Source: Rhizobium sp. ZPR4 (GTDB taxonomy: Bacteria > Pseudomonadota > Alphaproteobacteria > Rhizobiales > Rhizobiaceae). From it: DNA of 64,000 bases. Of the stretch, positions 1 to 64,000 are shown in pieces; the stretch's first letter is position 1; every line of letters begins with the position of its first letter. The stretch spans positions 1,240,001-1,304,000 of the forward strand of contig NZ_CP157967.1 of assembly GCF_040215725.1 (NCBI RefSeq), read 5' to 3'. A model generated the notes under the pieces. It worked only from the letters and a program-made list of their open reading frames with translations. It was not told where the DNA came from and made no database searches. The position numbers and the translations under genes are program-made.

Positions 1-992
1 ACGACGTGTTCTTCTCCGAGCGTACCCTGCATGCCAACGGCGCGGCGCTGATCCGCACCGCGATCAATGATCTGACCTTCAAGGGCTATGTCTACAAGGG
101 CGCGCTGCCGCCACCGAAGGGACAGCTGCCGGAAGACTGGGAGGATCGCGAGCAGACGCTTTTCCGTTCGACGGAAGTGGGTGACGATATCGATCGCCCG
201 CTGATCAAGTCCGACGGTTCCTATACTTATTTCGCCGCCGACGTTGCTTACTTCAAGAACAAGTTCGACCGCGGTTTCAACGAGATGATCTACATTCTCG
301 GTGCCGACCATGGCGGCTACGTCAAGCGGCTCGAGGCGGTCGCGCGTGGCGTTTCGGACGGAGCGGCGAAGCTGACCGTGCTCCTGTGCCAGCTCGTCAA
401 GCTGTATCGAAATGGCGAACCGGTGAAGATGTCGAAGCGCTCGGGTGATTTCGTCACCTTGCGCGAAGTCGTCGATGAAGTCGGCCGCGATTCGGTGCGC
501 TTCATGATGCTTTACCGGAAGAATTCCGAGCCTTTGGACTTCGATTTCGCCAAGGTCACCGAGCAGTCGAAGGACAACCCGGTCTTTTACGTGCAGTATG
601 CGCATGCCCGCTGCATGTCGGTCTTCCGTCAGGCTAAGGAAGCCTTCCCGGATCTCGATATCGCCTCGCTCGATCTGTCGAAGGCTGTGCTTGGCGCGAT
701 CTCCGATCCGGCCGAATTGCAGCTGGTTGCAAAGATTGCGGAATTCCCGCGAATCATCGAAGCTGCAGCACAGTCTCAAGAGCCGCATCGCATCGCTTTT
801 TATCTTTACGATTTGGCCAGTTCCTTCCATGGACACTGGAATAAAGGTAAAGATTTACCGGAATTACGTTTTGTTAACGATAAGAACCGAGAATTGAGCA
901 TTGCCAGACTTGGGCTGGTGTACGCTGTCGCGTCGGTTTTGAAGTCGGGTCTTGGTATAACCGGGACCGCAGCACCGGACGAAATGCGATAA
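1..992 (+). CDS. argS: Arginyl-tRNA synthetase, C-terminal part (5' end outside window)
   Basis: Class I aminoacyl-tRNA synthetase that charges tRNA-Arg in the cytoplasm. The reading frame is open from the window edge (first full codon at base 3), so about 329 residues are seen and the N-terminal part with the HIGH motif lies upstream. The KMSKS-type loop reads KMSKRSGDF (bases about 426-452) and is followed by a helical C-terminal DALR-type anticodon-binding domain. The gene ends at a TAA 62 bp before the SPOR protein gene, which may be cotranscribed. Family assignment is confident. Nothing looks broken. Confidence 0.95.
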
Positions 993-1053
993 ACGTCACC
1001 ATTTACCCACATTGCGCTGGCATTAACTGTAGTGTTTGCGAGTGGAACGGGTG

Positions 1054-3825
1054 ATGGCAGAAAAACAGTTGGCGTATCGCGCAAGCGGAAACGACGAGTT
1101 CTTTGCGGATGATGATCCGCTCGCAGAACTTGCTCGTATCGTGGGTTTCGAGCCGCGCCCCGCTGCTCAGGCAACTCCTGCGGCTCAGCGGCAGGAGCCG
1201 GCCTTCAATCTGGAAGACGAGCTTCTTCGCGAATTCGAACGCTACGATACGCCGCGAATGAGTCCGGCAAATGACATCACCGCTCCCGCGGAACAGGTGT
1301 CGCCGCCGAGCCATGACGAGGCTGCGCATCCCGCCGAGCCTGTGCGGGCCGAGCCTAAGTTTGAAGAGCCGAAGTTCGAAGAGCCTGCGCCGCAGCCTGT
1401 GGCTCCGGTCAAGCCGACGATCGGCGCTCGCGATCTGATCGACGAGCTGGAAATGTCGATCGCGCCGGTTTTGCAGCCGGCGCCGAGGGCCGCACCTGTC
1501 GAGCCGCAGCTGGCTGCTCCGGTGCTGAAGCCGACGCCGCAATCCGCTGCCGCTACCATACGGCTGCCGCTTGCCAACTTTACCCTGGCAACGCCCGCTG
1601 CCTCGCGTGAGCAGTTCACGCCGGCTGCAGCGCCTGCTGTTGCCCAGCCGGCGCCGAAAGCCGCTTCTGATGAAGTGCTGTTCGATGGTGCCCTTGATTT
1701 TGAGGCGTTTGCTCCTGTTGAACCTCCGCATGCTCCCGAGGCGATAGCTCAACCTGTCGCACCTCAGCCTGCTCCGACAGTCTTCCAGGCGCCTGAGCCG
1801 CCCAAGGTTGCCAAGGCTGATCCGGCTGCACTTTCCGCCGAGATCGACGCCCTGCTGGCCGACGTCAATCGCTACCCGGTTCCATCGAGAACCGACGCGC
1901 CCGCCGCGAAGGACGAGCCGGATTTCGGCAATTTCGGTGCTTCCTTCTCCGAGCTCGCAGAGTTGCCGGTTGCGCCGGCGGCTGTCGCCCGGCATGAAGA
2001 GCCGAAGCCGATCACCTTTGGTGCGGAAGATCCATTCGCCGGCCAGGACTTCGAGTTCGATCTGGCCGATATCGAAATGGAGCTTGCCGGTCTCGATTTC
2101 GCCGAAGCCGACAAATCTCCTGCTGCACGTCAGCCGCCTCCGGCCGCTCCCGTTGCAGAGCCGATCCTTTCCCGTGCAACACCCGTTGCGCCTGCCCCTG
2201 CTGCCCCGATGATTACCGCTGCGGTGCCGCAGCCGATGGGGCCTGCACCGGCGTCGGTTACGCCGGCTGCAAATGTTGCGCCTGCCGCGACGAGGGCAGC
2301 ACCGGTATTCGAGGCCGATCAGCCTCTGCCGTTCGACCCCACGGAAATCTCCGAGACGGAGGATCGTGTCGAAACCTTCGAGGGTTCGCATGTTCCGCAC
2401 CTGCCGGCGATCGAGCCGGAAGAGCCGATTGCGGTTCCGCCGGAATTTGATTTCGATCTGGATTCGGAAATGGCGAGCCTGCTTGGTGCTCCGGCCAAGG
2501 AAGCAGCGCCAGAGCCGATCAAGCCGGCTGTTGCCGCCGCGCTGGGTGGTGCCGCTGTCGCCGCTTCCTGGTCGAAGAATGCGGCCGCCCAGCCTGCTGC
2601 TCCGGTCGCAAAGCAGCCGATCGAGGAGTTCGACGAGTTCGAGCGTGCGCTCGAAGAGGATTTCCGCCGCAGCTATCGCGAAGCCTCCAACCCGGTCGAG
2701 AATGTCGCCAGGATGACGCTGAACCCGGCCGCGGGTAGCCGACGCCCGGTTCGCTCCTTGCGCGGCATGGTTACGACTGCCGCAGCTATTGTGGTCCTCG
2801 GCGTCGGTGCCTACGGCGCCTATAGCTGGGTCCGCCACGGCGCGCCGATCTCCAGCTTCTCCGGAGAGCCGCGTGTGATTGCAGCCGACAGCGATCCGGT
2901 GAAGGTCGCGCCGGAAAATCCGGGCGGCACCGTCGTTCCGAATCAGGACAAGGCCGTCTACGACCGCGTTGCCGGCGATAGCACCGCTGCGCCGAAGCAG
3001 AAGGAGCTTGTCTCCTCCAACGAGCAGCCGGTTGATGTCGTCCAGAAGACGCTGATCCCCGAAGCAGTATCGCCTGACGACAGCGACGGCGATCAGGTCA
3101 CGTCGACGCCGGTCGGTGAAACCGAAGATCCGCGCCTGCTGCCGAACCAGAATGGTGGAAACGCCAATGTCGCCGCCAGCAACGACGATCAGGTGCCGTC
3201 CGTTTCCCCGCGCAAGGTGCGCACGATGATTGTCAAGCCTGATGGCTCCCTGGTGCCGCGCGATGAGCCGGTTGCCGATACGACGACCACTGCCGCCAAG
3301 CCGGCGAACAATCAGGTCGCATCGACCAATTCGCGCCCGTCTCAGGCAAATACCCCGGCAGCAACCCAGTCGGATAATGCCGATGCTGCCAGCGCCGAAA
3401 GCACGCCGATCCGCGTCGTCAAGACGAACCCGGTTCCGACGGCACGTCCCGAGCCCGCCGCCAAGGCCAATGCGGCTGCTCCGGCCCAGGAAGCCCAAGC
3501 TCAAGCTCAGCCCAAGGCTCAGCCGAAGCAGGTCGCATCGGCTAGCCCAGCGGCAGCTGCCCCGCCTTCCACTGCAAGCGGCGGCGCTTACGGCGTCCAG
3601 ATCGCATCCCTGCCGACCGAAGCCGACGCGCAAAAGTCGCAGGCCAACCTCAAGGTCAAGTTCGCCAGCGTCATCGGCAATCATCCGCTGGAGATCCGCA
3701 AGGCCGATATCGCCGGCAAGGGCACCTACTATCGTGTCCGTGTCGTCGCCGGCTCGAAGGATGAGGCCGCGGCCATCTGCACGCGCTATCGCGCCGCCGG
3801 CGGCACCTGCCTGATCTCGAAGTAA
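1054..3825 (+). CDS. SPOR domain-containing membrane protein
   Basis: A 923-residue bitopic protein. A very long Ala/Pro/Glu-rich N-terminal region (about 1-560) is predicted cytoplasmic. One membrane segment follows at about 572-594 (MVTTAAAIVVLGVGAYGAY), then a low-complexity periplasmic linker and a C-terminal SPOR domain at about 842-922, beginning GGAYGVQIASLPTEADA. SPOR domains bind denuded peptidoglycan at division sites, so a septal or cell-wall role is inferred. Start: ATG 1054, which leads into MAEKQLAYR; GTG 1051 and an upstream TTG are in frame. It lies between argS and nagZ, a peptidoglycan-recycling gene, and is followed by a hairpin terminator at 3847. It is much longer than FtsN because of its extended cytoplasmic part. 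Confidence 0.85.
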   Translation: MAEKQLAYRASGNDEFFADDDPLAELARIVGFEPRPAAQATPAAQRQEPAFNLEDELLREFERYDTPRMSPANDITAPAEQVSPPSHDEAAHPAEPVRAEPKFEEPKFEEPAPQPVAPVKPTIGARDLIDELEMSIAPVLQPAPRAAPVEPQLAAPVLKPTPQSAAATIRLPLANFTLATPAASREQFTPAAAPAVAQPAPKAASDEVLFDGALDFEAFAPVEPPHAPEAIAQPVAPQPAPTVFQAPEPPKVAKADPAALSAEIDALLADVNRYPVPSRTDAPAAKDEPDFGNFGASFSELAELPVAPAAVARHEEPKPITFGAEDPFAGQDFEFDLADIEMELAGLDFAEADKSPAARQPPPAAPVAEPILSRATPVAPAPAAPMITAAVPQPMGPAPASVTPAANVAPAATRAAPVFEADQPLPFDPTEISETEDRVETFEGSHVPHLPAIEPEEPIAVPPEFDFDLDSEMASLLGAPAKEAAPEPIKPAVAAALGGAAVAASWSKNAAAQPAAPVAKQPIEEFDEFERALEEDFRRSYREASNPVENVARMTLNPAAGSRRPVRSLRGMVTTAAAIVVLGVGAYGAYSWVRHGAPISSFSGEPRVIAADSDPVKVAPENPGGTVVPNQDKAVYDRVAGDSTAAPKQKELVSSNEQPVDVVQKTLIPEAVSPDDSDGDQVTSTPVGETEDPRLLPNQNGGNANVAASNDDQVPSVSPRKVRTMIVKPDGSLVPRDEPVADTTTTAAKPANNQVASTNSRPSQANTPAATQSDNADAASAESTPIRVVKTNPVPTARPEPAAKANAAAPAQEAQAQAQPKAQPKQVASASPAAAAPPSTASGGAYGVQIASLPTEADAQKSQANLKVKFASVIGNHPLEIRKADIAGKGTYYRVRVVAGSKDEAAAICTRYRAAGGTCLISK

Positions 3826-3846
3826 GGATCAGGTACGAAACTTCGG

Positions 3847-3875
3847 AAAACGGCGGGCATAGGCTCGCCGTTTTT
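3847..3875 (+). terminator. Rho-independent terminator after the SPOR gene
   Basis: A 9-bp stem AAAACGGCG / CGCCGTTTT (3847-3855 and 3866-3874) followed by T residues, 22 bp after the SPOR protein stop codon. It separates that gene from nagZ. Confidence 0.75.
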
Positions 3876-3952
3876 CGTTTGTGGTACGCTGTTCCTGTGT
3901 ATCCCCGCTTGACGTCACTCGCATTTCCCAGCGCAGGCTTTATGATTCGGAT

Positions 3953-4966
3953 ATGACCGAATCGAAATCCATGATCCTTGGCTGTAGCGGCCACACCATC
4001 ACGCCCGAAGAACGATCCTTCTATAAGGGGGAGCAGCCTTGGGGCTTTATCCTGTTCGGACGCAATATTTCCGAGCCGGCGCAGATCGCCGATCTCGTGG
4101 CGTCGCTGCGTGACAGCGTCGGACGTAACGCTCCTGTATTTATCGATCAGGAAGGCGGCAGGGTGCAACGCATTCGACCACCGATCCTGCAGCACTACCC
4201 TTCCGGACAGGCACTCGGCGATATCTATCGGCAGGATCGTGCGCGCGGCTTGCGCGCGGCGTGGCTGATGTCGCGGCTTCATGCCTTCGATTTGCTGAAG
4301 TTCGGCATCAATATCGACTGCCTGCCCGTATTGGACGTTCCTGTGGAAGGATCGAGCAACGTCATCGGCAACCGCGCCTATGGCTCCGATCCGGTGACGG
4401 TGACGGAGATGGGACGCGCGGCGGCGGAAGGGCTGAAGGCCGGCGGCATGCTGCCCGTGATGAAGCATATGCCCGGCCATGGCCGTGGCTTTGCCGATTC
4501 GCATCACGAGTTACCTGTCGTCTCGGTTCCGCGCGCGGAGTTGGAGGCACATGATTTCGCTCCCTTCGTGGCGCTCAAGGACGAACTGATGGCGATGACC
4601 TGCCATGTCGTCTTTACCGATATCGATCCGGAGAACCCGGCGACGACGTCGCGAAAGGTGATTGAGGAGATCATCCGCGGCCATATCGGCTTCCAGGGCC
4701 TGCTTTTGTCGGACGACACTTCGATGAACGCGCTGAAAGGCACGATTGGCGAGCGTGCAGCAAATATTATTGCGGGCGGATGCGATATCGTGCTGCATTG
4801 CAATGGCGTCATGGACGAAATGCAGCAGGTGGTCCGTAGTGTTCCGGCGTTGGCGGGTGCGGCGCTTGCAAGAGCCAAGGCGGTCGAAGCGGCTTTCGGC
4901 AGGAATGACGGCGCCGATGAGGCCTCTATTCGGGCGGAATTCGACGCGATGTTCGCGGTGGCGTAA
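3953..4966 (+). CDS. nagZ: Beta-N-acetylhexosaminidase NagZ
   Basis: Glycoside hydrolase family 3 enzyme, 337 residues, that removes N-acetylglucosamine from anhydro-muropeptides during cytoplasmic cell-wall recycling. The family signature KHMPGHGRGFADSHHELP starts near residue 171 (catalytic His loop). The nucleophile region LLLSDDTSMNAL lies near residue 254. The frame extends upstream, but ATG 3953 (MTESKSMILGCSG) matches the usual family N-terminus and has no extension. The scpA GTG follows 32 bp after the stop, so nagZ-scpA-scpB may be one transcript. No secretion signal is visible, which fits a cytoplasmic NagZ. Confidence 0.93.
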   Translation: MTESKSMILGCSGHTITPEERSFYKGEQPWGFILFGRNISEPAQIADLVASLRDSVGRNAPVFIDQEGGRVQRIRPPILQHYPSGQALGDIYRQDRARGLRAAWLMSRLHAFDLLKFGINIDCLPVLDVPVEGSSNVIGNRAYGSDPVTVTEMGRAAAEGLKAGGMLPVMKHMPGHGRGFADSHHELPVVSVPRAELEAHDFAPFVALKDELMAMTCHVVFTDIDPENPATTSRKVIEEIIRGHIGFQGLLLSDDTSMNALKGTIGERAANIIAGGCDIVLHCNGVMDEMQQVVRSVPALAGAALARAKAVEAAFGRNDGADEASIRAEFDAMFAVA

Positions 4967-4998
4967 AACCGGACTTCGAGGAACGGACGGGTGACAAG

Positions 4999-5838
4999 GT
5001 GAGCGGCAGCACGGACAAGCTTCAGCAGGCGACAACGCCGATGGACAAGCTCTGGCAGGAAGGCGAGACGCAGCGCGGCTCGCATGAGCCGGCGCTGGTT
5101 GTCGACCTTGCCGGCTTTGAAGGACCGCTCGATCTGCTGCTGCATCTGGCGCGCACTCAGAAGGTCGATCTGTCCCGTATCTCGGTTCTGGCGCTCGCCG
5201 AACAATATCTCCAGTTCATCGACAGCGCCCGGCGCATCCGCATCGAGCTTGCTGCCGATTATCTCGTCATGGCCGCATGGCTCGCCTATCTCAAATCCAA
5301 GCTGCTGATCCCGCAGCAGAGCAAGGAAGACGGGCCGACGGGCGAGGAGATGGCGGCTACGCTCGCGTTCCGCCTCAAGCGTCTCGAAGCCATGCGCGAT
5401 GCGGCCACCGATCTGGTAAACCGCAATCGCCTCGGCCGTGATATCTTCGCGCGCGGCGCGCCGGAACATATTCCCGATCGCCGCCAGTCCGCCTTCGACG
5501 CCAGCCTTTATGATCTCCTGACGGCCTATGCCAGCCTGCGTCAGCGCCAGGCCGTGACTCAGGTGACGATCGAGAAGCGCCGTGTCTGGTCGCTGGCCGA
5601 TGCCCGAGTCATTCTCGACCGTATGATTGGTGAGATCACCGATTGGACGGCGCTGGAACATTATCTGCTGAGCTACATGACGACGGCCAGCGAGCGGGTG
5701 ACGGCGATGGCCAGCGCCTTTGCCGCCTCGCTTGAGCTGGTGCGCGAAGGGCAGCTGGAAATTCGCCAGGAGGGCGCGTTTCAGCCGCTCTATATGCGGC
5801 GCGGGACGAAGCATTCGTCGCTGGAAGCAGCGGAATAG
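4999..5838 (+). CDS. scpA: Segregation and condensation protein A (kleisin)
   Basis: ScpA is the kleisin subunit of the SMC-ScpAB condensin that compacts and segregates the nucleoid. The 279-residue product has the N-terminal SMC-binding signature FEGPLDLLLHLARTQKVDL at about residues 40-58, and a C-terminal winged-helix-like part. The GTG start at 4999 is 13 nt after a GGACGG purine stretch. scpB follows by 13 bp, the usual pairing. Length and context are normal. Confidence 0.93.
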   Translation: MSGSTDKLQQATTPMDKLWQEGETQRGSHEPALVVDLAGFEGPLDLLLHLARTQKVDLSRISVLALAEQYLQFIDSARRIRIELAADYLVMAAWLAYLKSKLLIPQQSKEDGPTGEEMAATLAFRLKRLEAMRDAATDLVNRNRLGRDIFARGAPEHIPDRRQSAFDASLYDLLTAYASLRQRQAVTQVTIEKRRVWSLADARVILDRMIGEITDWTALEHYLLSYMTTASERVTAMASAFAASLELVREGQLEIRQEGAFQPLYMRRGTKHSSLEAAE

Positions 5839-5851
5839 GGCAGGGAAGAGC

Positions 5852-6574
5852 GTGAGCGAATCGGACGGCGAACATCAGCATTTGGAGTACGAGGCGGAAA
5901 CATCCGATCTCGATGATCGTCGGCTGAGCGAGGCCGAGCGCATCGCCGAAGCGCTGGTTTTCGCCTCGGCACAGCCGGTCTCCGAGGCTTTCATTGCCGA
6001 GCGCGTTGCGCGCGGAGTCGATATTCCCGCCGTCATGCAGAAGCTGAAGGCCGATTACGCCATGCGCGGCGTCAATCTCGTGCAGGTGGATGGCGCCTGG
6101 GCTTTCCGCACGGCTGCGGATCTTTCCTTCGTGATCCGGCGCGACGAGAGCGAGGTGCGCAAGTTGTCGCGCGCGGCGCTGGAGGTGCTGGCCATCATCG
6201 CCTACCACCAGCCTGTGACGCGCGCCGAGATCGAGGATATCAGGGGCGTGCAGACCTCCAAGGGCACACTCGATGTCCTGATGGAGTCCGGCTGGGTCCG
6301 CTTCCGCGGCCGCCGCCGCACACCGGGGCGACCCGTAACTCTCGGTACGACACGCGATTTCCTCGATCATTTCGGCTTGGAAGAACTGCGCGATCTGCCC
6401 GGTCTCGAAGAGTTGAAGGGGGCGGGGTTATTGTCAGGCCGGATTCCGGCCAATTTCAACATCCCGTCGCCCTTGATGAATGACGAACTGACCGAGGACG
6501 AAGATCCGATCACCCAAATGGATCTGGAAGAGCTCGGCATCCTGCCGCCGAGCGGCGCAAGCTCAGGGGATTAG
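5852..6574 (+). CDS. scpB: Segregation and condensation protein B
   Basis: ScpB is the winged-helix partner that dimerises and binds the ScpA kleisin in the SMC complex. The frame is open well upstream inside scpA. GTG 5852 (VSESDGEHQHLEYEAE) is chosen because it follows the scpA stop, is preceded by the purine-rich CAGGGAAGAG, and gives a 240-residue product with the expected beginning of the fold (RRLSEAERIAEALVFAS). The conserved core VRKLSRAALEVLAIIAYHQP lies about residues 102-121. The C-terminal tail is acidic. Confidence 0.92.
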   Translation: MSESDGEHQHLEYEAETSDLDDRRLSEAERIAEALVFASAQPVSEAFIAERVARGVDIPAVMQKLKADYAMRGVNLVQVDGAWAFRTAADLSFVIRRDESEVRKLSRAALEVLAIIAYHQPVTRAEIEDIRGVQTSKGTLDVLMESGWVRFRGRRRTPGRPVTLGTTRDFLDHFGLEELRDLPGLEELKGAGLLSGRIPANFNIPSPLMNDELTEDEDPITQMDLEELGILPPSGASSGD

Positions 6575-6820
6575 GGCATTGCTCGGTCCCCGAAAGGCGA
6601 CCGCAATCGCATCTGCAGATTTTCGCAAAACGGCGCGTCAGGTCTCTCTTTCGCCATCAGCGGATGCGAATATACACATCATCCTCTTGGCTTGGAGACG
6701 TTTGGTCGCCCGCATGGGCGTTCGTCATCCCGATATGCGTGGATGCAGTACATTTTGGTGTTTGAAAAACATCCACAAACGTCTTACATCGGAAAGACAC
6801 TGTAATTGGGAGTTAAAGCA

Positions 6821-7027
6821 ATGGGTTCTCTAAGCATATGGCACTGGCTGATCGTCCTGGCCATCGCGCTGTTGTTGTTCGGCCGTGGAAAGATCCCGGA
6901 GCTGATGGGTGATGTCGCCAAGGGCATCAAGAGCTTCAAGAAGGGCATGAACGACGACGAAGATACGTCGACGTCCACGTCGACGACGTCCCGTACGGTC
7001 GAGCACAAGGCTGACGAAACGAAGTAA
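6821..7027 (+). CDS. tatA: Twin-arginine translocase subunit TatA
   Basis: A 68-residue TatA, the pore-forming component of the Tat pathway that exports folded proteins. It has one short N-terminal membrane helix ([14 protein letters not shown], about 7-20), the FGRGKIPEL hinge, an amphipathic helix ending about residue 45 and a polar Ser/Thr-rich tail. ATG 6821 is preceded by GGGAGTTAAAGCA. A TTG five codons upstream is in frame but unlikely. It is the first gene of tatABC. The 246-bp gap after scpB probably carries its promoter, though I cannot pick one with confidence. Confidence 0.95.
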
Positions 7028-7082
7028 TCATGTCGGGCAGGCGCCAAGCTGAAAGGCTTGCCGTTGGCCCAGGAGCCTTTGC

Positions 7083-7808
7083 ATGTTCGATATAGGCTGG
7101 TCCGAGCTCGTGATTATCGCCGTCGTGGCCTTGGTCGTAATCGGTCCCAAGGAATTACCGTCGACCTTGCGGACGATCGGTAAGATGACGGCGCGAGCCA
7201 GGAAGGTCGCTGGCGAATTTCGTGCCCAGTTCGACGAAGCCATGCGCGAGGCGGATCTGGACGACGTGCGCCAGACGATCGCCGATGCGCAGAAGCTCAA
7301 TCCAGTCAACTCGCTGCGGGAAGCCATGAACCCGCTGCGTGATATGGGCAACGAGATAAAGGCGGATCTGCAGCGTGCCGCAACGCCGGACAAAGCAGCA
7401 CCTGCAGCAACGCCATTGCCGTCTGAACCTGTTCCGGGCGTTTCGTCCGGCCTGCCGGAAGCACTAGCTGCCACGTCGACGACGCCTGCCGCTTCGAGCA
7501 GTCCGTCGCCGGCGGCTGCTCCCGAGGCAGTGGCAGCGGTCGCTCCACAGCCGGTAGCCGCTGCGAGTGAAACTGTCGAGAAGCTTAAGGCCGTGCGCAA
7601 ACCGCGTCCGAAGGCCGTCACCAAGCTTGACGACGTTGCAGCCGCCGCCGTCCAGACGCCCGTCGTGACGGAAAAACCAAAGCGTGCCCCGCGCAAGGTC
7701 GCGACCGCTGCAGCCGTAGAAAAGACGCCTCCAGCTCCCAGGAAGCGCCCGACCGCTACAGCCAGCAAGGCGACGCCTAAAACGCCCAAGAAGAAGGACC
7801 AGGCATGA
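7083..7808 (+). CDS. tatB: Sec-independent translocase subunit TatB
   Basis: TatB forms the Tat substrate receptor with TatC. The product begins [20 protein letters not shown] with the conserved Glu8, then the GPKELP hinge and an amphipathic helix to about residue 70. The rest of the 241 residues is a long Ala/Pro/Lys-rich tail ending in a basic KTPKKKDQA. Such a tail is longer than in the Escherichia coli protein but is common in rhizobia. The stop codon overlaps the tatC start in an ATGA, which implies translational coupling. Confidence 0.93.
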
Positions 7809-8632
7809 CGGGTGACATCGACGATAAGCCGCAGCCGCTTATCGAACACCTCATGGAATTGCGCACGCGGCTGATCTGGTCGCTCGTGTCGTTCTTCGTC
7901 GCCTTCATTGCATGTTTCGCAGTAGCGAAGCATCTTTTCAATTATCTGGTCTATCCATACAAATGGGCCGTCGAATGGGCTCATCTCGATCTCGCAAAGG
8001 CCGAGTTGATCTATACGGCGCCGCAGGAATTCTTCTTTACGCAGGTCAAGGTCGCCATGTTCGGCGCCTTGGTGATCTCCTTCCCGATCATCGCCGCGCA
8101 GATCTATAAGTTCGTGGCGCCAGGCCTCTACAAGAACGAGCGCAACGCTTTCCTTCCGTTTCTGATTGCGTCCCCCGTTTTGTTTTTGATGGGTGCTGCG
8201 CTCGTCTACTTTTTCTTCACGCCCATGGTGATGTGGTTCTTCCTGAAGATGCAGCAGACGGGTGGCGATGGTCAGGTCGGTATCCAGCTGATGCCGAAGG
8301 TCTCGGAATATCTGAGCCTTATCATGACGCTGGTCTTCTCTTTCGGCCTGGTTTTCCAGCTGCCTGTCATTACGACGCTGCTTGCGCGCGTTGGCCTGCT
8401 GACCTCGTCCTGGCTGGCGGAAAAGCGCAAGTTTGCCATCGTTTTCGCCTTCATCGTCGCCGCTGTGCTGACGCCGCCGGATCCGATGTCCCAGATCGGC
8501 CTTGCACTGCCGACGATCCTTCTCTACGAGATTTCCATCTACGCGGCGCGACTCGTGGAACGCCAGCGTAAGCGGCAAGCGCTTGAAGAGAGTGGCGGGG
8601 CTTCCGAGATCACCAAGACGGACGACGTCTAG
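7805..8632 (+). CDS. tatC: Sec-independent translocase subunit TatC
   Basis: TatC is the polytopic inner-membrane core of the Tat receptor that recognises twin-arginine signal peptides. The 275-residue product begins with the typical cytoplasmic motif [17 protein letters not shown] and has six hydrophobic segments, including the conserved FYxYP-like region and [17 protein letters not shown]. It overlaps the tatB stop by 4 bp. No terminator with a clear T-tract follows, but an 11-bp stem at 8677-8700 lies before serS. Confidence 0.95.
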
Positions 8633-8676
8633 GCGCGGAAGGCTTAGCCTCGTTTCCCAGCTATTGCCGTTTCGAC

Positions 8677-8700
8677 CTCCGACCGAGACCTCGGTCGGAG
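8677..8700. repeat. Perfect 11-bp inverted repeat between tatC and serS
   Basis: CTCCGACCGAG (8677-8687) and CTCGGTCGGAG (8690-8700) form an almost loopless stem in the 99-bp tatC-serS gap, 32 bp before the serS start. There is no run of T after it, so it is a weak terminator at best. It could equally be a processing site or a small palindromic repeat. Confidence 0.5.
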
Positions 8701-8731
8701 TTATACTCATGTCAAACGACCTGGAACGAAG

Positions 8732-10015
8732 ATGCTTGATATCAGATGGATTCGTGAGAATGCCGAGGCTTTCGATGCAGCGCTTGCCAAGCGCGGTGCG
8801 GAGCCTCAGTCGCAAAGCCTCATCGCGCTCGACGAGAAGCGCCGCTCCGTCATTCAGTCCGTCCAGGATATGCAGTCCCGCCGCAATGCCGCCTCGAAGG
8901 AGATCGGCGCGGCGATGGCGCAGAAGAACAGCGAACTTGCCGACAAGCTGAAGGCTGAAGTCGCAGACATCAAAGTCTCTCTTCCAGCTGCGGAAGAGCA
9001 GGAACGCGCGCTGACGGCCGAGCTCAACGATGCGCTGTCGCGTATTCCGAACATCCCGCTCGAGGACGTGCCCGTCGGCAAGGACGAGCATGACAATGTC
9101 GTCAAGCACGTCTGGGGCGCCAAGCCGACCTGGAACCATCAGCCGAAGGAACACTACGAGATCGGCGAAGAGCTCGGCTATATGGATTTCGAGCGCGCTA
9201 CGAAGCTTTCTGGTTCGCGCTTCACAGTGCTGACTGCGCAGCTTGCTCGCCTCGAACGGGCGCTTGGCCAGTTCATGCTCGATCTGCATACCGGCGAGCA
9301 CGGTTACACTGAAGTCAGCGCGCCGCTGATGGTGCGTGACGAGGCAATGTTCGGAACTGGCCAGCTGCCGAAATTTGCCGAGGATTCGTTCAGGACCACG
9401 GATGGTCGCTGGCTGATCCCGACGGCGGAGGTTTCGCTGACCAATCTCGTCTCCGGCGAAATCCTCGATCACGAGAAGCTGCCGCTGCGTTTCACGGCCC
9501 TGACGCCGTCCTTCCGCTCGGAGGCCGGCTCTGCCGGCCGCGATACCCGCGGCATGCTGCGTCAGCATCAGTTCTGGAAGTGCGAGCTGGTATCGATTAC
9601 CGACTCTGAGAGCTCCATTGCCGAGCACGAACGGATGACCGCCTGCGCCGAGGAAGTGCTGAAGCGTCTCGGCCTGCATTATCGGGTCATGACGCTGTCG
9701 ACAGGCGATATGGGTTTTGGCGCGCGCAAGACCTATGACCTGGAAGTCTGGCTGCCGGGGCAGGATACCTATCGCGAAATCTCTTCCTGCTCGGTCTGCG
9801 GTGATTTCCAGGCCCGGCGCATGAATGCCCGCTATCGCGGCAAGGACGACAAGAGCACGAAATTCGTCCACACGCTGAACGGTTCCGGCACGGCGGTCGG
9901 CCGCTGCCTGATCGCGGTGCTTGAGAATTATCTCAATGCCGATGGCTCGGTCACTGTCCCGGACGTACTCCTGCCATATATGGGTGGTCTGAAAAGGATC
10001 GAAAAAGCAGCATAA
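8732..10015 (+). CDS. serS: Seryl-tRNA synthetase
   Basis: Class II aminoacyl-tRNA synthetase charging tRNA-Ser (and tRNA-Sec where present). The 427-residue product has the N-terminal long coiled-coil tRNA-binding arm at about 30-100. The class II motif 2 region is [20 protein letters not shown] at about 260-280. The motif 3 region [17 protein letters not shown] is about 385-402. The ATG at 8732 gives the usual [10 protein letters not shown] start. surE follows by 15 bp, so serS-surE-pcm is probably one operon. Confidence 0.96.
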
Positions 10016-10030
10016 TCGAGCGGTGGGGCG

Positions 10031-10795
10031 ATGCGTATTCTTCTGACCAATGATGACGGCATTCACGCTGAAGGTCTGGCGGCATTGGAGCGTATCGCCC
10101 GTACCCTGTCTGATGACGTCTGGGTCGTCGCGCCGGAGACGGATCAGAGCGGCCTTGCTCACTCATTAAGCTTGTCCGAGCCGTTGCGCATGCGCAAAGT
10201 CTCGGACAAGCATTATGCACTCAGGGGAACGCCGACCGATTGCGTCATCATGGCGATCCGCAAGGTGCTGGATATCAAGCCCGATCTCGTGCTTTCCGGC
10301 GTCAATTCCGGCTCGAACGTCGCCGACGACGTCACCTATTCCGGAACCATCGCCGGCGCCATCGAAGGCACGCTGCAGGGCGTACGCTCCTTCGCGCTGA
10401 GCCAGGCCTATGTCTATGACAACGGTGCGCGGGTCGTTCCCTGGGAGGTGGCGGAGACCCATGCCCCGGCCTTGCTTAACAAGCTGATGAATGTCGATCT
10501 GCCTGACGGTACCTTCCTCAATCTGAATTTTCCGAATTGCCGTCCCGACGAAGTCGACGGAGCGGAAGTGACCGCACAGGGCAATCTTGCCTTCAATGTG
10601 CAGGTCGAGGAGCGGGCCGACGGCCGCGGCTTCCCTTACTATTGGCTTCGCTTCGGCGAGCGGAGTGGTATCTTCCGTCCGGGGACTGATATTCAGGCGT
10701 TGAAACAAAATCGTATTTCGGTAACGCCTTTGAAACTCGATTTGACGGATTATTCGGCGCAAGACCGCGTGGCGCGGGCGCTCGGTATGGAGTAG
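10031..10795 (+). CDS. surE: 5'/3'-nucleotidase SurE
   Basis: Metal-dependent survival-protein phosphatase acting on nucleoside monophosphates. The 254-residue product starts [16 protein letters not shown] with the diagnostic metal-binding Asp8-Asp9. The active-site loop [20 protein letters not shown] lies about residues 95-114. The ATG is preceded by GAGCGGTGGGGCG. pcm begins 4 bp after the stop. The surE-pcm-nlpD order matches the enterobacterial surE-pcm-nlpD-rpoS locus, without rpoS. Confidence 0.95.
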
Positions 10796-10799
10796 CGGA

Positions 10800-11453
10800 T
10801 TGACACCTCGTTTGGTGGAAAAGGAAGGCTTTGCGGCCGTGGTTCTGCGGTTGCGGGCGGAAGGCATATTGGACATCGATCTGATGACGGCGGTCGAGCA
10901 GACGCCGCGCCTGCCTTTCGTGCCGGCGCAATTTGGCGATGATGCCTATTCCAGCCGGACGATTCCGATTGATTGCGGCGCCTTCATGGAGGGCATTGAT
11001 CTCGTCGTGCGTATTCTCCACGGATTGAAGATCAAGCCCGGTCATCGCGTTCTCGAAATTGGGACGGGCAGCGGCTTTACCGCCGCGGTCATGGGACGAA
11101 TCGTCGAGCGCGTATTGACCGTCGATCGCTATAAGACGCTGACGACTTCGGCTCAGCAGCGCATGGATGCGCTCGGCCTGCGCAATGTCATCATCCGCCA
11201 GGCCGATGGCAGCGCCGGTCTGCCGGGCGAGGGCACCTTCGACCGTATCCTGGTCACCGCGGCCTTCACGACGATGCCGCGGTTCTATGCCGAGCAGCTG
11301 GTGTCCGGCGGCTCGATGATAGCCCCGCTTATCGTCGATGACCGTACTTGCCGCCTGGTTCGCTTGACAAAGACCGGCAGTCGATTCGAGCGCGAAGAAT
11401 TATTCGACGTTCCCTACCAGCCCATCGTGCCTCTTCTCGCCTCCTATCTTTGA
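10800..11453 (+). CDS. pcm: Protein-L-isoaspartate O-methyltransferase
   Basis: SAM-dependent repair enzyme that methylates L-isoaspartyl residues in aged proteins. The product is 217 residues with a TTG start at 10800, placed just after the surE stop (4-bp gap). The SAM-binding glycine motif LEIGTGSGFTAAVMG lies about residues 84-98, and the substrate-side segment FVPAQFGDDAYSS at about 39-51. No alternative ATG would keep the N-terminal helix. The tight surE-pcm spacing supports cotranscription. Confidence 0.9.
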   Translation: MTPRLVEKEGFAAVVLRLRAEGILDIDLMTAVEQTPRLPFVPAQFGDDAYSSRTIPIDCGAFMEGIDLVVRILHGLKIKPGHRVLEIGTGSGFTAAVMGRIVERVLTVDRYKTLTTSAQQRMDALGLRNVIIRQADGSAGLPGEGTFDRILVTAAFTTMPRFYAEQLVSGGSMIAPLIVDDRTCRLVRLTKTGSRFEREELFDVPYQPIVPLLASYL

Positions 11454-11620
11454 GGCTGAGTTCGGGCGGATGCCCGTGAAACAGGCGCTTTGAGCCGTTT
11501 CATTTTCTATGGTTAGCAATTCCTCAAAAAAACACATGCCGCACCAGTGCTTTAACCGCATGGTAAGATTAACGCGCTTTAATCGACCCATAATCGGTTG
11601 CGTCTTAAGTGGGTCGAGTC

Positions 11621-13315
11621 ATGGGTTTCAGTCTTTCTTCAAACTACGGTAAATCGGCAGGGAAAGTCCTGGTGGCCATCCTCCTGGCGAGCACTGCAAC
11701 AGCTTGTAGTTCAGACACGACCCGTTTCAGCGGGCTCTTCAATAAAACGGACAATGTGACGACGGGGTCGATCAATCGCCGCGGCCTCAATGGTCCGAAT
11801 GGTGATCCGGTGCCGCGCGCCGATGTTGCTCAGGCGGGCGGTTACGGCCAGCAGGATTATTCGCAGCAGAGTGCACCGGTGTCGCAACCATATCCGAACT
11901 CTCCGGCTCGCTATAATCCATCTTATTCCAGCGCACGGGCATCGACCGCGCCTGTCGCAATACAGCGCACCGATCTTGCTGCTCCGAGCGCTTCCGCCAG
12001 CGCCGGCAGTCCTCGTCGGGTGCAGCAGGCGGAATCGGAGGCGATGGCGCAACCGTTCCCAGCATCGCGCAACAACAACGGCTCCCGCGCCGCACCGGCA
12101 CTTGCTCCCGACACCATGTCGACGGGCACGATCAAGGCCGCTGCCGCGCCGCAGATGTCGCCCGGCTGGACTACGGTCAATGCGCCGAGCGTGACGCTGC
12201 ATCAGGGTGAGAATATCGCGCTTCTTTCGCGCCGCTACGGCGTTCCGGAAAAGGAAATCCTGCGCGCGAACGGCCTGCGCAATGGCGCCGGCGCGCAACC
12301 AGGCCAGCAGATCGTCATCCCGACGATGAATGGCGCAGGTGTCTCAGGTCCGGCCAAGATGGCCTCTGAGGCGACGGACCTTTCCAAGGGCGGCAAGATG
12401 CCCGGCCCGGCCAAGGCGCCGCAGCAGGAAGCGCTCGCGCTGCCGTCCGGCAACCAGATGCGCGGCAAGTCCCAGGCTGGCCTTGCCGATCCCAACAAGC
12501 TTGCCGCAGGCAATGGCAAAGGCCCGACGCCAAAGGGTACCTATGTCGTCAAGCCGGGCGATTCGCTGGCGAGAATTGCCAAGGAAAGCGGCGTCTCCGT
12601 CGCCGAACTGAAGCGCGCGAACAACATGCAAGCCGGCGATAGCATTCGCATCGGGCAGGCGCTGGCATTGCCGCATGGTGGGGTTGCTTCGGCGGATCCG
12701 GTCAAGACCGCTTCGATTGAGCCGCAGAAGGCGTCGGTTAAGCCGGGCGCGCTCCCCGTCGAGCCGAAGCAGGCTGCTGCCGATCCGATTGCCAAGCAGG
12801 CGCCCAAGGTTGTTGCCCATGCCGATGCGGCACCCGACGCCGCTGCCAAGCCGAAGGAAGTTGCCTCCGCCTCGCCGAGCCAGTCCATCAACGATGCTGC
12901 CAAGTCCGATGCGCAGGCGGATGCGCCTGAGGCAACCGGTATCGGCAAGTATCGCTGGCCGGTCCGCGGCGCTGTCGTCGCCGGCTATGGCTCCAACGTC
13001 AATGGCAGCCGTAACGACGGTATCGACATTTCCGTTCCCGAGGGTACGCCGATCAAGGCTGCCGAAAACGGTGTGGTCATCTATGCCGGCAACGGCCTGA
13101 AGGAACTCGGCAACACGGTCCTCGTCCGCCACGACGACGGCACGGTCACGGTCTACGGCCACGCCGATGCGCTCAGCGTGACCCGCGGCCAGAAGGTCCA
13201 GCGCGGTCAGACGCTGGCAACATCGGGCATGAGCGGCAATGTCAGCCAGCCGCAGCTGCACTTCGAAGTCCGCAAGAATTCGGCTCCGGTCAACCCAATG
13301 ACGTTCCTTGAATAG
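11621..13315 (+). CDS. NlpD-like lipoprotein: two LysM domains and a degenerate LytM/M23 domain
   Basis: Predicted outer-membrane lipoprotein of 564 residues. The signal peptide (VLVAILLASTATAC) ends at a lipidated Cys near residue 29. LysM domains lie at about 190-231 and 306-350 and a LytM/M23 domain at about 445-564. The metal-ligand positions are altered: the first His motif reads RNDGIDIS and the last reads QLHFEVR, so two zinc ligands are Asn and Gln. This is the NlpD/EnvC pattern of inactive LytM proteins that activate cell-wall amidases, rather than an active endopeptidase. ATG 11621 is preferred; GTG 11609 is in frame. Its place after surE-pcm supports the NlpD assignment. Confidence 0.85.
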   Translation: MGFSLSSNYGKSAGKVLVAILLASTATACSSDTTRFSGLFNKTDNVTTGSINRRGLNGPNGDPVPRADVAQAGGYGQQDYSQQSAPVSQPYPNSPARYNPSYSSARASTAPVAIQRTDLAAPSASASAGSPRRVQQAESEAMAQPFPASRNNNGSRAAPALAPDTMSTGTIKAAAAPQMSPGWTTVNAPSVTLHQGENIALLSRRYGVPEKEILRANGLRNGAGAQPGQQIVIPTMNGAGVSGPAKMASEATDLSKGGKMPGPAKAPQQEALALPSGNQMRGKSQAGLADPNKLAAGNGKGPTPKGTYVVKPGDSLARIAKESGVSVAELKRANNMQAGDSIRIGQALALPHGGVASADPVKTASIEPQKASVKPGALPVEPKQAAADPIAKQAPKVVAHADAAPDAAAKPKEVASASPSQSINDAAKSDAQADAPEATGIGKYRWPVRGAVVAGYGSNVNGSRNDGIDISVPEGTPIKAAENGVVIYAGNGLKELGNTVLVRHDDGTVTVYGHADALSVTRGQKVQRGQTLATSGMSGNVSQPQLHFEVRKNSAPVNPMTFLE

Positions 13316-13338
13316 GTAGTGCGTCTCAAGGACTCTGC

Positions 13339-13366
13339 AAAAAGCCCGGTCAACGCCGGGCTTTTT
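13339..13366. terminator. Bidirectional terminator between the nlpD-like gene and the DUF815 gene
   Basis: Stem AAAAAGCCCGG / CCGGGCTTTTT (13339-13349 and 13356-13366) with a 6-nt loop. It is U-rich on both strands and lies between two converging genes. Confidence 0.85.
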
Positions 13367-13391
13367 GTCGTTTATGGCTTGGTCTTGAAGA

Positions 13392-14264
13392 TCAGTCGCG
13401 GTCGAGTGTGATGCGCAGCCGGCCGCCAAGATCCTGGATATATTGCCAGGCGACACGGCCGGAGCGAGCGCCGCGCGTCGTCGCCCATTCCAGGGCCTCG
13501 TGGTGCATTCGCGCGCGATCGAGGCCAAGCTTGAAGTGATCGGCATAGGCATCGATCATCTGCAGATAGTCTTCCTGGCTGCACTTGTGGAAACCGAGCC
13601 AGAGGCCGAAGCGATCGGAGAGCGAAACCTTCTCTTCGACGGCTTCCGACGGGTTGATTGCCGTCGACTGCTCGTTTTCCATCATGTGGCGCGGCAGCAG
13701 GTGCCGACGGTTGGATGTGGCGTAAAACAGCACATTGTCTGGCCGGCCCTCGACGCCGCCGTCCAGTGCCGCTTTCAACGACTTATAGGCAGTATCGTCA
13801 TGGTCGAAGGAGAGGTCGTCGCAGAAGATGATGATGCGATGCGGTGTTGCCTTCAGGATATCCAGCAGCACCGGCAGCGAGGAAATATCCTCGCGATGCA
13901 CCTCAATCAGTTTCAGCGAAACGCCGGTCGCCCGGCGCACGTCTTCGTGCACCGCCTTGACCAGCGAGGATTTACCCATGCCGCGTGCGCCCCAGAGCAG
14001 CACGTTGTTGGCGGCAAAGCCTTCCGCGAAACGCAGCGTGTTCTCGTGCAGAATGTCGCGCACGTGATCGACGCCACGGATGAGGGTCAGCGCCACACGG
14101 TTCGGCCGCGGGACGGGTTGCAAATGAAGTCGGGCAGGGGCCCAGACGAAGCAGTCGGCGGCATTCCAGTCATTGACCGCCGGGGCCGGTCCGGCCAGAC
14201 GTTCGACAGCATCGGCAAGGCGACGGACTTCGGCAAGGATCAGGGCGTTTTGGTCTTCAGTCAC
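13392..14264 (-). CDS. DUF815-family AAA-type ATPase
   Basis: Predicted ATP-binding protein of 290 residues. The Walker A motif GARGMGKSS lies about residues 92-99 and a Walker B-like IIIFCDDLSFD near 145, which is the DUF815/AAA arrangement. Cellular role unknown. The frame extends eight codons upstream, but GTG 14264 is chosen because AGGAGGA sits 4 nt before it. The gene is alone on the minus strand between the surE operon and yajC, so it is probably monocistronic with its own promoter in the 207-bp yajC divergent region. Confidence 0.82.
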   Translation of the reverse strand: MTEDQNALILAEVRRLADAVERLAGPAPAVNDWNAADCFVWAPARLHLQPVPRPNRVALTLIRGVDHVRDILHENTLRFAEGFAANNVLLWGARGMGKSSLVKAVHEDVRRATGVSLKLIEVHREDISSLPVLLDILKATPHRIIIFCDDLSFDHDDTAYKSLKAALDGGVEGRPDNVLFYATSNRRHLLPRHMMENEQSTAINPSEAVEEKVSLSDRFGLWLGFHKCSQEDYLQMIDAYADHFKLGLDRARMHHEALEWATTRGARSGRVAWQYIQDLGGRLRITLDRD

Positions 14265-14390
14265 CGTTTCCTCCTGAATATTGAACAAGAAAGTCGTAAA
14301 ATGCGCGCGCTGTCTTGCCGGGTATCATGCTCCTTTGGGGGCTGAAAGGCTAACAGACCGGGAAAACGGTACGGTTTGCGGCTGTTTTTG

Positions 14391-14418
14391 TTGCAATCGC
14401 CATGCGCGTAACTATATT
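14391..14418 (+). promoter_or_regulatory. Candidate sigma-70 promoter of yajC-secDF
   Basis: TTGCAA (14391-14396), 16 bp, TATATT (14413-14418), about 54 bp before the yajC ATG and in the divergent gap with the DUF815 gene. Assigned by eye from hexamer match and spacing only. Confidence 0.35.
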
Positions 14419-14471
14419 CCGGCCACCTGACGCGGGGCCTTGTTCCCGCTAGGAGTTCAAGGGAGTTCTCG

Positions 14472-14819
14472 ATGTTTATCACCAACGCATATGCGCAGAG
14501 CGCAACAGATTCGGCTGCGAGTGCCTTCGGCGGTTCCGGCTTTGAAATGATCATCCTGTTTGTGCCGCTGATGGTCGTTTGGTATTTCCTTCTCATCCGC
14601 CCGCAGCGTGCGCAGGCAAAGAAGCGTGACGAGATCCTGAAGAACATTCGTCGCGGCGATCAGATTGTCACCAGCGGCATCGTCGGCAAGGTCACCAAGG
14701 TCATCGACGAAAAGGAACTGGAAGTCGAGATCGCCGAAGGCGTGCGCATCCGCGTCGTCCGCAGCGCCATTTCCGAGGTTCGCGTCAAGGGTGAGCCCGT
14801 CAAGGCAGACGCCGCGTAA
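14472..14819 (+). CDS. yajC: Preprotein translocase subunit YajC
   Basis: Small inner-membrane accessory protein of the SecDF-YajC complex that assists SecYEG-dependent export. The product is 115 residues with one membrane helix (MIILFVPLMVVWYFLLIRPQ, about 25-44) followed by the cytoplasmic YajC domain (RRGDQIVTSGIVGKV). ATG 14472 is preceded by AAGGGAGTTCTCG. secDF begins 158 bp downstream, and the two are presumably cotranscribed. Confidence 0.93.
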   Translation: MFITNAYAQSATDSAASAFGGSGFEMIILFVPLMVVWYFLLIRPQRAQAKKRDEILKNIRRGDQIVTSGIVGKVTKVIDEKELEVEIAEGVRIRVVRSAISEVRVKGEPVKADAA

Positions 14820-14977
14820 GGCACTTTACTGGAGGCGGCGCCCGGCGCCGCTGCGCATCTTCGAAATTCGGCATCGACTTTCTTGAAGGACTGTGCACAA
14901 ATTCAAGGTGTTACTGCGCCCTTTGCATTTTCTGTCGAAGGTAGGGCGCAGTAAGGAAGTCCTAATTCGAGAGAGCG

Positions 14978-17521
14978 ATGTTGCACGTCTCCTGGTGGAA
15001 GACCGCCCTAATCTGGTTCGTCGTTCTCTTGAGCGTGCTTCTGGCCGCTCCCAACCTGCTTGGCGAGCGCGCGCTTTCATCCTTTCCTGCATGGTGGGCG
15101 CATCGAAAGATCGAGCTTGGCCTCGATCTTCGCGGTGGATCGCATCTGCTGCTGAAGATCGAGCGGGGTGATGTCGAAAAAGATCGCCTGGAAAGCATCG
15201 TCGGCGATATCGCGACCCGGTTGCGCACCGTCAATGTCGCCTATTCGGGCCTCACCGGCACCGGCCGGAAGATCCAGCTTCGCGTCAGCGATCCCGCACA
15301 GGTCCAGACAGCCCTGACGGCATTGCGGCCGCTGACTGCGGGGCCGGACAAGCCGTCCGTCGCTCTGTCCCAAGGGGACAACGGCGCGCTGACGCTCGAT
15401 ATCACCGATGCCGACATCAACAGCCATGTGTCGTCGGCGATCGCCCGCGCAATAAAGGTCATCCACGCCCGTATCGCGCAACTCGACGTCGGGGAACCTT
15501 TGATCCGCCGGCAGGGATCTGACCGTATCGTCGTTCAGGTGCCTGATCTTGCTGACGCGCAGCGGTTGAAAAACCTTCTCGGCCAGCCGGCCAAACTCAG
15601 TTTCCGCCTTATCGATCAGTCGATGTCGGTGCAGGACGCCATGGACAAGCAGCCTCCTGCCGGGTCCGATGTGCTGTTTTCCGAAGACGATCCGCCCGTC
15701 GGCTATCTCGTGCAGCGGCAGCCGCTGCTCTCGAACGTCGATTTTTCCGATGCCATCGCGAGCGTTGACAATCAAAAGGGCGAGGGTGCCGTCTCGGTCA
15801 AGTTGACCCCGGAGGCAACGCATCGCTTCGCGCAGGCAACCGCGAGCAATCTCGGCAAGATCATCGTCGTCGTGCTTGACGATCAGGTCATCTCCGCCGC
15901 TTCTCTGAAGACGGTTATCGCAACAGGCGAGATCGATGTTCCAGGAGATTTCACCGCCCAGGGGGCACAGGATCTCGCCATCATGGTCAAGAGCGGGCCG
16001 CTGCCCGCGACGCTGACGACAGTCGAGGAGCGCACCATTCAGCCGGGTCTCGGCGGTGAGACGGCGCGTTATGGCCTGATTGCCTGCATTGCCGCGGCGG
16101 TCTTTGTCGCCGCGTTGATGATCGGCTTCTATCGCCTGCTCGGCATCATCGCGACCATCTCGCTCGTCATCAACATGGTCATGGTAGCAGCACTCATGGG
16201 CCTGCTCGGCATAACGCTGACCTTGCCCGGCGTCGCTGCCATCGTCCTCATCATCGGCATCGGCCTGGATGCGCTGGTGCTGATCTACGAGCGCGTGCGT
16301 GAGGAGGAAAAGAAGACCCATCTTCTCGTCGATGCGCTGCGTCATGGCTTCAACCGCGCGGCAGCGACCGTCGCTGACGCCAATCTGACAGTTCTGATCG
16401 TTGCGGCCATTCTTTTCTATGCGAGCACCGGCGCCGTGCGCGGCTTTGCCGCCACGCTGATGGTCGGCGTCATCTCGACGTTCTTCACTTCCTGCTTCGT
16501 CACACGGTCGCTGGTGAATATGTGGATTTCGCGCCGCAAGCCGCGCACTTTGCTTGTCGGCGTGCGCAGCGGCATTTTCGACAATGCCAATATCCGCTTT
16601 ATGGGCATCCGACGTTATACATTCACGGTATCGGCCGCCCTGTCCGTCATCACACTCATTGCCTTTGCGACGGTCGGGATGCATCTCGGCATCGATTTTG
16701 CCGGTGGGTCGATCATAGAAGTCCGCGCCAAGCAGGGCGTAGCCGATCCAGTCGACATTCAAACGCGTCTTGATGCCGTCATCCCGGGCGACGTGCGTGT
16801 CGAACGGCTCGCAGATCGTCTTGGTGCGGTGGTTCGCGTCCATGCGCAGGAGGGCGGTGAAAACGCCGAACAATCCGCCGTCTCGCTCGTTCAGGACGAA
16901 CTGGGCAGGGATTACAATTTTTCCCGCGTCGAAGTGGTTGGTCCGTCCGTGTCGGGCGAAATCACCACCACCGCCTCACTTGCCGTCCTGGCGGCGCTGG
17001 CAGCAATTCTCGTCTATATATGGCTGCGGTTCGAATGGCAGTTTGCGGTCGGCGCGATCATCGCGACGCTGCACGACGTCATCCTGACACTTGGTCTCTT
17101 CGTGCTATCAGGCATGGAATTCAATATGACCGGCATCGCCGCGATCCTCACCATTGTCGGCTACTCGCTGAACGATACGGTGGTTGTCTATGACCGAATG
17201 CGCGAGAACCTCAAGCGCTACTCGCAGATGCCGCTGCCGATTCTGATCGACGCCTCCATCAATCAGACACTATCTCGTACCATTTTGACATCGGCGACAA
17301 CGCTTCTGGCGCTGCTCGCGCTCTACATTTTCGGCGGCGAGGTGATACGTGCCTTCACCTTCGTTCTGCTTTTCGGCGTCGCTATCGGCACTTTTTCGTC
17401 GATTTATATTGCGGCGCCTGTGCTGATCCTGTTCAAGCTGCGTCCGGACAAGTTCCAGACCGGCGGCGAAAGCAATGGACCCGCGGCCGGCAATATCCAG
17501 TCAGGCAAACCAGCGGTGTGA
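14978..17521 (+). CDS. secDF: Fused protein translocase subunit SecDF
   Basis: A single 847-residue polypeptide combining SecD (about 1-530) and SecF (about 535-830), the proton-driven RND-type motor that pulls preproteins out of SecYEG on the periplasmic side. SecD signature GLDLRGGSHLLL is near residue 48 and the SecF signature HLGIDFAGGSIIEV is near 568. Each half has its set of six hydrophobic segments. Two-gene secD/secF arrangements are commoner in enterics; a fused form is known in several lineages including rhizobia. The Mth938-domain gene starts 4 bp after the stop. Confidence 0.95.
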   Translation: MLHVSWWKTALIWFVVLLSVLLAAPNLLGERALSSFPAWWAHRKIELGLDLRGGSHLLLKIERGDVEKDRLESIVGDIATRLRTVNVAYSGLTGTGRKIQLRVSDPAQVQTALTALRPLTAGPDKPSVALSQGDNGALTLDITDADINSHVSSAIARAIKVIHARIAQLDVGEPLIRRQGSDRIVVQVPDLADAQRLKNLLGQPAKLSFRLIDQSMSVQDAMDKQPPAGSDVLFSEDDPPVGYLVQRQPLLSNVDFSDAIASVDNQKGEGAVSVKLTPEATHRFAQATASNLGKIIVVVLDDQVISAASLKTVIATGEIDVPGDFTAQGAQDLAIMVKSGPLPATLTTVEERTIQPGLGGETARYGLIACIAAAVFVAALMIGFYRLLGIIATISLVINMVMVAALMGLLGITLTLPGVAAIVLIIGIGLDALVLIYERVREEEKKTHLLVDALRHGFNRAAATVADANLTVLIVAAILFYASTGAVRGFAATLMVGVISTFFTSCFVTRSLVNMWISRRKPRTLLVGVRSGIFDNANIRFMGIRRYTFTVSAALSVITLIAFATVGMHLGIDFAGGSIIEVRAKQGVADPVDIQTRLDAVIPGDVRVERLADRLGAVVRVHAQEGGENAEQSAVSLVQDELGRDYNFSRVEVVGPSVSGEITTTASLAVLAALAAILVYIWLRFEWQFAVGAIIATLHDVILTLGLFVLSGMEFNMTGIAAILTIVGYSLNDTVVVYDRMRENLKRYSQMPLPILIDASINQTLSRTILTSATTLLALLALYIFGGEVIRAFTFVLLFGVAIGTFSSIYIAAPVLILFKLRPDKFQTGGESNGPAAGNIQSGKPAV

Positions 17522-17525
17522 TACA

Positions 17526-17912
17526 GTGGCAAAAGGTATAGAAATCCGTAACGCGCATTTTCCCGGGCGCGCACCGATCGACGCTTACGGCAATGGCGGC
17601 TTCCGCTTTGCCGACATGTCACATCGCGGCTCTCTGCTCTGCCTGCCTTCCGGAATCTATGGCTGGGACATGCTGCAGGGTGATGCGCTGACGCCGGATC
17701 GCTTCCAGAAGGTTCTCGATGAGGCCGCAGAGATCGAAGTGCTGCTCGTCGGCACCGGCACGGAGCTGCGTCCACTGCCGGCCGAGCTCAAGGCTGCTTT
17801 GCGCGCCAAGCAGATTTCCTCCGACCCGATGAGCACCGGGGCCGCCGTGCGCACCTTCAATATCATGCTCTCCGAATCGCGTGCCGTGGCTGCGGCGCTG
17901 ATCGCCGTCTGA
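17526..17912 (+). CDS. Mth938-domain protein (NDUFAF3-like)
   Basis: A 128-residue cytosolic protein of the Mth938-like family, whose mitochondrial relative NDUFAF3 is a complex I assembly factor. The conserved centre EVLLVGTGTELRPLPAELKA lies about 72-91. The GTG at 17526 is 4 bp after the secDF stop; the frame is open inside secDF, but that part is out-of-phase secDF sequence. The phytoene synthase-like gene follows after 17 bp. The bacterial role is unproven. The position next to secDF and an NDUFAF6-like gene suggests a membrane-protein or complex I assembly role. Confidence 0.82.
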   Translation: MAKGIEIRNAHFPGRAPIDAYGNGGFRFADMSHRGSLLCLPSGIYGWDMLQGDALTPDRFQKVLDEAAEIEVLLVGTGTELRPLPAELKAALRAKQISSDPMSTGAAVRTFNIMLSESRAVAAALIAV

Positions 17913-17929
17913 CCTTCGGATCGAAGAGT

Positions 17930-18790
17930 ATGACGACATCAGCTACGCCCCGTAGCAACCGGGACATCTGCCTTGCCACGCTTCGCGACACCGATCGCGA
18001 TCGCTACCTCGCATGCCTGCTGGCGCCGGAGGAGAAACGTCCCGCACTTGCGGCGCTCTATGCCTTCAATGCCGAACTGGCCCGCGTGCGCGATCTCGTG
18101 CATGAGCCGCTGCCCGGCGAAGTACGCATGCAATATTGGCGCGATCTCCTCGAGGGACAGTCTCACGGATCGAGCGAAGCCAATCCGCTCGCTTCCGAGC
18201 TTCTGACCGCAATCGAAGAGTATCGCTTGCCGCGCCAGACACTGATCGACATGATCGATGCCCGCATCTTCGATCTTTACGATGACCCGATGGAAAGCCG
18301 CAGCAGCCTGGAAGGCTATGCCGGCGAGACTGCGTCAGCCCTCATTCAGCTTGCAAGCCTGGTCTTGTCCGCCGACGAGGCGAAGCGCTCCGCCGATGCA
18401 GCCGGCCATGCCGGCGTAGCACAGGCAATCGCCGGCCTGTTGCTCCTGATGCCGCTCAATCGCCATCGCGGCCAGCTCTACCTTCCGCTGGAGATTCTGG
18501 CGGCCACCGGGCTCGATCACGACAGTTTTCTTGCTGGCGAAGACAAACCGCGTATTTCGGCGGCGATCGAAGCCTTTGCTGGTCTTGGTCGCGAGCATCT
18601 GGCCAAGGCAAGGGCTGCGGGCGCCATACCGCCGGCCGTGTTCCCCGCCTATTTGCCGGCTACCTTGGCAGAGCCTGTCTTGAAGAAGGCGCAGAAGCTC
18701 GGTGCCGGCATCTTCGATCAACCCCTGGCACTCCCGCAATGGCGCCGGCAATTGCGCATGGCGATAGCGTCGATCACAAAGAAACTCTAA
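17930..18790 (+). CDS. Squalene/phytoene synthase-family protein, NDUFAF6-like
   Basis: A 286-residue all-helical prenyltransferase-fold protein. The start of the fold reads YLACLLAPEEKRPALAALYA followed by FNAELARVRDLVHE, and RMQYWRDLLEG follows near residue 65. The first Asp-rich metal motif (DDxxD) of true phytoene synthases is replaced by RVRDLVHE, so condensation activity is doubtful. From memory the sequence resembles human NDUFAF6, a complex I assembly factor of this fold. It follows the Mth938 gene by 17 bp, likely in one operon with secDF. A product involved in hopanoid or carotenoid synthesis is the alternative, but no such genes are nearby. Confidence 0.8.
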   Translation: MTTSATPRSNRDICLATLRDTDRDRYLACLLAPEEKRPALAALYAFNAELARVRDLVHEPLPGEVRMQYWRDLLEGQSHGSSEANPLASELLTAIEEYRLPRQTLIDMIDARIFDLYDDPMESRSSLEGYAGETASALIQLASLVLSADEAKRSADAAGHAGVAQAIAGLLLLMPLNRHRGQLYLPLEILAATGLDHDSFLAGEDKPRISAAIEAFAGLGREHLAKARAAGAIPPAVFPAYLPATLAEPVLKKAQKLGAGIFDQPLALPQWRRQLRMAIASITKKL

Positions 18791-18866
18791 AATACACCAA
18801 GCTCGCACAAGTCTCGTCGTTTATGGAGATGGCGGGCACTTGATTTGCATTTCAGGGGGATCTGCT

Positions 18867-19328
18867 GTGGGTATTGTCGTCTGGTGCATACTGTTTGCGA
18901 TCGTCATCTTCGTTGCTTACTACGCGACACGAATGGCATCGCAGAACAAGGAAGACGGCCTGCACGATACCGGCCTTGCGATTCTGGAATTCGGCCGCGC
19001 CTTTCCGACCGAAGCGATCCGTCAGTTGCAGGCGACCGCAGATGGGCAGGCGGTATTCGTGCGCCTGCATGACGACAAGGCTGGGTTCATGCGCAATGTG
19101 CGCAATCACTTCAGCGTCCACCTCATCGAGCCCGGCCGAGCGCATGCCAAGATCTCGGGAACCGGTCGCGGCTTGACGGTCGATTTTCTCGATGTGCCGC
19201 ACCACAACGGCACGTTCGAGTTCAAGACGCCCACGGAAGCCGCGGAAGTCTCGCTCTGGCTGCTCGGCAATTATGTCGCCGGCGAGGACGCGAAGCTCGA
19301 GCACCACGCGCCGCCGGCAACGACCTGA
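18867..19328 (+). CDS. Hypothetical single-pass membrane protein
   Basis: A 153-residue product with an N-terminal membrane helix (GIVVWCILFAIVIFVAYYATR, about 2-22), then a soluble domain of unknown type. I recognise no motif; it looks like a conserved rhizobial hypothetical. GTG 18867 is chosen because AGGGGGA lies 6 nt before it. An in-frame TTG at 18840 would add nine residues. It converges with trmFO (18 bp between stops), with no obvious terminator. Confidence 0.65.
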   Translation: MGIVVWCILFAIVIFVAYYATRMASQNKEDGLHDTGLAILEFGRAFPTEAIRQLQATADGQAVFVRLHDDKAGFMRNVRNHFSVHLIEPGRAHAKISGTGRGLTVDFLDVPHHNGTFEFKTPTEAAEVSLWLLGNYVAGEDAKLEHHAPPATT

Positions 19329-19346
19329 AATCCCGAAGCCCGATGG

Positions 19347-20783
19347 TCAGGCGCTTTCCGCAAATGCGGGCGCCTGCACGCCAAGCCATGTGGCGCAGTC
19401 GGCAAGCGCACGCTTGGCGATGAGTTGGCGCTTCATGATGGTCTTGTCCTTGCCGCGAAAGCGCTTCACGCCCTCCGGCTTGACGATCGCCCCCGGCTCC
19501 AGCTCCGGGAAAAGCCCGAAATTGATGTTCATCGGCTGGAAAGAGCGCTTGCCCGGCTCCTCGTCCGAAACGATATGGCCGCCGGTGATGTGGTTCAGCA
19601 GTGAACCGAGCGCCGTGGTGGGCGGGGGCAGCAAAGGTGTTTCGCCCTTGCGCTCCGCAGCCGCGAAACGACCGGCGAGCAGCCCGATGCTGGCGCTCTC
19701 GACATAGCCCTCGCAGCCGGTGATCTGGCCGGCAAAGCGCAGGCCCGGCCGGGACTTCAAGACCAGCGAGCGATCGAGCAGGGTCGGGGAGTTGATGTAG
19801 GTGTTGCGATGCAGCCCGCCGAGGCGGGCGAATTCCGCATTCTCGAGGCCGGGAATGAGCCGGAAGATTTCCGCCTGCGCCCCATACTTCAGCTTCGTCT
19901 GGAAACCGACCATGTTGTAGAGCGTGCCGAGCGCATTGTCCTGGCGCAGCTGCACGACGGCATAGGCCTTGACCGTAGGGTTATGGGCATTGGTGAGGCC
20001 CATCGGCTTCATTGGCCCGTGGCGCAGCGTCTCGCGTCCGCGCTCGGCCATGACCTCGATCGGCAGACAGCCGTCGAAATAGGGCGTTCCTTCCCATTCC
20101 TTGAAGCCGACGGCGTCGCCGGCGATCAGGGCATCGACGAAGGTATTGTATTGGGCCTCGTCCATTGGGCAGTTGATATAATCCTTGCCCGTGCCGCCGG
20201 GGCCGACCTTGTCGTAGCGCGACTGATACCAGCAGATGTCCATGTCGATGCTCTCGCGATAGACGATCGGCGCGATGGCATCGAAGAAGGCGAGCGCATC
20301 CGCGCCCGTTTCCGCCTGGATGGCGCTGGCAAGCCCGGGTGCCGTCAGCGGGCCGGTGGCGATGATCGCCTGATCCCATTCCTTCGGCGGCAGGCCCTGG
20401 ATTTCCTCACGGACGACTGTGATCAGCGGGTGGCCATGCACGGCCTGCGTCACCGCGGCAGAAAAGCCATCGCGGTCGACGGCGAGCGCGCCGCCGGCCG
20501 GCACCTGATGCTTGTCCGCGCATGCCATGATCAGCGAGCCCGCCATGCGCATTTCCGCATGGATGACGCCGACGGCATTGCTGGTCGCATCGTCGGAGCG
20601 GAACGAGTTGGAGCATACCAGCTCGGCAAGATCGTCCGTCTTGTGCGCCTCGGTGCCGCGCACGCCGCGCATTTCATGCAGGATGACGGGTACACCGGCA
20701 TTGGCGATCTGCCAGGCGGCTTCCGAGCCGGCAAGCCCGCCGCCGATGACGTGAATGGGAGAGTGGGAAGGGATCTGTGTCAT
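19347..20783 (-). CDS. trmFO: Methylenetetrahydrofolate--tRNA (uracil-54) methyltransferase TrmFO
   Basis: FAD- and folate-dependent enzyme making ribothymidine at position 54 of tRNA. The 478-residue product has the FAD-binding motif [18 protein letters not shown] near residue 10 and the catalytic-cysteine region [12 protein letters not shown] near residue 57. ATG 20783 (MTQIPSHSP) is chosen over an upstream in-frame start at 20819 because it is closer to the conserved beta-alpha-beta fold. Older annotation names this family Gid. Confidence 0.93.
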
Positions 20784-20891
20784 GCGCGCGTCATTATCAC
20801 GGGCAAGCCGGCGATCCAATGCTTTGCTAAAGCATGTCGCGCAAAAGTGGGCTGCGCTTGGGGTCCCAGCGGCATTTCAATCGCCGGAATC

Positions 20892-20915
20892 AAAAACGGC
20901 GCCGAAAGGCGCCGT
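20892..20915 (-). terminator. Rho-independent terminator of the first DUF1127 gene
   Basis: On the minus strand ACGGCGCC-TTTC-GGCGCCGT is followed by TTTTGATT (stem arms 20896-20903 and 20908-20915), 29 bp after the DUF1127 stop. Confidence 0.8.
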
Positions 20916-20944
20916 CTTGAGACAGTCTACTCAGTCCGTTCCGA

Positions 20945-21088
20945 TTAACGGAAAGAACGAGCAGCGATGTTGCGGATTTCGTAGCGGCTGACGCCGATGT
21001 CCGAAAGGGTCTGGCTGGAAAGGTTGCCAAGTTCGTTCAGAGTGCGGCGGTAGCTGATCCAGTTCTTTGCAATGCGAAGCGGGTTCAT
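20945..21088 (-). CDS. DUF1127 small protein (copy 1)
   Basis: A 47-residue Arg-rich protein, MNPLRIAKNWISYRRTLNEL being its first 20 residues, with the DUF1127/YjiS pattern (RRTLNELGNLS...LSDIGVSRYEI). Proteins of this family in alphaproteobacteria have been reported to bind RNA or metabolic proteins and to affect phosphate or stress responses; its role here is unknown. A GAGGACA Shine-Dalgarno sits just before ATG 21088. It has its own promoter (21148-21185) and its own terminator (20892), so it is monocistronic. It is about 45% identical by eye to copy 2. Confidence 0.85.
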   Translation of the reverse strand: MNPLRIAKNWISYRRTLNELGNLSSQTLSDIGVSRYEIRNIAARSFR

Positions 21089-21147
21089 GATCTTGTCCTC
21101 GGTATCTTGTTTGCGAGCGGTACGATTACCGCCTCAGCGCTTGCACT

Positions 21148-21185
21148 CTATATAGGCGCGAGGACGTGATTTGTGCAGTGCAAAG
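21148..21185 (-). promoter_or_regulatory. Promoter of DUF1127 copy 1 with a TGC-N3-GCA box
   Basis: On the minus strand TTGCACTGCACAA (21183 to 21171) is followed by exactly 15 nt and the -10 hexamer CTATAT (21155 to 21150). With a 17-bp spacer the -35 is CTGCAC, inside the box, against the rhizobial consensus CTTGAC-N17-CTATAT. The transcript would start near 21143, about 55 nt before the ATG. The rest of the 305-bp gap to the second DUF1127 gene holds that gene's terminator and nothing else I can name. Confidence 0.5.
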
Positions 21186-21316
21186 AAAAGGTCCCTGCTA
21201 TGCATTTGTGCAATATGACGCTTAAAAAGACACCAATGCTCAAAATTTGTGTGCTCTGCAGATAAGGAATAGCTCGCGGCAGATTCGGTTATGCTGCGCT
21301 TGCTCAGTCGATAGGC

Positions 21317-21355
21317 AAAAAAGAACGCCCGCCGCGGAGGTCCGCAACGGGCGTT
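21317..21355 (-). terminator. Rho-independent terminator of the second DUF1127 gene
   Basis: On the minus strand AACGCCCG...CGGGCGTT (arms 21348-21355 and 21324-21331), with an inner GCGGA/TCCGC stem, is followed by CTTTTTTGCC. It lies 38 bp after the DUF1127 stop. Confidence 0.8.
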
Positions 21356-21393
21356 GAGAAGGCTTTCGCTGAAAGGCGAGGCCTATCCGGCGA

Positions 21394-21540
21394 TTAACGG
21401 CCGGTGGCTTCGCGAGCAACGCGATGGATGTCGGCGCGGTCGATGCCGAGGTCGTGCAGTTCACGCGAGCTCATGCGGCCGAGTTCGTTAACGGTCTGAC
21501 GATACTTGCGCCAGTTGTTGAAAGAGCGGGTCAGGTTCAT
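21394..21540 (-). CDS. DUF1127 small protein (copy 2)
   Basis: A 48-residue basic protein with the DUF1127 pattern YRQTVNELGRMSSRELHDLG then IDRADIHRVARE. ATG 21540 is preceded by GAAAGGGACTACA, a usable Shine-Dalgarno; the longer upstream frame lacks family similarity. It is a paralogue of the gene 305 bp downstream on the same strand. Its upstream region does not carry the TGC-N3-GCA promoter box seen for copy 1, only an AT-rich CATATATTTAAATC near 21610, so the two copies may be regulated differently. Confidence 0.87.
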   Translation of the reverse strand: MNLTRSFNNWRKYRQTVNELGRMSSRELHDLGIDRADIHRVAREATGR

Positions 21541-21969
21541 TGTAGTCCCTTTCGAGGATCTCAGGATCGAGCAGTTCCACAATTGGTTCCGTCGTCGATC
21601 TAATGGATTTAAATATATGCTGCGCCGCGAAAACTAAAAGAGCGAAAGCTTCATGTCACCTATGCATAAGATGCAAGCCTTATAGGCGTTTTGCCTAAGA
21701 TGGCGGCTGCTTTGTGTGCATAGCGCGGCCAAAGGGTGTTTGCCGCAGGAAGTCGATTCCGCGTATGAGCCCAGCGTTCCAGGGCAGTTACCGATGACTG
21801 CCGGCTTTTGGCCACCTTTTCGCCAGCCTTGCTGTTTTGGAAGGGGTCGAATGCTATCGCAAGCTGCCTTCGGTCGGTGGAAAACGATCCCACCAGTCGT
21901 CTACGCCGACATTTGCCAATTGGCTGGTCGCGCATATGTCCAGGCAACATAAACCGATTTAAGTGGGCA

Positions 21970-22166
21970 AAAAATAACGCCCACCGCGGGAGGAGGATGC
22001 GGTGGGCGTCACTTATAGTGATTGACGACTTGGGAGGAGGAGTGTCGTCAATCGATCGGAGCGCATTGGGAGGAGGAGTATGCGGCTCCGAATATCGTGT
22101 CGGGATATCCATCCCCAGGCTTAGTCCGATCTGCATCGGCCCGGCGCGCCACCGCCGTGTTTGTTG
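21970..22166 (-). ncRNA. Predicted anti-Shine-Dalgarno (cuckoo/alpha-r14-type) small RNA
   Basis: On the minus strand three consecutive hairpins each expose the 9-mer CCTCCTCCC in the loop. They lie at 22090-22057 (10 bp with one bulged base), 22053-22020 (10 bp perfect) and 22009-21977 (11 bp perfect); the modules repeat every 33-34 nt. The last one is followed by TTATTTTTT and therefore also serves as the terminator. CCTCCTCCC is complementary to a strong Shine-Dalgarno. Known rhizobial cuckoo/alpha-r14 RNAs and the Rhodobacter CcsR RNAs have this design. The 5' end near 22166 is inferred from the -10 at 22178-22173. The RNA would be about 195 nt. Only the hairpin part is directly supported. 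Confidence 0.75.
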
Positions 22167-22172
22167 TCCAAT

Positions 22173-22206
22173 AAATAGTATGACTTTTCGAATTTGTGCA
22201 GCGCAA
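22173..22206 (-). promoter_or_regulatory. Promoter of the anti-SD RNA, same layout as the DUF1127 copy 1 promoter
   Basis: On the minus strand TTGCGCTGCACAA (22206 to 22194), 15 nt, then CTATTT (22178 to 22173). The box differs from that of DUF1127 copy 1 at one of 13 bases and the distance to the -10 is identical. The implied -35 is CTGCAC in both. Confidence 0.5.
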
Positions 22207-22416
22207 TAATTTCATGGGAGGCATGAGCTCTGCGCATATCTTTTATCGGTATCTCTTTACCGGTCCTAAGGATACTCTATGGTCCGTTAATTCCGTATTA
22301 ATATGGCACATATTCCCGTAGCCGAAGCTTCTACCGGAACTGCGTGGCTCGCATCGATTGTGCGGCGATTTGTGCTAACTCTGTCGCGAGCAGAATCGCA
22401 GCGAGGGGAGCCGGGC

Positions 22417-23556
22417 ATGTACAGAGGCAGGCTGGAGCGGGATCTGAAAATCTGGACCGACAAGGGTCTGGTCGACGCGGGAACGGCGAAAGCCATCCTC
22501 AGCGAGTATGACGGTCGCCAGACAAGTTTCAGCGCTGGCCGGGTATTGACCATTATCGCCGCCGCGCTTTTCGGTCTCGCCATATTGCTGTTCATTTCGG
22601 CAAACTGGGAGGCCCTTCCGAGAATTGCCCGTCTGCTGGGGCTTGTCGCGATGATATGGGGCTTCTATCTCGCAGCCGCCTATTTGCTGGCGCGTGGGCG
22701 TTCCATTCTTGCAGCCGGGCTTTTGATCCTCGGCACCTTGAGTTTCGGCGGCGCGATGGCGCTGGTCGGCCAGATGTACAATCTGTCCGGCGACGAGCTC
22801 AGAATGATGATCGTCTGGTTCATTGCTGCCTGCATCGTCGCGGCGTCGTTTCGGTCCTCGGCGCAGGTCGGGCTTGCCGGCTTCCTCGCCTGGGCATTTT
22901 GCGGCGTCTACCTCTGGGGACATCTCGACGAATGGTATGGCCTGATGCCCTGGATTCCGCCTTTGATGGCCGTGGTCCTGATTGTGCTCGTTCGCTATGC
23001 CGACGCGCCGGCGGCGCGGCATCTGGCCTACCTCATGCTCGTCGGCTGGTTGACATGGCTGTTTGGCCGCCACGAGGAGCTTAATACCGCGATCCTGTTT
23101 GCCGCTCTCGGCATGGCGGCTTTTCTCGTTGTCAGCATTCCCGCTTCGCCGCTGATGCCTTTTGCGCGCACAGCCGGCGCAGCACCAGCCTTCTATGCCT
23201 TTCTTGTCGCATCGATCGGCTTCTTTCTGGTCCATGCCGAAATCAGCAACGGTTCCTTTGAGAATAATGTCTGGATCGAAGATAAAATGCCGCTCGTCAT
23301 CGTGGCGGCGGCGACACTGGCGAGCTCGGTGATTGCCATCGCGCTTAGCGGTCGCGACAATGGCGCGGTGCGCTATCTCGCCTATTTCGTCTTTTCCTGC
23401 GAGATTCTCTATCTCGCCAGCGAGACGATCGGCTCGATCATCGGCACGGCGGGGTTCTTTCTCGTCGCCGGATTGCTTGTGGCGATTGCCGCCTGGCTGG
23501 TCATCCAGCTCGAGCGGCGTTTTTCCGATAATCGCGGGCAGGGGACAGGGGCATGA
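22417..23556 (+). CDS. DUF2157 integral membrane protein
   Basis: A 379-residue protein with the DUF2157 N-terminal cytoplasmic segment (RLERDLKIWTDKGLVDAGTA) followed by about ten hydrophobic segments. Function unknown. The frame is open upstream, but ATG 22417 follows GAGGGGA by 7 nt and matches the family start. The stop overlaps the ATG of the GDYXXLXY gene (ATGA), so the two are translationally coupled, which is how these families usually occur. The region before it is occupied by the minus-strand small RNA. Confidence 0.82.
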   Translation: MYRGRLERDLKIWTDKGLVDAGTAKAILSEYDGRQTSFSAGRVLTIIAAALFGLAILLFISANWEALPRIARLLGLVAMIWGFYLAAAYLLARGRSILAAGLLILGTLSFGGAMALVGQMYNLSGDELRMMIVWFIAACIVAASFRSSAQVGLAGFLAWAFCGVYLWGHLDEWYGLMPWIPPLMAVVLIVLVRYADAPAARHLAYLMLVGWLTWLFGRHEELNTAILFAALGMAAFLVVSIPASPLMPFARTAGAAPAFYAFLVASIGFFLVHAEISNGSFENNVWIEDKMPLVIVAAATLASSVIAIALSGRDNGAVRYLAYFVFSCEILYLASETIGSIIGTAGFFLVAGLLVAIAAWLVIQLERRFSDNRGQGTGA

Positions 23557-24173
23557 CTGATTTGGCTGACGGGAGCGTGGTTGCAAACGGGAATGCCCGC
23601 CGGGTCTGGATCGCCGCCATCGTCGTTGCGGCTCTGCAGACCGCCGTGCTGGGCTACATGGTTGGCGAGCGGGCCTGGGGCCTGCGAAGCGGCGTCGAGA
23701 TTCTCTTGAAGACCGCGCCGGTCGATCCACGCGATCTTCTGCGCGGCGACTACGTGACCTTGAACTACGACATCTCACGGGTTCCGTTCTCGACGATGGT
23801 CGAGGGGCCGCCGAAAATGAGCCAAAGTGCCGCGATATTGTCCGTTCGCCTGAAGAAGCAGGGCGATGGCTACTGGGGGATCGTCGAATCATCCTTCGGA
23901 AAGCTTGAGCCGAAACCCGATACGGTCGTGCTCAAAAGTCTGCCTGTCGATTATGTTTTCTATGGCGATGCCACCGATCCCCAGCAGGTGATTGTTGGAG
24001 TGACTTATGGCATCGAGCGCTACTATGTGCCCGAGGGGCAGGGGCACGATATCGAGATCGCCCGCAACGACAATCGCGTCGCCATTGCGGCGCGGGTGTC
24101 TTCCGATGGCGTTGCCCATATCAGAAGCCTGCTTCTCGATGGCAAATCCGTCTACGAGGAACCGCTTTACTGA
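23553..24173 (+). CDS. GDYXXLXY domain-containing membrane-anchored protein
   Basis: A 206-residue protein with one N-terminal membrane helix (VWIAAIVVAALQTAVLGYMV, about 18-37) and an extracytoplasmic domain carrying the family signature GDYVTLNYDIS near residue 65. Function unknown. It is coupled to the DUF2157 gene by a 4-bp overlap and the two are very likely partners in one membrane complex. No terminator is obvious before tRNA-Leu 145 bp downstream. Confidence 0.82.
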   Translation: MTDLADGSVVANGNARRVWIAAIVVAALQTAVLGYMVGERAWGLRSGVEILLKTAPVDPRDLLRGDYVTLNYDISRVPFSTMVEGPPKMSQSAAILSVRLKKQGDGYWGIVESSFGKLEPKPDTVVLKSLPVDYVFYGDATDPQQVIVGVTYGIERYYVPEGQGHDIEIARNDNRVAIAARVSSDGVAHIRSLLLDGKSVYEEPLY

Positions 24174-24318
24174 CGATATCGGCGCGAAGAGCCACGATAA
24201 GCTTTAGCGTCGTCGCGGAACCGTCATTTTTCCTTTGCGTGGTTTGAAACGGGTGATATAGAGACGCCGCGCTCCGGAAGGCCCCATGGGCAGGCATTCG
24301 CCATGCGGTTTTGGGAAC

Positions 24319-24403
<85 letters not shown>

Positions 24404-24682
24404 ACACTGTCTTGTGGACGGGGGGAGGCTGACCAAGCCTGTCTTCCGATATGCCGCAGGACGCGCCATCTTGCCCAAAGCATCCCGCTTTCGATGAGGA
24501 AGGGGACAAGATGTTTTGGCTCGTGACGGGATAGAGCTGCCTTTTGCGCGTTCGTTCGAATGCGCGGCGCTCTTGCAAGGTGAAAGAGAATTGCATCCAA
24601 GCCACGCTCGGGATTTTCCGGCGTCGTGCTCATCGAAACGAACGGCTGTCTGGGCACGGCCGCCATGAATGAAGGTAGGACA

Positions 24683-26176
24683 ATGCAGGTTATCGAAACG
24701 CTCGCTGAAGGGCTGAAGCGCGAAATCAAGGTGGTCATCCCGGCCAAGGACATGGAAGTGCGCATGAACGAGCGCCTGGCCGAGGTCAAGGACAAGGTCC
24801 GCATCAACGGCTTCCGTCCGGGCAAGGTTCCGGTCTCGCACCTTAAGAAGGTCTACGGCAAGTCGATCATGGCCGATCTGGTCAACGAGATCGTTCGCGA
24901 CCAGCCGCCGGCGATCCTGACCGAGCGCGGCGAAAAGTCGGCAACCCAGCCGGAAATCGCCATGACGGAAGACCAGGACGAGGCAGAAAAGATCCTCTCC
25001 GCTCAGGCCGACTTCGAATTCACGCTGTCTTACGAAGTCATCCCGGCGATCGAGCTGAAGTCCGTCAAGGGCATCAAGGTCACGCGCGAAGTCGCTGAAA
25101 TCGGCGAAGACGAAGTGACCGAGCAGATCCTCAAGATCGCTGAAAGCGCTCGTAGCTACGAAACCAAGAAGGGCAAGGCTGCCAACGGCGACCGCGTGAC
25201 CATCGATTACCTCGGCAAGGTTGACGGCGTTGCCTTCGACGGCGGTAAGGACGAAGACTCGCAGCTCGTTCTCGGTTCCAACCGCTTCATCCCGGGCTTT
25301 GAAGAGCAGCTCGTCGGCGTCAAGGCTGGCGATGAGAAGGTCATCACCGTAACCTTCCCGGCCGACTATCCGGCCAAGAACCTCGCTGGCAAGGAAGCTA
25401 CCTTCGACATCAACGTCAAGGAAGTCGCAGCGCCCGGCGAAGTCGAAATCAATGACGAACTCGCTTCCAAGCTCGGCCTCGAATCGGCCGACCGCCTGAA
25501 GGAGATCGTTCGTGGCCAGATCGAAAGCCAGTACGGCTCGGTCACCCGCCAGAAGGTCAAGCGTCAGATCCTCGACCAGCTTGACGAAATGTATCAGTTT
25601 GACACCCCGCAGAAGCTGGTCGACGCTGAGTTCGCCAGCATCTGGCGCCAGATCGAGACCGACCTCAGCGAATCCGGCAAGACCTTCGAAGACGAAGACA
25701 CCACCGAAGAGAAGGCTCGCGAAGAATATCGCAAGCTTGCCGAGCGCCGTGTTCGCCTCGGCCTCGTTCTCTCCGAAATCGGCGAAAAGGCCGGCGTGGA
25801 AGTGACCGAAGACGAGCTGCAGCGTGCACTCTATGCCCAGCTTCAGCAGTTCCCGGGCCAGGAAAAGGAAATCCTGGAATTCTTCCGCAACACGCCCGGC
25901 GCCTCCGCCAACCTGCGCGCGCCGATCTTCGAAGAAAAGGTCATCGATCACCTGCTGACCGAAGTCGACGTCACGGACAAGACCGTTTCCAAGGAAGCGC
26001 TGCTGGCCGACGACGAGGAAGAAGAAGGCAAGCCGGCTGCCAAGAAGGCTGCTCCGAAGAAGAAGGCTGCTGCCAAGGCTGAAGCAACCGAAGCTGCCGC
26101 CGAAGGCGAAGAAGCTGCTGCTCCGAAGAAGAAGGCCGCTCCGAAGAAGAAGGCTGCTGAAGACAGCGCCGAATAA
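24683..26176 (+). CDS. tig: Trigger factor (ribosome-associated chaperone, peptidyl-prolyl isomerase)
   Basis: Trigger factor binds the ribosome near the exit tunnel and assists folding of nascent chains. The 497-residue product has the ribosome-binding N-domain with the signature GFRPGKVP near residue 46, an FKBP-like PPIase domain (about 160-250) and the C-terminal cradle. Past residue about 435 there is an unusual Lys/Ala/Glu low-complexity tail with [15 protein letters not shown] repeats. ATG 24683 ([15 protein letters not shown]) is preferred over the upstream in-frame start at 24626, given the family N-terminus and the AAGGTAGGACA ahead of it. A strong terminator follows at 26203. Confidence 0.95.
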
Positions 26177-26202
26177 TCGGCTTTTCTTCCGGACTGAAAT
26201 TA

Positions 26203-26233
26203 AGCCCTGCCGCTCGTGGCAGGGCTTTTTTTA
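26203..26233 (+). terminator. Rho-independent terminator of tig
   Basis: Stem AGCCCTGCC / GGCAGGGCT (26203-26211 and 26218-26226) followed by a run of T, 27 bp after the tig stop. Confidence 0.9.
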
Positions 26234-26305
26234 TGCGGTACAGTAAACGCCTTCCCCCGCAGACAAGGGGAAGGCTGAGGGGTTAGAGACTAGCGGCTGG
26301 ACGGA

Positions 26306-27115
26306 CTATTCCTTATCCAGCGCGTGGCGGATGGCGATCTCGACCGGACTATAGGCCCCATCAGCTCGTTCCAATCGATAAGGTTCGGCAAGGCCGATCG
26401 AAGGCTGCGCCATGAAGCGCGGTGTGGCGCCTCGATGCTTCTGCGCGGCGTGGATGAGGAAGGGATGGCAGATGTAGACCGTGCCCGCTTTTCCGGTTGC
26501 CAATGCCTGAGGTCGGTCTGCTCCCATATGCTCAAGCATCATGCGAGAACGCCCTTGCTCTCCGGCGGGCTCAAGATAGCGCGCCATATCCATATGGGAG
26601 CCGACACGGATGCGGGTCGGCGCGTCGTCTTCACCGACATCGGAAAACAGGAACAGCGTAAGCAGCGCGCGCCCCCGCGAAGTGACATTCACCCGCCAGG
26701 CAGAGAAGTCGCTTTGCTCATTCGGGTCACAATCGTCCCCAGGAAAGCTGAGATCGACGTGCCAGCCGGCGTCACCGGGATCGTCCGGATGCGGGAACCG
26801 CACCGGGAAGGTGCCAAGCCCATCTCTTGGAGTCCACCGCCCCCGCCCGACCAGTTGATCGAAAGCGGTGTGCAAAATGGGCATATTGGCGATGGTGCGG
26901 AATGGCTCGCCGCCATAGCCTGGCAGCCGGACGACTGGAAATCTCCAGCTGGCAGTGTCGTGCTCGCTGCACGGGATATCGCGCCACATGATGGCACGGG
27001 CTTCGGCAGCCTGTTCCTGTGAAAACGCATCGTTGATGCGTATAAAACCTTGTTCAATGAAATCGTTCAGCTGTGCGTCGGAAAGCGTAGCCGGATACTG
27101 TTTTTCAGATGGCAT
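26306..27115 (-). CDS. Phytanoyl-CoA dioxygenase-family protein
   Basis: Predicted Fe(II)/2-oxoglutarate-dependent oxygenase of 269 residues. The metal motif HxD is seen in GWHVDLSFPGDD and the distal His in VYICHPFLIHAAQKHRG. Substrate unknown. ATG 27115 (MPSEKQYPATLSD) is chosen, with GAGAGAGATTTC before it; ATG 27133 and a farther start are in frame. It converges with tig and is isolated from the HAD gene by a 373-bp gap. In the latter I see only a short palindrome AGCGCT-AA-AGCGCT near 27394 and the HAD Shine-Dalgarno. Confidence 0.8.
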   Translation of the reverse strand: MPSEKQYPATLSDAQLNDFIEQGFIRINDAFSQEQAAEARAIMWRDIPCSEHDTASWRFPVVRLPGYGGEPFRTIANMPILHTAFDQLVGRGRWTPRDGLGTFPVRFPHPDDPGDAGWHVDLSFPGDDCDPNEQSDFSAWRVNVTSRGRALLTLFLFSDVGEDDAPTRIRVGSHMDMARYLEPAGEQGRSRMMLEHMGADRPQALATGKAGTVYICHPFLIHAAQKHRGATPRFMAQPSIGLAEPYRLERADGAYSPVEIAIRHALDKE

Positions 27116-27488
27116 GAAATCTCTCTCGATCATCGCGCCGTTTTCGCCCTTTCCTGTGCGGGCATCACGGCTGTTTCGGCAAAGACCCACCCACGGCCTC
27201 ACGGCCGTTAAGGCGGTCTCGTCTTCAATTGGCTGAAAGCCTAGGGATCAGCGGCTTATGAAGAAGACCGAAGCGATGTTGAGAATGCTCATCATGCCGA
27301 CAGAGTAGTGAGCCCTGCCTGCGTGGTCAATATTGTCTCGTCAGGAGTTCCGGCTTGATAAAGCCCATACAGTTCCGGACACTGCGCCTGTAGCGCTAAA
27401 GCGCTATCGGTTGCGATCGACACTTCTTCCCAGTGTCACAGGCTCTCTCTGGAAACGCGGCACGATAAGATGACGAAGGAGGCCGAAC

Positions 27489-28166
27489 TTGATTGAAGCG
27501 GCGATGTTTGACCTGGATGAAACCCTCATCGATCGGCGAGCCGCCCTGATGGCGTTCCTGCCAGATCAATTCAGGCGACTGGAAGATCAACTGAAGGGCA
27601 TAACATTTCAGGCTTTCGAGGCAACGTTCCTAGCTTTGGAGAAGGAAGGTCTCGTCGACAAACAAAAACTTTACCCGCGATTGGCGGCGACTTTCGGCAT
27701 GAACCGTGAGTCCGGAGCTCTTTTGCTTTCCGATTTTCAAACGCGATATCCCTATTTCGCAAGACCGTCGATTGGCGCTCTTGAAATGCTGATTGCGCTG
27801 CAGGCGCGTGGTTTGAAGACAGCCATCATCAGCAATGGCCATACCGACGTTCAATCCGCAAAGATTGAGATCACCGGACTTGGGAATGTCGTCGATCTTG
27901 TTGTCATTTCGGAGGATGTCGGTCTACGGAAGCCGGATCCGCGAATTTTTCAGCTTGCGGCCGAACGTCTGGACGTAGCCCCGGCACGCTGTATTTTTGT
28001 CGGCGACAATCCGGAGGCGGATGTCAGGGGTGCGGAATCAGCGGGAATGAGAGGCGTATTTTATAGCGCCGGCACGTCCTGGCCGGATGCGCTGCCATCC
28101 CCGAAATACCGCATCGATACTTTTGTCGAAGTCCTACCCTTGATCGAAGCTTTACATGGAGCTTAA
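27489..28166 (+). CDS. HAD-family hydrolase
   Basis: A 225-residue haloacid-dehalogenase-like phosphatase. Motif I is MFDLDETLID at about 6-15 (nucleophile Asp), motif II is IISNGHTDV and motif IV is FVGDNPEADVRGAE. The TTG start at 27489 is supported by AAGGAGG 6 nt upstream. The substrate cannot be read from the sequence; phosphoglycolate- or pyrimidine-phosphatase-like activities are typical of this subfamily. It converges with sthA, 18 bp between stops. Confidence 0.85.
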   Translation: MIEAAMFDLDETLIDRRAALMAFLPDQFRRLEDQLKGITFQAFEATFLALEKEGLVDKQKLYPRLAATFGMNRESGALLLSDFQTRYPYFARPSIGALEMLIALQARGLKTAIISNGHTDVQSAKIEITGLGNVVDLVVISEDVGLRKPDPRIFQLAAERLDVAPARCIFVGDNPEADVRGAESAGMRGVFYSAGTSWPDALPSPKYRIDTFVEVLPLIEALHGA

Positions 28167-28184
28167 CGCGAGCTTCATGGGCGC

Positions 28185-29588
28185 TCAAAGTTCCGACTTG
28201 ATATCGCCCATGCGGTTCCAGGCATCGAGGCCGGCGATCTTGTAGGCTTCGGCGAGCGTCGGATAGTTGAAGGTGTTTTCGACGAAATATTCGACGGTGC
28301 CCTTGAGGTTCAGCACGGCCTGGCCGATGTGTACGAGTTCGGTGGCACCTTCGCCGACGATGTGGACGCCGAGCAGGCGGCGGGTCTTCAGCGAAAAGAT
28401 CATCTTCAGGAGGCCGGTGTCGAGGCCCATAATGTGGCCGCGCGAGGTCTCGCGGAAGCGCGCAATACCGCATTCATAGGGGATATGCCGCTCCTTGACC
28501 TCTTCTTCGGAAAGGCCGCAGGTGGAGATTTCCGGTACGGCATAGATGCCGTAGGGGAAGTATTTCGGAGGCTCCTTGGCGATGGCGCCGACGGCAACGC
28601 GGGCGGCGATGCGACCCTGTTCCATGGAGGTGGAGGCAAGGCTCGGGAAGCCCACGACATCGCCGGCAGCGAAGATATGCGGAACCTTGGTGGCGAAGGT
28701 TTCCGGATTGACGCTCAGGCGGCCACGGGCATCGGCTTCTAGGCCGGCTGCAGCAAGGTTGAGCGTATCGGTGGCACCCATGCGGCCGGCAGCGAAGAGA
28801 ACCATGTCGGTGGTCAGGCGGCGGCCATTGTCGAGTGTCAGCTCAACCTTACCGTTCTGCCGCTCCACCTTCTCGGCCTTCTGTCCGAGCAGCAGCTTCA
28901 TGTTGCGATCGCGCAGCTGATAGGTGAAATCCTCGACGATTTCCTTGTCGATGAAATCGAGCATGGTCGACTTCGGATCGATCAGGGTGACCTGCGTATC
29001 AAGCGCGCTGAAAATAGTCGCATATTCGATACCGATGACGCCGGCGCCGATAACCACCATGGAGCGGGGCAGCTGCTCGATATCGAGCAGTTCGTCGCTG
29101 TCGAGAACCGTCTTGCCGTCGAAGGGCATGTAATCCGGCCGGAAGGGCTTGGTGCCAACTGCTAGCAGGATGCTGGTGGCGGATACGGTGACGACCTCGC
29201 CGTCATCCTTGACGATTTGCATCGTCTGCGGATCGATGAAGCTCGCCTTGCCTCGTATGTGCTGGACGCGATTGCGGGCGAACTGATGCTCAAGCACCTC
29301 GACCTCATGGTCGAGCGTGATCAGCAGGCGGCGGCGCAGGTCTTCCGCGCTGATTTCCTGTTTGACGCGGTAGGCGCGGCCGTAGAATCCGCGTTCGCGC
29401 CAGCCGGAAAGGTTGAGCGCGGTTTCGCGCAGCGTCTTGGAGGGAATGGTGCCGGTATGGACCGAGACGCCGCCGACGCGCTTGCCTTGTTCGACGACAA
29501 GCACCTTCTTGCCGAGTTTGGCGGCCTGGATAGCGCCTCTGCGGCCGGCAGGGCCGCTACCCACGACTAGGAGATCGAATTGGTCCAT
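28185..29588 (-). CDS. sthA: Soluble (Si-specific) NAD(P)+ transhydrogenase
   Basis: Flavoprotein of 467 residues that equilibrates NADPH and NAD+ in the cytoplasm. The FAD-binding GSGPAGRRGA motif is at about residue 11. The redox-active disulfide of related dihydrolipoamide dehydrogenases is absent: where they have two Cys, this protein reads VGGVSVHTGTIPSKTL, the SthA hallmark. A second dinucleotide motif (GAGVIGIEYATIFSAL) lies at about 180. It is monocistronic. Confidence 0.93.
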   Translation of the reverse strand: MDQFDLLVVGSGPAGRRGAIQAAKLGKKVLVVEQGKRVGGVSVHTGTIPSKTLRETALNLSGWRERGFYGRAYRVKQEISAEDLRRRLLITLDHEVEVLEHQFARNRVQHIRGKASFIDPQTMQIVKDDGEVVTVSATSILLAVGTKPFRPDYMPFDGKTVLDSDELLDIEQLPRSMVVIGAGVIGIEYATIFSALDTQVTLIDPKSTMLDFIDKEIVEDFTYQLRDRNMKLLLGQKAEKVERQNGKVELTLDNGRRLTTDMVLFAAGRMGATDTLNLAAAGLEADARGRLSVNPETFATKVPHIFAAGDVVGFPSLASTSMEQGRIAARVAVGAIAKEPPKYFPYGIYAVPEISTCGLSEEEVKERHIPYECGIARFRETSRGHIMGLDTGLLKMIFSLKTRRLLGVHIVGEGATELVHIGQAVLNLKGTVEYFVENTFNYPTLAEAYKIAGLDAWNRMGDIKSEL

Positions 29589-29696
29589 CGGGAAGCCTCG
29601 GATAACTGGAATAGGGAATCAATGTCGCAACGCAACATGCTCCGTCAACCGGTAGCTGCTCAATGTTACAGATTATCTAACAGGAAAGGCCGGAGA

Positions 29697-30293
29697 TCAG
29701 GAGGCGGAAAAGCCGAGCCAGGGTTCCAGCTTCTGAAAAGTCCGATCCATGGCATAGGCACGGGTGAACGAGAACGGCAGGTGACCATAGATGATCGACA
29801 TCTGGCCTTCTGCGGTTGCCTCGTTCGCCTTGGCAATGGCGGCAAGGTAAAGCGCCGAGGCAAGGCCGGTTCTGTCGGCGCCGGCCTGGCAATGAATGAG
29901 AATCGGCTTCGGCGCGTCGCGCATGATTTCGACGAGCTGTGCGGCTTGCGCCTGGGTCAGCTCGCGGCCGGAAGACATATGGAAATCGATATGGTCGATG
30001 TTGAGCTCTTTTGCCTTGGCAACTTCGTTGTCGTACCAATGGTGCCCGCTATTGTCGCCACGCAGGTTGATAATGGTCTTGATGCCGTATTGCTTCTGAA
30101 ACTCGGCGATATTGGTGGCCGAGGGCTGCGAGGAGCGGTAAAGCTCGCCGGCAATGACCGGATGGAAGTTCGTCGTCCAGAGCATGTGAGCATAGAAGCC
30201 ACCGGCGACCGCCACAAAGGCGCCTCCTGCAACAAGCGCGACGCGACCGATACGAAGGAGGCGATTGGCAAGCAAGGACGACATTTTCGGCAT
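29697..30293 (-). CDS. Membrane-anchored dual-specificity/tyrosine phosphatase
   Basis: A 198-residue protein with an N-terminal signal anchor (ALVAGGAFVAVAGGFYAHML, about 19-38) and a cysteine-phosphatase domain. The P-loop HCQAGADRTG holds catalytic Cys135 and Arg141 (C-x5-R), and the general-acid loop is likely in GDNSGHHWYDNE. The catalytic domain is predicted periplasmic, since the anchor is N-terminal and followed by YAHMLWTTNF. Substrate unknown. It lies between sthA and radC, both also minus strand. The 259 bp upstream are AT-rich and hold nothing else I recognise. Confidence 0.82.
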   Translation of the reverse strand: MPKMSSLLANRLLRIGRVALVAGGAFVAVAGGFYAHMLWTTNFHPVIAGELYRSSQPSATNIAEFQKQYGIKTIINLRGDNSGHHWYDNEVAKAKELNIDHIDFHMSSGRELTQAQAAQLVEIMRDAPKPILIHCQAGADRTGLASALYLAAIAKANEATAEGQMSIIYGHLPFSFTRAYAMDRTFQKLEPWLGFSAS

Positions 30294-30552
30294 TCAATCT
30301 CCAGAGGGCTCACGCATGCAAGCGGATAGGCCAAATCAAACAACAGCTTCCGCCGGCAGACCCGCTGGAGGATGCGATGATCCTTCTGCCAGATCATCCT
30401 GACGCTGAGCTGAAAAATGAAAGCACAGATCTCGATGACGATTTTGGGATATTTCGCCGTAACTGCATGGGGTGGAAACTGAGAATAATTATATAAAATC
30501 AAAAATATATAATATAAAATTGAAGTATTAGATTATCGTATGTGCGACAATT

Positions 30553-31410
30553 TTAAATCAGCCGCAATGCACGAAAGCTGACATGACCGTTTTTTCCAAT
30601 GATGACATGATCGTGAACGGTGATGCCCAGGGGCTTGGCGGTATCGATGATGGTCTTGGTCATGTCGATATCGGCGCGAGATGGCGTCGGGTCTCCCGAC
30701 GGATGGTTGTGGACCAAAATCACTGCCGAGGCGGAAAGTTCGAGGGCGCGTTTGACGACTTCGCGCGGATAGACAGGCGTGTGATCGACCGTGCCGAAAC
30801 CCTGGACCTCGTCGGCGATCAGAGCGTTGCGCTTGTCGAGAAACAGCAGCCGGAACTGCTCGCGTGCCTCGTGCGCCATGGCGGCGTGACAATAATCGAT
30901 CAGCGCCTTCCAGGAGGAGAGCACCGGCTTGCCCGTCAATTCGCTCTTCAGCATGCGTTGTCCGACGCTCGCGACCAGCTTCAGGTCGAGAGCAACGGCG
31001 TCGCCGACGCCGCTGACTTCCGTTAGCAGGTTGATCGGCGCACCGAACACGCCGCCGAGCGTGCCGAACCGGGCAAGCAATGCCTTGGCGATCGGCTTCG
31101 TGTCGCGTCGCGGGATCAGCCGAAAAAGCAGCAGTTCGAGAATTTCATAGTCCGCCAATGCCGCATCGCCACCGTCACGATAGCGATTGCGCAGCCGTTC
31201 GCGGTGGCCATGATAATGGGCTTCAACATTCGTTGGCGTGGATTTGGCTGTTGAGCCGGATTTGGTTGCTTGTGAGACCGGCTTCGCAGCCTGTTGGGCG
31301 AAGAATAGCCGCTCGTCGAGCAGCGGCGCATCTTCCAACGCCTCCGTCTTCCCGCCTCTATCGAGGGGCATGTCACCATGTCCTTTGGAAGAAGCGGGAC
31401 GTTTCGCCAT
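30553..31410 (-). CDS. radC: RadC-family JAB/MPN-domain protein
   Basis: A 285-residue protein with an N-terminal helix-hairpin-helix-like region and a C-terminal JAB1/MPN metal-binding domain. The JAMM ligands are His234 and His236 (VHNHPSG) and Asp247. RadC's long-assumed DNA-repair role is not established. The first 60 residues are poorly conserved low complexity. It begins 3 bp after the map stop and is probably the last gene of a phaC-sfsA-map-radC transcript. Confidence 0.88.
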
Positions 31411-31413
31411 GAA

Positions 31414-32250
31414 TTATCCCTGCAGGGGAGGCAGGCCAGGGCGATCGAGGCCGCCGGGCGACAGGGTGAAGATTTCGCAACCCGTCGCTGTGATGCCGAC
31501 GGTGTGCTCGTACTGTGCCGAGAGCGAACGGTCGCGAGTGACGGCCGTCCAGCCGTCGCCGAGCACCTTCACATGCGGCTTGCCGAGATTGATCATCGGC
31601 TCGATGGTGAAGATCATGCCTTCACGCAGTTCTGGGCCGTCATTGACGCGGCCGTAATGCAGGATATTCGGCGAGTCATGGAACAGGCTGCCGACGCCAT
31701 GACCGCAGAAATCGCGCACGACCGAGCAGCGCTCGCCTTCGGCATAGGTCTGGATCGCCTCGCCGATGGCGCCGGTGCGTGCGCCAGGGCGCACGGCGGC
31801 GATGCCGCGCATCAGGGATTCGTAGGTGACTTCCAGCAGCCGTTCGGCCGAGCGCTTGATTTCGCCGACAGGATACATGCGGCTGGAATCGCCGTGCCAG
31901 CCATCGAGCACATAGGTCACGTCGATATTGACGATATCGCCTTCGCGCAGCGGCTTGTCATTGGGAATGCCGTGGCAGACGACATGGTTGATCGACGTGC
32001 AGGAGGATTTCATGTAGCCGCGATAGTTCAGCGTCGCCGGATAGGCGCCGTGATCCATGCCGAACTCGAAAACGAAGCGGTCGATGACATCGGTTGGAAC
32101 ACCGGGCTCGACGATCGCGGCAAGTTCATCGAGGCAGCGGGCCGTCAGCTGGCAGGCCTTGCGCATTCCTGCAAAGGCATCCTGCCCGTAGATGCGGATA
32201 GCGCCCGTATTTTTCGCCGGCGCCGTTGCCGCTTCGATGTAGTTCACCAT
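31414..32250 (-). CDS. map: Methionine aminopeptidase, type I
   Basis: A 278-residue metallo-enzyme that removes the N-terminal Met from nascent proteins. The type I core is complete: GIPNDKPLREGDIVNIDVTY holds the first metal-ligand Asp, with the GHGVGSLFHDSPNI His region and FTIEPMI with the Glu ligand. It begins 2 bp after the sfsA stop. Length is close to the family norm with a short N-terminal extension. Confidence 0.95.
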   Translation of the reverse strand: MVNYIEAATAPAKNTGAIRIYGQDAFAGMRKACQLTARCLDELAAIVEPGVPTDVIDRFVFEFGMDHGAYPATLNYRGYMKSSCTSINHVVCHGIPNDKPLREGDIVNIDVTYVLDGWHGDSSRMYPVGEIKRSAERLLEVTYESLMRGIAAVRPGARTGAIGEAIQTYAEGERCSVVRDFCGHGVGSLFHDSPNILHYGRVNDGPELREGMIFTIEPMINLGKPHVKVLGDGWTAVTRDRSLSAQYEHTVGITATGCEIFTLSPGGLDRPGLPPLQG

Positions 32251-32252
32251 GG

Positions 32253-32999
32253 TTAGCCTTCGGTAGAGATCTTAAACTGTTCTAATGCAGCTATGCCGGG
32301 TTCGTCTATCGGGATCAACCCGGCAGGCGCGATTTCCGTCGGGGAAACCCTGCATTTCAGCGCATAGACTTCGACGCCACGCGCCAAAGCACGATCATAG
32401 GCCCGGGCGTAGACCGGATCGAGGTCACCACAGATCCGGAAGCGATCACAATCATTGCGCTGGATCACGAACAACATCACGGCGCGGTAACCGGCTTCGG
32501 CCATATCGCCGAGTTCTTCCAGATGCTTGGCGCCGCGCGCCGTCGCCGTATCGGGAAATTCCGCAAGGCCCGGCTGCCGCATGAAATGGACGTTTTTCAC
32601 CTCGACATAGGTGGTTGTCCGCAAGGGGTCGGTCAAGAGCAGGTCGATGCGCGAGTTGCGGCCGTAATTCTGCTCGCGTTTTACCGCCGTGTAATCGCCG
32701 AGATCGGAGACTTGCCCAAGCGCAATCGCTTCCGCCGCGATGCGGTTTGGCATGGCGGTATTGACGCCGACCGTGGTGCCGTCGGCTTCGATCAGTTCGA
32801 AGACATGACGGTATTTTCGCTTCGCGCCCTCATGTTCGGAGAGCCATATGCGCGAGCCAGGTGTCGTGAGGCCAAGCATCGAGCCGGTATTCGGGCAGGA
32901 GCCGGTGATGAGCGTCCCGTCCTCGAGCTCGGCATCGAAAAGGAAGCGTTTGTAGCGCGAAATCAGGCGGGCAGGGACGAGAGACGAGGTAAATTGCAT
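32253..32999 (-). CDS. sfsA: SfsA family DNA/RNA nuclease
   Basis: A 248-residue SfsA, a nucleic-acid-binding protein with a proposed nuclease domain, historically linked to sugar fermentation stimulation. Conserved stretches include [21 protein letters not shown] and [10 protein letters not shown], the last holding the likely catalytic Asp/Glu/Lys set. It begins 13 bp after the phaC stop and ends 2 bp before map. The spacing suggests cotranscription without a shared pathway. Confidence 0.92.
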
Positions 33000-33012
33000 G
33001 ATCGAGCGGTCG

Positions 33013-34860
33013 CTATGCCCGTTCCATGACGAAGCTGCCGGGTGCCTCTTCCAGCGCGTTGAGAGCCTTGCCGCCGGGTTGGCGTGCTGCCGTCATGCGG
33101 TGATCCTGCGAAAGAATCCAGGCGTGCCAATGCGGCCACCAGGAGCCAGGCGTTTCATTGGCCTCGGCCAGCCACTTCTCATAGTCGCCGCTTAAGGGGC
33201 CGCCGGTCCAGAACTGGTATTTGCGCTTGTCCGGCGGGTTGACGACGCCGGCGATATGGCCCGAGCCCGTCACGACGAATTCCACAGGCCCACCGAAATA
33301 CTGGCTGCCGACGAAGACGGACTTGGCCGGCGCGATATGATCCTCGCGCGTCGCGAGATTATAGACCGGAATGCGCACGTCCTTCAGCGACAGCGTCTTG
33401 CCGTCGAGCACCATCTTGCCCTGGCTCAGCGCATTGTTGAGGTAACAGTTGCGCAGGTAGAAAGAGTGGTTGGCGGCCGCCATGCGCGTGGAATCGGCGT
33501 TCCAGAACAGAAGATCGAAGGGCAGGGGTTCCTGTCCCTTCAGATAGCTGTTGACGAAATAGGGCCAGATCAATTCGGAAGCGCGCAGCATGTTGAAGGC
33601 CGTCGCCATCTTCGAGCCTTCGAGATAGCCGAGCACATTCATCTGCTCTTCCAGTGCTGCGATCTGCTCCTCGTCGACGAAAACCTTCAGGTCGCCGGCA
33701 AAGGTGAAATCGACCTGCGTCGTCAGGAAGGTCACCGTGCGGATGCGCTTGTTCTTTTCCTTGGCATGGAGTGCGAGCGTGGCCGCGAGCAGCGTGCCGC
33801 CAACGCAATATCCGACAGCATTGACCTCCTGCTCACCCGTTGCCTTTTCGACCGCCTCCAGGGCGAAATCGATGCCTTCGCGGGCATAGGAGGTCCAGTC
33901 CTTCGTCGCGTGGCGATGGTCCGGGTTCACCCAGGAGATGACGAAGACCGTGTGACCCTGCTCCACGCACCATTTGATGAAGGATTTCTGCGGGTTCAGA
34001 TCGAGAATGTAGAATTTGTTGATCCAGGGCGGGCAGATCAGCAGCGGCCGCTTCAACACCTTGTCTGTCGCCGGCTCGTACTGGATCACCTGGCAGACAT
34101 CGCTTTGGGCGATCACCTTGCCCGGCGTCAGCGCCATGTCGCGGCCGACGGCAAATTTGGTCATGTCGGTCTGACGAAGACGTAGCTCGCCGTGACCGAG
34201 GCTGATATCCTCCGCCAGCATCTTCATGCCGCGCACCAGGTTCTCGGCATTGGAGGCGATGGTTTCGCGGTAGACCTGCGGGTTCGTCGCGACGAAATTG
34301 GTCGGCGAGAAGGCGGCGGTGATCTGCTTCGTGTAGAACGCAGCCTTGTGACGCGTGTGCTCGTCCAGCCCTTCCGCATCGCCGACCAGTTTTTCCGCCC
34401 AGTTCGACGTCAGAAGATAGGTCTGCTTCAGGAAATCGAAGAAGGGATTCTTCTGCCAGTCCTCATCGGCAAAGCGCCTGTCCTTGACCGGTTCGGATTC
34501 GACCTCGGTGGACGAATCGCCGCTGAGGCGTTGCATGGTTTTTGTCCACAGGCCGAAATATCCCGACAGGAGATGTGTCTGTGCTTCCAGCGTCCGGCGT
34601 GGGTCGGAAAGCCAGTATTCGCCGACCTTGGACAGCGTCTTGACCATGTCGGTGAAGGGATCGGCAACCGTGTCGACCTTCTCGCCACGTTCGCGGGGAG
34701 CGAGCCAAGCGGAGGCTGCCTTGCCGAGATTCTCGAGCGCACGGGCAAAGTTGACGGCCATCGCTTCGGGATCCCTGACGATGTAAGGCTCGACTGACTT
34801 TGGATCAAAGCCGGGAAAGCCGCCATTACCTTCATTATTGTCCCGCTTGCTGTCGGTCAC
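33013..34860 (-). CDS. phaC: Class I poly(R)-hydroxyalkanoate synthase
   Basis: A 615-residue PHA synthase that polymerises (R)-3-hydroxybutyryl-CoA on granule surfaces. The lipase-box-like motif [11 protein letters not shown] contains the catalytic Cys352, and the N-terminal PhaC domain and alpha/beta hydrolase core are complete. The length is typical for class I. It is the first gene of phaC-sfsA-map-radC. The divergent gap to the lipoprotein gene (160 bp) should contain its promoter. A phasin gene at 56929 in this window is a likely granule partner. Confidence 0.95.
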
Positions 34861-35020
34861 GCATCATCCTCCCGGCGGCAGCTCGTGTCTTGTTTTCCAT
34901 TTGTACATCTTGCGGGAAAAGGAATACAAGTCGAATGAAACGCAACCCTGCTCTTGCTTTGCTGCTGCGACAAATTTAACAGTCGCAACCCACAGCAAGG
35001 AATAGCGCAGGAAGACAATT

Positions 35021-35473
35021 ATGGGCGGCGGCATGGTGGCAAGACTGAACCGGTATTCCGTACTCTGCGGTGCAATGTGCGGAATTCTCGCATTGACGCT
35101 CGTGGGCTGCTCGACGCCCGAGGAAAAGGCTGCTTATGCCAAGCGCAAGCAGCCGCCCCAGGCGGTGATCGTTAAGCCCGCCAAGGGCAGTGCGGTCGAA
35201 GAAACCAGCACGCAGCAATATTACAAAGACGGCTACCCTTCCTTCAACGCGCCACCGACGGCCGCAAATGTGCAGATCAACGATCAGCAGGCCGGCGACC
35301 TCGTCAAGCAGCTGACGGCGCTGGGATCTCAGCGCAAGGCGGGCACGATCTCGGAGGCCGAGTACCAGAAGCGCGTCGCCGAGATGCGCAAGCTTGCCGC
35401 CGAACATGGCCAGGATACGCTGCAGGAAATTCAGAAAGAGGGCAGCGCCCAACCGGCGCAAACGCAGAATTAG
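35021..35473 (+). CDS. Small lipoprotein with a C-terminal SHOCT-like segment
   Basis: A 150-residue predicted lipoprotein. The signal peptide ends in the lipobox LVGC (Cys30). The mature part has a Pro-rich stretch and a helical C-terminus (LVKQLTALGSQRKAGTISEAEYQKRVAEM, residues about 98-126, spread over more than one motif) of the short SHOCT type. ATG 35021 is 8 nt after AGGAAG; a second ATG four codons in is possible. Function unknown. Confidence 0.75.
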   Translation: MGGGMVARLNRYSVLCGAMCGILALTLVGCSTPEEKAAYAKRKQPPQAVIVKPAKGSAVEETSTQQYYKDGYPSFNAPPTAANVQINDQQAGDLVKQLTALGSQRKAGTISEAEYQKRVAEMRKLAAEHGQDTLQEIQKEGSAQPAQTQN

Positions 35474-35695
35474 CCTTGCGTTTCAGGCAATTTGGACGCA
35501 AAGCGTTCGGATAGGCCGAATTTGGATGTATCTGACCGGCGAATTGCACTTTGCGTGCATAAGCGCCCAAGATTCACCTTATCTTTCGAGAAAGCATGGT
35601 TGCGGCGCCGCGATTTCCAAGTTCGTATCGCGGCTGGCCGGTAGTTCAACGAACTTCAGCGCGGTTTTGAGGGCCGCTGTCCCATGGGGAAAGAA

Positions 35696-36916
35696 ATGGA
35701 AGAGTTTCATAAAGTCCGGCGTTTGCCGCCCTACGTTTTCGAACAGGTCAATCGTTTGAAAGCGAGCGCGCGAGCGGGCGGGGCGGACATTATCGACCTC
35801 GGCATGGGCAATCCAGATCTTCCCACCCCCAAGGCGATTGTCGACAAGCTGTGCGAGGTGGTTCAGGACCCGCGCACGCATCGCTATTCCTCCTCCAAGG
35901 GCATTCCCGGCCTTCGCCGCGCGCAGGCTGCTTATTATGCCCGCCGCTTCGGCGTGAAGCTCAATCCGGATACGCAGGTGGTCGCCACCCTCGGCTCCAA
36001 GGAAGGCTTCGCCAACATGGCGCAGGCAATCACCGCGCCGGGCGATGTCATCCTCTGCCCGAATCCGACCTATCCGATCCACGCTTTCGGCTTCCTGATG
36101 GCCGGCGGTGTGATCCGCTCGATACCGGTCGAGCCGGACGACAGCTTCTTCCCGCCGCTGGAACGGGCCGTGCGCCACTCGATCCCGAAGCCGCTGGCGC
36201 TGATCCTGAACTATCCGTCCAACCCGACGGCTTATGTGGCGACGCTCGATTTCTACAAGGAAGTTATTGCCTTCGCCAAGAAGCACGACATCATCGTGCT
36301 TTCGGATCTGGCCTATTCGGAAATCTACTTCGACGACGCGCCGCCGCCGTCGGTGCTGGAAGTTCCGGGCGCCATGGATGTGACTGTCGAGTTCACCTCG
36401 ATGTCGAAGACCTTTTCCATGCCCGGCTGGCGCATGGGCTTCGCCGTCGGCAACGAGCGGCTGATCGCGGCGCTGACGCGCGTAAAGTCCTACCTTGATT
36501 ACGGCGCCTTCACGCCGATCCAGGTGGCGGCGACCCACGCGCTCAACGGCGACGGCTCCGACATCGCGGAAGTGCGCAACATCTACAAGCGCCGCCGCGA
36601 CGTTCTGGTCGACAGCTTCGGCAAGGCCGGCTTTGATGTCCCGCCGCCGGCCGCGACCATGTTTGCCTGGGCAAAGATCCCGGAAAAATTCCGTCATCTC
36701 GGCTCGCTGGAGTTTTCCAAGCTCCTCGTCGAAAAGGCCGATATCGCGGTTGCGCCGGGCATCGGCTTTGGCGAAATGGGCGATGATTATGTCCGTATCG
36801 CGCTCGTCGAAAATGAGCATCGCATCCGTCAGGCCGCGCGCAATCTCAAGCGCTTCCTGTCGACTGCGGACGAAACGATGCACAATGTCATTTCACTGAA
36901 CGCTCATCGTTCGTAA
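35696..36916 (+). CDS. alaC: PLP-dependent aminotransferase, AlaC-like
   Basis: A 406-residue class I/II aminotransferase, probably glutamate-pyruvate (alanine) transaminase, by close resemblance to Escherichia coli AlaC. Shared landmarks include LPPYVF, DLGMGNPDLPTP, GSKEGFANM and the PLP-lysine motif SMSKTFSMPGWRMGF. Some annotations call it LL-diaminopimelate aminotransferase. ATG 35696 (MEEFHKVRRLPPYVF) is preferred; ATG 35684 adds four residues. hom follows by 58 bp, and the pair is probably cotranscribed. Confidence 0.82.
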   Translation: MEEFHKVRRLPPYVFEQVNRLKASARAGGADIIDLGMGNPDLPTPKAIVDKLCEVVQDPRTHRYSSSKGIPGLRRAQAAYYARRFGVKLNPDTQVVATLGSKEGFANMAQAITAPGDVILCPNPTYPIHAFGFLMAGGVIRSIPVEPDDSFFPPLERAVRHSIPKPLALILNYPSNPTAYVATLDFYKEVIAFAKKHDIIVLSDLAYSEIYFDDAPPPSVLEVPGAMDVTVEFTSMSKTFSMPGWRMGFAVGNERLIAALTRVKSYLDYGAFTPIQVAATHALNGDGSDIAEVRNIYKRRRDVLVDSFGKAGFDVPPPAATMFAWAKIPEKFRHLGSLEFSKLLVEKADIAVAPGIGFGEMGDDYVRIALVENEHRIRQAARNLKRFLSTADETMHNVISLNAHRS

Positions 36917-36974
36917 TGTCGCGCGGCAGCCGTTTCCGCGGCTGCCGTCCCAAGATACTGATCAGGAATTTTCC

Positions 36975-38291
<1,317 letters not shown>

Positions 38292-38294
<3 letters not shown>

Positions 38295-38395
38295 AGCAAT
38301 TCCAGGAAAAGTGCACAGCGGTTTTCCGTCCGGAATTGCGAGAAAATAAAGAGATAGGGCGGTTCAGAGATTTCGTGAAAAGCTGAACCGCTCTA
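38292..38395. repeat. RIME-like palindromic repeat, copy A
   Basis: About 104 bp between hom and recJ, bounded by TAGAGC and GCTCTA. It has internal inverted repeats GCAATTCC/GGAATTGC and GGAAAA/TTTTCC. Bases 38294-38340 match 45 of 47 positions of the element at 61346-61392. It resembles the rhizobial intergenic mosaic elements (RIME). Confidence 0.75.
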
Positions 38396-38449
38396 AGCTG
38401 ATAGCGGCGGCGTATTTCGCAAGGACGCCGCCCTCAAATTCCAGGAGAG

Positions 38450-40255
38450 ATGGTGGAGCAACCGGTCGATCCAGTTCAGCGGGCATTTCTGGGTGTCGAG
38501 CGCTCGGTATCGGGCAATCGCTGGGTATCCCGGCTAGATCAGGCTGGTCAGAACAGGGCGCTCGCGATTGCGCAGACGCATGGCCTGCCGGAACTGATCG
38601 CCCGCGTACTTGCCGGTCGCGGCGTCGGACAAGACGAAGCCATGGCCTTCCTCGATCCGACCATCCGTGGCCTGATGCCGGACCCGCATCTGCTGACCGA
38701 TTGCGAAAAGGCCGCACGGCGGCTGCTGCACGCGATCAAGAAGGGCGAGACGGTCGCGATCTTCGGCGACTACGATGTCGACGGCGCGGCCTCCTCGGCG
38801 CTGCTCTATCGCTTTCTGACGCATTTCGGCGTTCCGGCCAGCATCTATATTCCCGATCGCATCTTTGAAGGCTACGGCCCCAACCCGACCGCCATCGGCC
38901 AGCTCATCGACAATGGCGCCACACTGATCGTCACGGTCGATTGTGGCTCCACCAGCTTCGAATCGCTCGAGGTGGCAAAGGCGCGGGGCATCGATGTCGT
39001 CGTGATCGATCACCATCAGGTGGCGCATGAGCTGCCGCCATGCCATGCGCTGGTCAATCCGAACCGTGAGGATGATCTGTCGGGGCAGGGGCATCTTTGC
39101 GCTGCCGGCGTCGTCTTCATGGTTCTGGTCGCCGCCTTGCGGCTGTTGCGCGAGGCGGGTGATTCCCGTGTGCGGTCCATCGACCTGCTCGCCTGGCTCG
39201 ATATCGTCGCGCTGGCGACCGTCTGCGATGTCGTGCCGCTGAAGGGCTTGAACCGCGCCTATGTCGTCAAGGGGCTGATTGCCGCCCGCCATCAGGGCAA
39301 TCTCGGGCTCGCAGCGCTGTTTCGCAAGGCTGGTCTGAACGGCCCTGTCTCGCCCTATCATTTCGGTTTCCTCATCGGTCCGCGCATCAATGCCGGTGGC
39401 CGCATTGGCGATGCAGCGCTCGGCGCCCGCCTGCTGACGCTGGACGATACCGGCGAGGCGGAAACGATCGCTGCGAAGCTCGACGAGCTCAATCGCGAGA
39501 GGCAGGCCATGGAAGCCGCCATGCTGCAGGAGGCCGAGGCTGAAGCGCTGGCAGAATATGGCAACGGCGATGGCGCGTCGGTCATCGTCACGGCGCGCGA
39601 GAGCTGGCATCCGGGTATCGTCGGGCTGATCGCGTCGCGCCTCAAGGACAAGTTCCGCAGACCGGCCTTCGCCATCGCCTTCGATCCGACGGGAAAGGGC
39701 ACCGGCTCCGGCCGCTCCATCAATGGCTTCGATATGGGGCGCATGGTGCGTGCGGCTGTGGATGCCGGTCTGCTGGTCAAGGGCGGCGGACACGCCATGG
39801 CGGCAGGCCTGACGGTGGAACGGAGCAATCTCGGCAAGCTGCGCGCCTTCTTCACCGAGAAGGCGGAAAAGCAGGTCGCCGGGCTGGTTGCCAATGAAAC
39901 GCTGAAGATCGATGGCGCGCTCGGCGCAAGCGGCGCGACCGTGGAGCTGATCGACAGGCTCGAGACGGCCGGCCCCTATGGTTCGGGGCATCCGCAGCCG
40001 GTCTTTGCACTTCCGAGCCACAGGCTGCGCGATTCCCGCCTCGTCGGCCAGTCGCACATCAAGATAACGCTGGAGGCGATGGACGGCGGCCGTGTGGACG
40101 GCATTGCCTTCCGCGCAGCGGAAACGCCGCTGGGCGAGCTGCTGATGTCGTCACGTGGCGCGCAAATCCATGTGGCCGGCACGCTCGGTGCCGATCACTG
40201 GCAGGGAAGTCGGCGCGTGCAGCTTCGCGTGACCGACGCGGCAAAGGCTCCGTAA
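38450..40255 (+). CDS. recJ: Single-stranded-DNA-specific exonuclease RecJ
   Basis: A 601-residue 5'-to-3' ssDNA exonuclease acting in RecF-pathway recombination and mismatch repair. DHH-family motifs are clear: FGDYDVDGAASSAL near residue 105 and VVIDHHQ near 185. The DHHA1 part contains RINAGGRIGDA and GGHAMAAG. AGGAGAG directly abuts ATG 38450, so GTG 38453 is a possible real start. The gene is separated from hom by the RIME-like repeat. Confidence 0.94.
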   Translation: MVEQPVDPVQRAFLGVERSVSGNRWVSRLDQAGQNRALAIAQTHGLPELIARVLAGRGVGQDEAMAFLDPTIRGLMPDPHLLTDCEKAARRLLHAIKKGETVAIFGDYDVDGAASSALLYRFLTHFGVPASIYIPDRIFEGYGPNPTAIGQLIDNGATLIVTVDCGSTSFESLEVAKARGIDVVVIDHHQVAHELPPCHALVNPNREDDLSGQGHLCAAGVVFMVLVAALRLLREAGDSRVRSIDLLAWLDIVALATVCDVVPLKGLNRAYVVKGLIAARHQGNLGLAALFRKAGLNGPVSPYHFGFLIGPRINAGGRIGDAALGARLLTLDDTGEAETIAAKLDELNRERQAMEAAMLQEAEAEALAEYGNGDGASVIVTARESWHPGIVGLIASRLKDKFRRPAFAIAFDPTGKGTGSGRSINGFDMGRMVRAAVDAGLLVKGGGHAMAAGLTVERSNLGKLRAFFTEKAEKQVAGLVANETLKIDGALGASGATVELIDRLETAGPYGSGHPQPVFALPSHRLRDSRLVGQSHIKITLEAMDGGRVDGIAFRAAETPLGELLMSSRGAQIHVAGTLGADHWQGSRRVQLRVTDAAKAP

Positions 40256-40332
40256 GGCAAATCACGCCCGATATCGCATCGGCAAAATGTCGCTTTGCGA
40301 AGCAAAATCATCAATTTAAGGGGAAAGTACAG

Positions 40333-40407
40333 TGGCACGCCCTAGGGGAGTCGAACCCCTCTTTACAGAATGAAAATCTGTCGTCCTAACCGATAGACGA
40401 AGGGCGC
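40333..40407 (-). tRNA. tRNA-Glu (anticodon UUC)
   Basis: A 75-nt tRNA with encoded CCA. Acceptor GCGCCCT/AGGGCGT contains a G1-U72 pair. Anticodon stem ACAGA/TCTGT with loop TTTTCAT gives anticodon TTC. It is one of three near-identical tRNA-Glu genes on this strand, the most downstream of the three. Confidence 0.96.
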
Positions 40408-40534
40408 GTGCTGTGGCGCCCTTATAGTCAGCACCTTTTGTTCCCGCAAGCGGAAAAACGAGAAAAATCCCAGAAAAATCGATGATTAGGCGAAGATTTT
40501 TCGAGGCGTTGTGGAAAACGTCGAGCCACGGAGT

Positions 40535-40609
40535 TGGCACGCCCTAGGGGAGTCGAACCCCTCTTTACAGAATGAGAATCTGTCGTCCTAACCGATAGAC
40601 GAAGGGCGC
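40535..40609 (-). tRNA. tRNA-Glu (anticodon CUC)
   Basis: A 75-nt tRNA with encoded CCA. It is identical to its two neighbours over the tRNA body except for a single base at the first anticodon position (loop TTCTCAT), giving anticodon CTC. It is the middle gene of the three tRNA-Glu genes. Confidence 0.95.
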
Positions 40610-40693
40610 ATGCTCTGCCGCGTAGATAGGAATAGCCTATTGCGTCCGCAAGCGGTAGCTTAAATGAATCGTCTATGGAGAGAAGAACAACAG

Positions 40694-40768
40694 TGGCACG
40701 CCCTAGGGGAGTCGAACCCCTCTTTACAGAATGAAAATCTGTCGTCCTAACCGATAGACGAAGGGCGC
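40694..40768 (-). tRNA. tRNA-Glu (anticodon UUC)
   Basis: A 75-nt tRNA with encoded CCA and anticodon TTC; same body sequence as the copy at 40333. It is the most upstream of the three tRNA-Glu genes. The gaps between them are 127 and 84 bp, and they may be one precursor or three transcripts. Confidence 0.96.
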
Positions 40769-40942
40769 GTGCAGCTGTTGTGTGGCGCGCTTATAGCGGG
40801 GTGATTTCATTCCTGCAAGCGGCAATTTTGCTTTTTTGTGGAAAAAATGACAGATGGGTGAAACTGCCGCCGACCGCGAATAAGTGAGACTTAACAGGCT
40901 CTTGCCGGCGACATTGAAGAATCCCTGGAAACGCGGGCTTTT

Positions 40943-41740
40943 CTACTGACCATTGGCGCCAGGCACGGGCTGCACCAGCAGCTTGCCATTCTGGGGCTGG
41001 TTCTTTGCGGCGATGAATTGCGCCAGCGCTGCCGCCTGCCTGCCGTTCAGCTCGCGCACATTCGGGTTCGGTGTCGCGGCAACTCCCGATGATGTCACCT
41101 GCGCGATCGGCTGTGGCGAAGCCGCAGCCGGCGAGGCCGAGTGGCGGATGACCGGCGGTGGCAGCATGTCCGCCGAAGTGCGGCCATTCGGAACGCTGGC
41201 GGTGTCCATGGTTTGCGGTGCCACGGCCTGCATTGCCGCTGGCGGCGTGCTATAGACGCTACGCATCATCGGCGTGATCGCCTGGCTGCCGTCAGGCTGA
41301 TTCTTCGCAAGTGTGCCGTCCGGGTTGACGGCAATCGGCGGCGGGGCGGAGAAAATGCTGCTTCTGTTCGCATTGACGCCAGTCGGCTGCGTGACCAGGC
41401 CGCCGATGCCGGTCTGCCCGTCCGCAGTCTGGGCTGTTGCCGGTGCCGGATAGAACGCCTGGTTCTGTTGGGCGACGACCTGCTGGCGCGTGCCGTTGAC
41501 GCTGTGCACCAGGGGATCGCGATAGCCCATATCGCCCTTGCGTCGCCGGGCGTCGGCCTTGTTGTTCATGTCGGCTGCAAGCGCTTCGGCCGTTGTCAGC
41601 TGCGCCGCTGGCGCAACGTCGGATGTTTCGGTCGGCTTTTTGGCCGTGGTCGCGCAGCCGGCAATCATCACAAATGAGGCAAGAACGGCAATTGTGCTTG
41701 CTAGCTTCTTCCTGCCGTATAAAATCTGTTGATCGCACAT
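40943..41740 (-). CDS. Hypothetical lipoprotein
   Basis: A 265-residue predicted lipoprotein with the lipobox MIAGC (Cys29) after a basic N-terminus and a hydrophobic stretch (ASTIAVLASFVMIAG). The mature part is Pro/Ala/Gln-rich with no recognised domain. ATG 41740 (MCDQQILYGRKK) follows AGGGAACGTCCT; the longer upstream frame is not supported. No related genes are adjacent. Confidence 0.7.
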   Translation of the reverse strand: MCDQQILYGRKKLASTIAVLASFVMIAGCATTAKKPTETSDVAPAAQLTTAEALAADMNNKADARRRKGDMGYRDPLVHSVNGTRQQVVAQQNQAFYPAPATAQTADGQTGIGGLVTQPTGVNANRSSIFSAPPPIAVNPDGTLAKNQPDGSQAITPMMRSVYSTPPAAMQAVAPQTMDTASVPNGRTSADMLPPPVIRHSASPAAASPQPIAQVTSSGVAATPNPNVRELNGRQAAALAQFIAAKNQPQNGKLLVQPVPGANGQ

Positions 41741-41943
41741 AGGACGTTCCCTGCAAAAGGCTTGCATCGGAACGGCCTCCTGCGAGGGACGACGATACCG
41801 CACGCGCCGACTGGGAACGATGGCCGCGCGATATCCGATGCATGATGCTTCGAGTCGTCCAAGCATGCCGGAGGATGGGCATAGGCGGCAAGCGCGAAAC
41901 GGATGGCTCCGCGCATGCCGTAAGCCTCGCGAAAGCTTGGCTC

Positions 41944-42384
41944 CTACCAGGAGCCGGTGTTGGCCATGGAAGCCCAGGGCTCAGCCGAGGGAAGATTGGC
42001 CCCCTTCTGCAGGATTTCGATGGAAATGCCGTCCGGAGAACGCACGAAAGCCATGTGACCATCGCGCGGCGGGCGGTTGATCGTGATGCCGTTGTCCATC
42101 AGCTTCTGGCAGGTCGCGTAGATATCGTCGACCTCGTAAGCGAGATGGCCGAAATTGCGCCCTCCGCTATATTCTTCCGGGTCCCAGTTGTAGGTCAGTT
42201 CCAGGCTGGGGGCGCCGTTGCTGCGGGATGATTCGGCATCATCGCTGGCTGCAAGGAAAACGAGCGTATAGCGGTCTTTCTCGTTTTCGTAGCGGCGGGT
42301 TTCGGTAAGCCCGAACAGGGTGCTATAAAAATGCAACGAGGCGTCGAGATCGGTGACGCGGACCATCGTATGGAGATAACGCAT
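41944..42384 (-). CDS. gloA: Lactoylglutathione lyase (glyoxalase I)
   Basis: A 146-residue vicinal-oxygen-chelate metalloenzyme that isomerises the methylglyoxal-glutathione hemithioacetal. Signatures are RYLHTMVRVTDLDASLHFYS at the N-terminus and RSPDGISIEILQKG near the C-terminus, with His6 and the distal Glu as metal ligands by family comparison. A monocistronic minus-strand gene, divergent from the cold-shock gene (197 bp, with a CAAGAT-GTTA-ATCTTG inverted repeat at 42510-42525 of unknown meaning). Confidence 0.93.
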   Translation of the reverse strand: MRYLHTMVRVTDLDASLHFYSTLFGLTETRRYENEKDRYTLVFLAASDDAESSRSNGAPSLELTYNWDPEEYSGGRNFGHLAYEVDDIYATCQKLMDNGITINRPPRDGHMAFVRSPDGISIEILQKGANLPSAEPWASMANTGSW

Positions 42385-42581
42385 TCTATTTCCTCTCTTA
42401 ATGTTGAGCTGGGCGGATCTTCGATCGGGGCACCAGCTTCGCGCAAGTCTTGGAGCAATAATCTTAGGGTGGGAATAAACGAAAACTAGGACTTGCGCTT
42501 TTCCGTTACCAAGATGTTAATCTTGATATCAGGGAATCAGTTAACCGTAACAGTGTGACGCGTAATCGAGGGCTGGCTAGG

Positions 42582-43160
42582 ATGGGTGACAGAATTTCAT
42601 CGAAGGGAGTTGAAGACTTCGAGGAGATGTCCGGCGATACCGTCGAGCTCATCGAAATCTCAGGCGTCGTCAAGTGGTTCGACGTTGCCAAGGGGTTCGG
42701 TTTCATCGTGCCGGATAACGGCATGCAGGATGTCTTGCTGCATGTGACGTGTCTGCGCCGTGACGGTTATCAGACGATTCTCGAAGGGACCCGCATCGTT
42801 GCGCTGATCCAGCGTCGGGAGCGCGGTTATCAGGCCTTCAAGATCCTCTCCATGGATCAATCGACTGCCGTGCATCCCTCGCAGATGCCGCCGGTGCGCA
42901 CGCATGTGCAGGTGACGGCGACGAGCGGTCTGGAGCGCGCGCTGGTCAAGTGGTTCAACCGCACCAAGGGCTTCGGCTTCCTGACGCGCGGTGAGGGCAC
43001 GGAGGATATATTCGTGCATATGGAAACGCTGCGTCGCTTTGGTCTTGCTGAGCTACGGCCGGGGCAGGTGGTTCTCGTCCGCTTCGGACCCGGTGAAAAG
43101 GGCCTGATGGCCGCGGAAATCCATCCGGATGCACCAAGCCCGGTTACGCGGCCGCACTGA
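42582..43160 (+). CDS. Protein with two cold-shock domains
   Basis: A 192-residue protein with two CSD OB-folds. The first contains [17 protein letters not shown] and the second [17 protein letters not shown], each with its RNP1-like KGFGF motif. It is an RNA-binding protein of the CspA superfamily, about twice the usual Csp length. ATG 42582 ([18 protein letters not shown]) is preferred to GTG 42555. The DUF192 gene begins one base after the stop codon, which suggests translational coupling. Confidence 0.87.
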
Positions 43161-43161
43161 T

Positions 43162-43674
43162 ATGAATAAAACCGGATTTCTCGGAATTTTGAAAAGCGCC
43201 ATTTTGGCGCTTTTTCTCGTTGGGGCCATCGCTCCATCGTCTTTCGCGGCACAGACCGCGGGGCAGCAGTCGATGGCTTTCGATTCGGAACCGCTTTCGA
43301 TCGCATCGCCCAAAGGCCAGACGCATAAATTCACCGTGGAACTGGCCTTGACGCCGCCACAGCTCGAATTCGGCCTGATGTACCGCGACAAGATGCCGGC
43401 CGACCATGGCATGCTGTTTGACTTTGGCACGCCGCGGCCTGTCATGATGTGGATGAAGAACACCAAGTTGCCGCTCGACATGCTCTTTCTGGATCAAAAG
43501 GGTGTCATCACCCACATCCAGGAAAATGCCGTGCCCTATTCCGAAGCGATCATCAGCTCCAACGGGCCGGTTGCCTATGTCATCGAGCTGAATGGTGGAG
43601 TGGTCAAGAAACTCGGCCTTGCCGTCGGCGACAAGGTGACGAGCGCCACCATTGCGGCAAAGCTCGGCAAATAG
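43162..43674 (+). CDS. DUF192 secreted protein
   Basis: A 170-residue protein with a cleavable signal peptide (ILALFLVGAIAPSSFAAQ, about 14-31) and a DUF192 domain (FGLMYRDKMPADHGMLFDFG and MWMKNTKLPLDMLFLD). The function of this family is unknown. ATG 43162 is one base after the cold-shock gene's TGA. An in-frame upstream start at 43129 would overlap that gene and lacks a signal-peptide advantage. Confidence 0.85.
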   Translation: MNKTGFLGILKSAILALFLVGAIAPSSFAAQTAGQQSMAFDSEPLSIASPKGQTHKFTVELALTPPQLEFGLMYRDKMPADHGMLFDFGTPRPVMMWMKNTKLPLDMLFLDQKGVITHIQENAVPYSEAIISSNGPVAYVIELNGGVVKKLGLAVGDKVTSATIAAKLGK

Positions 43675-43823
43675 ATTTTCATCGGGGAAGATTTGCCCGA
43701 CGAGATTTTACCTGTTGCAGCGGGCAGATGAACCGTGTATCTCCCCACTCGTTCCGCAGGCTCGAGTGCTCGACGGTGCGGAACTGAAGTCATGATCGCG
43801 TTTTGGCGATCATGCACACGGTA

Positions 43824-43900
<77 letters not shown>

Positions 43901-44078
43901 TTTAAACCCCTTCATTGATGTCGTTGAATTCGTCTTGGCGCTGGCTGCCTTTTCGCTTGAAAACAAAGGGATTCGCGGCTAATCAAAACCGAGATGCGCT
44001 CGATCTGCAAAGGCCGAGCGCAAGACAAATGAAGCACAAAGGCGGATCATTCCCGCTTTATTCGGAGGCGCTGCAGCA

Positions 44079-44384
44079 ATGCCTGCCAAGATCTATCGTC
44101 CGGCAAAGACCGCCATGCAGTCCGGCAAGGCCAAGACCAATATCTGGGTTCTCGAGTTCGACCAGGAAACGCCGCGCAAGATCGATCCGATCATGGGCTA
44201 TACATCGTCGGGCGATATGCGCCAGCAGCTCAAACTGACCTTCGATACGCAGGAACAAGCGGAAGACTACGCCAAGCGCGAAGGCATCGACTACCGCGTC
44301 ATCCCGCCGAAGGATCCGATCCGGCAGACTGTGTCCTATTCCGACAACTTCCGCTTCAACCGCATCCAGCCCTGGACTCACTGA
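44079..44384 (+). CDS. NDUFS4-like complex I accessory subunit
   Basis: A 101-residue protein of the ETC complex I subunit conserved region family, homologous to mitochondrial NDUFS4 (18-kDa AQDQ subunit). It begins with AKIYRPAKTAMQSGKAKTN and ends RFNRIQPWTH, as expected. It is presumably a supernumerary subunit of the alphaproteobacterial NADH:quinone oxidoreductase. The gene is not adjacent to any nuo gene in this window. tRNA-Arg follows 91 bp downstream. Confidence 0.9.
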   Translation: MPAKIYRPAKTAMQSGKAKTNIWVLEFDQETPRKIDPIMGYTSSGDMRQQLKLTFDTQEQAEDYAKREGIDYRVIPPKDPIRQTVSYSDNFRFNRIQPWTH

Positions 44385-44475
44385 AGCCAAACACTTATTG
44401 AACGCAGCCCATTGAATTGGGTGGCAGTTTCAGGCATGTGTTGCCCGCCGCGCGCAAGGTGCGGCCAGGCCTTAC

Positions 44476-44552
44476 GGCCCCTTAGCTCAGCTGGATAGAG
44501 CACTTGCCTTCTAAGCATGTGGTCGCAGGTTCGAATCCTGCAGGGGTCGCCA
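44476..44552 (+). tRNA. tRNA-Arg (anticodon UCU)
   Basis: A 77-nt tRNA with encoded CCA. Acceptor GGCCCCT/AGGGGTC, T-stem GCAGG/CCTGC. The anticodon loop CTTCTAA gives TCT. The anticodon stem CTTGC/GCATG contains a U28-U42 mismatch; the rest of the cloverleaf is sound. Confidence 0.93.
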
Positions 44553-44609
44553 TTTTCCCGATATGGTTTTGCGTGTCGCTATCCAAGCGTCATCAGCTCT
44601 GTTTCGCGC

Positions 44610-44771
44610 TCAGTTCGCCATTGTCGGCCAGCCGCCGGCAGCTTTTGGCCTTGTCGCATCGACCGCCATCTGGATGAGATCGTAGCCATACATTGCTCCG
44701 GCCAGCTTGATGACGATGATGGCGACGCTCAAGAGAGCGAGTCCGCCGATGATTCTGTCGCTTTTTTTCAC
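44610..44771 (-). CDS. Small membrane protein, 53 residues
   Basis: A short open frame of 54 codons with a GTG start at 44771 and GGGGGAAGCGGGCC ahead of it. The product begins MKKSDRIIGGLALLSVAIIV and has one hydrophobic segment at about 7-26, then MYGYDLIQMAVDATRPKAAGGW. No known family is recognised. Positive-inside lysines, the strong ribosome site and good codon use support it as real. It lies 90 bp downstream of the lysE-like gene on the same strand. Confidence 0.6.
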   Translation of the reverse strand: MKKSDRIIGGLALLSVAIIVIKLAGAMYGYDLIQMAVDATRPKAAGGWPTMAN

Positions 44772-44861
44772 GGCCCGCTTCCCCCGACGTCTCGTGAATC
44801 CCGCATTATTCGCGGCAGCGGAAACTATATCGCGTTCTGCGCGAAGCGCTATATGGCTTGT

Positions 44862-45473
44862 TCACGTTGCCAGTCGGCCGGCTGCAACAAGCAGCAGGCC
44901 GCCGGCAATGCCTTCGATCCATCTCCGCCGGCGATCGCTGAAATTTCCGCGGGGGCCAATCGCCGCGATAGCGACGCTGAGCAGGGCATAGACGATCCCG
45001 CATAGGCTGATGAAGACAATGGAGAGAAGGCAGGCCTGCAGCATGATGCTCTCATCGTGGCTCATGAACTGCGGCAGGATGGCAAAATAGATCATCATGC
45101 CCTTGGGGTTGAGAACGGCCGTCAGAAAGCCGCGGCGAAACCTGCTGCTCCCAGCACTTGATGATAGCGGCGTAGCGCCGCCGTTTTTCATGGAAGATGC
45201 GATGAGCCGGAAGGCAAGATAGCTGAGATAGGCGATGCCCAGCCATCGCAGCGCCGCAAACAGGAGAGGCGAGGCCGCTATGATGGCGGCAACGCCCAGG
45301 GCTGCCAGCGCCGAATGCACGATGTAACCGACGCAGATGCCCGCCGTCGAACGCAAGCCCGCGACAGGGCCTCCCGAGACTGCCTGCGACACCACGAACA
45401 GCATATCCGGGCCTGGGGTGCAGATGAGTGGCAGCACGGTGGCTGCAAAGAGAAGAAGATTGGTGTTTTCCAT
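44862..45473 (-). CDS. LysE-family amino acid exporter
   Basis: A 203-residue inner-membrane permease of the LysE/RhtB type with six hydrophobic segments. It has the conserved N-terminal TPGPDMLFVVSQAVSGG motif near residue 19 and AVLNPKGMMIYFAILPQF at about 114-131. It probably exports an amino acid; the substrate is unknown. It is divergent from an Lrp/AsnC regulator gene with a 110-bp gap that contains a 10-bp inverted repeat (45515-45546), the classic exporter-regulator arrangement. Confidence 0.9.
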   Translation of the reverse strand: MENTNLLLFAATVLPLICTPGPDMLFVVSQAVSGGPVAGLRSTAGICVGYIVHSALAALGVAAIIAASPLLFAALRWLGIAYLSYLAFRLIASSMKNGGATPLSSSAGSSRFRRGFLTAVLNPKGMMIYFAILPQFMSHDESIMLQACLLSIVFISLCGIVYALLSVAIAAIGPRGNFSDRRRRWIEGIAGGLLLVAAGRLAT

Positions 45474-45514
45474 GAATGGAAGCCTAGCGATCTACCGGCG
45501 CAACCGGCTTGCGA

Positions 45515-45546
45515 AGATGCCAATTTCTGCCAGATTATTGGCATCT
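45515..45546. promoter_or_regulatory. Inverted-repeat operator candidate between lysE-like and lrp-like genes
   Basis: Perfect 10-bp arms AGATGCCAAT (45515-45524) and ATTGGCATCT (45537-45546) separated by 12 bp, in the middle of the divergent gap. Lrp/AsnC dimers often bind such dyads to control both genes. Confidence 0.6.
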
Positions 45547-45583
45547 GAATTCAAGATCAGAAGATTATCGGTAGAGGATGCCA

Positions 45584-46045
45584 ATGCGGCTGGATGAGAT
45601 CGACAGGCGTATCCTGCGTGCGCTGCAGCGCGATGGGCGGATACAGAACGTGGAGCTTGCAAAGGAAGTGGGGCTCTCGCCGTCGCCTTGCTTGCGGCGC
45701 GTCAAGCTTCTCGAGGACGCAGGCATCATCGATCGCTACGTGGCCGTGGTAAATCCGGTCAAGGCGGGCCTGCCGCTCTCGATGTTTGCTCGCGTCTGGC
45801 TGGTGGCCCAGGACGCCGAGACGATCGATCGCTTCATCGCCGCCATGAAGAAGCTGCCCGAGGTGATGGAATGCTACATCATGCTGGGCGAGAGCGATGC
45901 GTTGCTGCGCGTCGCTGTTTCCGATCTCGACGACTACAGGCAGTTCCAGTCCACGCATCTGACGAAGGTCAATGGCATTCAGAACGTCAAGACCGATGTA
46001 CCGAGCCAGATCGTCAAGCAGACCTACGCTCTGCCGTTGCGTTGA
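45584..46045 (+). CDS. Lrp/AsnC-family transcriptional regulator
   Basis: A 153-residue regulator with an N-terminal winged helix-turn-helix (RLDEIDRRILRALQRDGRIQ, then ELAKEVGLSPSPCLRRVKLLE) and a C-terminal RAM (amino acid-sensing) domain. ATG 45584 is preferred because AGAGG lies 6 nt upstream; ATG 45578 overlaps that site. Divergent from the lysE-like exporter, which it likely regulates in response to an amino acid. A shared hairpin at 46087 separates it from aapP. Confidence 0.9.
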   Translation: MRLDEIDRRILRALQRDGRIQNVELAKEVGLSPSPCLRRVKLLEDAGIIDRYVAVVNPVKAGLPLSMFARVWLVAQDAETIDRFIAAMKKLPEVMECYIMLGESDALLRVAVSDLDDYRQFQSTHLTKVNGIQNVKTDVPSQIVKQTYALPLR

Positions 46046-46083
46046 CCGCTCTCGATCCGCCAGTCGATAACGGAAGACCTGTG

Positions 46084-46116
46084 AAAAACCCGCCGGCTGC
46101 GATGCAGCGGCGGGTT
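46084..46116 (-). terminator. Terminator of the aapJQMP operon
   Basis: On the minus strand AACCCGCCGCTGC...GCAG-c-CGGCGGGTT is followed by TTTCAC (arms 46104-46116 and 46087-46100 with one bulged base). It lies 30 bp after aapP. On the plus strand it would be a weaker stop for the lrp-like gene. Confidence 0.75.
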
Positions 46117-46145
46117 CTGTTCATTCGATCCATTCCGTATCAGTA

Positions 46146-46919
46146 TCAGTGCAGGATCTGGCTAAGGAAGAGCTTTGTGCGCTCATGCTGCGGGTTGTCG
46201 AAGAATTCCTTCGGCGAATTCTGTTCGACAATCTGCCCCTGGTCCATGAAGATGACGCGGTTGGCGACCTGGCGGGCAAAGCCCATTTCGTGGGTCACGC
46301 ACAGCATGGTCATGCCTTCTTCGGCAAGGCCGACCATGGTGTCGAGCACTTCCTTGATCATTTCCGGGTCGAGTGCGGAGGTCGGCTCGTCGAACAGCAT
46401 GATCTTCGGGTTCATGCAAAGCGAGCGGGCGATCGCCACGCGCTGCTGCTGACCGCCGGAAAGCTGGCCGGGATATTTCTTCGCCTGCTCGGGGATCTTG
46501 ACGCGGGTGAGGAAGTGCATGGCGATTTCTTCCGCCTGCTTCTTCGGCATCTTGCGCACCCAGATCGGTGCCAGCGTGCAGTTTTCCAGAATGGTCAGGT
46601 GCGGGAAGAGATTGAAGTGCTGGAACACCATGCCGACTTCGCGGCGCACTTCGTCGATCTTCTTGAGGTCGTTCGTCAACTCGACGCCGTCAACGATGAT
46701 CTGGCCCTTCTGGTGCTCTTCCAGACGGTTGATGCAGCGGATCATCGTCGATTTGCCCGAGCCGGAGGGGCCGGCGATGACGATGCGCTCGCCACGCATG
46801 ACCTTCAGATTGATATCGCGCAGCACATGGAAGTCGCCATACCACTTGTTCATGTTGATCATGTCGACCGCGACCTCGGTCTCGGAGACAGTCATTTTTT
46901 TCGATTGGGCTTCAGCCAT
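46146..46919 (-). CDS. aapP: General L-amino acid ABC transporter, ATPase subunit
   Basis: A 257-residue ABC ATPase of the polar amino acid family. The Walker A motif GPSGSGKST, the signature [20 protein letters not shown] and the Walker [16 protein letters not shown] are complete. It is the last gene of aapJQMP, 18 bp after aapM, and energises uptake through AapQ-AapM. ATG 46919 ([13 protein letters not shown]) is taken; inner ATG codons would trim about eight residues. Confidence 0.95.
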
Positions 46920-46937
46920 TTTGTATTTCCCTCAATT

Positions 46938-48092
46938 TTATCGCTTGTGGCCGGTGTCGAGATGGCGTTCCACGAACCCTGAATAGCGCGACATGCCAAA
47001 GCAGAACAGCCAAAAAACGAATCCAGCGAATACAAGACCCGTCACCGGCGTCACCGCGCTTGCCCAGGTGGCATCCGAGAAGTTCTGGCGGACGATGCCG
47101 AGCAGGTCGAACATGCCGATGATCGCCACGAGCGACGTGTCCTTGAACATGCCGATATAGGTATTGACGATGCCGGGAATGACCAGCTTGATCGCCTGCG
47201 GCAGAATGATCAGCCGCATCTTCTGCCAGTAGCCGAGGCCGAGCGAGTCGGCGCCTTCGAATTGACCCTTCGGTATTGCCTGCAGGCCGCCACGAATGAC
47301 TTCGGCCATATAGGCCGAGGTAAAGATCGCAACGCCGACGACGGCGCGCAGCAGCTTATCGACGGTCCAGCCCTGCGGCATGAAGAGCGGCAGCATGTAG
47401 CTGGCCATGAACAGCACCGTGATCAACGGCACGCCGCGGATGATTTCGATGAACGACACACAGAGCATGCGGACAACGGGCATCTTGGAGCGGCGGCCGA
47501 GTGCAAGCACGATGCCGAACGGGAAGGAGACTGCGATCGCAACGAAAGCGATCACCAGCGTCACGAGTAGGCCGCCCCATCTTTCCGTTTCGACGGTCTC
47601 AAGGCCGAAGCCCCCGTGGAGCAGGAAGAACGAAACAACCGGCAGCACGAAGAACGCGAGGATAGCGTTCAATCCCTTCCTGGGAACGGACGGTATCAGC
47701 AACGGGACGAAGCTGACGATCATCAGGATGCAGACGAGTATTGGTCGCCAGCGCTCGTCCGGCGGATAAAGGCCGAACATGAAGATGGCGAATTTCGCGC
47801 GGACGAAGGCCCAGCAGGCGGCGTTCCAGCCATCCGGCTGCGTTCCGCCTTGAACCGTGGTGGCGCAGAAGGTGCGGTCGGTTCCGCTCCAGACCGCATT
47901 TATAAACAGCCAGTCGACCAGGTGCGGGATCGTCCAGGCCAGGAAGGTGACGGCAAGCACGGTCAGGACAATGTCCTTCGGCGTTGCAAACAGGTTCTTT
48001 TTCAACCAATGCCACACGCCCCTTTCGCTGGCAGGTGCTGGCTGCGCCACCAGCAGTGTCTTGCTGACGAAGTGTTGATCAACGCTCGACAT
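46938..48092 (-). CDS. aapM: General L-amino acid ABC transporter, permease AapM
   Basis: A 384-residue inner-membrane permease with the HisMQ-type ABC permease domain in its C-terminal half and the coupling-loop motif [22 protein letters not shown]. The extended N-terminus with extra hydrophobic segments is characteristic of Aap permeases. It follows aapQ by 1 bp and precedes aapP by 18 bp. It pairs with AapQ as a heterodimeric channel. Confidence 0.94.
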
Positions 48093-48093
48093 C

Positions 48094-49287
48094 TTATCTC
48101 TCCACCTGGGCCATCTTGGCGTTGAACCAGTTCATGAACAGCGACGTGACGATGCTCAGGGCGAGATAGATGATCATCCAGATGATGACGACTTCGACGG
48201 CTCGGCCGGATTGATTGAGGATCACGCCGCCGACGGCGACGAGATCGGCATAACCGATGGCGATGGCGAGAGATGAGTTCTTGATCAGATTGAGATACTG
48301 GCTGGTCAGCGGCGGAATGATGATGCGCATTGCCTGGGGTATGACGATCAGCCGGTTGATGGCCGATGCCCGCAGACCAAGTGCACCCGCTGCTTCCGAT
48401 TGACCCTTTGGCACGCCACGAATGCCGGCGCGGACGATCTCGGCAATGTAGGATGCGGTATAAAGGGAGAGGGCAAGCAGCAGTGCGAGGAATTCCGGCC
48501 CTATGACCGTGCCGCCGGTCAGGTTGAATTTGCCGGCAATGGGGTAGTCAAACGAAAGCGGCATGCCGGTCACCAGGAAGACCAGCAGCGGCAGGCCGAT
48601 CAGGATACCGATCGACACCCAGATCGTATGGAACTGCTGGCCGGTTGCCGCCTGACGTTTGTGCGCCCAGCGCGCCACGAAAAATACGGCGACTATGGCG
48701 ACCAGAAGAGCAATGCCGACTGCCCACATGCCCGCACCGAAGATCGGGCTGGGGAAGGCGAGGCCGCGATTGCTGAGATAGCTGGAGAATGGTAGATGCA
48801 CGGCATCGCGCGCCTGCGGCAGCAACACCAGAACACCGCTGTACCAGAAGAAGATGACGAGCAGGGGCGGGATGTTGCGGAAGATTTCGACATAGGCCTG
48901 GGAGAGCTTCGCAATCAGCCAATTATGCGAAAGTCTGCCGATGCCGATGACGAAGCCAACAACCGTCGCCGCAACAATGCCCACCACCGAAATCAGAAGT
49001 GTGTTGAGCACGCCGACGAGAAGGGCGGTGGCGTTGGTCGAATCGCTGGAATAGGGAATCAGCGCTTGTCCCAGGTTGAAGCCGGCACGTCCTTCGAGAA
49101 AACCAAAGCCGAACGAGCGGTTCAATGCGCGCAGGTTATCGATGGTGTTTGTGACGATAAACCAGCAGAGTCCCGCGAGAATGATGATAGTAAGCGCCTG
49201 GTAGAAGGCACCCCGAACTTTGGGGTCGTACAACGCCGCCGATAAGGCCGAGCGCTCGCCTTCAGGCGAGTTTACTGTAATTGCCAT
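48094..49287 (-). CDS. aapQ: General L-amino acid ABC transporter, permease AapQ
   Basis: A 397-residue HisMQ-type permease, partner of AapM. The coupling loop [22 protein letters not shown] is present, with about eight hydrophobic segments. The gap to aapJ (96 bp) contains a strong stem-loop (49336-49361). It ends 1 bp before the aapM start, indicating tight coupling. Confidence 0.94.
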
Positions 49288-49335
49288 ATAGAGTTTTTCC
49301 CCAATGTGCCTGTTTCAGGCTTGTTTTCTTGAGGG

Positions 49336-49361
49336 GAGAAAGGCGGATTGCCGCCTTTCTC
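49336..49361 (-). promoter_or_regulatory. Intercistronic stem-loop between aapJ and aapQ
   Basis: An 11-bp perfect stem GAGAAAGGCGG / CCGCCTTTCTC with a 4-nt loop, 23 bp after aapJ and before aapQ. Position and shape fit a stabiliser or partial terminator that keeps the binding-protein message more abundant than the permease messages. Confidence 0.5.
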
Positions 49362-49383
49362 TGGAAGTCTGGTCGTTTGCGAC

Positions 49384-50409
49384 TTATCGGACCGGAGGCG
49401 CGTACTGGATGCCGCCCTTGTTCCACAGGGCATTGAGGCCGCGAGCGATTTTCAGCGGGCTGCCTGCGCCGATGTTGCGGTCGAAGACTTCGCCGTAGTT
49501 ACCGACGCCCTTGATGATGTTGTAGGCCCAGTCATTGGTCAGGCCGAGGTCGGTGCCGATAGTGGAGCCCTGCTCGGCGCCGAGGAAGCGCTTGATGTCC
49601 GGGTTAGCCGAACCCTTCATCTCGTCGACGTTCTTCTGCGTGATGCCGAATTCTTCGGCATTGACCATCGCATAGGCCGTCCAGCTGACGATATTGAACC
49701 ACTGGTCATCACCCTGGCGAACGGCCGGGCCGAGCGGCTCCTTGGAGATGATTTCAGGCAGAACGACGTTGTCGTCCGGGTTCTTCAAGGTCAGGCGCAG
49801 AGCGTAGAGACCCGACTGGTCGGTGGTGTACACGTCGCAACGGCCGGAATCATAGGCCGTGTTGACTTCTTCGAGCTTGTCGAAGACCACCGGATTGTAC
49901 TGCAGGTTGTTGGTCTTGAAATAGTCTGCGAGGTTCAGCTCGGTCGTCGTGCCGGACTGGACGCAGATGGCGGCACCCGACAGTTCGAGCGCCGACTTCA
50001 CGTTCAGTTCCTTGCGGACCATGAAGCCCTGGCCGTCATAATAGGTGACGGGACGGAATTTGAGACCGAGCGCGGTGTCGCGGTTGATGGTCCAGGTGGT
50101 GTTACGGGAAAGCACATCGATTTCGCCGGACTGCAGCGCGGTGAAGCGGTCCTTAGCGCTGAGAGGCGTGTATTTCACCTTGGTCGGGTCGCCGAATACG
50201 GCGGAAGCGACAGCCTTGCAGAAGTCGATGTCGAAGCCGGCCCAGTTACCGGATGCGTCCGGCTGCGCGAAGCCGAGAAGGGCCGTATTCACGCCGCATT
50301 GAACGAAGCCCTTGGCCTTAACGTCGCTCAGCGTCGAGGCGGAAGCGCCCGACGCGGTGTAAGCCAATGCTGCGACTCCGAGGAATGCGGAGAGAGCAAA
50401 CTTTTTCAT
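49384..50409 (-). CDS. aapJ: General L-amino acid ABC transporter, periplasmic binding protein
   Basis: A 341-residue solute-binding protein of the polar amino acid family with a cleavable signal peptide (KKFALSAFLGVAALAYTASG). The family features GFVQCGVNTALLGFAQPD near the N-terminus and SGEIDVLSRNTTW are present. It captures a broad range of L-amino acids for AapQMP, described in Rhizobium leguminosarum. It heads the operon. The 373-bp region upstream carries a candidate promoter at 50512-50541 and nothing else I can name. Confidence 0.95.
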   Translation of the reverse strand: MKKFALSAFLGVAALAYTASGASASTLSDVKAKGFVQCGVNTALLGFAQPDASGNWAGFDIDFCKAVASAVFGDPTKVKYTPLSAKDRFTALQSGEIDVLSRNTTWTINRDTALGLKFRPVTYYDGQGFMVRKELNVKSALELSGAAICVQSGTTTELNLADYFKTNNLQYNPVVFDKLEEVNTAYDSGRCDVYTTDQSGLYALRLTLKNPDDNVVLPEIISKEPLGPAVRQGDDQWFNIVSWTAYAMVNAEEFGITQKNVDEMKGSANPDIKRFLGAEQGSTIGTDLGLTNDWAYNIIKGVGNYGEVFDRNIGAGSPLKIARGLNALWNKGGIQYAPPVR

Positions 50410-50511
50410 TTTCCCTACCTTTGTCTATTTGTTTTATAGTTAAAGTGTATCGCCTCCGAAGCAGGTTCCTGGAGAACCGTGTTCCTTCCCTTTCCCGGTG
50501 CGAGTGGCGCT

Positions 50512-50541
50512 ATCACAGTCGCAAATGGTGTAGCGGTCAAG
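50512..50541 (-). promoter_or_regulatory. Candidate sigma-70 promoter of aapJQMP
   Basis: On the minus strand CTTGACC, whose TTGACC hexamer is 50540-50535, then 17 bp, then TGTGAT (50517-50512), about 100 bp before the aapJ ATG. The -35 matches the rhizobial CTTGAC. I found no sigma-54 site in the remaining 373-bp gap to metC, which otherwise shows only AT-rich sequence. Confidence 0.4.
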
Positions 50542-50782
50542 AGATCGCCCCAATTATTGCGGATTTATTCGGCATTTTCGCCGCGCGCTGCCGAAAAATG
50601 GGCATTTGGCGTCAAAATGAGCGGCGTTTTGCCAAAAATCTGCGCGAAAATGCGGTTTCTGCTGCGATTTTCGTTGTTTTAGCCTTCGAATAATATGGCC
50701 CTATTGGAACGGTCGGGGTTGACCGGGGGAGGCTTGGTCGCCACAAATCCAGTTTCCCGCAGCGCCAAAGGCATATTCGGAC

Positions 50783-51970
50783 ATGAAAGACAAAGACACA
50801 TTCCTGCAGAACGCTGGTATCAACACGCGTTTGTCCCACATCGGCAATTCGCCATTCGACTTCCACGGCTTCGTCAATCCGCCGGTCGTCCATGCCTCGA
50901 CGGTGCTGTTTCCCAATGCGCGTGTAATGGAGACGCATGACCAGAAATACACCTATGGCACGCGCGGAACTCCCACCACGGATGCGCTGTGCGAGGCGAT
51001 GGATGCGCTGGAAGGGTCTGCTGGAACGGTCATCGTGCCGTCTGGGCTTGCGGCTGTCACCGTGCCGTTTCTTGCTTATTTGTCAGCCGGTGATCACGCG
51101 CTGATCGTCGATTCGGTCTATGGTCCCACGCGATTCTTCTGCGACACCATGCTGAAGCGCCTCGGCATCGAGGTCGAGTATTATGATCCGTTGGTCGGCG
51201 TCGGCATCGAGCAGATGATCAAGCCGAATACCAGGCTGGTCCATACCGAAGCGCCAGGCTCCAACACCTTCGAAATGCAGGATATTCCGGCGATCTCGGC
51301 TGCGGCTCACCGCCACGGCTGCGTCGTGACCATGGATAATACCTGGGCGACGCCGCTCTATTTCAAGCCGCTCGATCACGGTGTCGATGTTTCCATCCAT
51401 GCCGTGACGAAATATCCGGCCGGTCACTCCGATATTCTGATGGGGACCGTTTCGGCCAATGAAGCGCATTGGAAGCAGTTGATTGACGCGCATGGCCAGC
51501 TCGGCATCTGTGGCGCGCCCGATGACGCTTATCAGGTGCTGCGCGGTCTGCGTACCATGGGCGTGCGCCTGGAGCGGCATCAGGAGAGCGCGCTGGCGAT
51601 CGCCCAATGGCTTGAGGGCAGGGAGGAGGTCGCACGCGTGCTGCATCCGGCCCTGCCGAGCTTCCCGGGTCACGAGCTTTGGAAGCGCGACTTCAAGGGT
51701 GCAAGCGGCATCTTCTCCTTCGTTCTCGCCGTCGACGATCCGCACAAGTTCAAGGTGAAGGCGCATGCCTTCCTGGATGCCTTGCGTATCTTTGGTCTCG
51801 GCTATTCCTGGGGGGGCTTCGAAAGCCTGGCATTGCAGGTCAACCTCAACGACCGGCGCGTGACCAAGATCCCGACGGAGGGGCCGGTGATCCGCCTGCA
51901 GATCGGCCTGGAAGACGTCGCCGATCTCAAGGCGGATATCGAAAAGGGCTTTGCGGCGGCTACCGCATAA
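50783..51970 (+). CDS. metC: Cystathionine beta-lyase
   Basis: A 395-residue PLP enzyme of the Cys/Met-metabolism family that cleaves cystathionine to homocysteine. The PLP-lysine region AVTKYPAGHSDILMG contains Lys210. Other features are YGTRGTPTTDALCEAMDALE and YSWGGFESL near the end. It is transcribed divergently from aapJ. Its position together with hom and cysE in the window fits methionine synthesis, although those genes are not linked in an operon. A cystathionine gamma-synthase role is possible but less likely from the sequence. Confidence 0.9.
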   Translation: MKDKDTFLQNAGINTRLSHIGNSPFDFHGFVNPPVVHASTVLFPNARVMETHDQKYTYGTRGTPTTDALCEAMDALEGSAGTVIVPSGLAAVTVPFLAYLSAGDHALIVDSVYGPTRFFCDTMLKRLGIEVEYYDPLVGVGIEQMIKPNTRLVHTEAPGSNTFEMQDIPAISAAAHRHGCVVTMDNTWATPLYFKPLDHGVDVSIHAVTKYPAGHSDILMGTVSANEAHWKQLIDAHGQLGICGAPDDAYQVLRGLRTMGVRLERHQESALAIAQWLEGREEVARVLHPALPSFPGHELWKRDFKGASGIFSFVLAVDDPHKFKVKAHAFLDALRIFGLGYSWGGFESLALQVNLNDRRVTKIPTEGPVIRLQIGLEDVADLKADIEKGFAAATA

Positions 51971-51972
51971 TT

Positions 51973-52061
51973 CCTTAAATCGGGATCGATTTAAGGATAA
52001 AATTATGCAGCAGGTTTAAAGTGTTATAGCGCCGTGCGTCACATGTGACGCACGGCGCTAT
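51973..52061. repeat. Palindromic repeat element between metC and the flavin monooxygenase gene
   Basis: Two parts: a 9-bp inverted repeat CCTTAAATC / GATTTAAGG (51973-51981 and 51988-51996), and an uninterrupted 36-bp perfect palindrome (52026-52061, 18-bp arms beginning ATAGCGCCGTGCGTCACA). The intervening ATTATGCAGCAGGTTTAAAG resembles a short repeat I recall from rhizobial intergenic regions. It sits between converging genes and may act as a bidirectional terminator. Confidence 0.65.
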
Positions 52062-52074
52062 GGGGGACGCCTGA

Positions 52075-53238
52075 TCAGCCGACGGCGCTATAGCCGTAGA
52101 TCCAGTCCATGTCCGCCGCGAGGCTTTGCGGCGGACGCAGCGAGAGGACGAGATCCCGCGCCAGGCGGATGGGACCGCGGGCGTGATAGGCGAATTGATT
52201 GAAGGCGGCGCGCTGTCTTAGGCGCGCGATACGCGGCGCCCGATGCTTCTCATAGAGTTCGAATGCTTCGGCCGGCGAGCGTCCCGAAAGCATGCCGGCA
52301 AGCTCGAAAGCGTCCTCGATCGCCATGGCCGCGCCCTGAGCCGCAAAGGGCATCATCGCATGCGCGGCATCGCCGATCAGGATCGTATCGCTGCCATTAT
52401 GCCACCGGCCGTCCTTCATCTCGTAGAGTGGCCAAAAGCTCGCCTGCTCCTGGGCTTCGAGCATTTGCAGGATCGCCGTGTTCCAGCCGGAAAAACCCCG
52501 TAGCATCTGCTCGCGCTGCGCCTTGCTGCCGGTCGCCCCCCAATTGCGGCTGGCACTGCTGCCGGAGACGATGGCGACGATATTGAAGGCGGCATTTTCC
52601 CGGATGGGGTAGCAGACGAGATGGCTGGAGGGTCCGAGGAACGCTGTGACGCTCGCCTTGTCCAGCAGGGCCGGGGCCGCCGCCTCCGGAATGGAGAAGC
52701 GCCATGCAATATTCCCGGAGAAGAGCGGCGAGGGCGCGCCAGGCACCATTGCATGCGCCTTCGACCATACGCCGTCGGCCCCGATGACGAGATCGAATTC
52801 CCTTCCGGCGATCTCTTCCAGTGCCTGTTTGTTGTTGATATCGACGTGCCGGCCGAGATGCAGCGTGCATAAGGCATTGGCCGTCATCGCATTGAGGAGC
52901 GCCTTTTGCAGGGTGGCGCGATGCGCCGCGCCATAGGGTGCACCCCATCGCTCTCTGGCAAATTTTCCACAGGGAACGGATGCGACAGGCCGCAGCGACG
53001 AGCCGGATACGAGCCGGACTTCCTCTGGCTCCAGCCAGACCGATCTCAGCGCATAGAGCACGCCAAGCGTATCGAGGATGCGGGAAGCATTCGGCGAAAT
53101 CTGCAGGCCGGCGCCGACTTCGGTCAGCACCTCTGCCTGTTCGAAAATGTCGGAGGCAATGCCGTGTCTCGCGAGCGCCAGTGCCGCCGTCAATCCGGCT
53201 ATTCCGGCGCCGATGATTGCGGCTGCTTTGATCGGCAT
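52075..53238 (-). CDS. FAD-dependent aromatic monooxygenase-like protein
   Basis: A 387-residue class A flavoprotein monooxygenase of the salicylate/p-hydroxybenzoate hydroxylase group. The FAD-binding GAGIAGLTAALALARHGI motif is at residue 10, the DG motif VIGADGVWS near 150 and the GD motif LIGDAAHAMMPFAAQGAAMA near 285. The substrate is unknown; no aromatic degradation genes are adjacent. It lies downstream of a zinc-finger gene on the same strand (29 bp apart) and may share its transcript. Confidence 0.85.
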   Translation of the reverse strand: MPIKAAAIIGAGIAGLTAALALARHGIASDIFEQAEVLTEVGAGLQISPNASRILDTLGVLYALRSVWLEPEEVRLVSGSSLRPVASVPCGKFARERWGAPYGAAHRATLQKALLNAMTANALCTLHLGRHVDINNKQALEEIAGREFDLVIGADGVWSKAHAMVPGAPSPLFSGNIAWRFSIPEAAAPALLDKASVTAFLGPSSHLVCYPIRENAAFNIVAIVSGSSASRNWGATGSKAQREQMLRGFSGWNTAILQMLEAQEQASFWPLYEMKDGRWHNGSDTILIGDAAHAMMPFAAQGAAMAIEDAFELAGMLSGRSPAEAFELYEKHRAPRIARLRQRAAFNQFAYHARGPIRLARDLVLSLRPPQSLAADMDWIYGYSAVG

Positions 53239-53267
53239 TTTTTTATGTCCGATCGGACTCTAAGGCG

Positions 53268-53513
53268 TCACGCCGCCTTGAAGTGGAAGACGCAGCCGGC
53301 CGGGTTGGTCTGATCCGCCTTCAGCGACGGATTGTAGCGGTACAGCGTCGAGCAATAGGAGCAGACCTTTTCGCTCTCGTCACCGATATCGATGAAGATG
53401 TGCGGATGGTCGTACGGGACCGAGGCGCCGGTGCACATGAATTCCTTCACGCCGATTTCGATGACGCGATGTCCGCCGTCGTTCTGGAAATGGGGAATAT
53501 TGTGGCCGGCCAT
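53268..53513 (-). CDS. CHCC zinc-finger protein, NDUFS6-like
   Basis: An 81-residue protein of the zinc-finger CHCC family, homologous to the mitochondrial complex I subunit NDUFS6. The zinc ligands are Cys27, a His in YDHPHIFID and Cys51-x2-Cys54 in VCSYCSTLYRYN. ATG 53513 (MAGHNIPHFQ) is the family start; a longer frame upstream is antisense to the alpha/beta hydrolase gene. It is probably an accessory subunit of complex I. It is divergent from the hydrolase. Confidence 0.9.
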   Translation of the reverse strand: MAGHNIPHFQNDGGHRVIEIGVKEFMCTGASVPYDHPHIFIDIGDESEKVCSYCSTLYRYNPSLKADQTNPAGCVFHFKAA

Positions 53514-53714
53514 GATGATCTCCGAATGCGTCTTGCCGTGAGCGGCATGAATGTTGCGCCAGACTTGGTAGCCCCTCTTTATAATCCTTCTTCCCGATTG
53601 TGTAGTGCGAAAGTCCGGCTTGATGCAGAGATTTTCGCAAGCGTAGGGTTCATTTGATATCGCCGATAAAATATGGTCCGGCGCCAACAGGACCCAGTTT
53701 GCAAAGACGAAGCC

Positions 53715-54500
53715 ATGAATTTGAACGCTCCCCCGATGTCCCATTTTGTCAGAGACGGATTGAAGCTCGCCTTTTTCGATGAAGGCGATCCCAACGGGCC
53801 GCCGGTGCTGTTGATCCACGGCTTTGCCTCCACGGCGATTGCCAATTGGGTCAATCCCGGTTGGCTGAAGACACTTGGCGAAGCGGGCTATCGGGTGATT
53901 GCCATCGACAATCGCGGCCATGGCATGAGCGACAAGCTTTACGATGCGGATGTCTACCATCCATGGATCATGGCAGCGGATGCTGTGGCCCTCCTCGATC
54001 ATCTGGGCATATCCGAGACCCATGTCATGGGCTATTCCATGGGTGCGCGCGTTTCGACCTTCATGGCGATCGCGCATCCTGATCGCGTCCGCTCGCTGGT
54101 GCTGGGCGGCCTCGGTATCGGCATGGTCGAAGGCGTCGGCGATTGGGACCCGATTGCGGATGCGCTGGTCGCACCTTCGCTCGATGATGTCACCCATGCG
54201 CGCGGGCGCATGTTCCGCGCTTTTGCCGAGCAGACGAAAAGCGACCGGCAGGCGCTGGCCGCCTGTATCCAGGGCTCGCGCGATCTGGCTTCGCGGGAAG
54301 ATGTGGCGAAGATCGAAGTGCCGACGCTGATCGCCGTCGGCACCAAGGACGATATTGCCGGTTCCGGGCAGGATTTGGCGGCACTGATGCAGAATGCCGA
54401 AGTCATCGATATTCCGAACCGCGACCACATGCTCGCCGTCGGCGATAAGATCTTCAAGGCGGCGGTTCTGGAGTTTTATCAGCGTCTCGACAGGCGCTAG
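53715..54500 (+). CDS. Alpha/beta-fold hydrolase
   Basis: A 261-residue alpha/beta hydrolase. The oxyanion segment LLIHGFASTAIANWV is near residue 35, the nucleophile elbow GYSMGARVS contains Ser near 108, and the catalytic acid and His lie in the C-terminal part (RDHMLAVG). The substrate is unknown. ATG 53715 (MNLNAPPMSHFVRDG) is chosen over an in-frame upstream start at 53673. It converges with the enoyl-CoA hydratase gene, 8 bp between stops. Confidence 0.85.
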   Translation: MNLNAPPMSHFVRDGLKLAFFDEGDPNGPPVLLIHGFASTAIANWVNPGWLKTLGEAGYRVIAIDNRGHGMSDKLYDADVYHPWIMAADAVALLDHLGISETHVMGYSMGARVSTFMAIAHPDRVRSLVLGGLGIGMVEGVGDWDPIADALVAPSLDDVTHARGRMFRAFAEQTKSDRQALAACIQGSRDLASREDVAKIEVPTLIAVGTKDDIAGSGQDLAALMQNAEVIDIPNRDHMLAVGDKIFKAAVLEFYQRLDRR

Positions 54501-54508
54501 GTTTCAAG

Positions 54509-55309
54509 TCACTTACCGGTGAAGTGGGGCTTTCGCCGTTCGGCAAAGGCGGCGCGACCCTCCGCATAATCGGCGCTGTCGAAAGTCTCGGCGCCGATCA
54601 CTTCCGCTTCGCGCAGCAAGTCACCATCCTGCTCGATGACGGCGCGGATCGCGAGCTTCGAGGCATGCAGCGCAATAGGTGCATTGGCGGCAATCGCATG
54701 GGCGAGGGCGGATACTTCCTGATCGAACGCATCAGCCTCGATTTCCTCCAGAAGAAAGCCGGCCACAACCATCTTCTCGCTCGACATGGGAGCGCCGGTA
54801 AACAGGGTGACCTTGGCCATCTGCGGCCCGAGCGCATTGACGATATCCTGCACGGCGTCGGCGGGATAGGCGATACCGAGGCGAACGGCGGGTACGGAAA
54901 ACCGTGCGCCTCTTTCGGCGATGCGCAGATCACAGGCGGCAGCAAGCCCAAAACCGCCGCCATAGCAGATGCCGCGGATCGCGGCGATCGTCGGCACGCG
55001 GCAATGGCGAATTGCCTCGAAAGCCTGGCTGTTCAGCGCCTCATAGGCGACTGCCGTCTCCGAATTCTTGCGCACGACGGCGAATTCGCTGATGTCGGCG
55101 CCAGCCGAAAAATCCGCGCCGGCGCCGCGCAGAACGATCACATGCGCATGTGCTTCATCGGTCAGAATGCGCACTGCCTGCGGGATCGCACGCCACATTG
55201 CGGCGGTCACGGCGTTCTTTCTGTCGGGGTTGCTGATCGCGATCGTGCCTATGGCGTCGCTGCACGTCGCGCGAATGAGACCGCCGGCAAAATCATGCTC
55301 GAAATTCAT
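54509..55309 (-). CDS. Enoyl-CoA hydratase/isomerase family protein
   Basis: A 266-residue crotonase-superfamily protein. The oxyanion-hole motifs are present: RGAGADFSAGADISEF near residue 65 and ICYGGGFGLAAACDLRIAE near 113. It probably acts on short acyl-CoA in fatty acid or amino acid breakdown; the exact reaction is not predictable. ATG 55309 is chosen; ATG 55324 adds five residues and neither has a good ribosome site. It is divergent from cysE. Confidence 0.85.
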   Translation of the reverse strand: MNFEHDFAGGLIRATCSDAIGTIAISNPDRKNAVTAAMWRAIPQAVRILTDEAHAHVIVLRGAGADFSAGADISEFAVVRKNSETAVAYEALNSQAFEAIRHCRVPTIAAIRGICYGGGFGLAAACDLRIAERGARFSVPAVRLGIAYPADAVQDIVNALGPQMAKVTLFTGAPMSSEKMVVAGFLLEEIEADAFDQEVSALAHAIAANAPIALHASKLAIRAVIEQDGDLLREAEVIGAETFDSADYAEGRAAFAERRKPHFTGK

Positions 55310-55324
55310 GCGCGACCAACCCAT

Positions 55325-55354
55325 TTGTCTTGTGTGGCATTTATTCTATATAAT
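55325..55354 (+). promoter_or_regulatory. Candidate sigma-70 promoter of cysE
   Basis: TTGTCT (55325-55330), 18 bp, TATAAT (55349-55354), about 31 bp before the cysE ATG. The consensus -10 is unusually good for this genome. It overlaps the upstream part of the divergent enoyl-CoA hydratase gene. Confidence 0.5.
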
Positions 55355-55385
55355 GCACCCCTGACAGAAAATCGGGAGACCGCCA

Positions 55386-56249
55386 ATGGTCGCAGCAACG
55401 GATATTCGCCAGGTAGAAGGCTTGGGCGCAGTGAAGGTCATGGACCCGATCTGGGACAGCATGCGCGAGGAAGCACGCGCCGCTGCCGCGCAGGACCCAC
55501 TTCTTGCCGCTTTCCTCTATTCGACGATCATCAACCATCGCTCGCTGGAGGAATGCGTTATCTATCGCATCTGCGAGCGCCTCGACCATCCGGACCTGCA
55601 GGCCATCCTCCTGCGGCAGACCTTCGAGGAAATGCTGGCCGACTGGCCGGAATGGGGATCGATCCTTCGTGTCGATATCCAGGCCGTCTACGATCGCGAT
55701 CCAGCCTGCCTGAGGTTCCTGGAGCCCGTGCTCTATTTCAAGGGCTTCCATGCGCTGCAGACGCACCGCCTCGCGCACTGGCTCTATAATCGCGGCCGCC
55801 GCGATTTCGCGCTTTATCTGCAGAGCCGATCCTCCAGCGTCTTCCAGACCGACATCAATCCGGCGGCGCGTATCGGCAAGGGCATCTTCCTCGATCACGC
55901 GACCGGCCTTGTGGTGGGCGAAACGGCCGTGATCGGCGATAACGTCTCGATCCTGCATGGCGTCACGCTTGGCGGCACCGGCAAGGAAGGCAGCGACCGC
56001 CATCCGAAGATCGCGCACGGCGTCTTGATCGGTGCGGGGGCCAAGATCCTCGGCAATATCCAGATCGGCCATTGCTCGCGCATCGCCGCCGGCTCGGTGG
56101 TGCTGAAGGAAGTGCCCGCCAAGACGACCGTTGCAGGGGTGCCGGCCAAGGTGGTCGGAGAAGCAGGGTGTTCGGAACCGTCTCGCTCGATGGACCAGCT
56201 CTTGGCTGAACAATTGGTTGTGGATCAGATCATGGGCGCGGGAATCTAG
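55386..56249 (+). CDS. cysE: Serine O-acetyltransferase
   Basis: A 287-residue enzyme that makes O-acetylserine for cysteine synthesis. The N-terminal helical domain is followed by a left-handed beta-helix of hexapeptide repeats (DINPAARIGKGIFLDHATGL; then VIGDNVSILHGVTLGGTGK) with the catalytic His in that region. The C-terminal tail likely binds cysteine synthase. The ATG is 12 nt after ATCGGGAGACC. A candidate promoter with a consensus TATAAT lies just upstream. Confidence 0.95.
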   Translation: MVAATDIRQVEGLGAVKVMDPIWDSMREEARAAAAQDPLLAAFLYSTIINHRSLEECVIYRICERLDHPDLQAILLRQTFEEMLADWPEWGSILRVDIQAVYDRDPACLRFLEPVLYFKGFHALQTHRLAHWLYNRGRRDFALYLQSRSSSVFQTDINPAARIGKGIFLDHATGLVVGETAVIGDNVSILHGVTLGGTGKEGSDRHPKIAHGVLIGAGAKILGNIQIGHCSRIAAGSVVLKEVPAKTTVAGVPAKVVGEAGCSEPSRSMDQLLAEQLVVDQIMGAGI

Positions 56250-56373
56250 GAAAATCCAGACTGACTTTCGGAAGCTTGCGCTGTCGCTGGGGAGCTATGC
56301 GCGGTTCCGGTCTTTACACCGCCGCTTTTCCTATGCAAGAAGCGGCCAACCGAGATCCTCACGGAGAAGCATT

Positions 56374-56577
56374 GTGAAGCCTGAAGAAATCAAGAAACTC
56401 GACGCCTATTTCAAGCGCACGTTCAACCCGCAGGTCGTGGTGAAGGCCCGCCCGCGAAAGAACGATTCGGCTGAAGTTTATCTCGGCGAAGAATTTCTGG
56501 GTGTCGTCTATATCGACGATGAAGATGGCGACCGCTCCTATAATTTCTCGATGGCCATTCTGGACGTCGATCTCTGA
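56374..56577 (+). CDS. DUF3126 small protein
   Basis: A 67-residue acidic protein of the DUF3126 family, restricted mainly to alphaproteobacteria. The body reads KKLDAYFKRTFNPQVVVKAR, then EVYLGEEFLGVVYIDDEDGD. Function unknown. GTG 56374 (VKPEEIKKLDAYF) is supported by GGAG 8 nt upstream; the open frame before it is shadow of cysE. A terminator follows at 56611. Confidence 0.85.
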   Translation: MKPEEIKKLDAYFKRTFNPQVVVKARPRKNDSAEVYLGEEFLGVVYIDDEDGDRSYNFSMAILDVDL

Positions 56578-56610
56578 TTATATCGGTCTCGTATAGTGAT
56601 CGAATATTTG

Positions 56611-56640
56611 GGCCGTATTTCATTGAAATACGGCCTTTTT
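56611..56640 (+). terminator. Rho-independent terminator of the DUF3126 gene
   Basis: An 11-bp stem GGCCGTATTTC / GAAATACGGCC (56611-56621 and 56625-56635) followed by TTTTT. The 290 bp from here to the phasin gene hold only its promoter region and an operator-like repeat. Confidence 0.9.
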
Positions 56641-56833
56641 CTTTGGCATTTGCCAATTTGATCATTCCGCTGCCGTTCTGATCTATAGCGGCTTCTTTGA
56701 CCTAAATGCCAATATTTTAATCAAAGCCTGTGGTTGCAGGCGCAATGATATATATTAGGAAAAACAAAATGATGCGCCGCACTCATCGGCGCTGACATCG
56801 CGCCGTCACTCGAAATGCAACCAAAGGGAGATA

Positions 56834-56873
56834 TTGCGACGCACAAGACTACTTGACTAATTGTGCATCGCAT
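56834..56873 (+). promoter_or_regulatory. Paired TGC-N3-GCA boxes in the phasin promoter
   Basis: TTGCGACGCACAA (56834-56846) and TTGTGCATCGCAT (56861-56873) form an imperfect inverted repeat (11 of 13 bp) with 14 bp between. A CTTGAC -35 (56852-56857) lies between them, so the second box falls in the spacer of the promoter. PhaR/AniA-type repressors are known to bind TGC-N3-GCA dyads at phasin genes. It is the same kind of box as at 21171 and 22194. Confidence 0.5.
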
Positions 56874-56928
56874 TTAACCTTTGTCCCTGTAAACCGGCCG
56901 CCGGCCGGCCAACAAGGGACGGAGAAGC

Positions 56929-57294
56929 ATGTTCAATTTCGATGAAGCAAACAAGAAGGGCAAGGAAGCCATGGACACGGCGCTGAAGAGCTATTCCGAT
57001 GTCACCAAGGGCTTTCAGGCGATTGCTGCCGAAACCGCTGAATACTCCAAGAAGTCTTTCCAGGATGGCGTTGCACACTTCGAAACGCTCGCCGGTGTCA
57101 AGAGCTTCGAAGCTGCCTTCGAACTGCAGAGCAGCTATGTGAAGTCCTCCTACGAAAACTTCGTCGCTGAAGCCACCAAGCTCGGCGAAATGTATGCCGA
57201 TCTCGCCAAGAATGCCTACAAGCCTTACGAAGCGCCCGTAGCGGCTGCGACGAAGGCTGCCAGCAAGGCAGCAGCAACGGCGACCGCCGCTTAA
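56929..57294 (+). CDS. Phasin family protein
   Basis: A 121-residue amphipathic protein of the phasin family that coats poly-3-hydroxybutyrate granules. Typical features are FDEANKKGKEAMDTALKSYS at the start, long helices with FETLAGVKSFEAAFELQ in the middle and an Ala/Lys-rich tail. ATG 56929 is preceded by GGGACGGAGAAGC. Its promoter region has paired TGC-N3-GCA boxes, and the gene ends in a hairpin terminator. phaC lies about 22 kb away in the window. Confidence 0.9.
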   Translation: MFNFDEANKKGKEAMDTALKSYSDVTKGFQAIAAETAEYSKKSFQDGVAHFETLAGVKSFEAAFELQSSYVKSSYENFVAEATKLGEMYADLAKNAYKPYEAPVAAATKAASKAAATATAA

Positions 57295-57322
57295 ACTTTC
57301 GCCGAAAGGCAAAATTTCCGGA

Positions 57323-57356
57323 AAGACCGGCTACGCGATGCGTGGCCGGTCTTTTG
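57323..57356 (+). terminator. Rho-independent terminator of the phasin gene
   Basis: Stem AAGACCGGC / GCCGGTCTT (57323-57331 and 57345-57353), with an inner ACGC/GCGT stem, followed by TTTT. Confidence 0.85.
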
Positions 57357-57580
57357 CATTTTGGCACGTCGAACCGGACGAGACGATATGCAGCGACTTT
57401 TTTGACCGCAGCCCGTTTTGTCAGCGAATTGTGATTGCAGTGTCCAGCAGGGGGCTTAAAATCACGCCAATATGAACTAAGTTAGAGGTTCGGATATCCG
57501 GCCCGACCAAGTGAAGAAACCAACCCAGTGCCAAGTCGGAATGCGATAGCTTCTGCCGGATGATTTGAGGAATGAATGAA

Positions 57581-57934
57581 ATGATCGCTGAGCCGATCCG
57601 GATGCAAAACAACAGCGAAAGGAACGGGGACAACGGAAACCGTGGGACCTCGGTCATCACACGTACCAAGCCCAAGACGAAAAAACCGAACCTGTACCGC
57701 GTGCTGCTTCTGAATGACGACTACACGCCCATGGACTTCGTGATCCATATCCTGGAGCGTTTCTTCCAAAAGGATCTCGAAGGTGCCACCCGTATCATGC
57801 TTCATGTCCACAACCATGGCGTGGGCGAGTGCGGGATATATACATATGAAGTAGCCGAAACGAAGGTGAGCCAGGTGATGGACTTTGCCCGGCAGCACCA
57901 GCATCCGCTGCAATGTGTTATGGAAAAGAAGTGA
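57581..57934 (+). CDS. clpS: ATP-dependent Clp protease adaptor ClpS
   Basis: A 117-residue adaptor that delivers N-end-rule substrates to ClpAP. The conserved core [20 protein letters not shown] and the substrate-pocket [20 protein letters not shown] are present. ATG 57581 (MIAEPIRMQ) is preferred because GAGG sits 10 nt upstream; ATG 57572 is too close to that site. clpA starts 10 bp downstream, the usual operon. Confidence 0.95.
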
Positions 57935-57944
57935 GGATCTGAAC

Positions 57945-60479
57945 GTGCCAACATTTTCGCCTAGTCTTGAGAAGGCGCTGCATCAGGCACTGACCTACGC
58001 GAACGAGCGGCATCACGAGTATGCCACGCTGGAACATCTGCTTTTGGCGCTGGTAGACGACGCCGATGCCGCAGCTGTCATGGGCGCGTGCAATGTTGAT
58101 CTCGACGCGCTCCGTAAGACTCTGACTGAATACGTCGATAATGAACTCTCCAACCTGGTCACGGGCTATGACGAGGACTCGAAGCCGACCTCCGGCTTCC
58201 AGCGCGTCATCCAGCGCGCCGTGATCCACGTACAATCTTCCGGCCGCGAGGAAGTGACGGGCGCCAATGTCCTCGTCGCGATTTTCGCGGAACGGGAAAG
58301 CCATGCTGCCTTCTTCCTGCAGGAGCAGGAAATGACCCGCTACGACGCGGTCAACTACATCTCGCACGGCATCGGCAAGCGCCCGGGCTCCTCCCAGACC
58401 CGCACGCCGCGCGGCGCCGAAGAAAGCGAATCCGAAAGCAAGCCGACCTCCCGCGGCGAGCAGGAGGAAGGGAATGGCAAGAAGCAGCAGGACGCGCTGA
58501 AGGCTTATTGCGTCAACCTCAATGAGAAGGCCAAGAACGGCAAGATCGATCCGTTGATCGGCCGCAACTCCGAGGTCAACCGCACCATCCAGGTGCTGTG
58601 CCGCCGCTCGAAGAACAACCCGCTCTATGTCGGAGACCCCGGCGTGGGCAAGACGGCAATTGCCGAAGGTCTTGCCAAGCGTATCGTCGAAGGCAAGGTT
58701 CCGGAAGCTCTGGCCGATGCCACGATCTTTTCGCTCGATATGGGTACGCTGCTCGCCGGCACCCGTTATCGCGGCGATTTCGAAGAACGCCTGAAGCAGG
58801 TCGTCAAGGAACTCGAAGAGTATCCGGGCGCCGTGCTGTTCATCGACGAGATCCACACCGTCATCGGTGCGGGCGCCACCTCCGGCGGCGCGATGGATGC
58901 GTCGAACCTGCTGAAGCCGGCTCTTTCCTCGGGTGCGATCCGTTGCATCGGTTCGACCACCTATAAGGAATACCGTCAGTTCTTCGAAAAGGACCGGGCT
59001 CTCGTCCGTCGCTTCCAGAAGATCGACGTCAACGAGCCGAGCATCGAGGATGCCATCGAAATCATGAAGGGCCTCAAGCCCTATTTCGAAGAGTATCACC
59101 ACCTGCGCTATTCGAACGACGCCATCAAGACGGCTGTCGAGCTGTCGGCCCGCTATATTTCCGACCGCAAGCTGCCGGATAAGGCGATCGACGTGATCGA
59201 TGAGACGGGTGCCGCTCAGATGCTGCTGCCGCCGTCCAAGCGCCGCAAGCTGATCACCGAAAAGGAGATCGAAGCGACGATTGCGACCATGGCCCGCATT
59301 CCGCCGAAGACGGTTTCCAAGGATGACGAGATGGTTCTCGCCAACCTCGAACAGGAACTGCGTTCGGTCGTCTACGGCCAGGATACGGCAATCGAAGCGC
59401 TGTCGACCTCGATCAAGCTCGCTCGTGCGGGCCTGCGCGAGCCGAACAAGCCGATCGGCTGCTACGTCTTCTCCGGCCCCACGGGCGTCGGCAAGACGGA
59501 AGTCGCCAAGCAGCTTGCCTCGTCGCTCGGCGTCGAACTGCTGCGCTTCGACATGTCGGAATACATGGAGCGTCATACGGTTTCCCGTCTGCTCGGTGCA
59601 CCTCCCGGCTATGTCGGCTTCGACCAGGGCGGCCTCCTGACCGATGGCGTCGATCAGCATCCGCACAGCGTGGTTCTGCTCGACGAAATCGAGAAGGCGC
59701 ATCCGGATATCTTCAATATCCTGCTGCAGGTCATGGACCACGGCGCGCTGACCGACCACAACGGCAAGAAGATCGACTTCCGCAACGTCATCCTGATCAT
59801 GACGACCAATGCGGGCGCTTCGGAAATGGCCAAGGCCGCTATTGGCTTCGGTTCGTCCAAGCGTACGGGCGAGGATGAAGAGGCTCTCAACCGCCTATTC
59901 ACCCCGGAATTCCGCAACCGTCTGGATGCGGTCATTCCCTTCGCGCCGCTGCCGACGACGGTCATTCACAAGGTGGTGCAGAAGTTCATCATGCAGCTGG
60001 AAGCGCAGCTTTCCGAACGCAACGTGACCTTCGACCTGCACGAGGACGCCATCGCCTGGCTGTCCGAGAAGGGCTACGACGACAAGATGGGTGCCCGTCC
60101 GCTGGCGCGTGTCATCCAGGAAAACATCAAGAAGCCGCTGGCGAACGAAATCCTCTTCGGCAAACTGAAGAAGGGTGGCGTCGTCACCGTTACGGTCGGC
60201 AAGAAGGAAGACGGCTCGACCGGCATCCTGCTCGATGCGACTGCTGACACTGCTCCGATCCGGCCGAAGCCGGAGGCCGAAGTCGGTGAACAGCATGTCG
60301 AGGTGGAAGAGGATGACGGCGACACCACCGTCAAGGCCAGAAGCCGCGTCGGCAAGGCTGCAACGGCAGCCGACAGCCGCCGCTCGGCCAAGGCCTCGAC
60401 GTCGAGCGACAGCGACGAGTCCGAAGGCAAGTCGCCACGCAAGGGCGGCGGCGCGGTTCCGAAGGTTCCGCGCAAGTAA
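57945..60479 (+). CDS. clpA: ATP-dependent Clp protease ATP-binding subunit ClpA
   Basis: An 844-residue AAA+ unfoldase that feeds ClpP. It has the N-terminal ClpS-binding repeat domain, the first AAA module (Walker A GDPGVGKTA near 230) and the second (GPTGVGKTE near 511), plus the C-terminal domain. Beyond about residue 760 it carries an Asp/Glu then Ser/Lys-rich tail absent from Escherichia coli ClpA. GTG 57945 (VPTFSPSLEKAL) follows AGGATCTGAAC; the frame upstream is shadow of clpS. Confidence 0.95.
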   Translation: MPTFSPSLEKALHQALTYANERHHEYATLEHLLLALVDDADAAAVMGACNVDLDALRKTLTEYVDNELSNLVTGYDEDSKPTSGFQRVIQRAVIHVQSSGREEVTGANVLVAIFAERESHAAFFLQEQEMTRYDAVNYISHGIGKRPGSSQTRTPRGAEESESESKPTSRGEQEEGNGKKQQDALKAYCVNLNEKAKNGKIDPLIGRNSEVNRTIQVLCRRSKNNPLYVGDPGVGKTAIAEGLAKRIVEGKVPEALADATIFSLDMGTLLAGTRYRGDFEERLKQVVKELEEYPGAVLFIDEIHTVIGAGATSGGAMDASNLLKPALSSGAIRCIGSTTYKEYRQFFEKDRALVRRFQKIDVNEPSIEDAIEIMKGLKPYFEEYHHLRYSNDAIKTAVELSARYISDRKLPDKAIDVIDETGAAQMLLPPSKRRKLITEKEIEATIATMARIPPKTVSKDDEMVLANLEQELRSVVYGQDTAIEALSTSIKLARAGLREPNKPIGCYVFSGPTGVGKTEVAKQLASSLGVELLRFDMSEYMERHTVSRLLGAPPGYVGFDQGGLLTDGVDQHPHSVVLLDEIEKAHPDIFNILLQVMDHGALTDHNGKKIDFRNVILIMTTNAGASEMAKAAIGFGSSKRTGEDEEALNRLFTPEFRNRLDAVIPFAPLPTTVIHKVVQKFIMQLEAQLSERNVTFDLHEDAIAWLSEKGYDDKMGARPLARVIQENIKKPLANEILFGKLKKGGVVTVTVGKKEDGSTGILLDATADTAPIRPKPEAEVGEQHVEVEEDDGDTTVKARSRVGKAATAADSRRSAKASTSSDSDESEGKSPRKGGGAVPKVPRK

Positions 60480-60504
60480 TCGCCCTCTGGTGACCTAAGA
60501 AAAA

Positions 60505-60538
60505 TAAAAGGCTGCATTGGAAACAATGCAGCCTTTTA
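60505..60538. terminator. Bidirectional terminator between clpA and the Dabb gene
   Basis: A perfect 15-bp stem with a GAAA tetraloop (arms 60505-60519 and 60524-60538). The stem reads TAAAAGGCTGCATTG, so each strand ends in T-rich sequence. It lies between converging genes. Confidence 0.9.
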
Positions 60539-60567
60539 TATGCTTATTTGAATGTGTTAATGTTACG

Positions 60568-60858
60568 CTAGAGGTTCGTATAGTCGATTTCGAGAAACGC
60601 CTCGACTTCAGGTGCCCAGCGATCCCTGACGAAAGCGACATGATCAGGGTGGACGTTATAGGCGTCGTAACCTGACTGGTCATCGAACTCCATCGAGAAG
60701 CCGAAGGTAAAGTCGTTCTTCGGACTGGTCTGCCGAAGCTGCTCGAAGTTCCGGACGCTCGGTATCTTCTCCAGAACAAGGGCGTCCTTGAGGAAGCTGG
60801 CTTCTTCAGCCGAGCCGGCTTCGTGCTTCAGGCGGAAGGCGACGGTATGGCGAATCAT
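60568..60858 (-). CDS. Dabb (stress-responsive alpha/beta barrel) domain protein
   Basis: A 96-residue Dabb-domain protein with a dimeric ferredoxin-like fold. The typical pattern is MIRHTVAFRLK at the start and FDDQSGYDAYNVHPDHVAFV at about 58-77. It belongs to a family of unknown function induced by stress in plants and bacteria. It lies 14 bp after the HIT gene on the same strand, likely cotranscribed. Confidence 0.85.
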   Translation of the reverse strand: MIRHTVAFRLKHEAGSAEEASFLKDALVLEKIPSVRNFEQLRQTSPKNDFTFGFSMEFDDQSGYDAYNVHPDHVAFVRDRWAPEVEAFLEIDYTNL

Positions 60859-60872
60859 GAGGCGCCTCCCGC

Positions 60873-61301
60873 TCAGGCCAGCGCTTCGATGATCTTCCTG
60901 GCGTTTTCCGCCAGCACCGCGCCATCCTCCATCTTGCCGGAATGCGGCTTAAGCGCGACACCCTCCAGGCGTGGAATGACATGAAAATGCAGATGGAAGA
61001 CGGTCTGGCCGGCAGACGGCTCGTTGAACTGGGCGATATAGACGCCGTCAGCTTCGAAGGCTTCCTGAACCGCAACGGCGATCTTCTGAACCACGGTGAT
61101 CGCGTGCTGTAATGCAGCCGGGTCGGCGTCGAGAATGTTGCGAGAGGGGGATTTCGGCAGCACCAGCGTATGGCCCGGCGACTGCGGCATCACATCCATG
61201 AAGGCAACGGTGTGCTCATCCTCGTAGACGCGGTACGACGGGATCTCGCCCTTCAGGATCTTCGCGAAGATATTGTTGTCGTCATAGGCGGGGCTGGTCA
61301 T
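60873..61301 (-). CDS. HIT family (histidine triad) protein
   Basis: A 142-residue nucleotide-binding HIT protein. The triad HLHFH (His103, His105, His107) is intact in VFHLHFHVIPRL. Such proteins hydrolyse adenosine phosphoramidates or transfer nucleotidyl groups; the substrate here is unknown. The ATG gives MTSPAYDDNNIFAKILKGEI, the family start. It precedes the Dabb gene, with a RIME-like repeat upstream at 61346. Confidence 0.9.
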   Translation of the reverse strand: MTSPAYDDNNIFAKILKGEIPSYRVYEDEHTVAFMDVMPQSPGHTLVLPKSPSRNILDADPAALQHAITVVQKIAVAVQEAFEADGVYIAQFNEPSAGQTVFHLHFHVIPRLEGVALKPHSGKMEDGAVLAENARKIIEALA

Positions 61302-61345
61302 CCAGTGTCTCCTCGTCTTGCGTTTGCGGTTGTCCAGAACAGCTG

Positions 61346-61447
61346 GAGCAATTCCAGGAAAAGTGTATAGCGGTTTTCCGTCCGGAATTGCGTAAAAACA
61401 AAAAGATAGAGCGTTTTCGCGATTCGAAGAAAAGCGGAAAAACCCTA
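61346..61447. repeat. RIME-like palindromic repeat, copy B
   Basis: About 100 bp between the HIT gene and the FemAB-like gene. Positions 61346-61392 match 45 of 47 bases of copy A at 38294. The far end runs to the 3' end of the FemAB-like gene and supplies its stop codon (61445-61447). Same inverted-repeat layout as copy A. Confidence 0.7.
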
Positions 61448-62635
61448 GATATCCTGCCGCTCGCCTTTGCGGAAGGGGCTGTGTTCGGAGAGGATTTCGC
61501 TCATCTCCTCCACCTGTTCCCGCTCATGTTTCAAGTAATCGGCAACGGCACGCCGCAGGCCCTGATGGCCGATATAGTGCGCCGAATGGGTGATGACCGG
61601 AAGATAGCCGCGCGCCAGCTTGTGCTCACCCTGCGCGCCGGCTTCTACCCGCTTCAATCCTTTATTCAGCGCGAAATCGATCGCCTGATGATAGCAGACC
61701 TCGAAATGCAGGAAGGGATGATCTTCGATGCAGCCCCAGTGCCGGCCGTACAGTGTCTCGCCGCCGATGAAATTGATGGCGCCGGCGATGTAGCGGCCCT
61801 CGCGCTTGGCCATGACGAGCAAAATATCCTCTGGCATCCGCTCGCCGATCAACGAATAGAATTTCCGGGTGAGATAGGGGCGGCCCCATTTGCGGCTGCC
61901 AGTATCCATGTAGAAGGCGAAGAACTGGTCCCAGATGTTTTCGGTGAGATCGCTGCCGGTCAGCCAGTCGATGGTAATGCCATGCTCGACTGCCGCGCGC
62001 CGTTCTTTCTTCAAGGCCTTGCGCTTACGGGAGGCCAGCGTCTCAAGGAAGGCGTCGTGATTGGGGTAGCCTTCGTTGATGAAGTGAAACTGCTGATCGG
62101 TGCGATGCAGATAACCATCGCCGTCGAAGACGGAGGCTTCGTTTTCCGGCAGGAATGTAATGTGCGCCGAGGAAACACCGAGCTGCCGGGTGACTTCCTT
62201 GAGGCTTTCGGCCAACGCCGGCTGCAGTACGCTGCGGTCCTGTCCCTCGGCAACAAGCAGCCGCGGCCCGGTGGCGGGCGTGAAGGGAATGGAGCATTGC
62301 AGCTTCGGATAATAGCGGCCGCCGGCCCGTTCGAAGGCGTCGGCCCAGCCATGGTCGAAGACATATTCGCCCTGGCTATGGCTCTTCAGGTAGCCCACGA
62401 CGGCGCCGAGCAATTGACCGCTATCGGTTTCCAGCAGCAGGTGATTGCCGAGCCAGCCGGTCTTGTCGGTCGCGGAGCCGGACTCCTCCAGCGATGAGAG
62501 GAAGGCGTGCGAGACAAAGGGATTGTACGGCAGCACGCTGCCGGTTCTGGACGCTCCGGCCAGCTTGGACCAGCTCTCCGGGGCGATATTCTTGAAGGAT
62601 CGTTCGACTCGAATGGATAATTCGTCTGTCATCAA
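61445..62635 (-). CDS. FemAB/GNAT-like acyltransferase family protein (COG3146 type)
   Basis: A 396-residue protein of the family often annotated as predicted N-acyltransferase or peptidoglycan biosynthesis/recognition (COG3146). Features: VRVERSFKNIAPESWSKLAG at the N-terminus, YNPFVSHAFLSSLEESGSA, and HYIGHQGLRRAVADYLKHER near the C-terminus. No active-site residue can be asserted. Start ATG 62635 or 62632. The last codons lie in the RIME-like element. The reaction is unknown. Confidence 0.75.
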   Translation of the reverse strand: MMTDELSIRVERSFKNIAPESWSKLAGASRTGSVLPYNPFVSHAFLSSLEESGSATDKTGWLGNHLLLETDSGQLLGAVVGYLKSHSQGEYVFDHGWADAFERAGGRYYPKLQCSIPFTPATGPRLLVAEGQDRSVLQPALAESLKEVTRQLGVSSAHITFLPENEASVFDGDGYLHRTDQQFHFINEGYPNHDAFLETLASRKRKALKKERRAAVEHGITIDWLTGSDLTENIWDQFFAFYMDTGSRKWGRPYLTRKFYSLIGERMPEDILLVMAKREGRYIAGAINFIGGETLYGRHWGCIEDHPFLHFEVCYHQAIDFALNKGLKRVEAGAQGEHKLARGYLPVITHSAHYIGHQGLRRAVADYLKHEREQVEEMSEILSEHSPFRKGERQDI

Positions 62636-62755
62636 ACTCTTGCGCTAAGAAGGAAGGGAGGGCTCTCACCGCTGCGCCATGCGTTCGATGGGACGCGCCA
62701 CAGGCGCAGCGATAATTTGGGTTTGCGCAAAGCCTCTCCTTCAGTCGATCCCGAT

Positions 62756-63475
62756 TTACGAGACTATGCGCGGGTCAAAACCTTCGAAGGTCATCTGATC
62801 TGCATTGGCAAATGTATGTTTGCGGGCCGCTTCGTCGCGCACGGTCCAGGTGATGACCGGAATGCCGCGCTGGCGCTGCGCCGTGACAAAGGGGTTCGGC
62901 AGGTGGCCGTAGAAGTATGAAATGAAGTCTAGCCCAAGATGCATGGCTTCGTCATGCTGAAAAAACGTCTCAGGCTTGTTTCCTTCGGCCGTCAATCCCA
63001 CAGGGTAGGGCGCTTCCAGGCTTTTGAGGTCCTTGAGCAGCCAATGGTCGAAGCTCATCAGGGCCACATGTCCCTTGTAGTCTTCGAGTACTTCAAGAAC
63101 GGATTCGGCAAAGCCCTCGTCGTCGCCCTCGCGTCCCTTCAGCTCCAGCACCAGCGGCACCTTGCCGTCGCAAAGCTGCAGGAGCTGCTTCAGCGTCGGG
63201 ATCTTGTCCTTGGTGCCGCCGATCGAAAGCATGCCGAGTTCGGCCGAGGTGCGCTCGCGCACTTCGCCGGGCAGGTTGCAGACGCGCTGCAGATCGTCGT
63301 CATGGAAGACGACCGGAACGCCGTCCGAGGCATAGTGCAGGTCGCATTCGATGGCAAAGCCCGCCTCGATGGCGCGGCTGAAGGCCGAGAGCGTGTTCTC
63401 CCAGACTTGCTTGTTCATGTCATGATAGCCGCGGTGAGCGACGGGACGCTCGGTCAACCAGGCAAGCTTGCTCAT
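62756..63475 (-). CDS. ugpQ: Glycerophosphodiester phosphodiesterase
   Basis: A 239-residue TIM-barrel phosphodiesterase that hydrolyses glycerophosphodiesters to glycerol 3-phosphate. The N-terminal VAHRGYHDMN contains the catalytic His14, and ENTLSAFSRAIEAGFAIECD holds metal-binding residues. No ugp transport genes are adjacent, so the gene symbol follows similarity only. Its ATG overlaps the ridA stop by one base (TGATG), implying coupling. Confidence 0.85.
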   Translation of the reverse strand: MSKLAWLTERPVAHRGYHDMNKQVWENTLSAFSRAIEAGFAIECDLHYASDGVPVVFHDDDLQRVCNLPGEVRERTSAELGMLSIGGTKDKIPTLKQLLQLCDGKVPLVLELKGREGDDEGFAESVLEVLEDYKGHVALMSFDHWLLKDLKSLEAPYPVGLTAEGNKPETFFQHDEAMHLGLDFISYFYGHLPNPFVTAQRQRGIPVITWTVRDEAARKHTFANADQMTFEGFDPRIVS

Positions 63476-63942
63476 CAGGCGATTTCCAGAATGGCATCGA
63501 TTTCAACGGCGGCATTGAGCGGTAGGGCTGCCATGCCGACGGCGGCACGGGCATGCTTGCCGGCTTCGCCGAGTACGTTTGCCAGAAGATTCGAAGCGCC
63601 GTTGATGACAAGGTGCTGCTCGACGAAATCAGGGGTCGAGGCGACGAAGCCGTTCAGCTTGATCAGGCGCCTGATGCGGCCGAGATCGCCGCCAAGAGCA
63701 GCCTTCGCCTGGGCGAGAATGTTGATGGCGCAGAGTTCGGCTGCGCGTTGTCCGCCGGCAACGTCCACATCCTTCCCGAGATGACCTGTCACGCCGATCT
63801 TGCCATTTTCCATCGGTAGCTGGCCGGAGAGATAGAGGAGATTGCCGCTGATGACATAGGGAACGTAGTTGGCAGCTGGTGCTGCAGCTTGCGGCAGAGC
63901 GATGCCGAGTTCCTTCAGGCGGCCCTCGATAGCGTCGGACAT
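63475..63942 (-). CDS. RidA family protein
   Basis: A 155-residue protein of the YjgF/YER057c/UK114 (RidA) family, many of which deaminate reactive enamine/imine intermediates. The family core LNGFVASTPDFVEQHLVING is present near residue 98. It is longer than the 130-residue RidA, so it belongs to a related subgroup. ATG 63942 (MSDAIEGRLKELG) is preferred because GGGAG lies 6-7 nt upstream; ATG 63948 overlaps that site. It precedes ugpQ with a one-base overlap. Confidence 0.85.
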   Translation of the reverse strand: MSDAIEGRLKELGIALPQAAAPAANYVPYVISGNLLYLSGQLPMENGKIGVTGHLGKDVDVAGGQRAAELCAINILAQAKAALGGDLGRIRRLIKLNGFVASTPDFVEQHLVINGASNLLANVLGEAGKHARAAVGMAALPLNAAVEIDAILEIA

Positions 63943-64000
63943 TTTCATCTCCCGTTTTGTTGTAAAAACTTCAAAAATCCGGCATCAAGACTAAATTCCG

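What the first reader, a model, noticed from the sequence alone, without database searches (positions are those of the whole stretch)
21970..22166. Unannotated three-module anti-Shine-Dalgarno small RNA
Seen directly: on the minus strand CCTCCTCCC occurs exactly three times in 90 bp (rc at 21988-21996, 22032-22040, 22068-22076), each time as the loop of a 10-11 bp stem, with modules of 33-34 nt. The last hairpin ends in TTATTTTTT and so doubles as terminator. Known: cuckoo/alpha-r14 RNAs of Rhizobiales and CcsR RNAs of Rhodobacter have this loop motif, complementary to strong ribosome-binding sites, and the CcsR RNAs are cotranscribed with a DUF1127 gene. Inferred: this is such an RNA, with two DUF1127 genes downstream on the same strand.
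Basis: partly seen in the sequence, partly recalled or inferred. Interest (0 to 1): 0.78.

Follow-up and report, generated by a model that had tools for sequence, protein, structure and literature searches.

The report
Small RNA switched by carbon storage
This stretch encodes a small RNA of a known rhizobial family that blocks ribosome-binding sites; new here are a conserved folded front end and a promoter site that matches the one used by PhaR, the protein that senses stored carbon, so the RNA may report the cell's carbon reserves.

Summary
Window 21972-22096(-) is Rfam ar14 (RF02344, 111.6 bits, cut-off 58.8), the family of Sinorhizobium NfeR1, so the anti-SD module is known. The host is Rhizobium rhizogenes-like, with five ar14 copies. 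Three points go further. (1) The gene is longer than ar14: a conserved promoter block lies 124-131 nt before the first CTCCTCCC (102 of 103 orthologue loci), followed by a ~75-nt noncoding leader with covarying hairpins. (2) TGCGCTGCACAA over the inferred -35 is letter-identical to a footprinted PhaR (AniA) operator. DUF1127-2 and the window's phasin gene carry the same consensus. In 53 other genera such sites are ~49-fold denser upstream of DUF1127/ar14 than elsewhere in the same loci; second, NfeR1-like copies lack them. (3) The locus belongs to DUF1127-ar14 arrays upstream of trmFO (53 of 60 genera fetched). The DUF1127 link is published (CIN1); here the DUF1127 genes have promoter elements of their own. 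Prediction: PhaR represses this RNA until PHB accumulates; it then silences mRNAs with strong Shine-Dalgarno sites, transporters among them. No transcript and no PhaR binding was measured; only 33 of 56 Rhizobium orthologues keep the strict 12-mer consensus.

The parts
22223..22237 (-). LysR-type box ATGC-N8-CAT (here ATGCGCAGAGCTCAT), about -57 to -71 from the inferred start
   Evidence: Within one mismatch in 56 of 56 non-redundant orthologues and at constant spacing (31 nt) to the next element in 55 of 56; coordinates. Factor inferred by analogy with LsrB at NfeR1.
22194..22205 (-). PhaR (AniA) operator candidate TGCGCTGCACAA, overlapping the inferred -35
   Evidence: Identical to the footprinted B. 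diazoefficiens phaP4 site (PMC6201568). Same 12 letters in 25 of 56 orthologues; strict consensus TGCRNYGCASMA in 33 of 56, S. meliloti core in 56 of 56.
22175..22180 (-). -10-like hexamer TACTAT
   Evidence: TCATACTATT conserved in the alignment; sequence motif only, start not measured.
21969..22167 (-). Inferred small RNA, about 199 nt
   Evidence: From inferred start to terminator.
22142..22157 (-). Leader hairpin a
   Evidence: 94.5% of cells paired, 4 of 5 pairs with changes on both sides.
22126..22139 (-). Leader hairpin b
   Evidence: 96.3% of cells paired, 3 of 5 pairs with changes on both sides.
22102..22116 (-). Leader hairpin c
   Evidence: 72.4% of cells paired; one clade pairs one column over in the alignment. 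Weakest of the three.
22056..22091 (-). anti-SD hairpin 1 (CCTCCTCCC 22068-22076)
   Evidence: ar14 model; covariation.
22020..22053 (-). anti-SD hairpin 2 (CCTCCTCCC 22032-22040)
   Evidence: ar14 model; covariation.
21969..22009 (-). anti-SD hairpin 3 (CCTCCTCCC 21988-21996) and terminator
   Evidence: ar14 model and T run; loop shortened to CCUCCCC in the other Rhizobium clade.
21653..21666 (-). Promoter element TGCATAGGTGACAT before DUF1127-1, like that of NfeR1-type copies
   Evidence: Exact match twice in the whole genome. Up to 2 mismatches in 39 of 56 orthologues, 3 in the other 17; controls reach 3 in 15 of 1120 and never fewer.
21394..21537 (-). DUF1127-1, 47 aa
   Evidence: Pfam PF06568, 60.3 bits.
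21317..21354 (-). Terminator of DUF1127-1, possible remnant of a second ar14 (weak ar14 match at 21320-21398)
   Evidence: 22.3 bits, E 0.13, below the cut-off.
21171..21182 (-). PhaR operator candidate TGCACTGCACAA before DUF1127-2, followed by CTATATA
   Evidence: Longer element within one mismatch in 56 of 56; strict 12-mer in 46 of 56.
20945..21088 (-). DUF1127-2, 47 aa
   Evidence: Pfam PF06568, 46.5 bits.

Best explanation
A trans-acting small RNA of about 199 nt (about 22167 to 21969, minus strand): a folded noncoding leader of about 75 nt, then the ar14 domain with three CCUCCUCCC loops, the last stem being the terminator. PhaR bound over the -35 represses it; PHB granules draw PhaR away and relieve repression; a LysR-type factor at about -60 may activate it. 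The loops pair with strong Shine-Dalgarno sites and block translation, in part of solute-uptake mRNAs, which brakes import when carbon is in store. DUF1127-2 answers to the same kind of operator, DUF1127-1 to another element. Shown here by comparison: family, structure, promoter conservation, operator match, synteny. Inferred: transcription start, binding by PhaR and a LysR factor, action of the loops in this strain, and the leader's role (first guess: 5' protection or processing).
For: ar14 above cut-off. Leader helices: 10 of 15 pairs with changes on both sides (shuffles 6.6 +- 1.0, 1 of 500 as high), covariation 0.300 (shuffles 0.176 +- 0.009, 0 of 500; slid versions at most 0.103). Promoter block at 124-131 nt in 102 of 103 loci. 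Operator identical to a footprinted PhaR site at the -35. TTGCRCTGCACAA occurs 3 times in the 7.7-Mb genome: here, before DUF1127-2 and before a phasin gene. Of 5 consensus sites in the window, 2 are here and 2 in front of a second phasin gene. Family survey: 29 of 32 DUF1127-ar14 units, 14 of 21 RNA-first units and 15 of 28 dispersed copies have the 12-mer, controls 4 of 2440 and 3 of 1920; 81 sites in 46.4 kb upstream against 5 in 140.8 kb elsewhere. PHB_acc_N, recalled as a PhaR domain, is encoded in the genome. Loop action: NfeR1 work in PMC10746234.
Against: No transcript, start or protein binding measured. The strict 12-mer holds in 33 of 56 Rhizobium orthologues; 22 have TGCACTGCAAAA instead. 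7 of 21 RNA-first units and 13 of 28 dispersed copies lack it; the own copies L001 and L003 have only the 9-mer core and L005 neither. The core is not specific (401 of 2440 controls). Shared ancestry means the counts are not independent. In S. meliloti only one of six ar14 copies was detected by northern. ntrB and other targets were not tested in this genome, and target classes were not set against a genome baseline.
Confidence: 0.66

Rival explanations
1. An ordinary ar14 copy controlled like NfeR1 (LysR-type activator LsrB, NtrC repression); the PhaR-like palindrome is incidental or bound by another factor, and the leader is only a promoter-proximal relic.
For: A LysR-type box is present at the position NfeR1's has (-72 to -60; PMC10746234). 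NfeR1 is the only copy with a worked-out circuit in the papers read.
Against: Second copies with NfeR1-like promoters lack the palindrome (0 of 11 within 200 nt), the window copy has it; the palindrome is shared with two phasin genes of the same genome; leader helices covary.
Confidence: 0.2
2. Transcribed together with the DUF1127 genes as one operon, as in Rhodobacter ccaF1-CcsR, the small RNA being cut out of the joint transcript.
For: Same strand and order in 103 of 103 loci; 32 of 53 other genera have DUF1127 directly before ar14.
Against: A terminator closes the RNA, and each DUF1127 gene has its own conserved element. In the window the RNA precedes the DUF1127 genes. Read-through cannot be excluded.
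Confidence: 0.08
3. A poorly expressed relic: the copy is conserved by chance or as a DNA element and has little effect beside the other four copies.
For: Five copies in the genome; in S. meliloti one of six was detected; the third loop is shortened in one clade.
Against: Promoter, helices and loops are kept across the genus with compensating changes.
Confidence: 0.06

Closest known systems
alpha-r14 / NfeR1 (SmelC397, Smr14C2) of Sinorhizobium meliloti, Rfam RF02344
   Same: Three hairpins with CCUCCUCCC loops, terminator in the last; LysR-type box at about -60 to -72
   Different: NfeR1 is 123 nt (PMC10746234), starts at its first hairpin by the promoter described, and is controlled by LsrB and NtrC; the window copy has a ~75-nt folded leader and a PhaR-type operator
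CcsR1-4 with the DUF1127 protein CcaF1, Rhodobacter sphaeroides (RF02791)
   Same: anti-SD loops and a DUF1127 neighbour; 32 of 53 other genera show the same DUF1127-then-RNA order
   Different: CcsR1 model scores 28.1 (cut-off 65.3); CcsR are cotranscribed behind ccaF1 from an RpoHI/RpoHII promoter (PMC10253847); here the RNA comes first
Cuckoo RNA family and CIN1 locus (Reinkensmeier and Giegerich 2015, known only through papers that cite it)
   Same: Multi-hairpin anti-SD RNAs beside short DUF1127 genes
   Different: The paper is not held; whether it describes the leader or the promoter classes is unknown to me
MmgR (alpha-r8) of S. meliloti
   Same: Small RNA gene under a PhaR (AniA) operator, tied to PHB (PMC12542648)
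   Different: 77 nt, Hfq-dependent, filed in another RNA family (PMC7143759); sequence not compared here
SMc02051 of S. meliloti
   Same: Gene about 490 nt beyond the end of NfeR1 with a putative PhaR site, protein up in phbC phaR against phbC (log2 1.51 low P, 4.63 TY)
   Different: That it is the DUF1127 gene of this locus is my inference; its sequence was not read, and its PhaR binding is marked NE in the paper's table

Membership tests
ar14 (RF02344) | Covariance-model score above the curated cut-off | tested here: met
   111.6 bits, cut-off 58.8, full model 1-123
ar14 (RF02344) | Three hairpins, each with CCUCCUCCC unpaired in the loop | tested here: met
ar14 / NfeR1 sub-type | About 123-nt transcript starting at the first hairpin | tested here: inconclusive
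   No conserved -10 directly before hairpin 1, conserved promoter block ~128 nt upstream; start not measured
ar14 / NfeR1 sub-type | NfeR1-type promoter without a PhaR palindrome | tested here: not met
   Palindrome at 22194-22205; 0 of 11 second or third copies have one within 200 nt
ar14 / NfeR1 | Translational silencing through the loops | not testable with these tools
   Published for NfeR1
CcsR1 (RF02791) | Covariance-model score above the curated cut-off | tested here: not met
   28.1 bits, cut-off 65.3
CcsR / ccaF1 operon | DUF1127 gene directly upstream on the same transcript | tested here: not met
   In the window both DUF1127 genes lie downstream
PhaR (AniA) regulon | Operator of the published consensus in the promoter | tested here: met
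   22194-22205; strict consensus in 33 of 56 orthologues
PhaR (AniA) regulon | Regulator encoded in the genome | tested here: met
   PF07879, 108.1 bits; that this domain marks PhaR is recalled
PhaR (AniA) regulon | PhaR binding and PHB-dependent expression | not testable with these tools
   Needs gel shift and mutants

The most novel reading that the evidence does not exclude
Most ar14 RNAs of Rhizobiaceae and their DUF1127 partners form one PhaR regulon: a carbon-storage sensor switches on multi-loop anti-Shine-Dalgarno RNAs that throttle nutrient uptake when PHB is full. NfeR1, known for nitrogen and LsrB control, is the exceptional copy that left this control, and the window copy is a long form with an extra folded domain.
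Probability: 0.5. Interest if true: 0.72.

Novelty: new variant of a known kind. Interest (0 to 1): 0.55.

Why it matters
ar14 RNAs are very common in rhizobia (97 of 101 Rhizobiaceae genomes sampled, 93 of 101 above the cut-off), yet in the papers I read only NfeR1 has a worked-out control circuit. A PhaR operator on many of the other copies and on the DUF1127 genes would help explain why several copies exist, tie the RNA to carbon storage, and give the DUF1127 proteins a physiological setting. It is directly testable with S. meliloti phaR and phbC mutants that exist already (PMC12542648).

Tried and rejected
Leader as a small ORF: an RTG lies in the loop of hairpin a, but the first anti-SD motif falls in frames 2, 1 and 0 in 21, 21 and 12 of the 54 sequences scored (2 of 56 gave no start) and ORFs run from 3 to 79 aa, so rejected. 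Promoter directly before hairpin 1, as in NfeR1: no conserved -10 there. Leader model across other genera: 65 sources gave only the window and 4 weak matches (E 0.03-0.74), though all 4 abut the 5' end of an ar14. DUF1127 as a universal partner: 31 of 74 ar14 loci had none in the fetched flanks of 1.5-2 kb. Target functions: only 20 ORFs behind the first 30 of 213 sites were scanned, no baseline. ntrB was not checked.

Rows dropped; 127 of 148 Rhizobium genomes matched; 30 loci were given and I fetched 60 more, so the weakest matches were not examined. The 103 orthologue loci (window, 13 named, 89 unnamed) gave 90 distinct stretches and 56 below 95% identity; L118 was left out of alignments A1 and A2 (55 rows); 97 of 101 genomes have trmFO; I fetched 60 other genera from the top of the score list, passing over G035 (contig edge), G056, G076 and G091, so the survey leans to closer relatives. 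Of these 60, 7 had no ar14 above the cut-off (L182, L184, L189, L199, L211, L220, L226); L184 and L189 still have two DUF1127 genes. Second copies: one search looked 200 nt upstream and found 0 of 11; (260 nt) one of the 11, L236, has the element at -221, before the DUF1127 gene that separates its two ar14 copies. Two of the 11 (L198, L236) follow a DUF1127 gene; 8 of 11 have a -10-like hexamer right before ar14.

Full report
What is there. The minus strand at 21988-21996, 22032-22040 and 22068-22076 carries CCTCCTCCC, each copy in a hairpin loop, the last hairpin followed by TTATTTTTT. Rfam's ar14 model matches 21972-22096(-) with 111.6 bits, cut-off 58.8; CcsR1 reaches 28.1, cut-off 65.3. 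The neighbouring DUF2157 protein is 100% identical to one of Rhizobium rhizogenes 17-2069-2c, so the host is that species or very near it. The genome (7.74 Mb, 7 contigs) has five ar14 copies and ten DUF1127 matches.

Known background. The ar14 founder is NfeR1 of Sinorhizobium meliloti: 123 nt, three redundant anti-SD loops, silencing of SMc03121, SMb20442 and ntrB, activation by LsrB and repression by NtrC (PMC10746234; abstract, sections 3, 5 and 8 and passages read). S. meliloti has six copies, of which one was detected by northern (PMC7143759, passages). One family with a varying number of anti-SD hairpins was proposed in 2011 (PMC3927594, one section and passages). [quoted passage not shown] So the anti-SD module and its neighbourhood are not new. 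In S. meliloti another DUF1127 gene is controlled by attenuation through an upstream ORF (PMC12218461, abstract, sections 6 and 8 and passages); the passages name no NfeR1.

The locus in the genus. The 181 bases from the first anti-SD hairpin to the promoter match 127 of 148 Rhizobium genomes. I compared 103 orthologue loci. All 103 have the array (two or three exact CTCCTCCC) and two DUF1127-like ORFs downstream on the same strand; 102 have the promoter block 124-131 nt before the first CTCCTCCC, L118 did not fit the pattern. Between promoter and array lies a leader of about 75 nt. In 55 sequences its three small helices show 10 of 15 pairs with changes on both sides (shuffles 6.6 +- 1.0, 1 of 500 as high) and a covariation score of 0.300 (shuffles 0.176 +- 0.009, 0 of 500; slid versions at most 0.103). 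Helix c is the weakest, 72% of cells paired, because one clade pairs one column over. The anti-SD stems covary too. The reading frame is not kept. The inferred RNA runs from about 22167 to 21969, about 199 nt, unlike NfeR1.

The promoter. Order: a LysR-type box ATGC-N8-CAT, 31 nt later TTGCRCTGCANAA, then TCATACTATT. The box is within one mismatch in 56 of 56 non-redundant orthologues and at that spacing in 55; the second element is within one mismatch in 56 of 56, both before the RNA and before DUF1127-2; of 1120 reversed control windows none comes that close. DUF1127-1 has a different element, TGCATAGGTGACAT, within two mismatches in 39 of 56. In the whole genome TTGCRCTGCACAA occurs three times: here, before DUF1127-2, and before a gene with the Phasin_2 domain. 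Its core here, TGCGCTGCACAA, is the very sequence that PhaR protects from DNase I in the B. diazoefficiens phaP4 promoter, where it overlaps the -35 (PMC6201568, passages). The consensus TGCRNYGCASMA from that paper occurs five times in the window (1.30 expected, 1 of 100 shuffles reach five): here, before DUF1127-2, twice before a Phasin_2 gene at 56929-57294, and once inside an ORF. In the genome it occurs 140 times, 42 for the reversed pattern. A PHB_acc_N protein, the domain that I recall as PhaR's, is encoded. Against a simple reading: the same 12 letters occur in 25 of 56 orthologues, TGCACTGCACAA in 5 and TGCACTGCAAAA, which departs from the consensus, in 22.

The family survey. Of 60 other genera fetched upstream of trmFO, 53 have ar14 there, one to three copies, and all 53 have DUF1127 on the same strand. 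In 32 a DUF1127 gene precedes the first ar14, in 27 of them by 5-23 nt counted from the end of the profile match, as in ccaF1-CcsR. In 21 the RNA comes first, as in the window. Alternating orders (L198, L225, L227, L236) connect the two. In Rhizobium, 25 of 26 orthologues of one clade keep a YCCTCCC hairpin just after DUF1127-1 (15 with CTCCTCCC), and 0 of 30 of the window's clade (sequences); in G028 a stretch there matches ar14 with 33.9 bits, E 3.8e-4, below the curated cut-off. This fits a lost second copy. PhaR-consensus sites lie upstream of 29 of 32 DUF1127-ar14 units, 14 of 21 RNA-first units and 15 of 28 dispersed copies without DUF1127, against 4 of 2440 reversed windows and 3 of 1920 shuffled ones. 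Second or third copies have 0 of 11 within 200 nt; one of them, L236, has the element at -221, before an intervening DUF1127 gene. In the 53 loci there are 81 sites in 46.4 kb upstream of DUF1127 or arrays and 5 in 140.8 kb elsewhere. The 9-mer core is not specific (401 of 2440 controls). Among the own copies, L004 has the consensus, L001 and L003 only the core, L005 neither. Shared ancestry means that these counts are not independent trials.

Support from a relative. In S. meliloti, SMc02051 has putative PhaR sites, the first at 1667000-1666980, and its protein rises in phbC phaR against phbC (log2 1.51 in low P, 4.63 in TY); its PhaR binding is marked NE in the table (PMC12542648, abstract and passages). 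NfeR1 lies at 1667613-1667492 on the same strand (PMC7143759). I infer, without having read its sequence, that SMc02051 is the DUF1127 gene of this locus. A link between PhaR and NfeR1, ar14 or DUF1127 I did not find: the search for these names gave 7 papers, and the passages I saw in them speak of AniA with MmgR or AbcR, not with NfeR1. Most subscription papers are not in the library.

Targets. The genome has 213 GGGAGGA-N4-9-ATG sites, 18 for the reversed pattern. Of the first 30 listed by position, 20 ORFs were scanned: five are periplasmic or solute-binding proteins and one is an ABC ATPase. Ten were not scanned (five very short frames, three cut by the locus end, two left out). This agrees with the published NfeR1 targets, but no genome baseline was made.

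Mechanism. PhaR sits on the -35 and keeps the RNA off; PHB draws PhaR away; the RNA is made and its three loops cover strong Shine-Dalgarno sites, slowing import when carbon is in store. DUF1127-2 answers to the same kind of operator. The leader's role is open; my first guess is 5' protection or processing, perhaps with a DUF1127 protein, since CcaF1 takes part in CcsR maturation in Rhodobacter (PMC10253847). The steps up to 'the RNA is made' rest on operator identity and conservation, the later ones on the published behaviour of NfeR1.

Noticed in passing
window 56835-56872 and 56929-57294 (+): A phasin gene (Phasin_2, 89.4 bits) with two PhaR-consensus sites 26 bp apart in front of it, an internal positive control for the operator.
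   Followed up: partly
G000:C1:308553-308585 (L268): Second Phasin_2 gene whose promoter has two PhaR-consensus sites, one of them TTGCACTGCACAA.
   Followed up: partly
L004 and L005 (own genome, C5 and C2): Two ar14 copies have a fourth anti-SD hairpin in front; L005 lies behind a DUF1127 gene, L004 between ligD and imuA-like genes on a plasmid-sized contig.
   Followed up: partly
L222, L224, L231, L237 and others: Tandem arrays of up to three ar14 copies (nine anti-SD hairpins) directly behind DUF1127 genes.
   Followed up: no
window 22303-24173 (+): Divergent DUF2157 and GDYXXLXY genes next to the sRNA promoter; searching with the DUF2157 protein found the array beside it in 13 of 13 named loci.
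   Followed up: no
window 51621-51629 (-): A fourth isolated CCTCCTCCC far from the locus, no repeat of the motif nearby seen.
   Followed up: no
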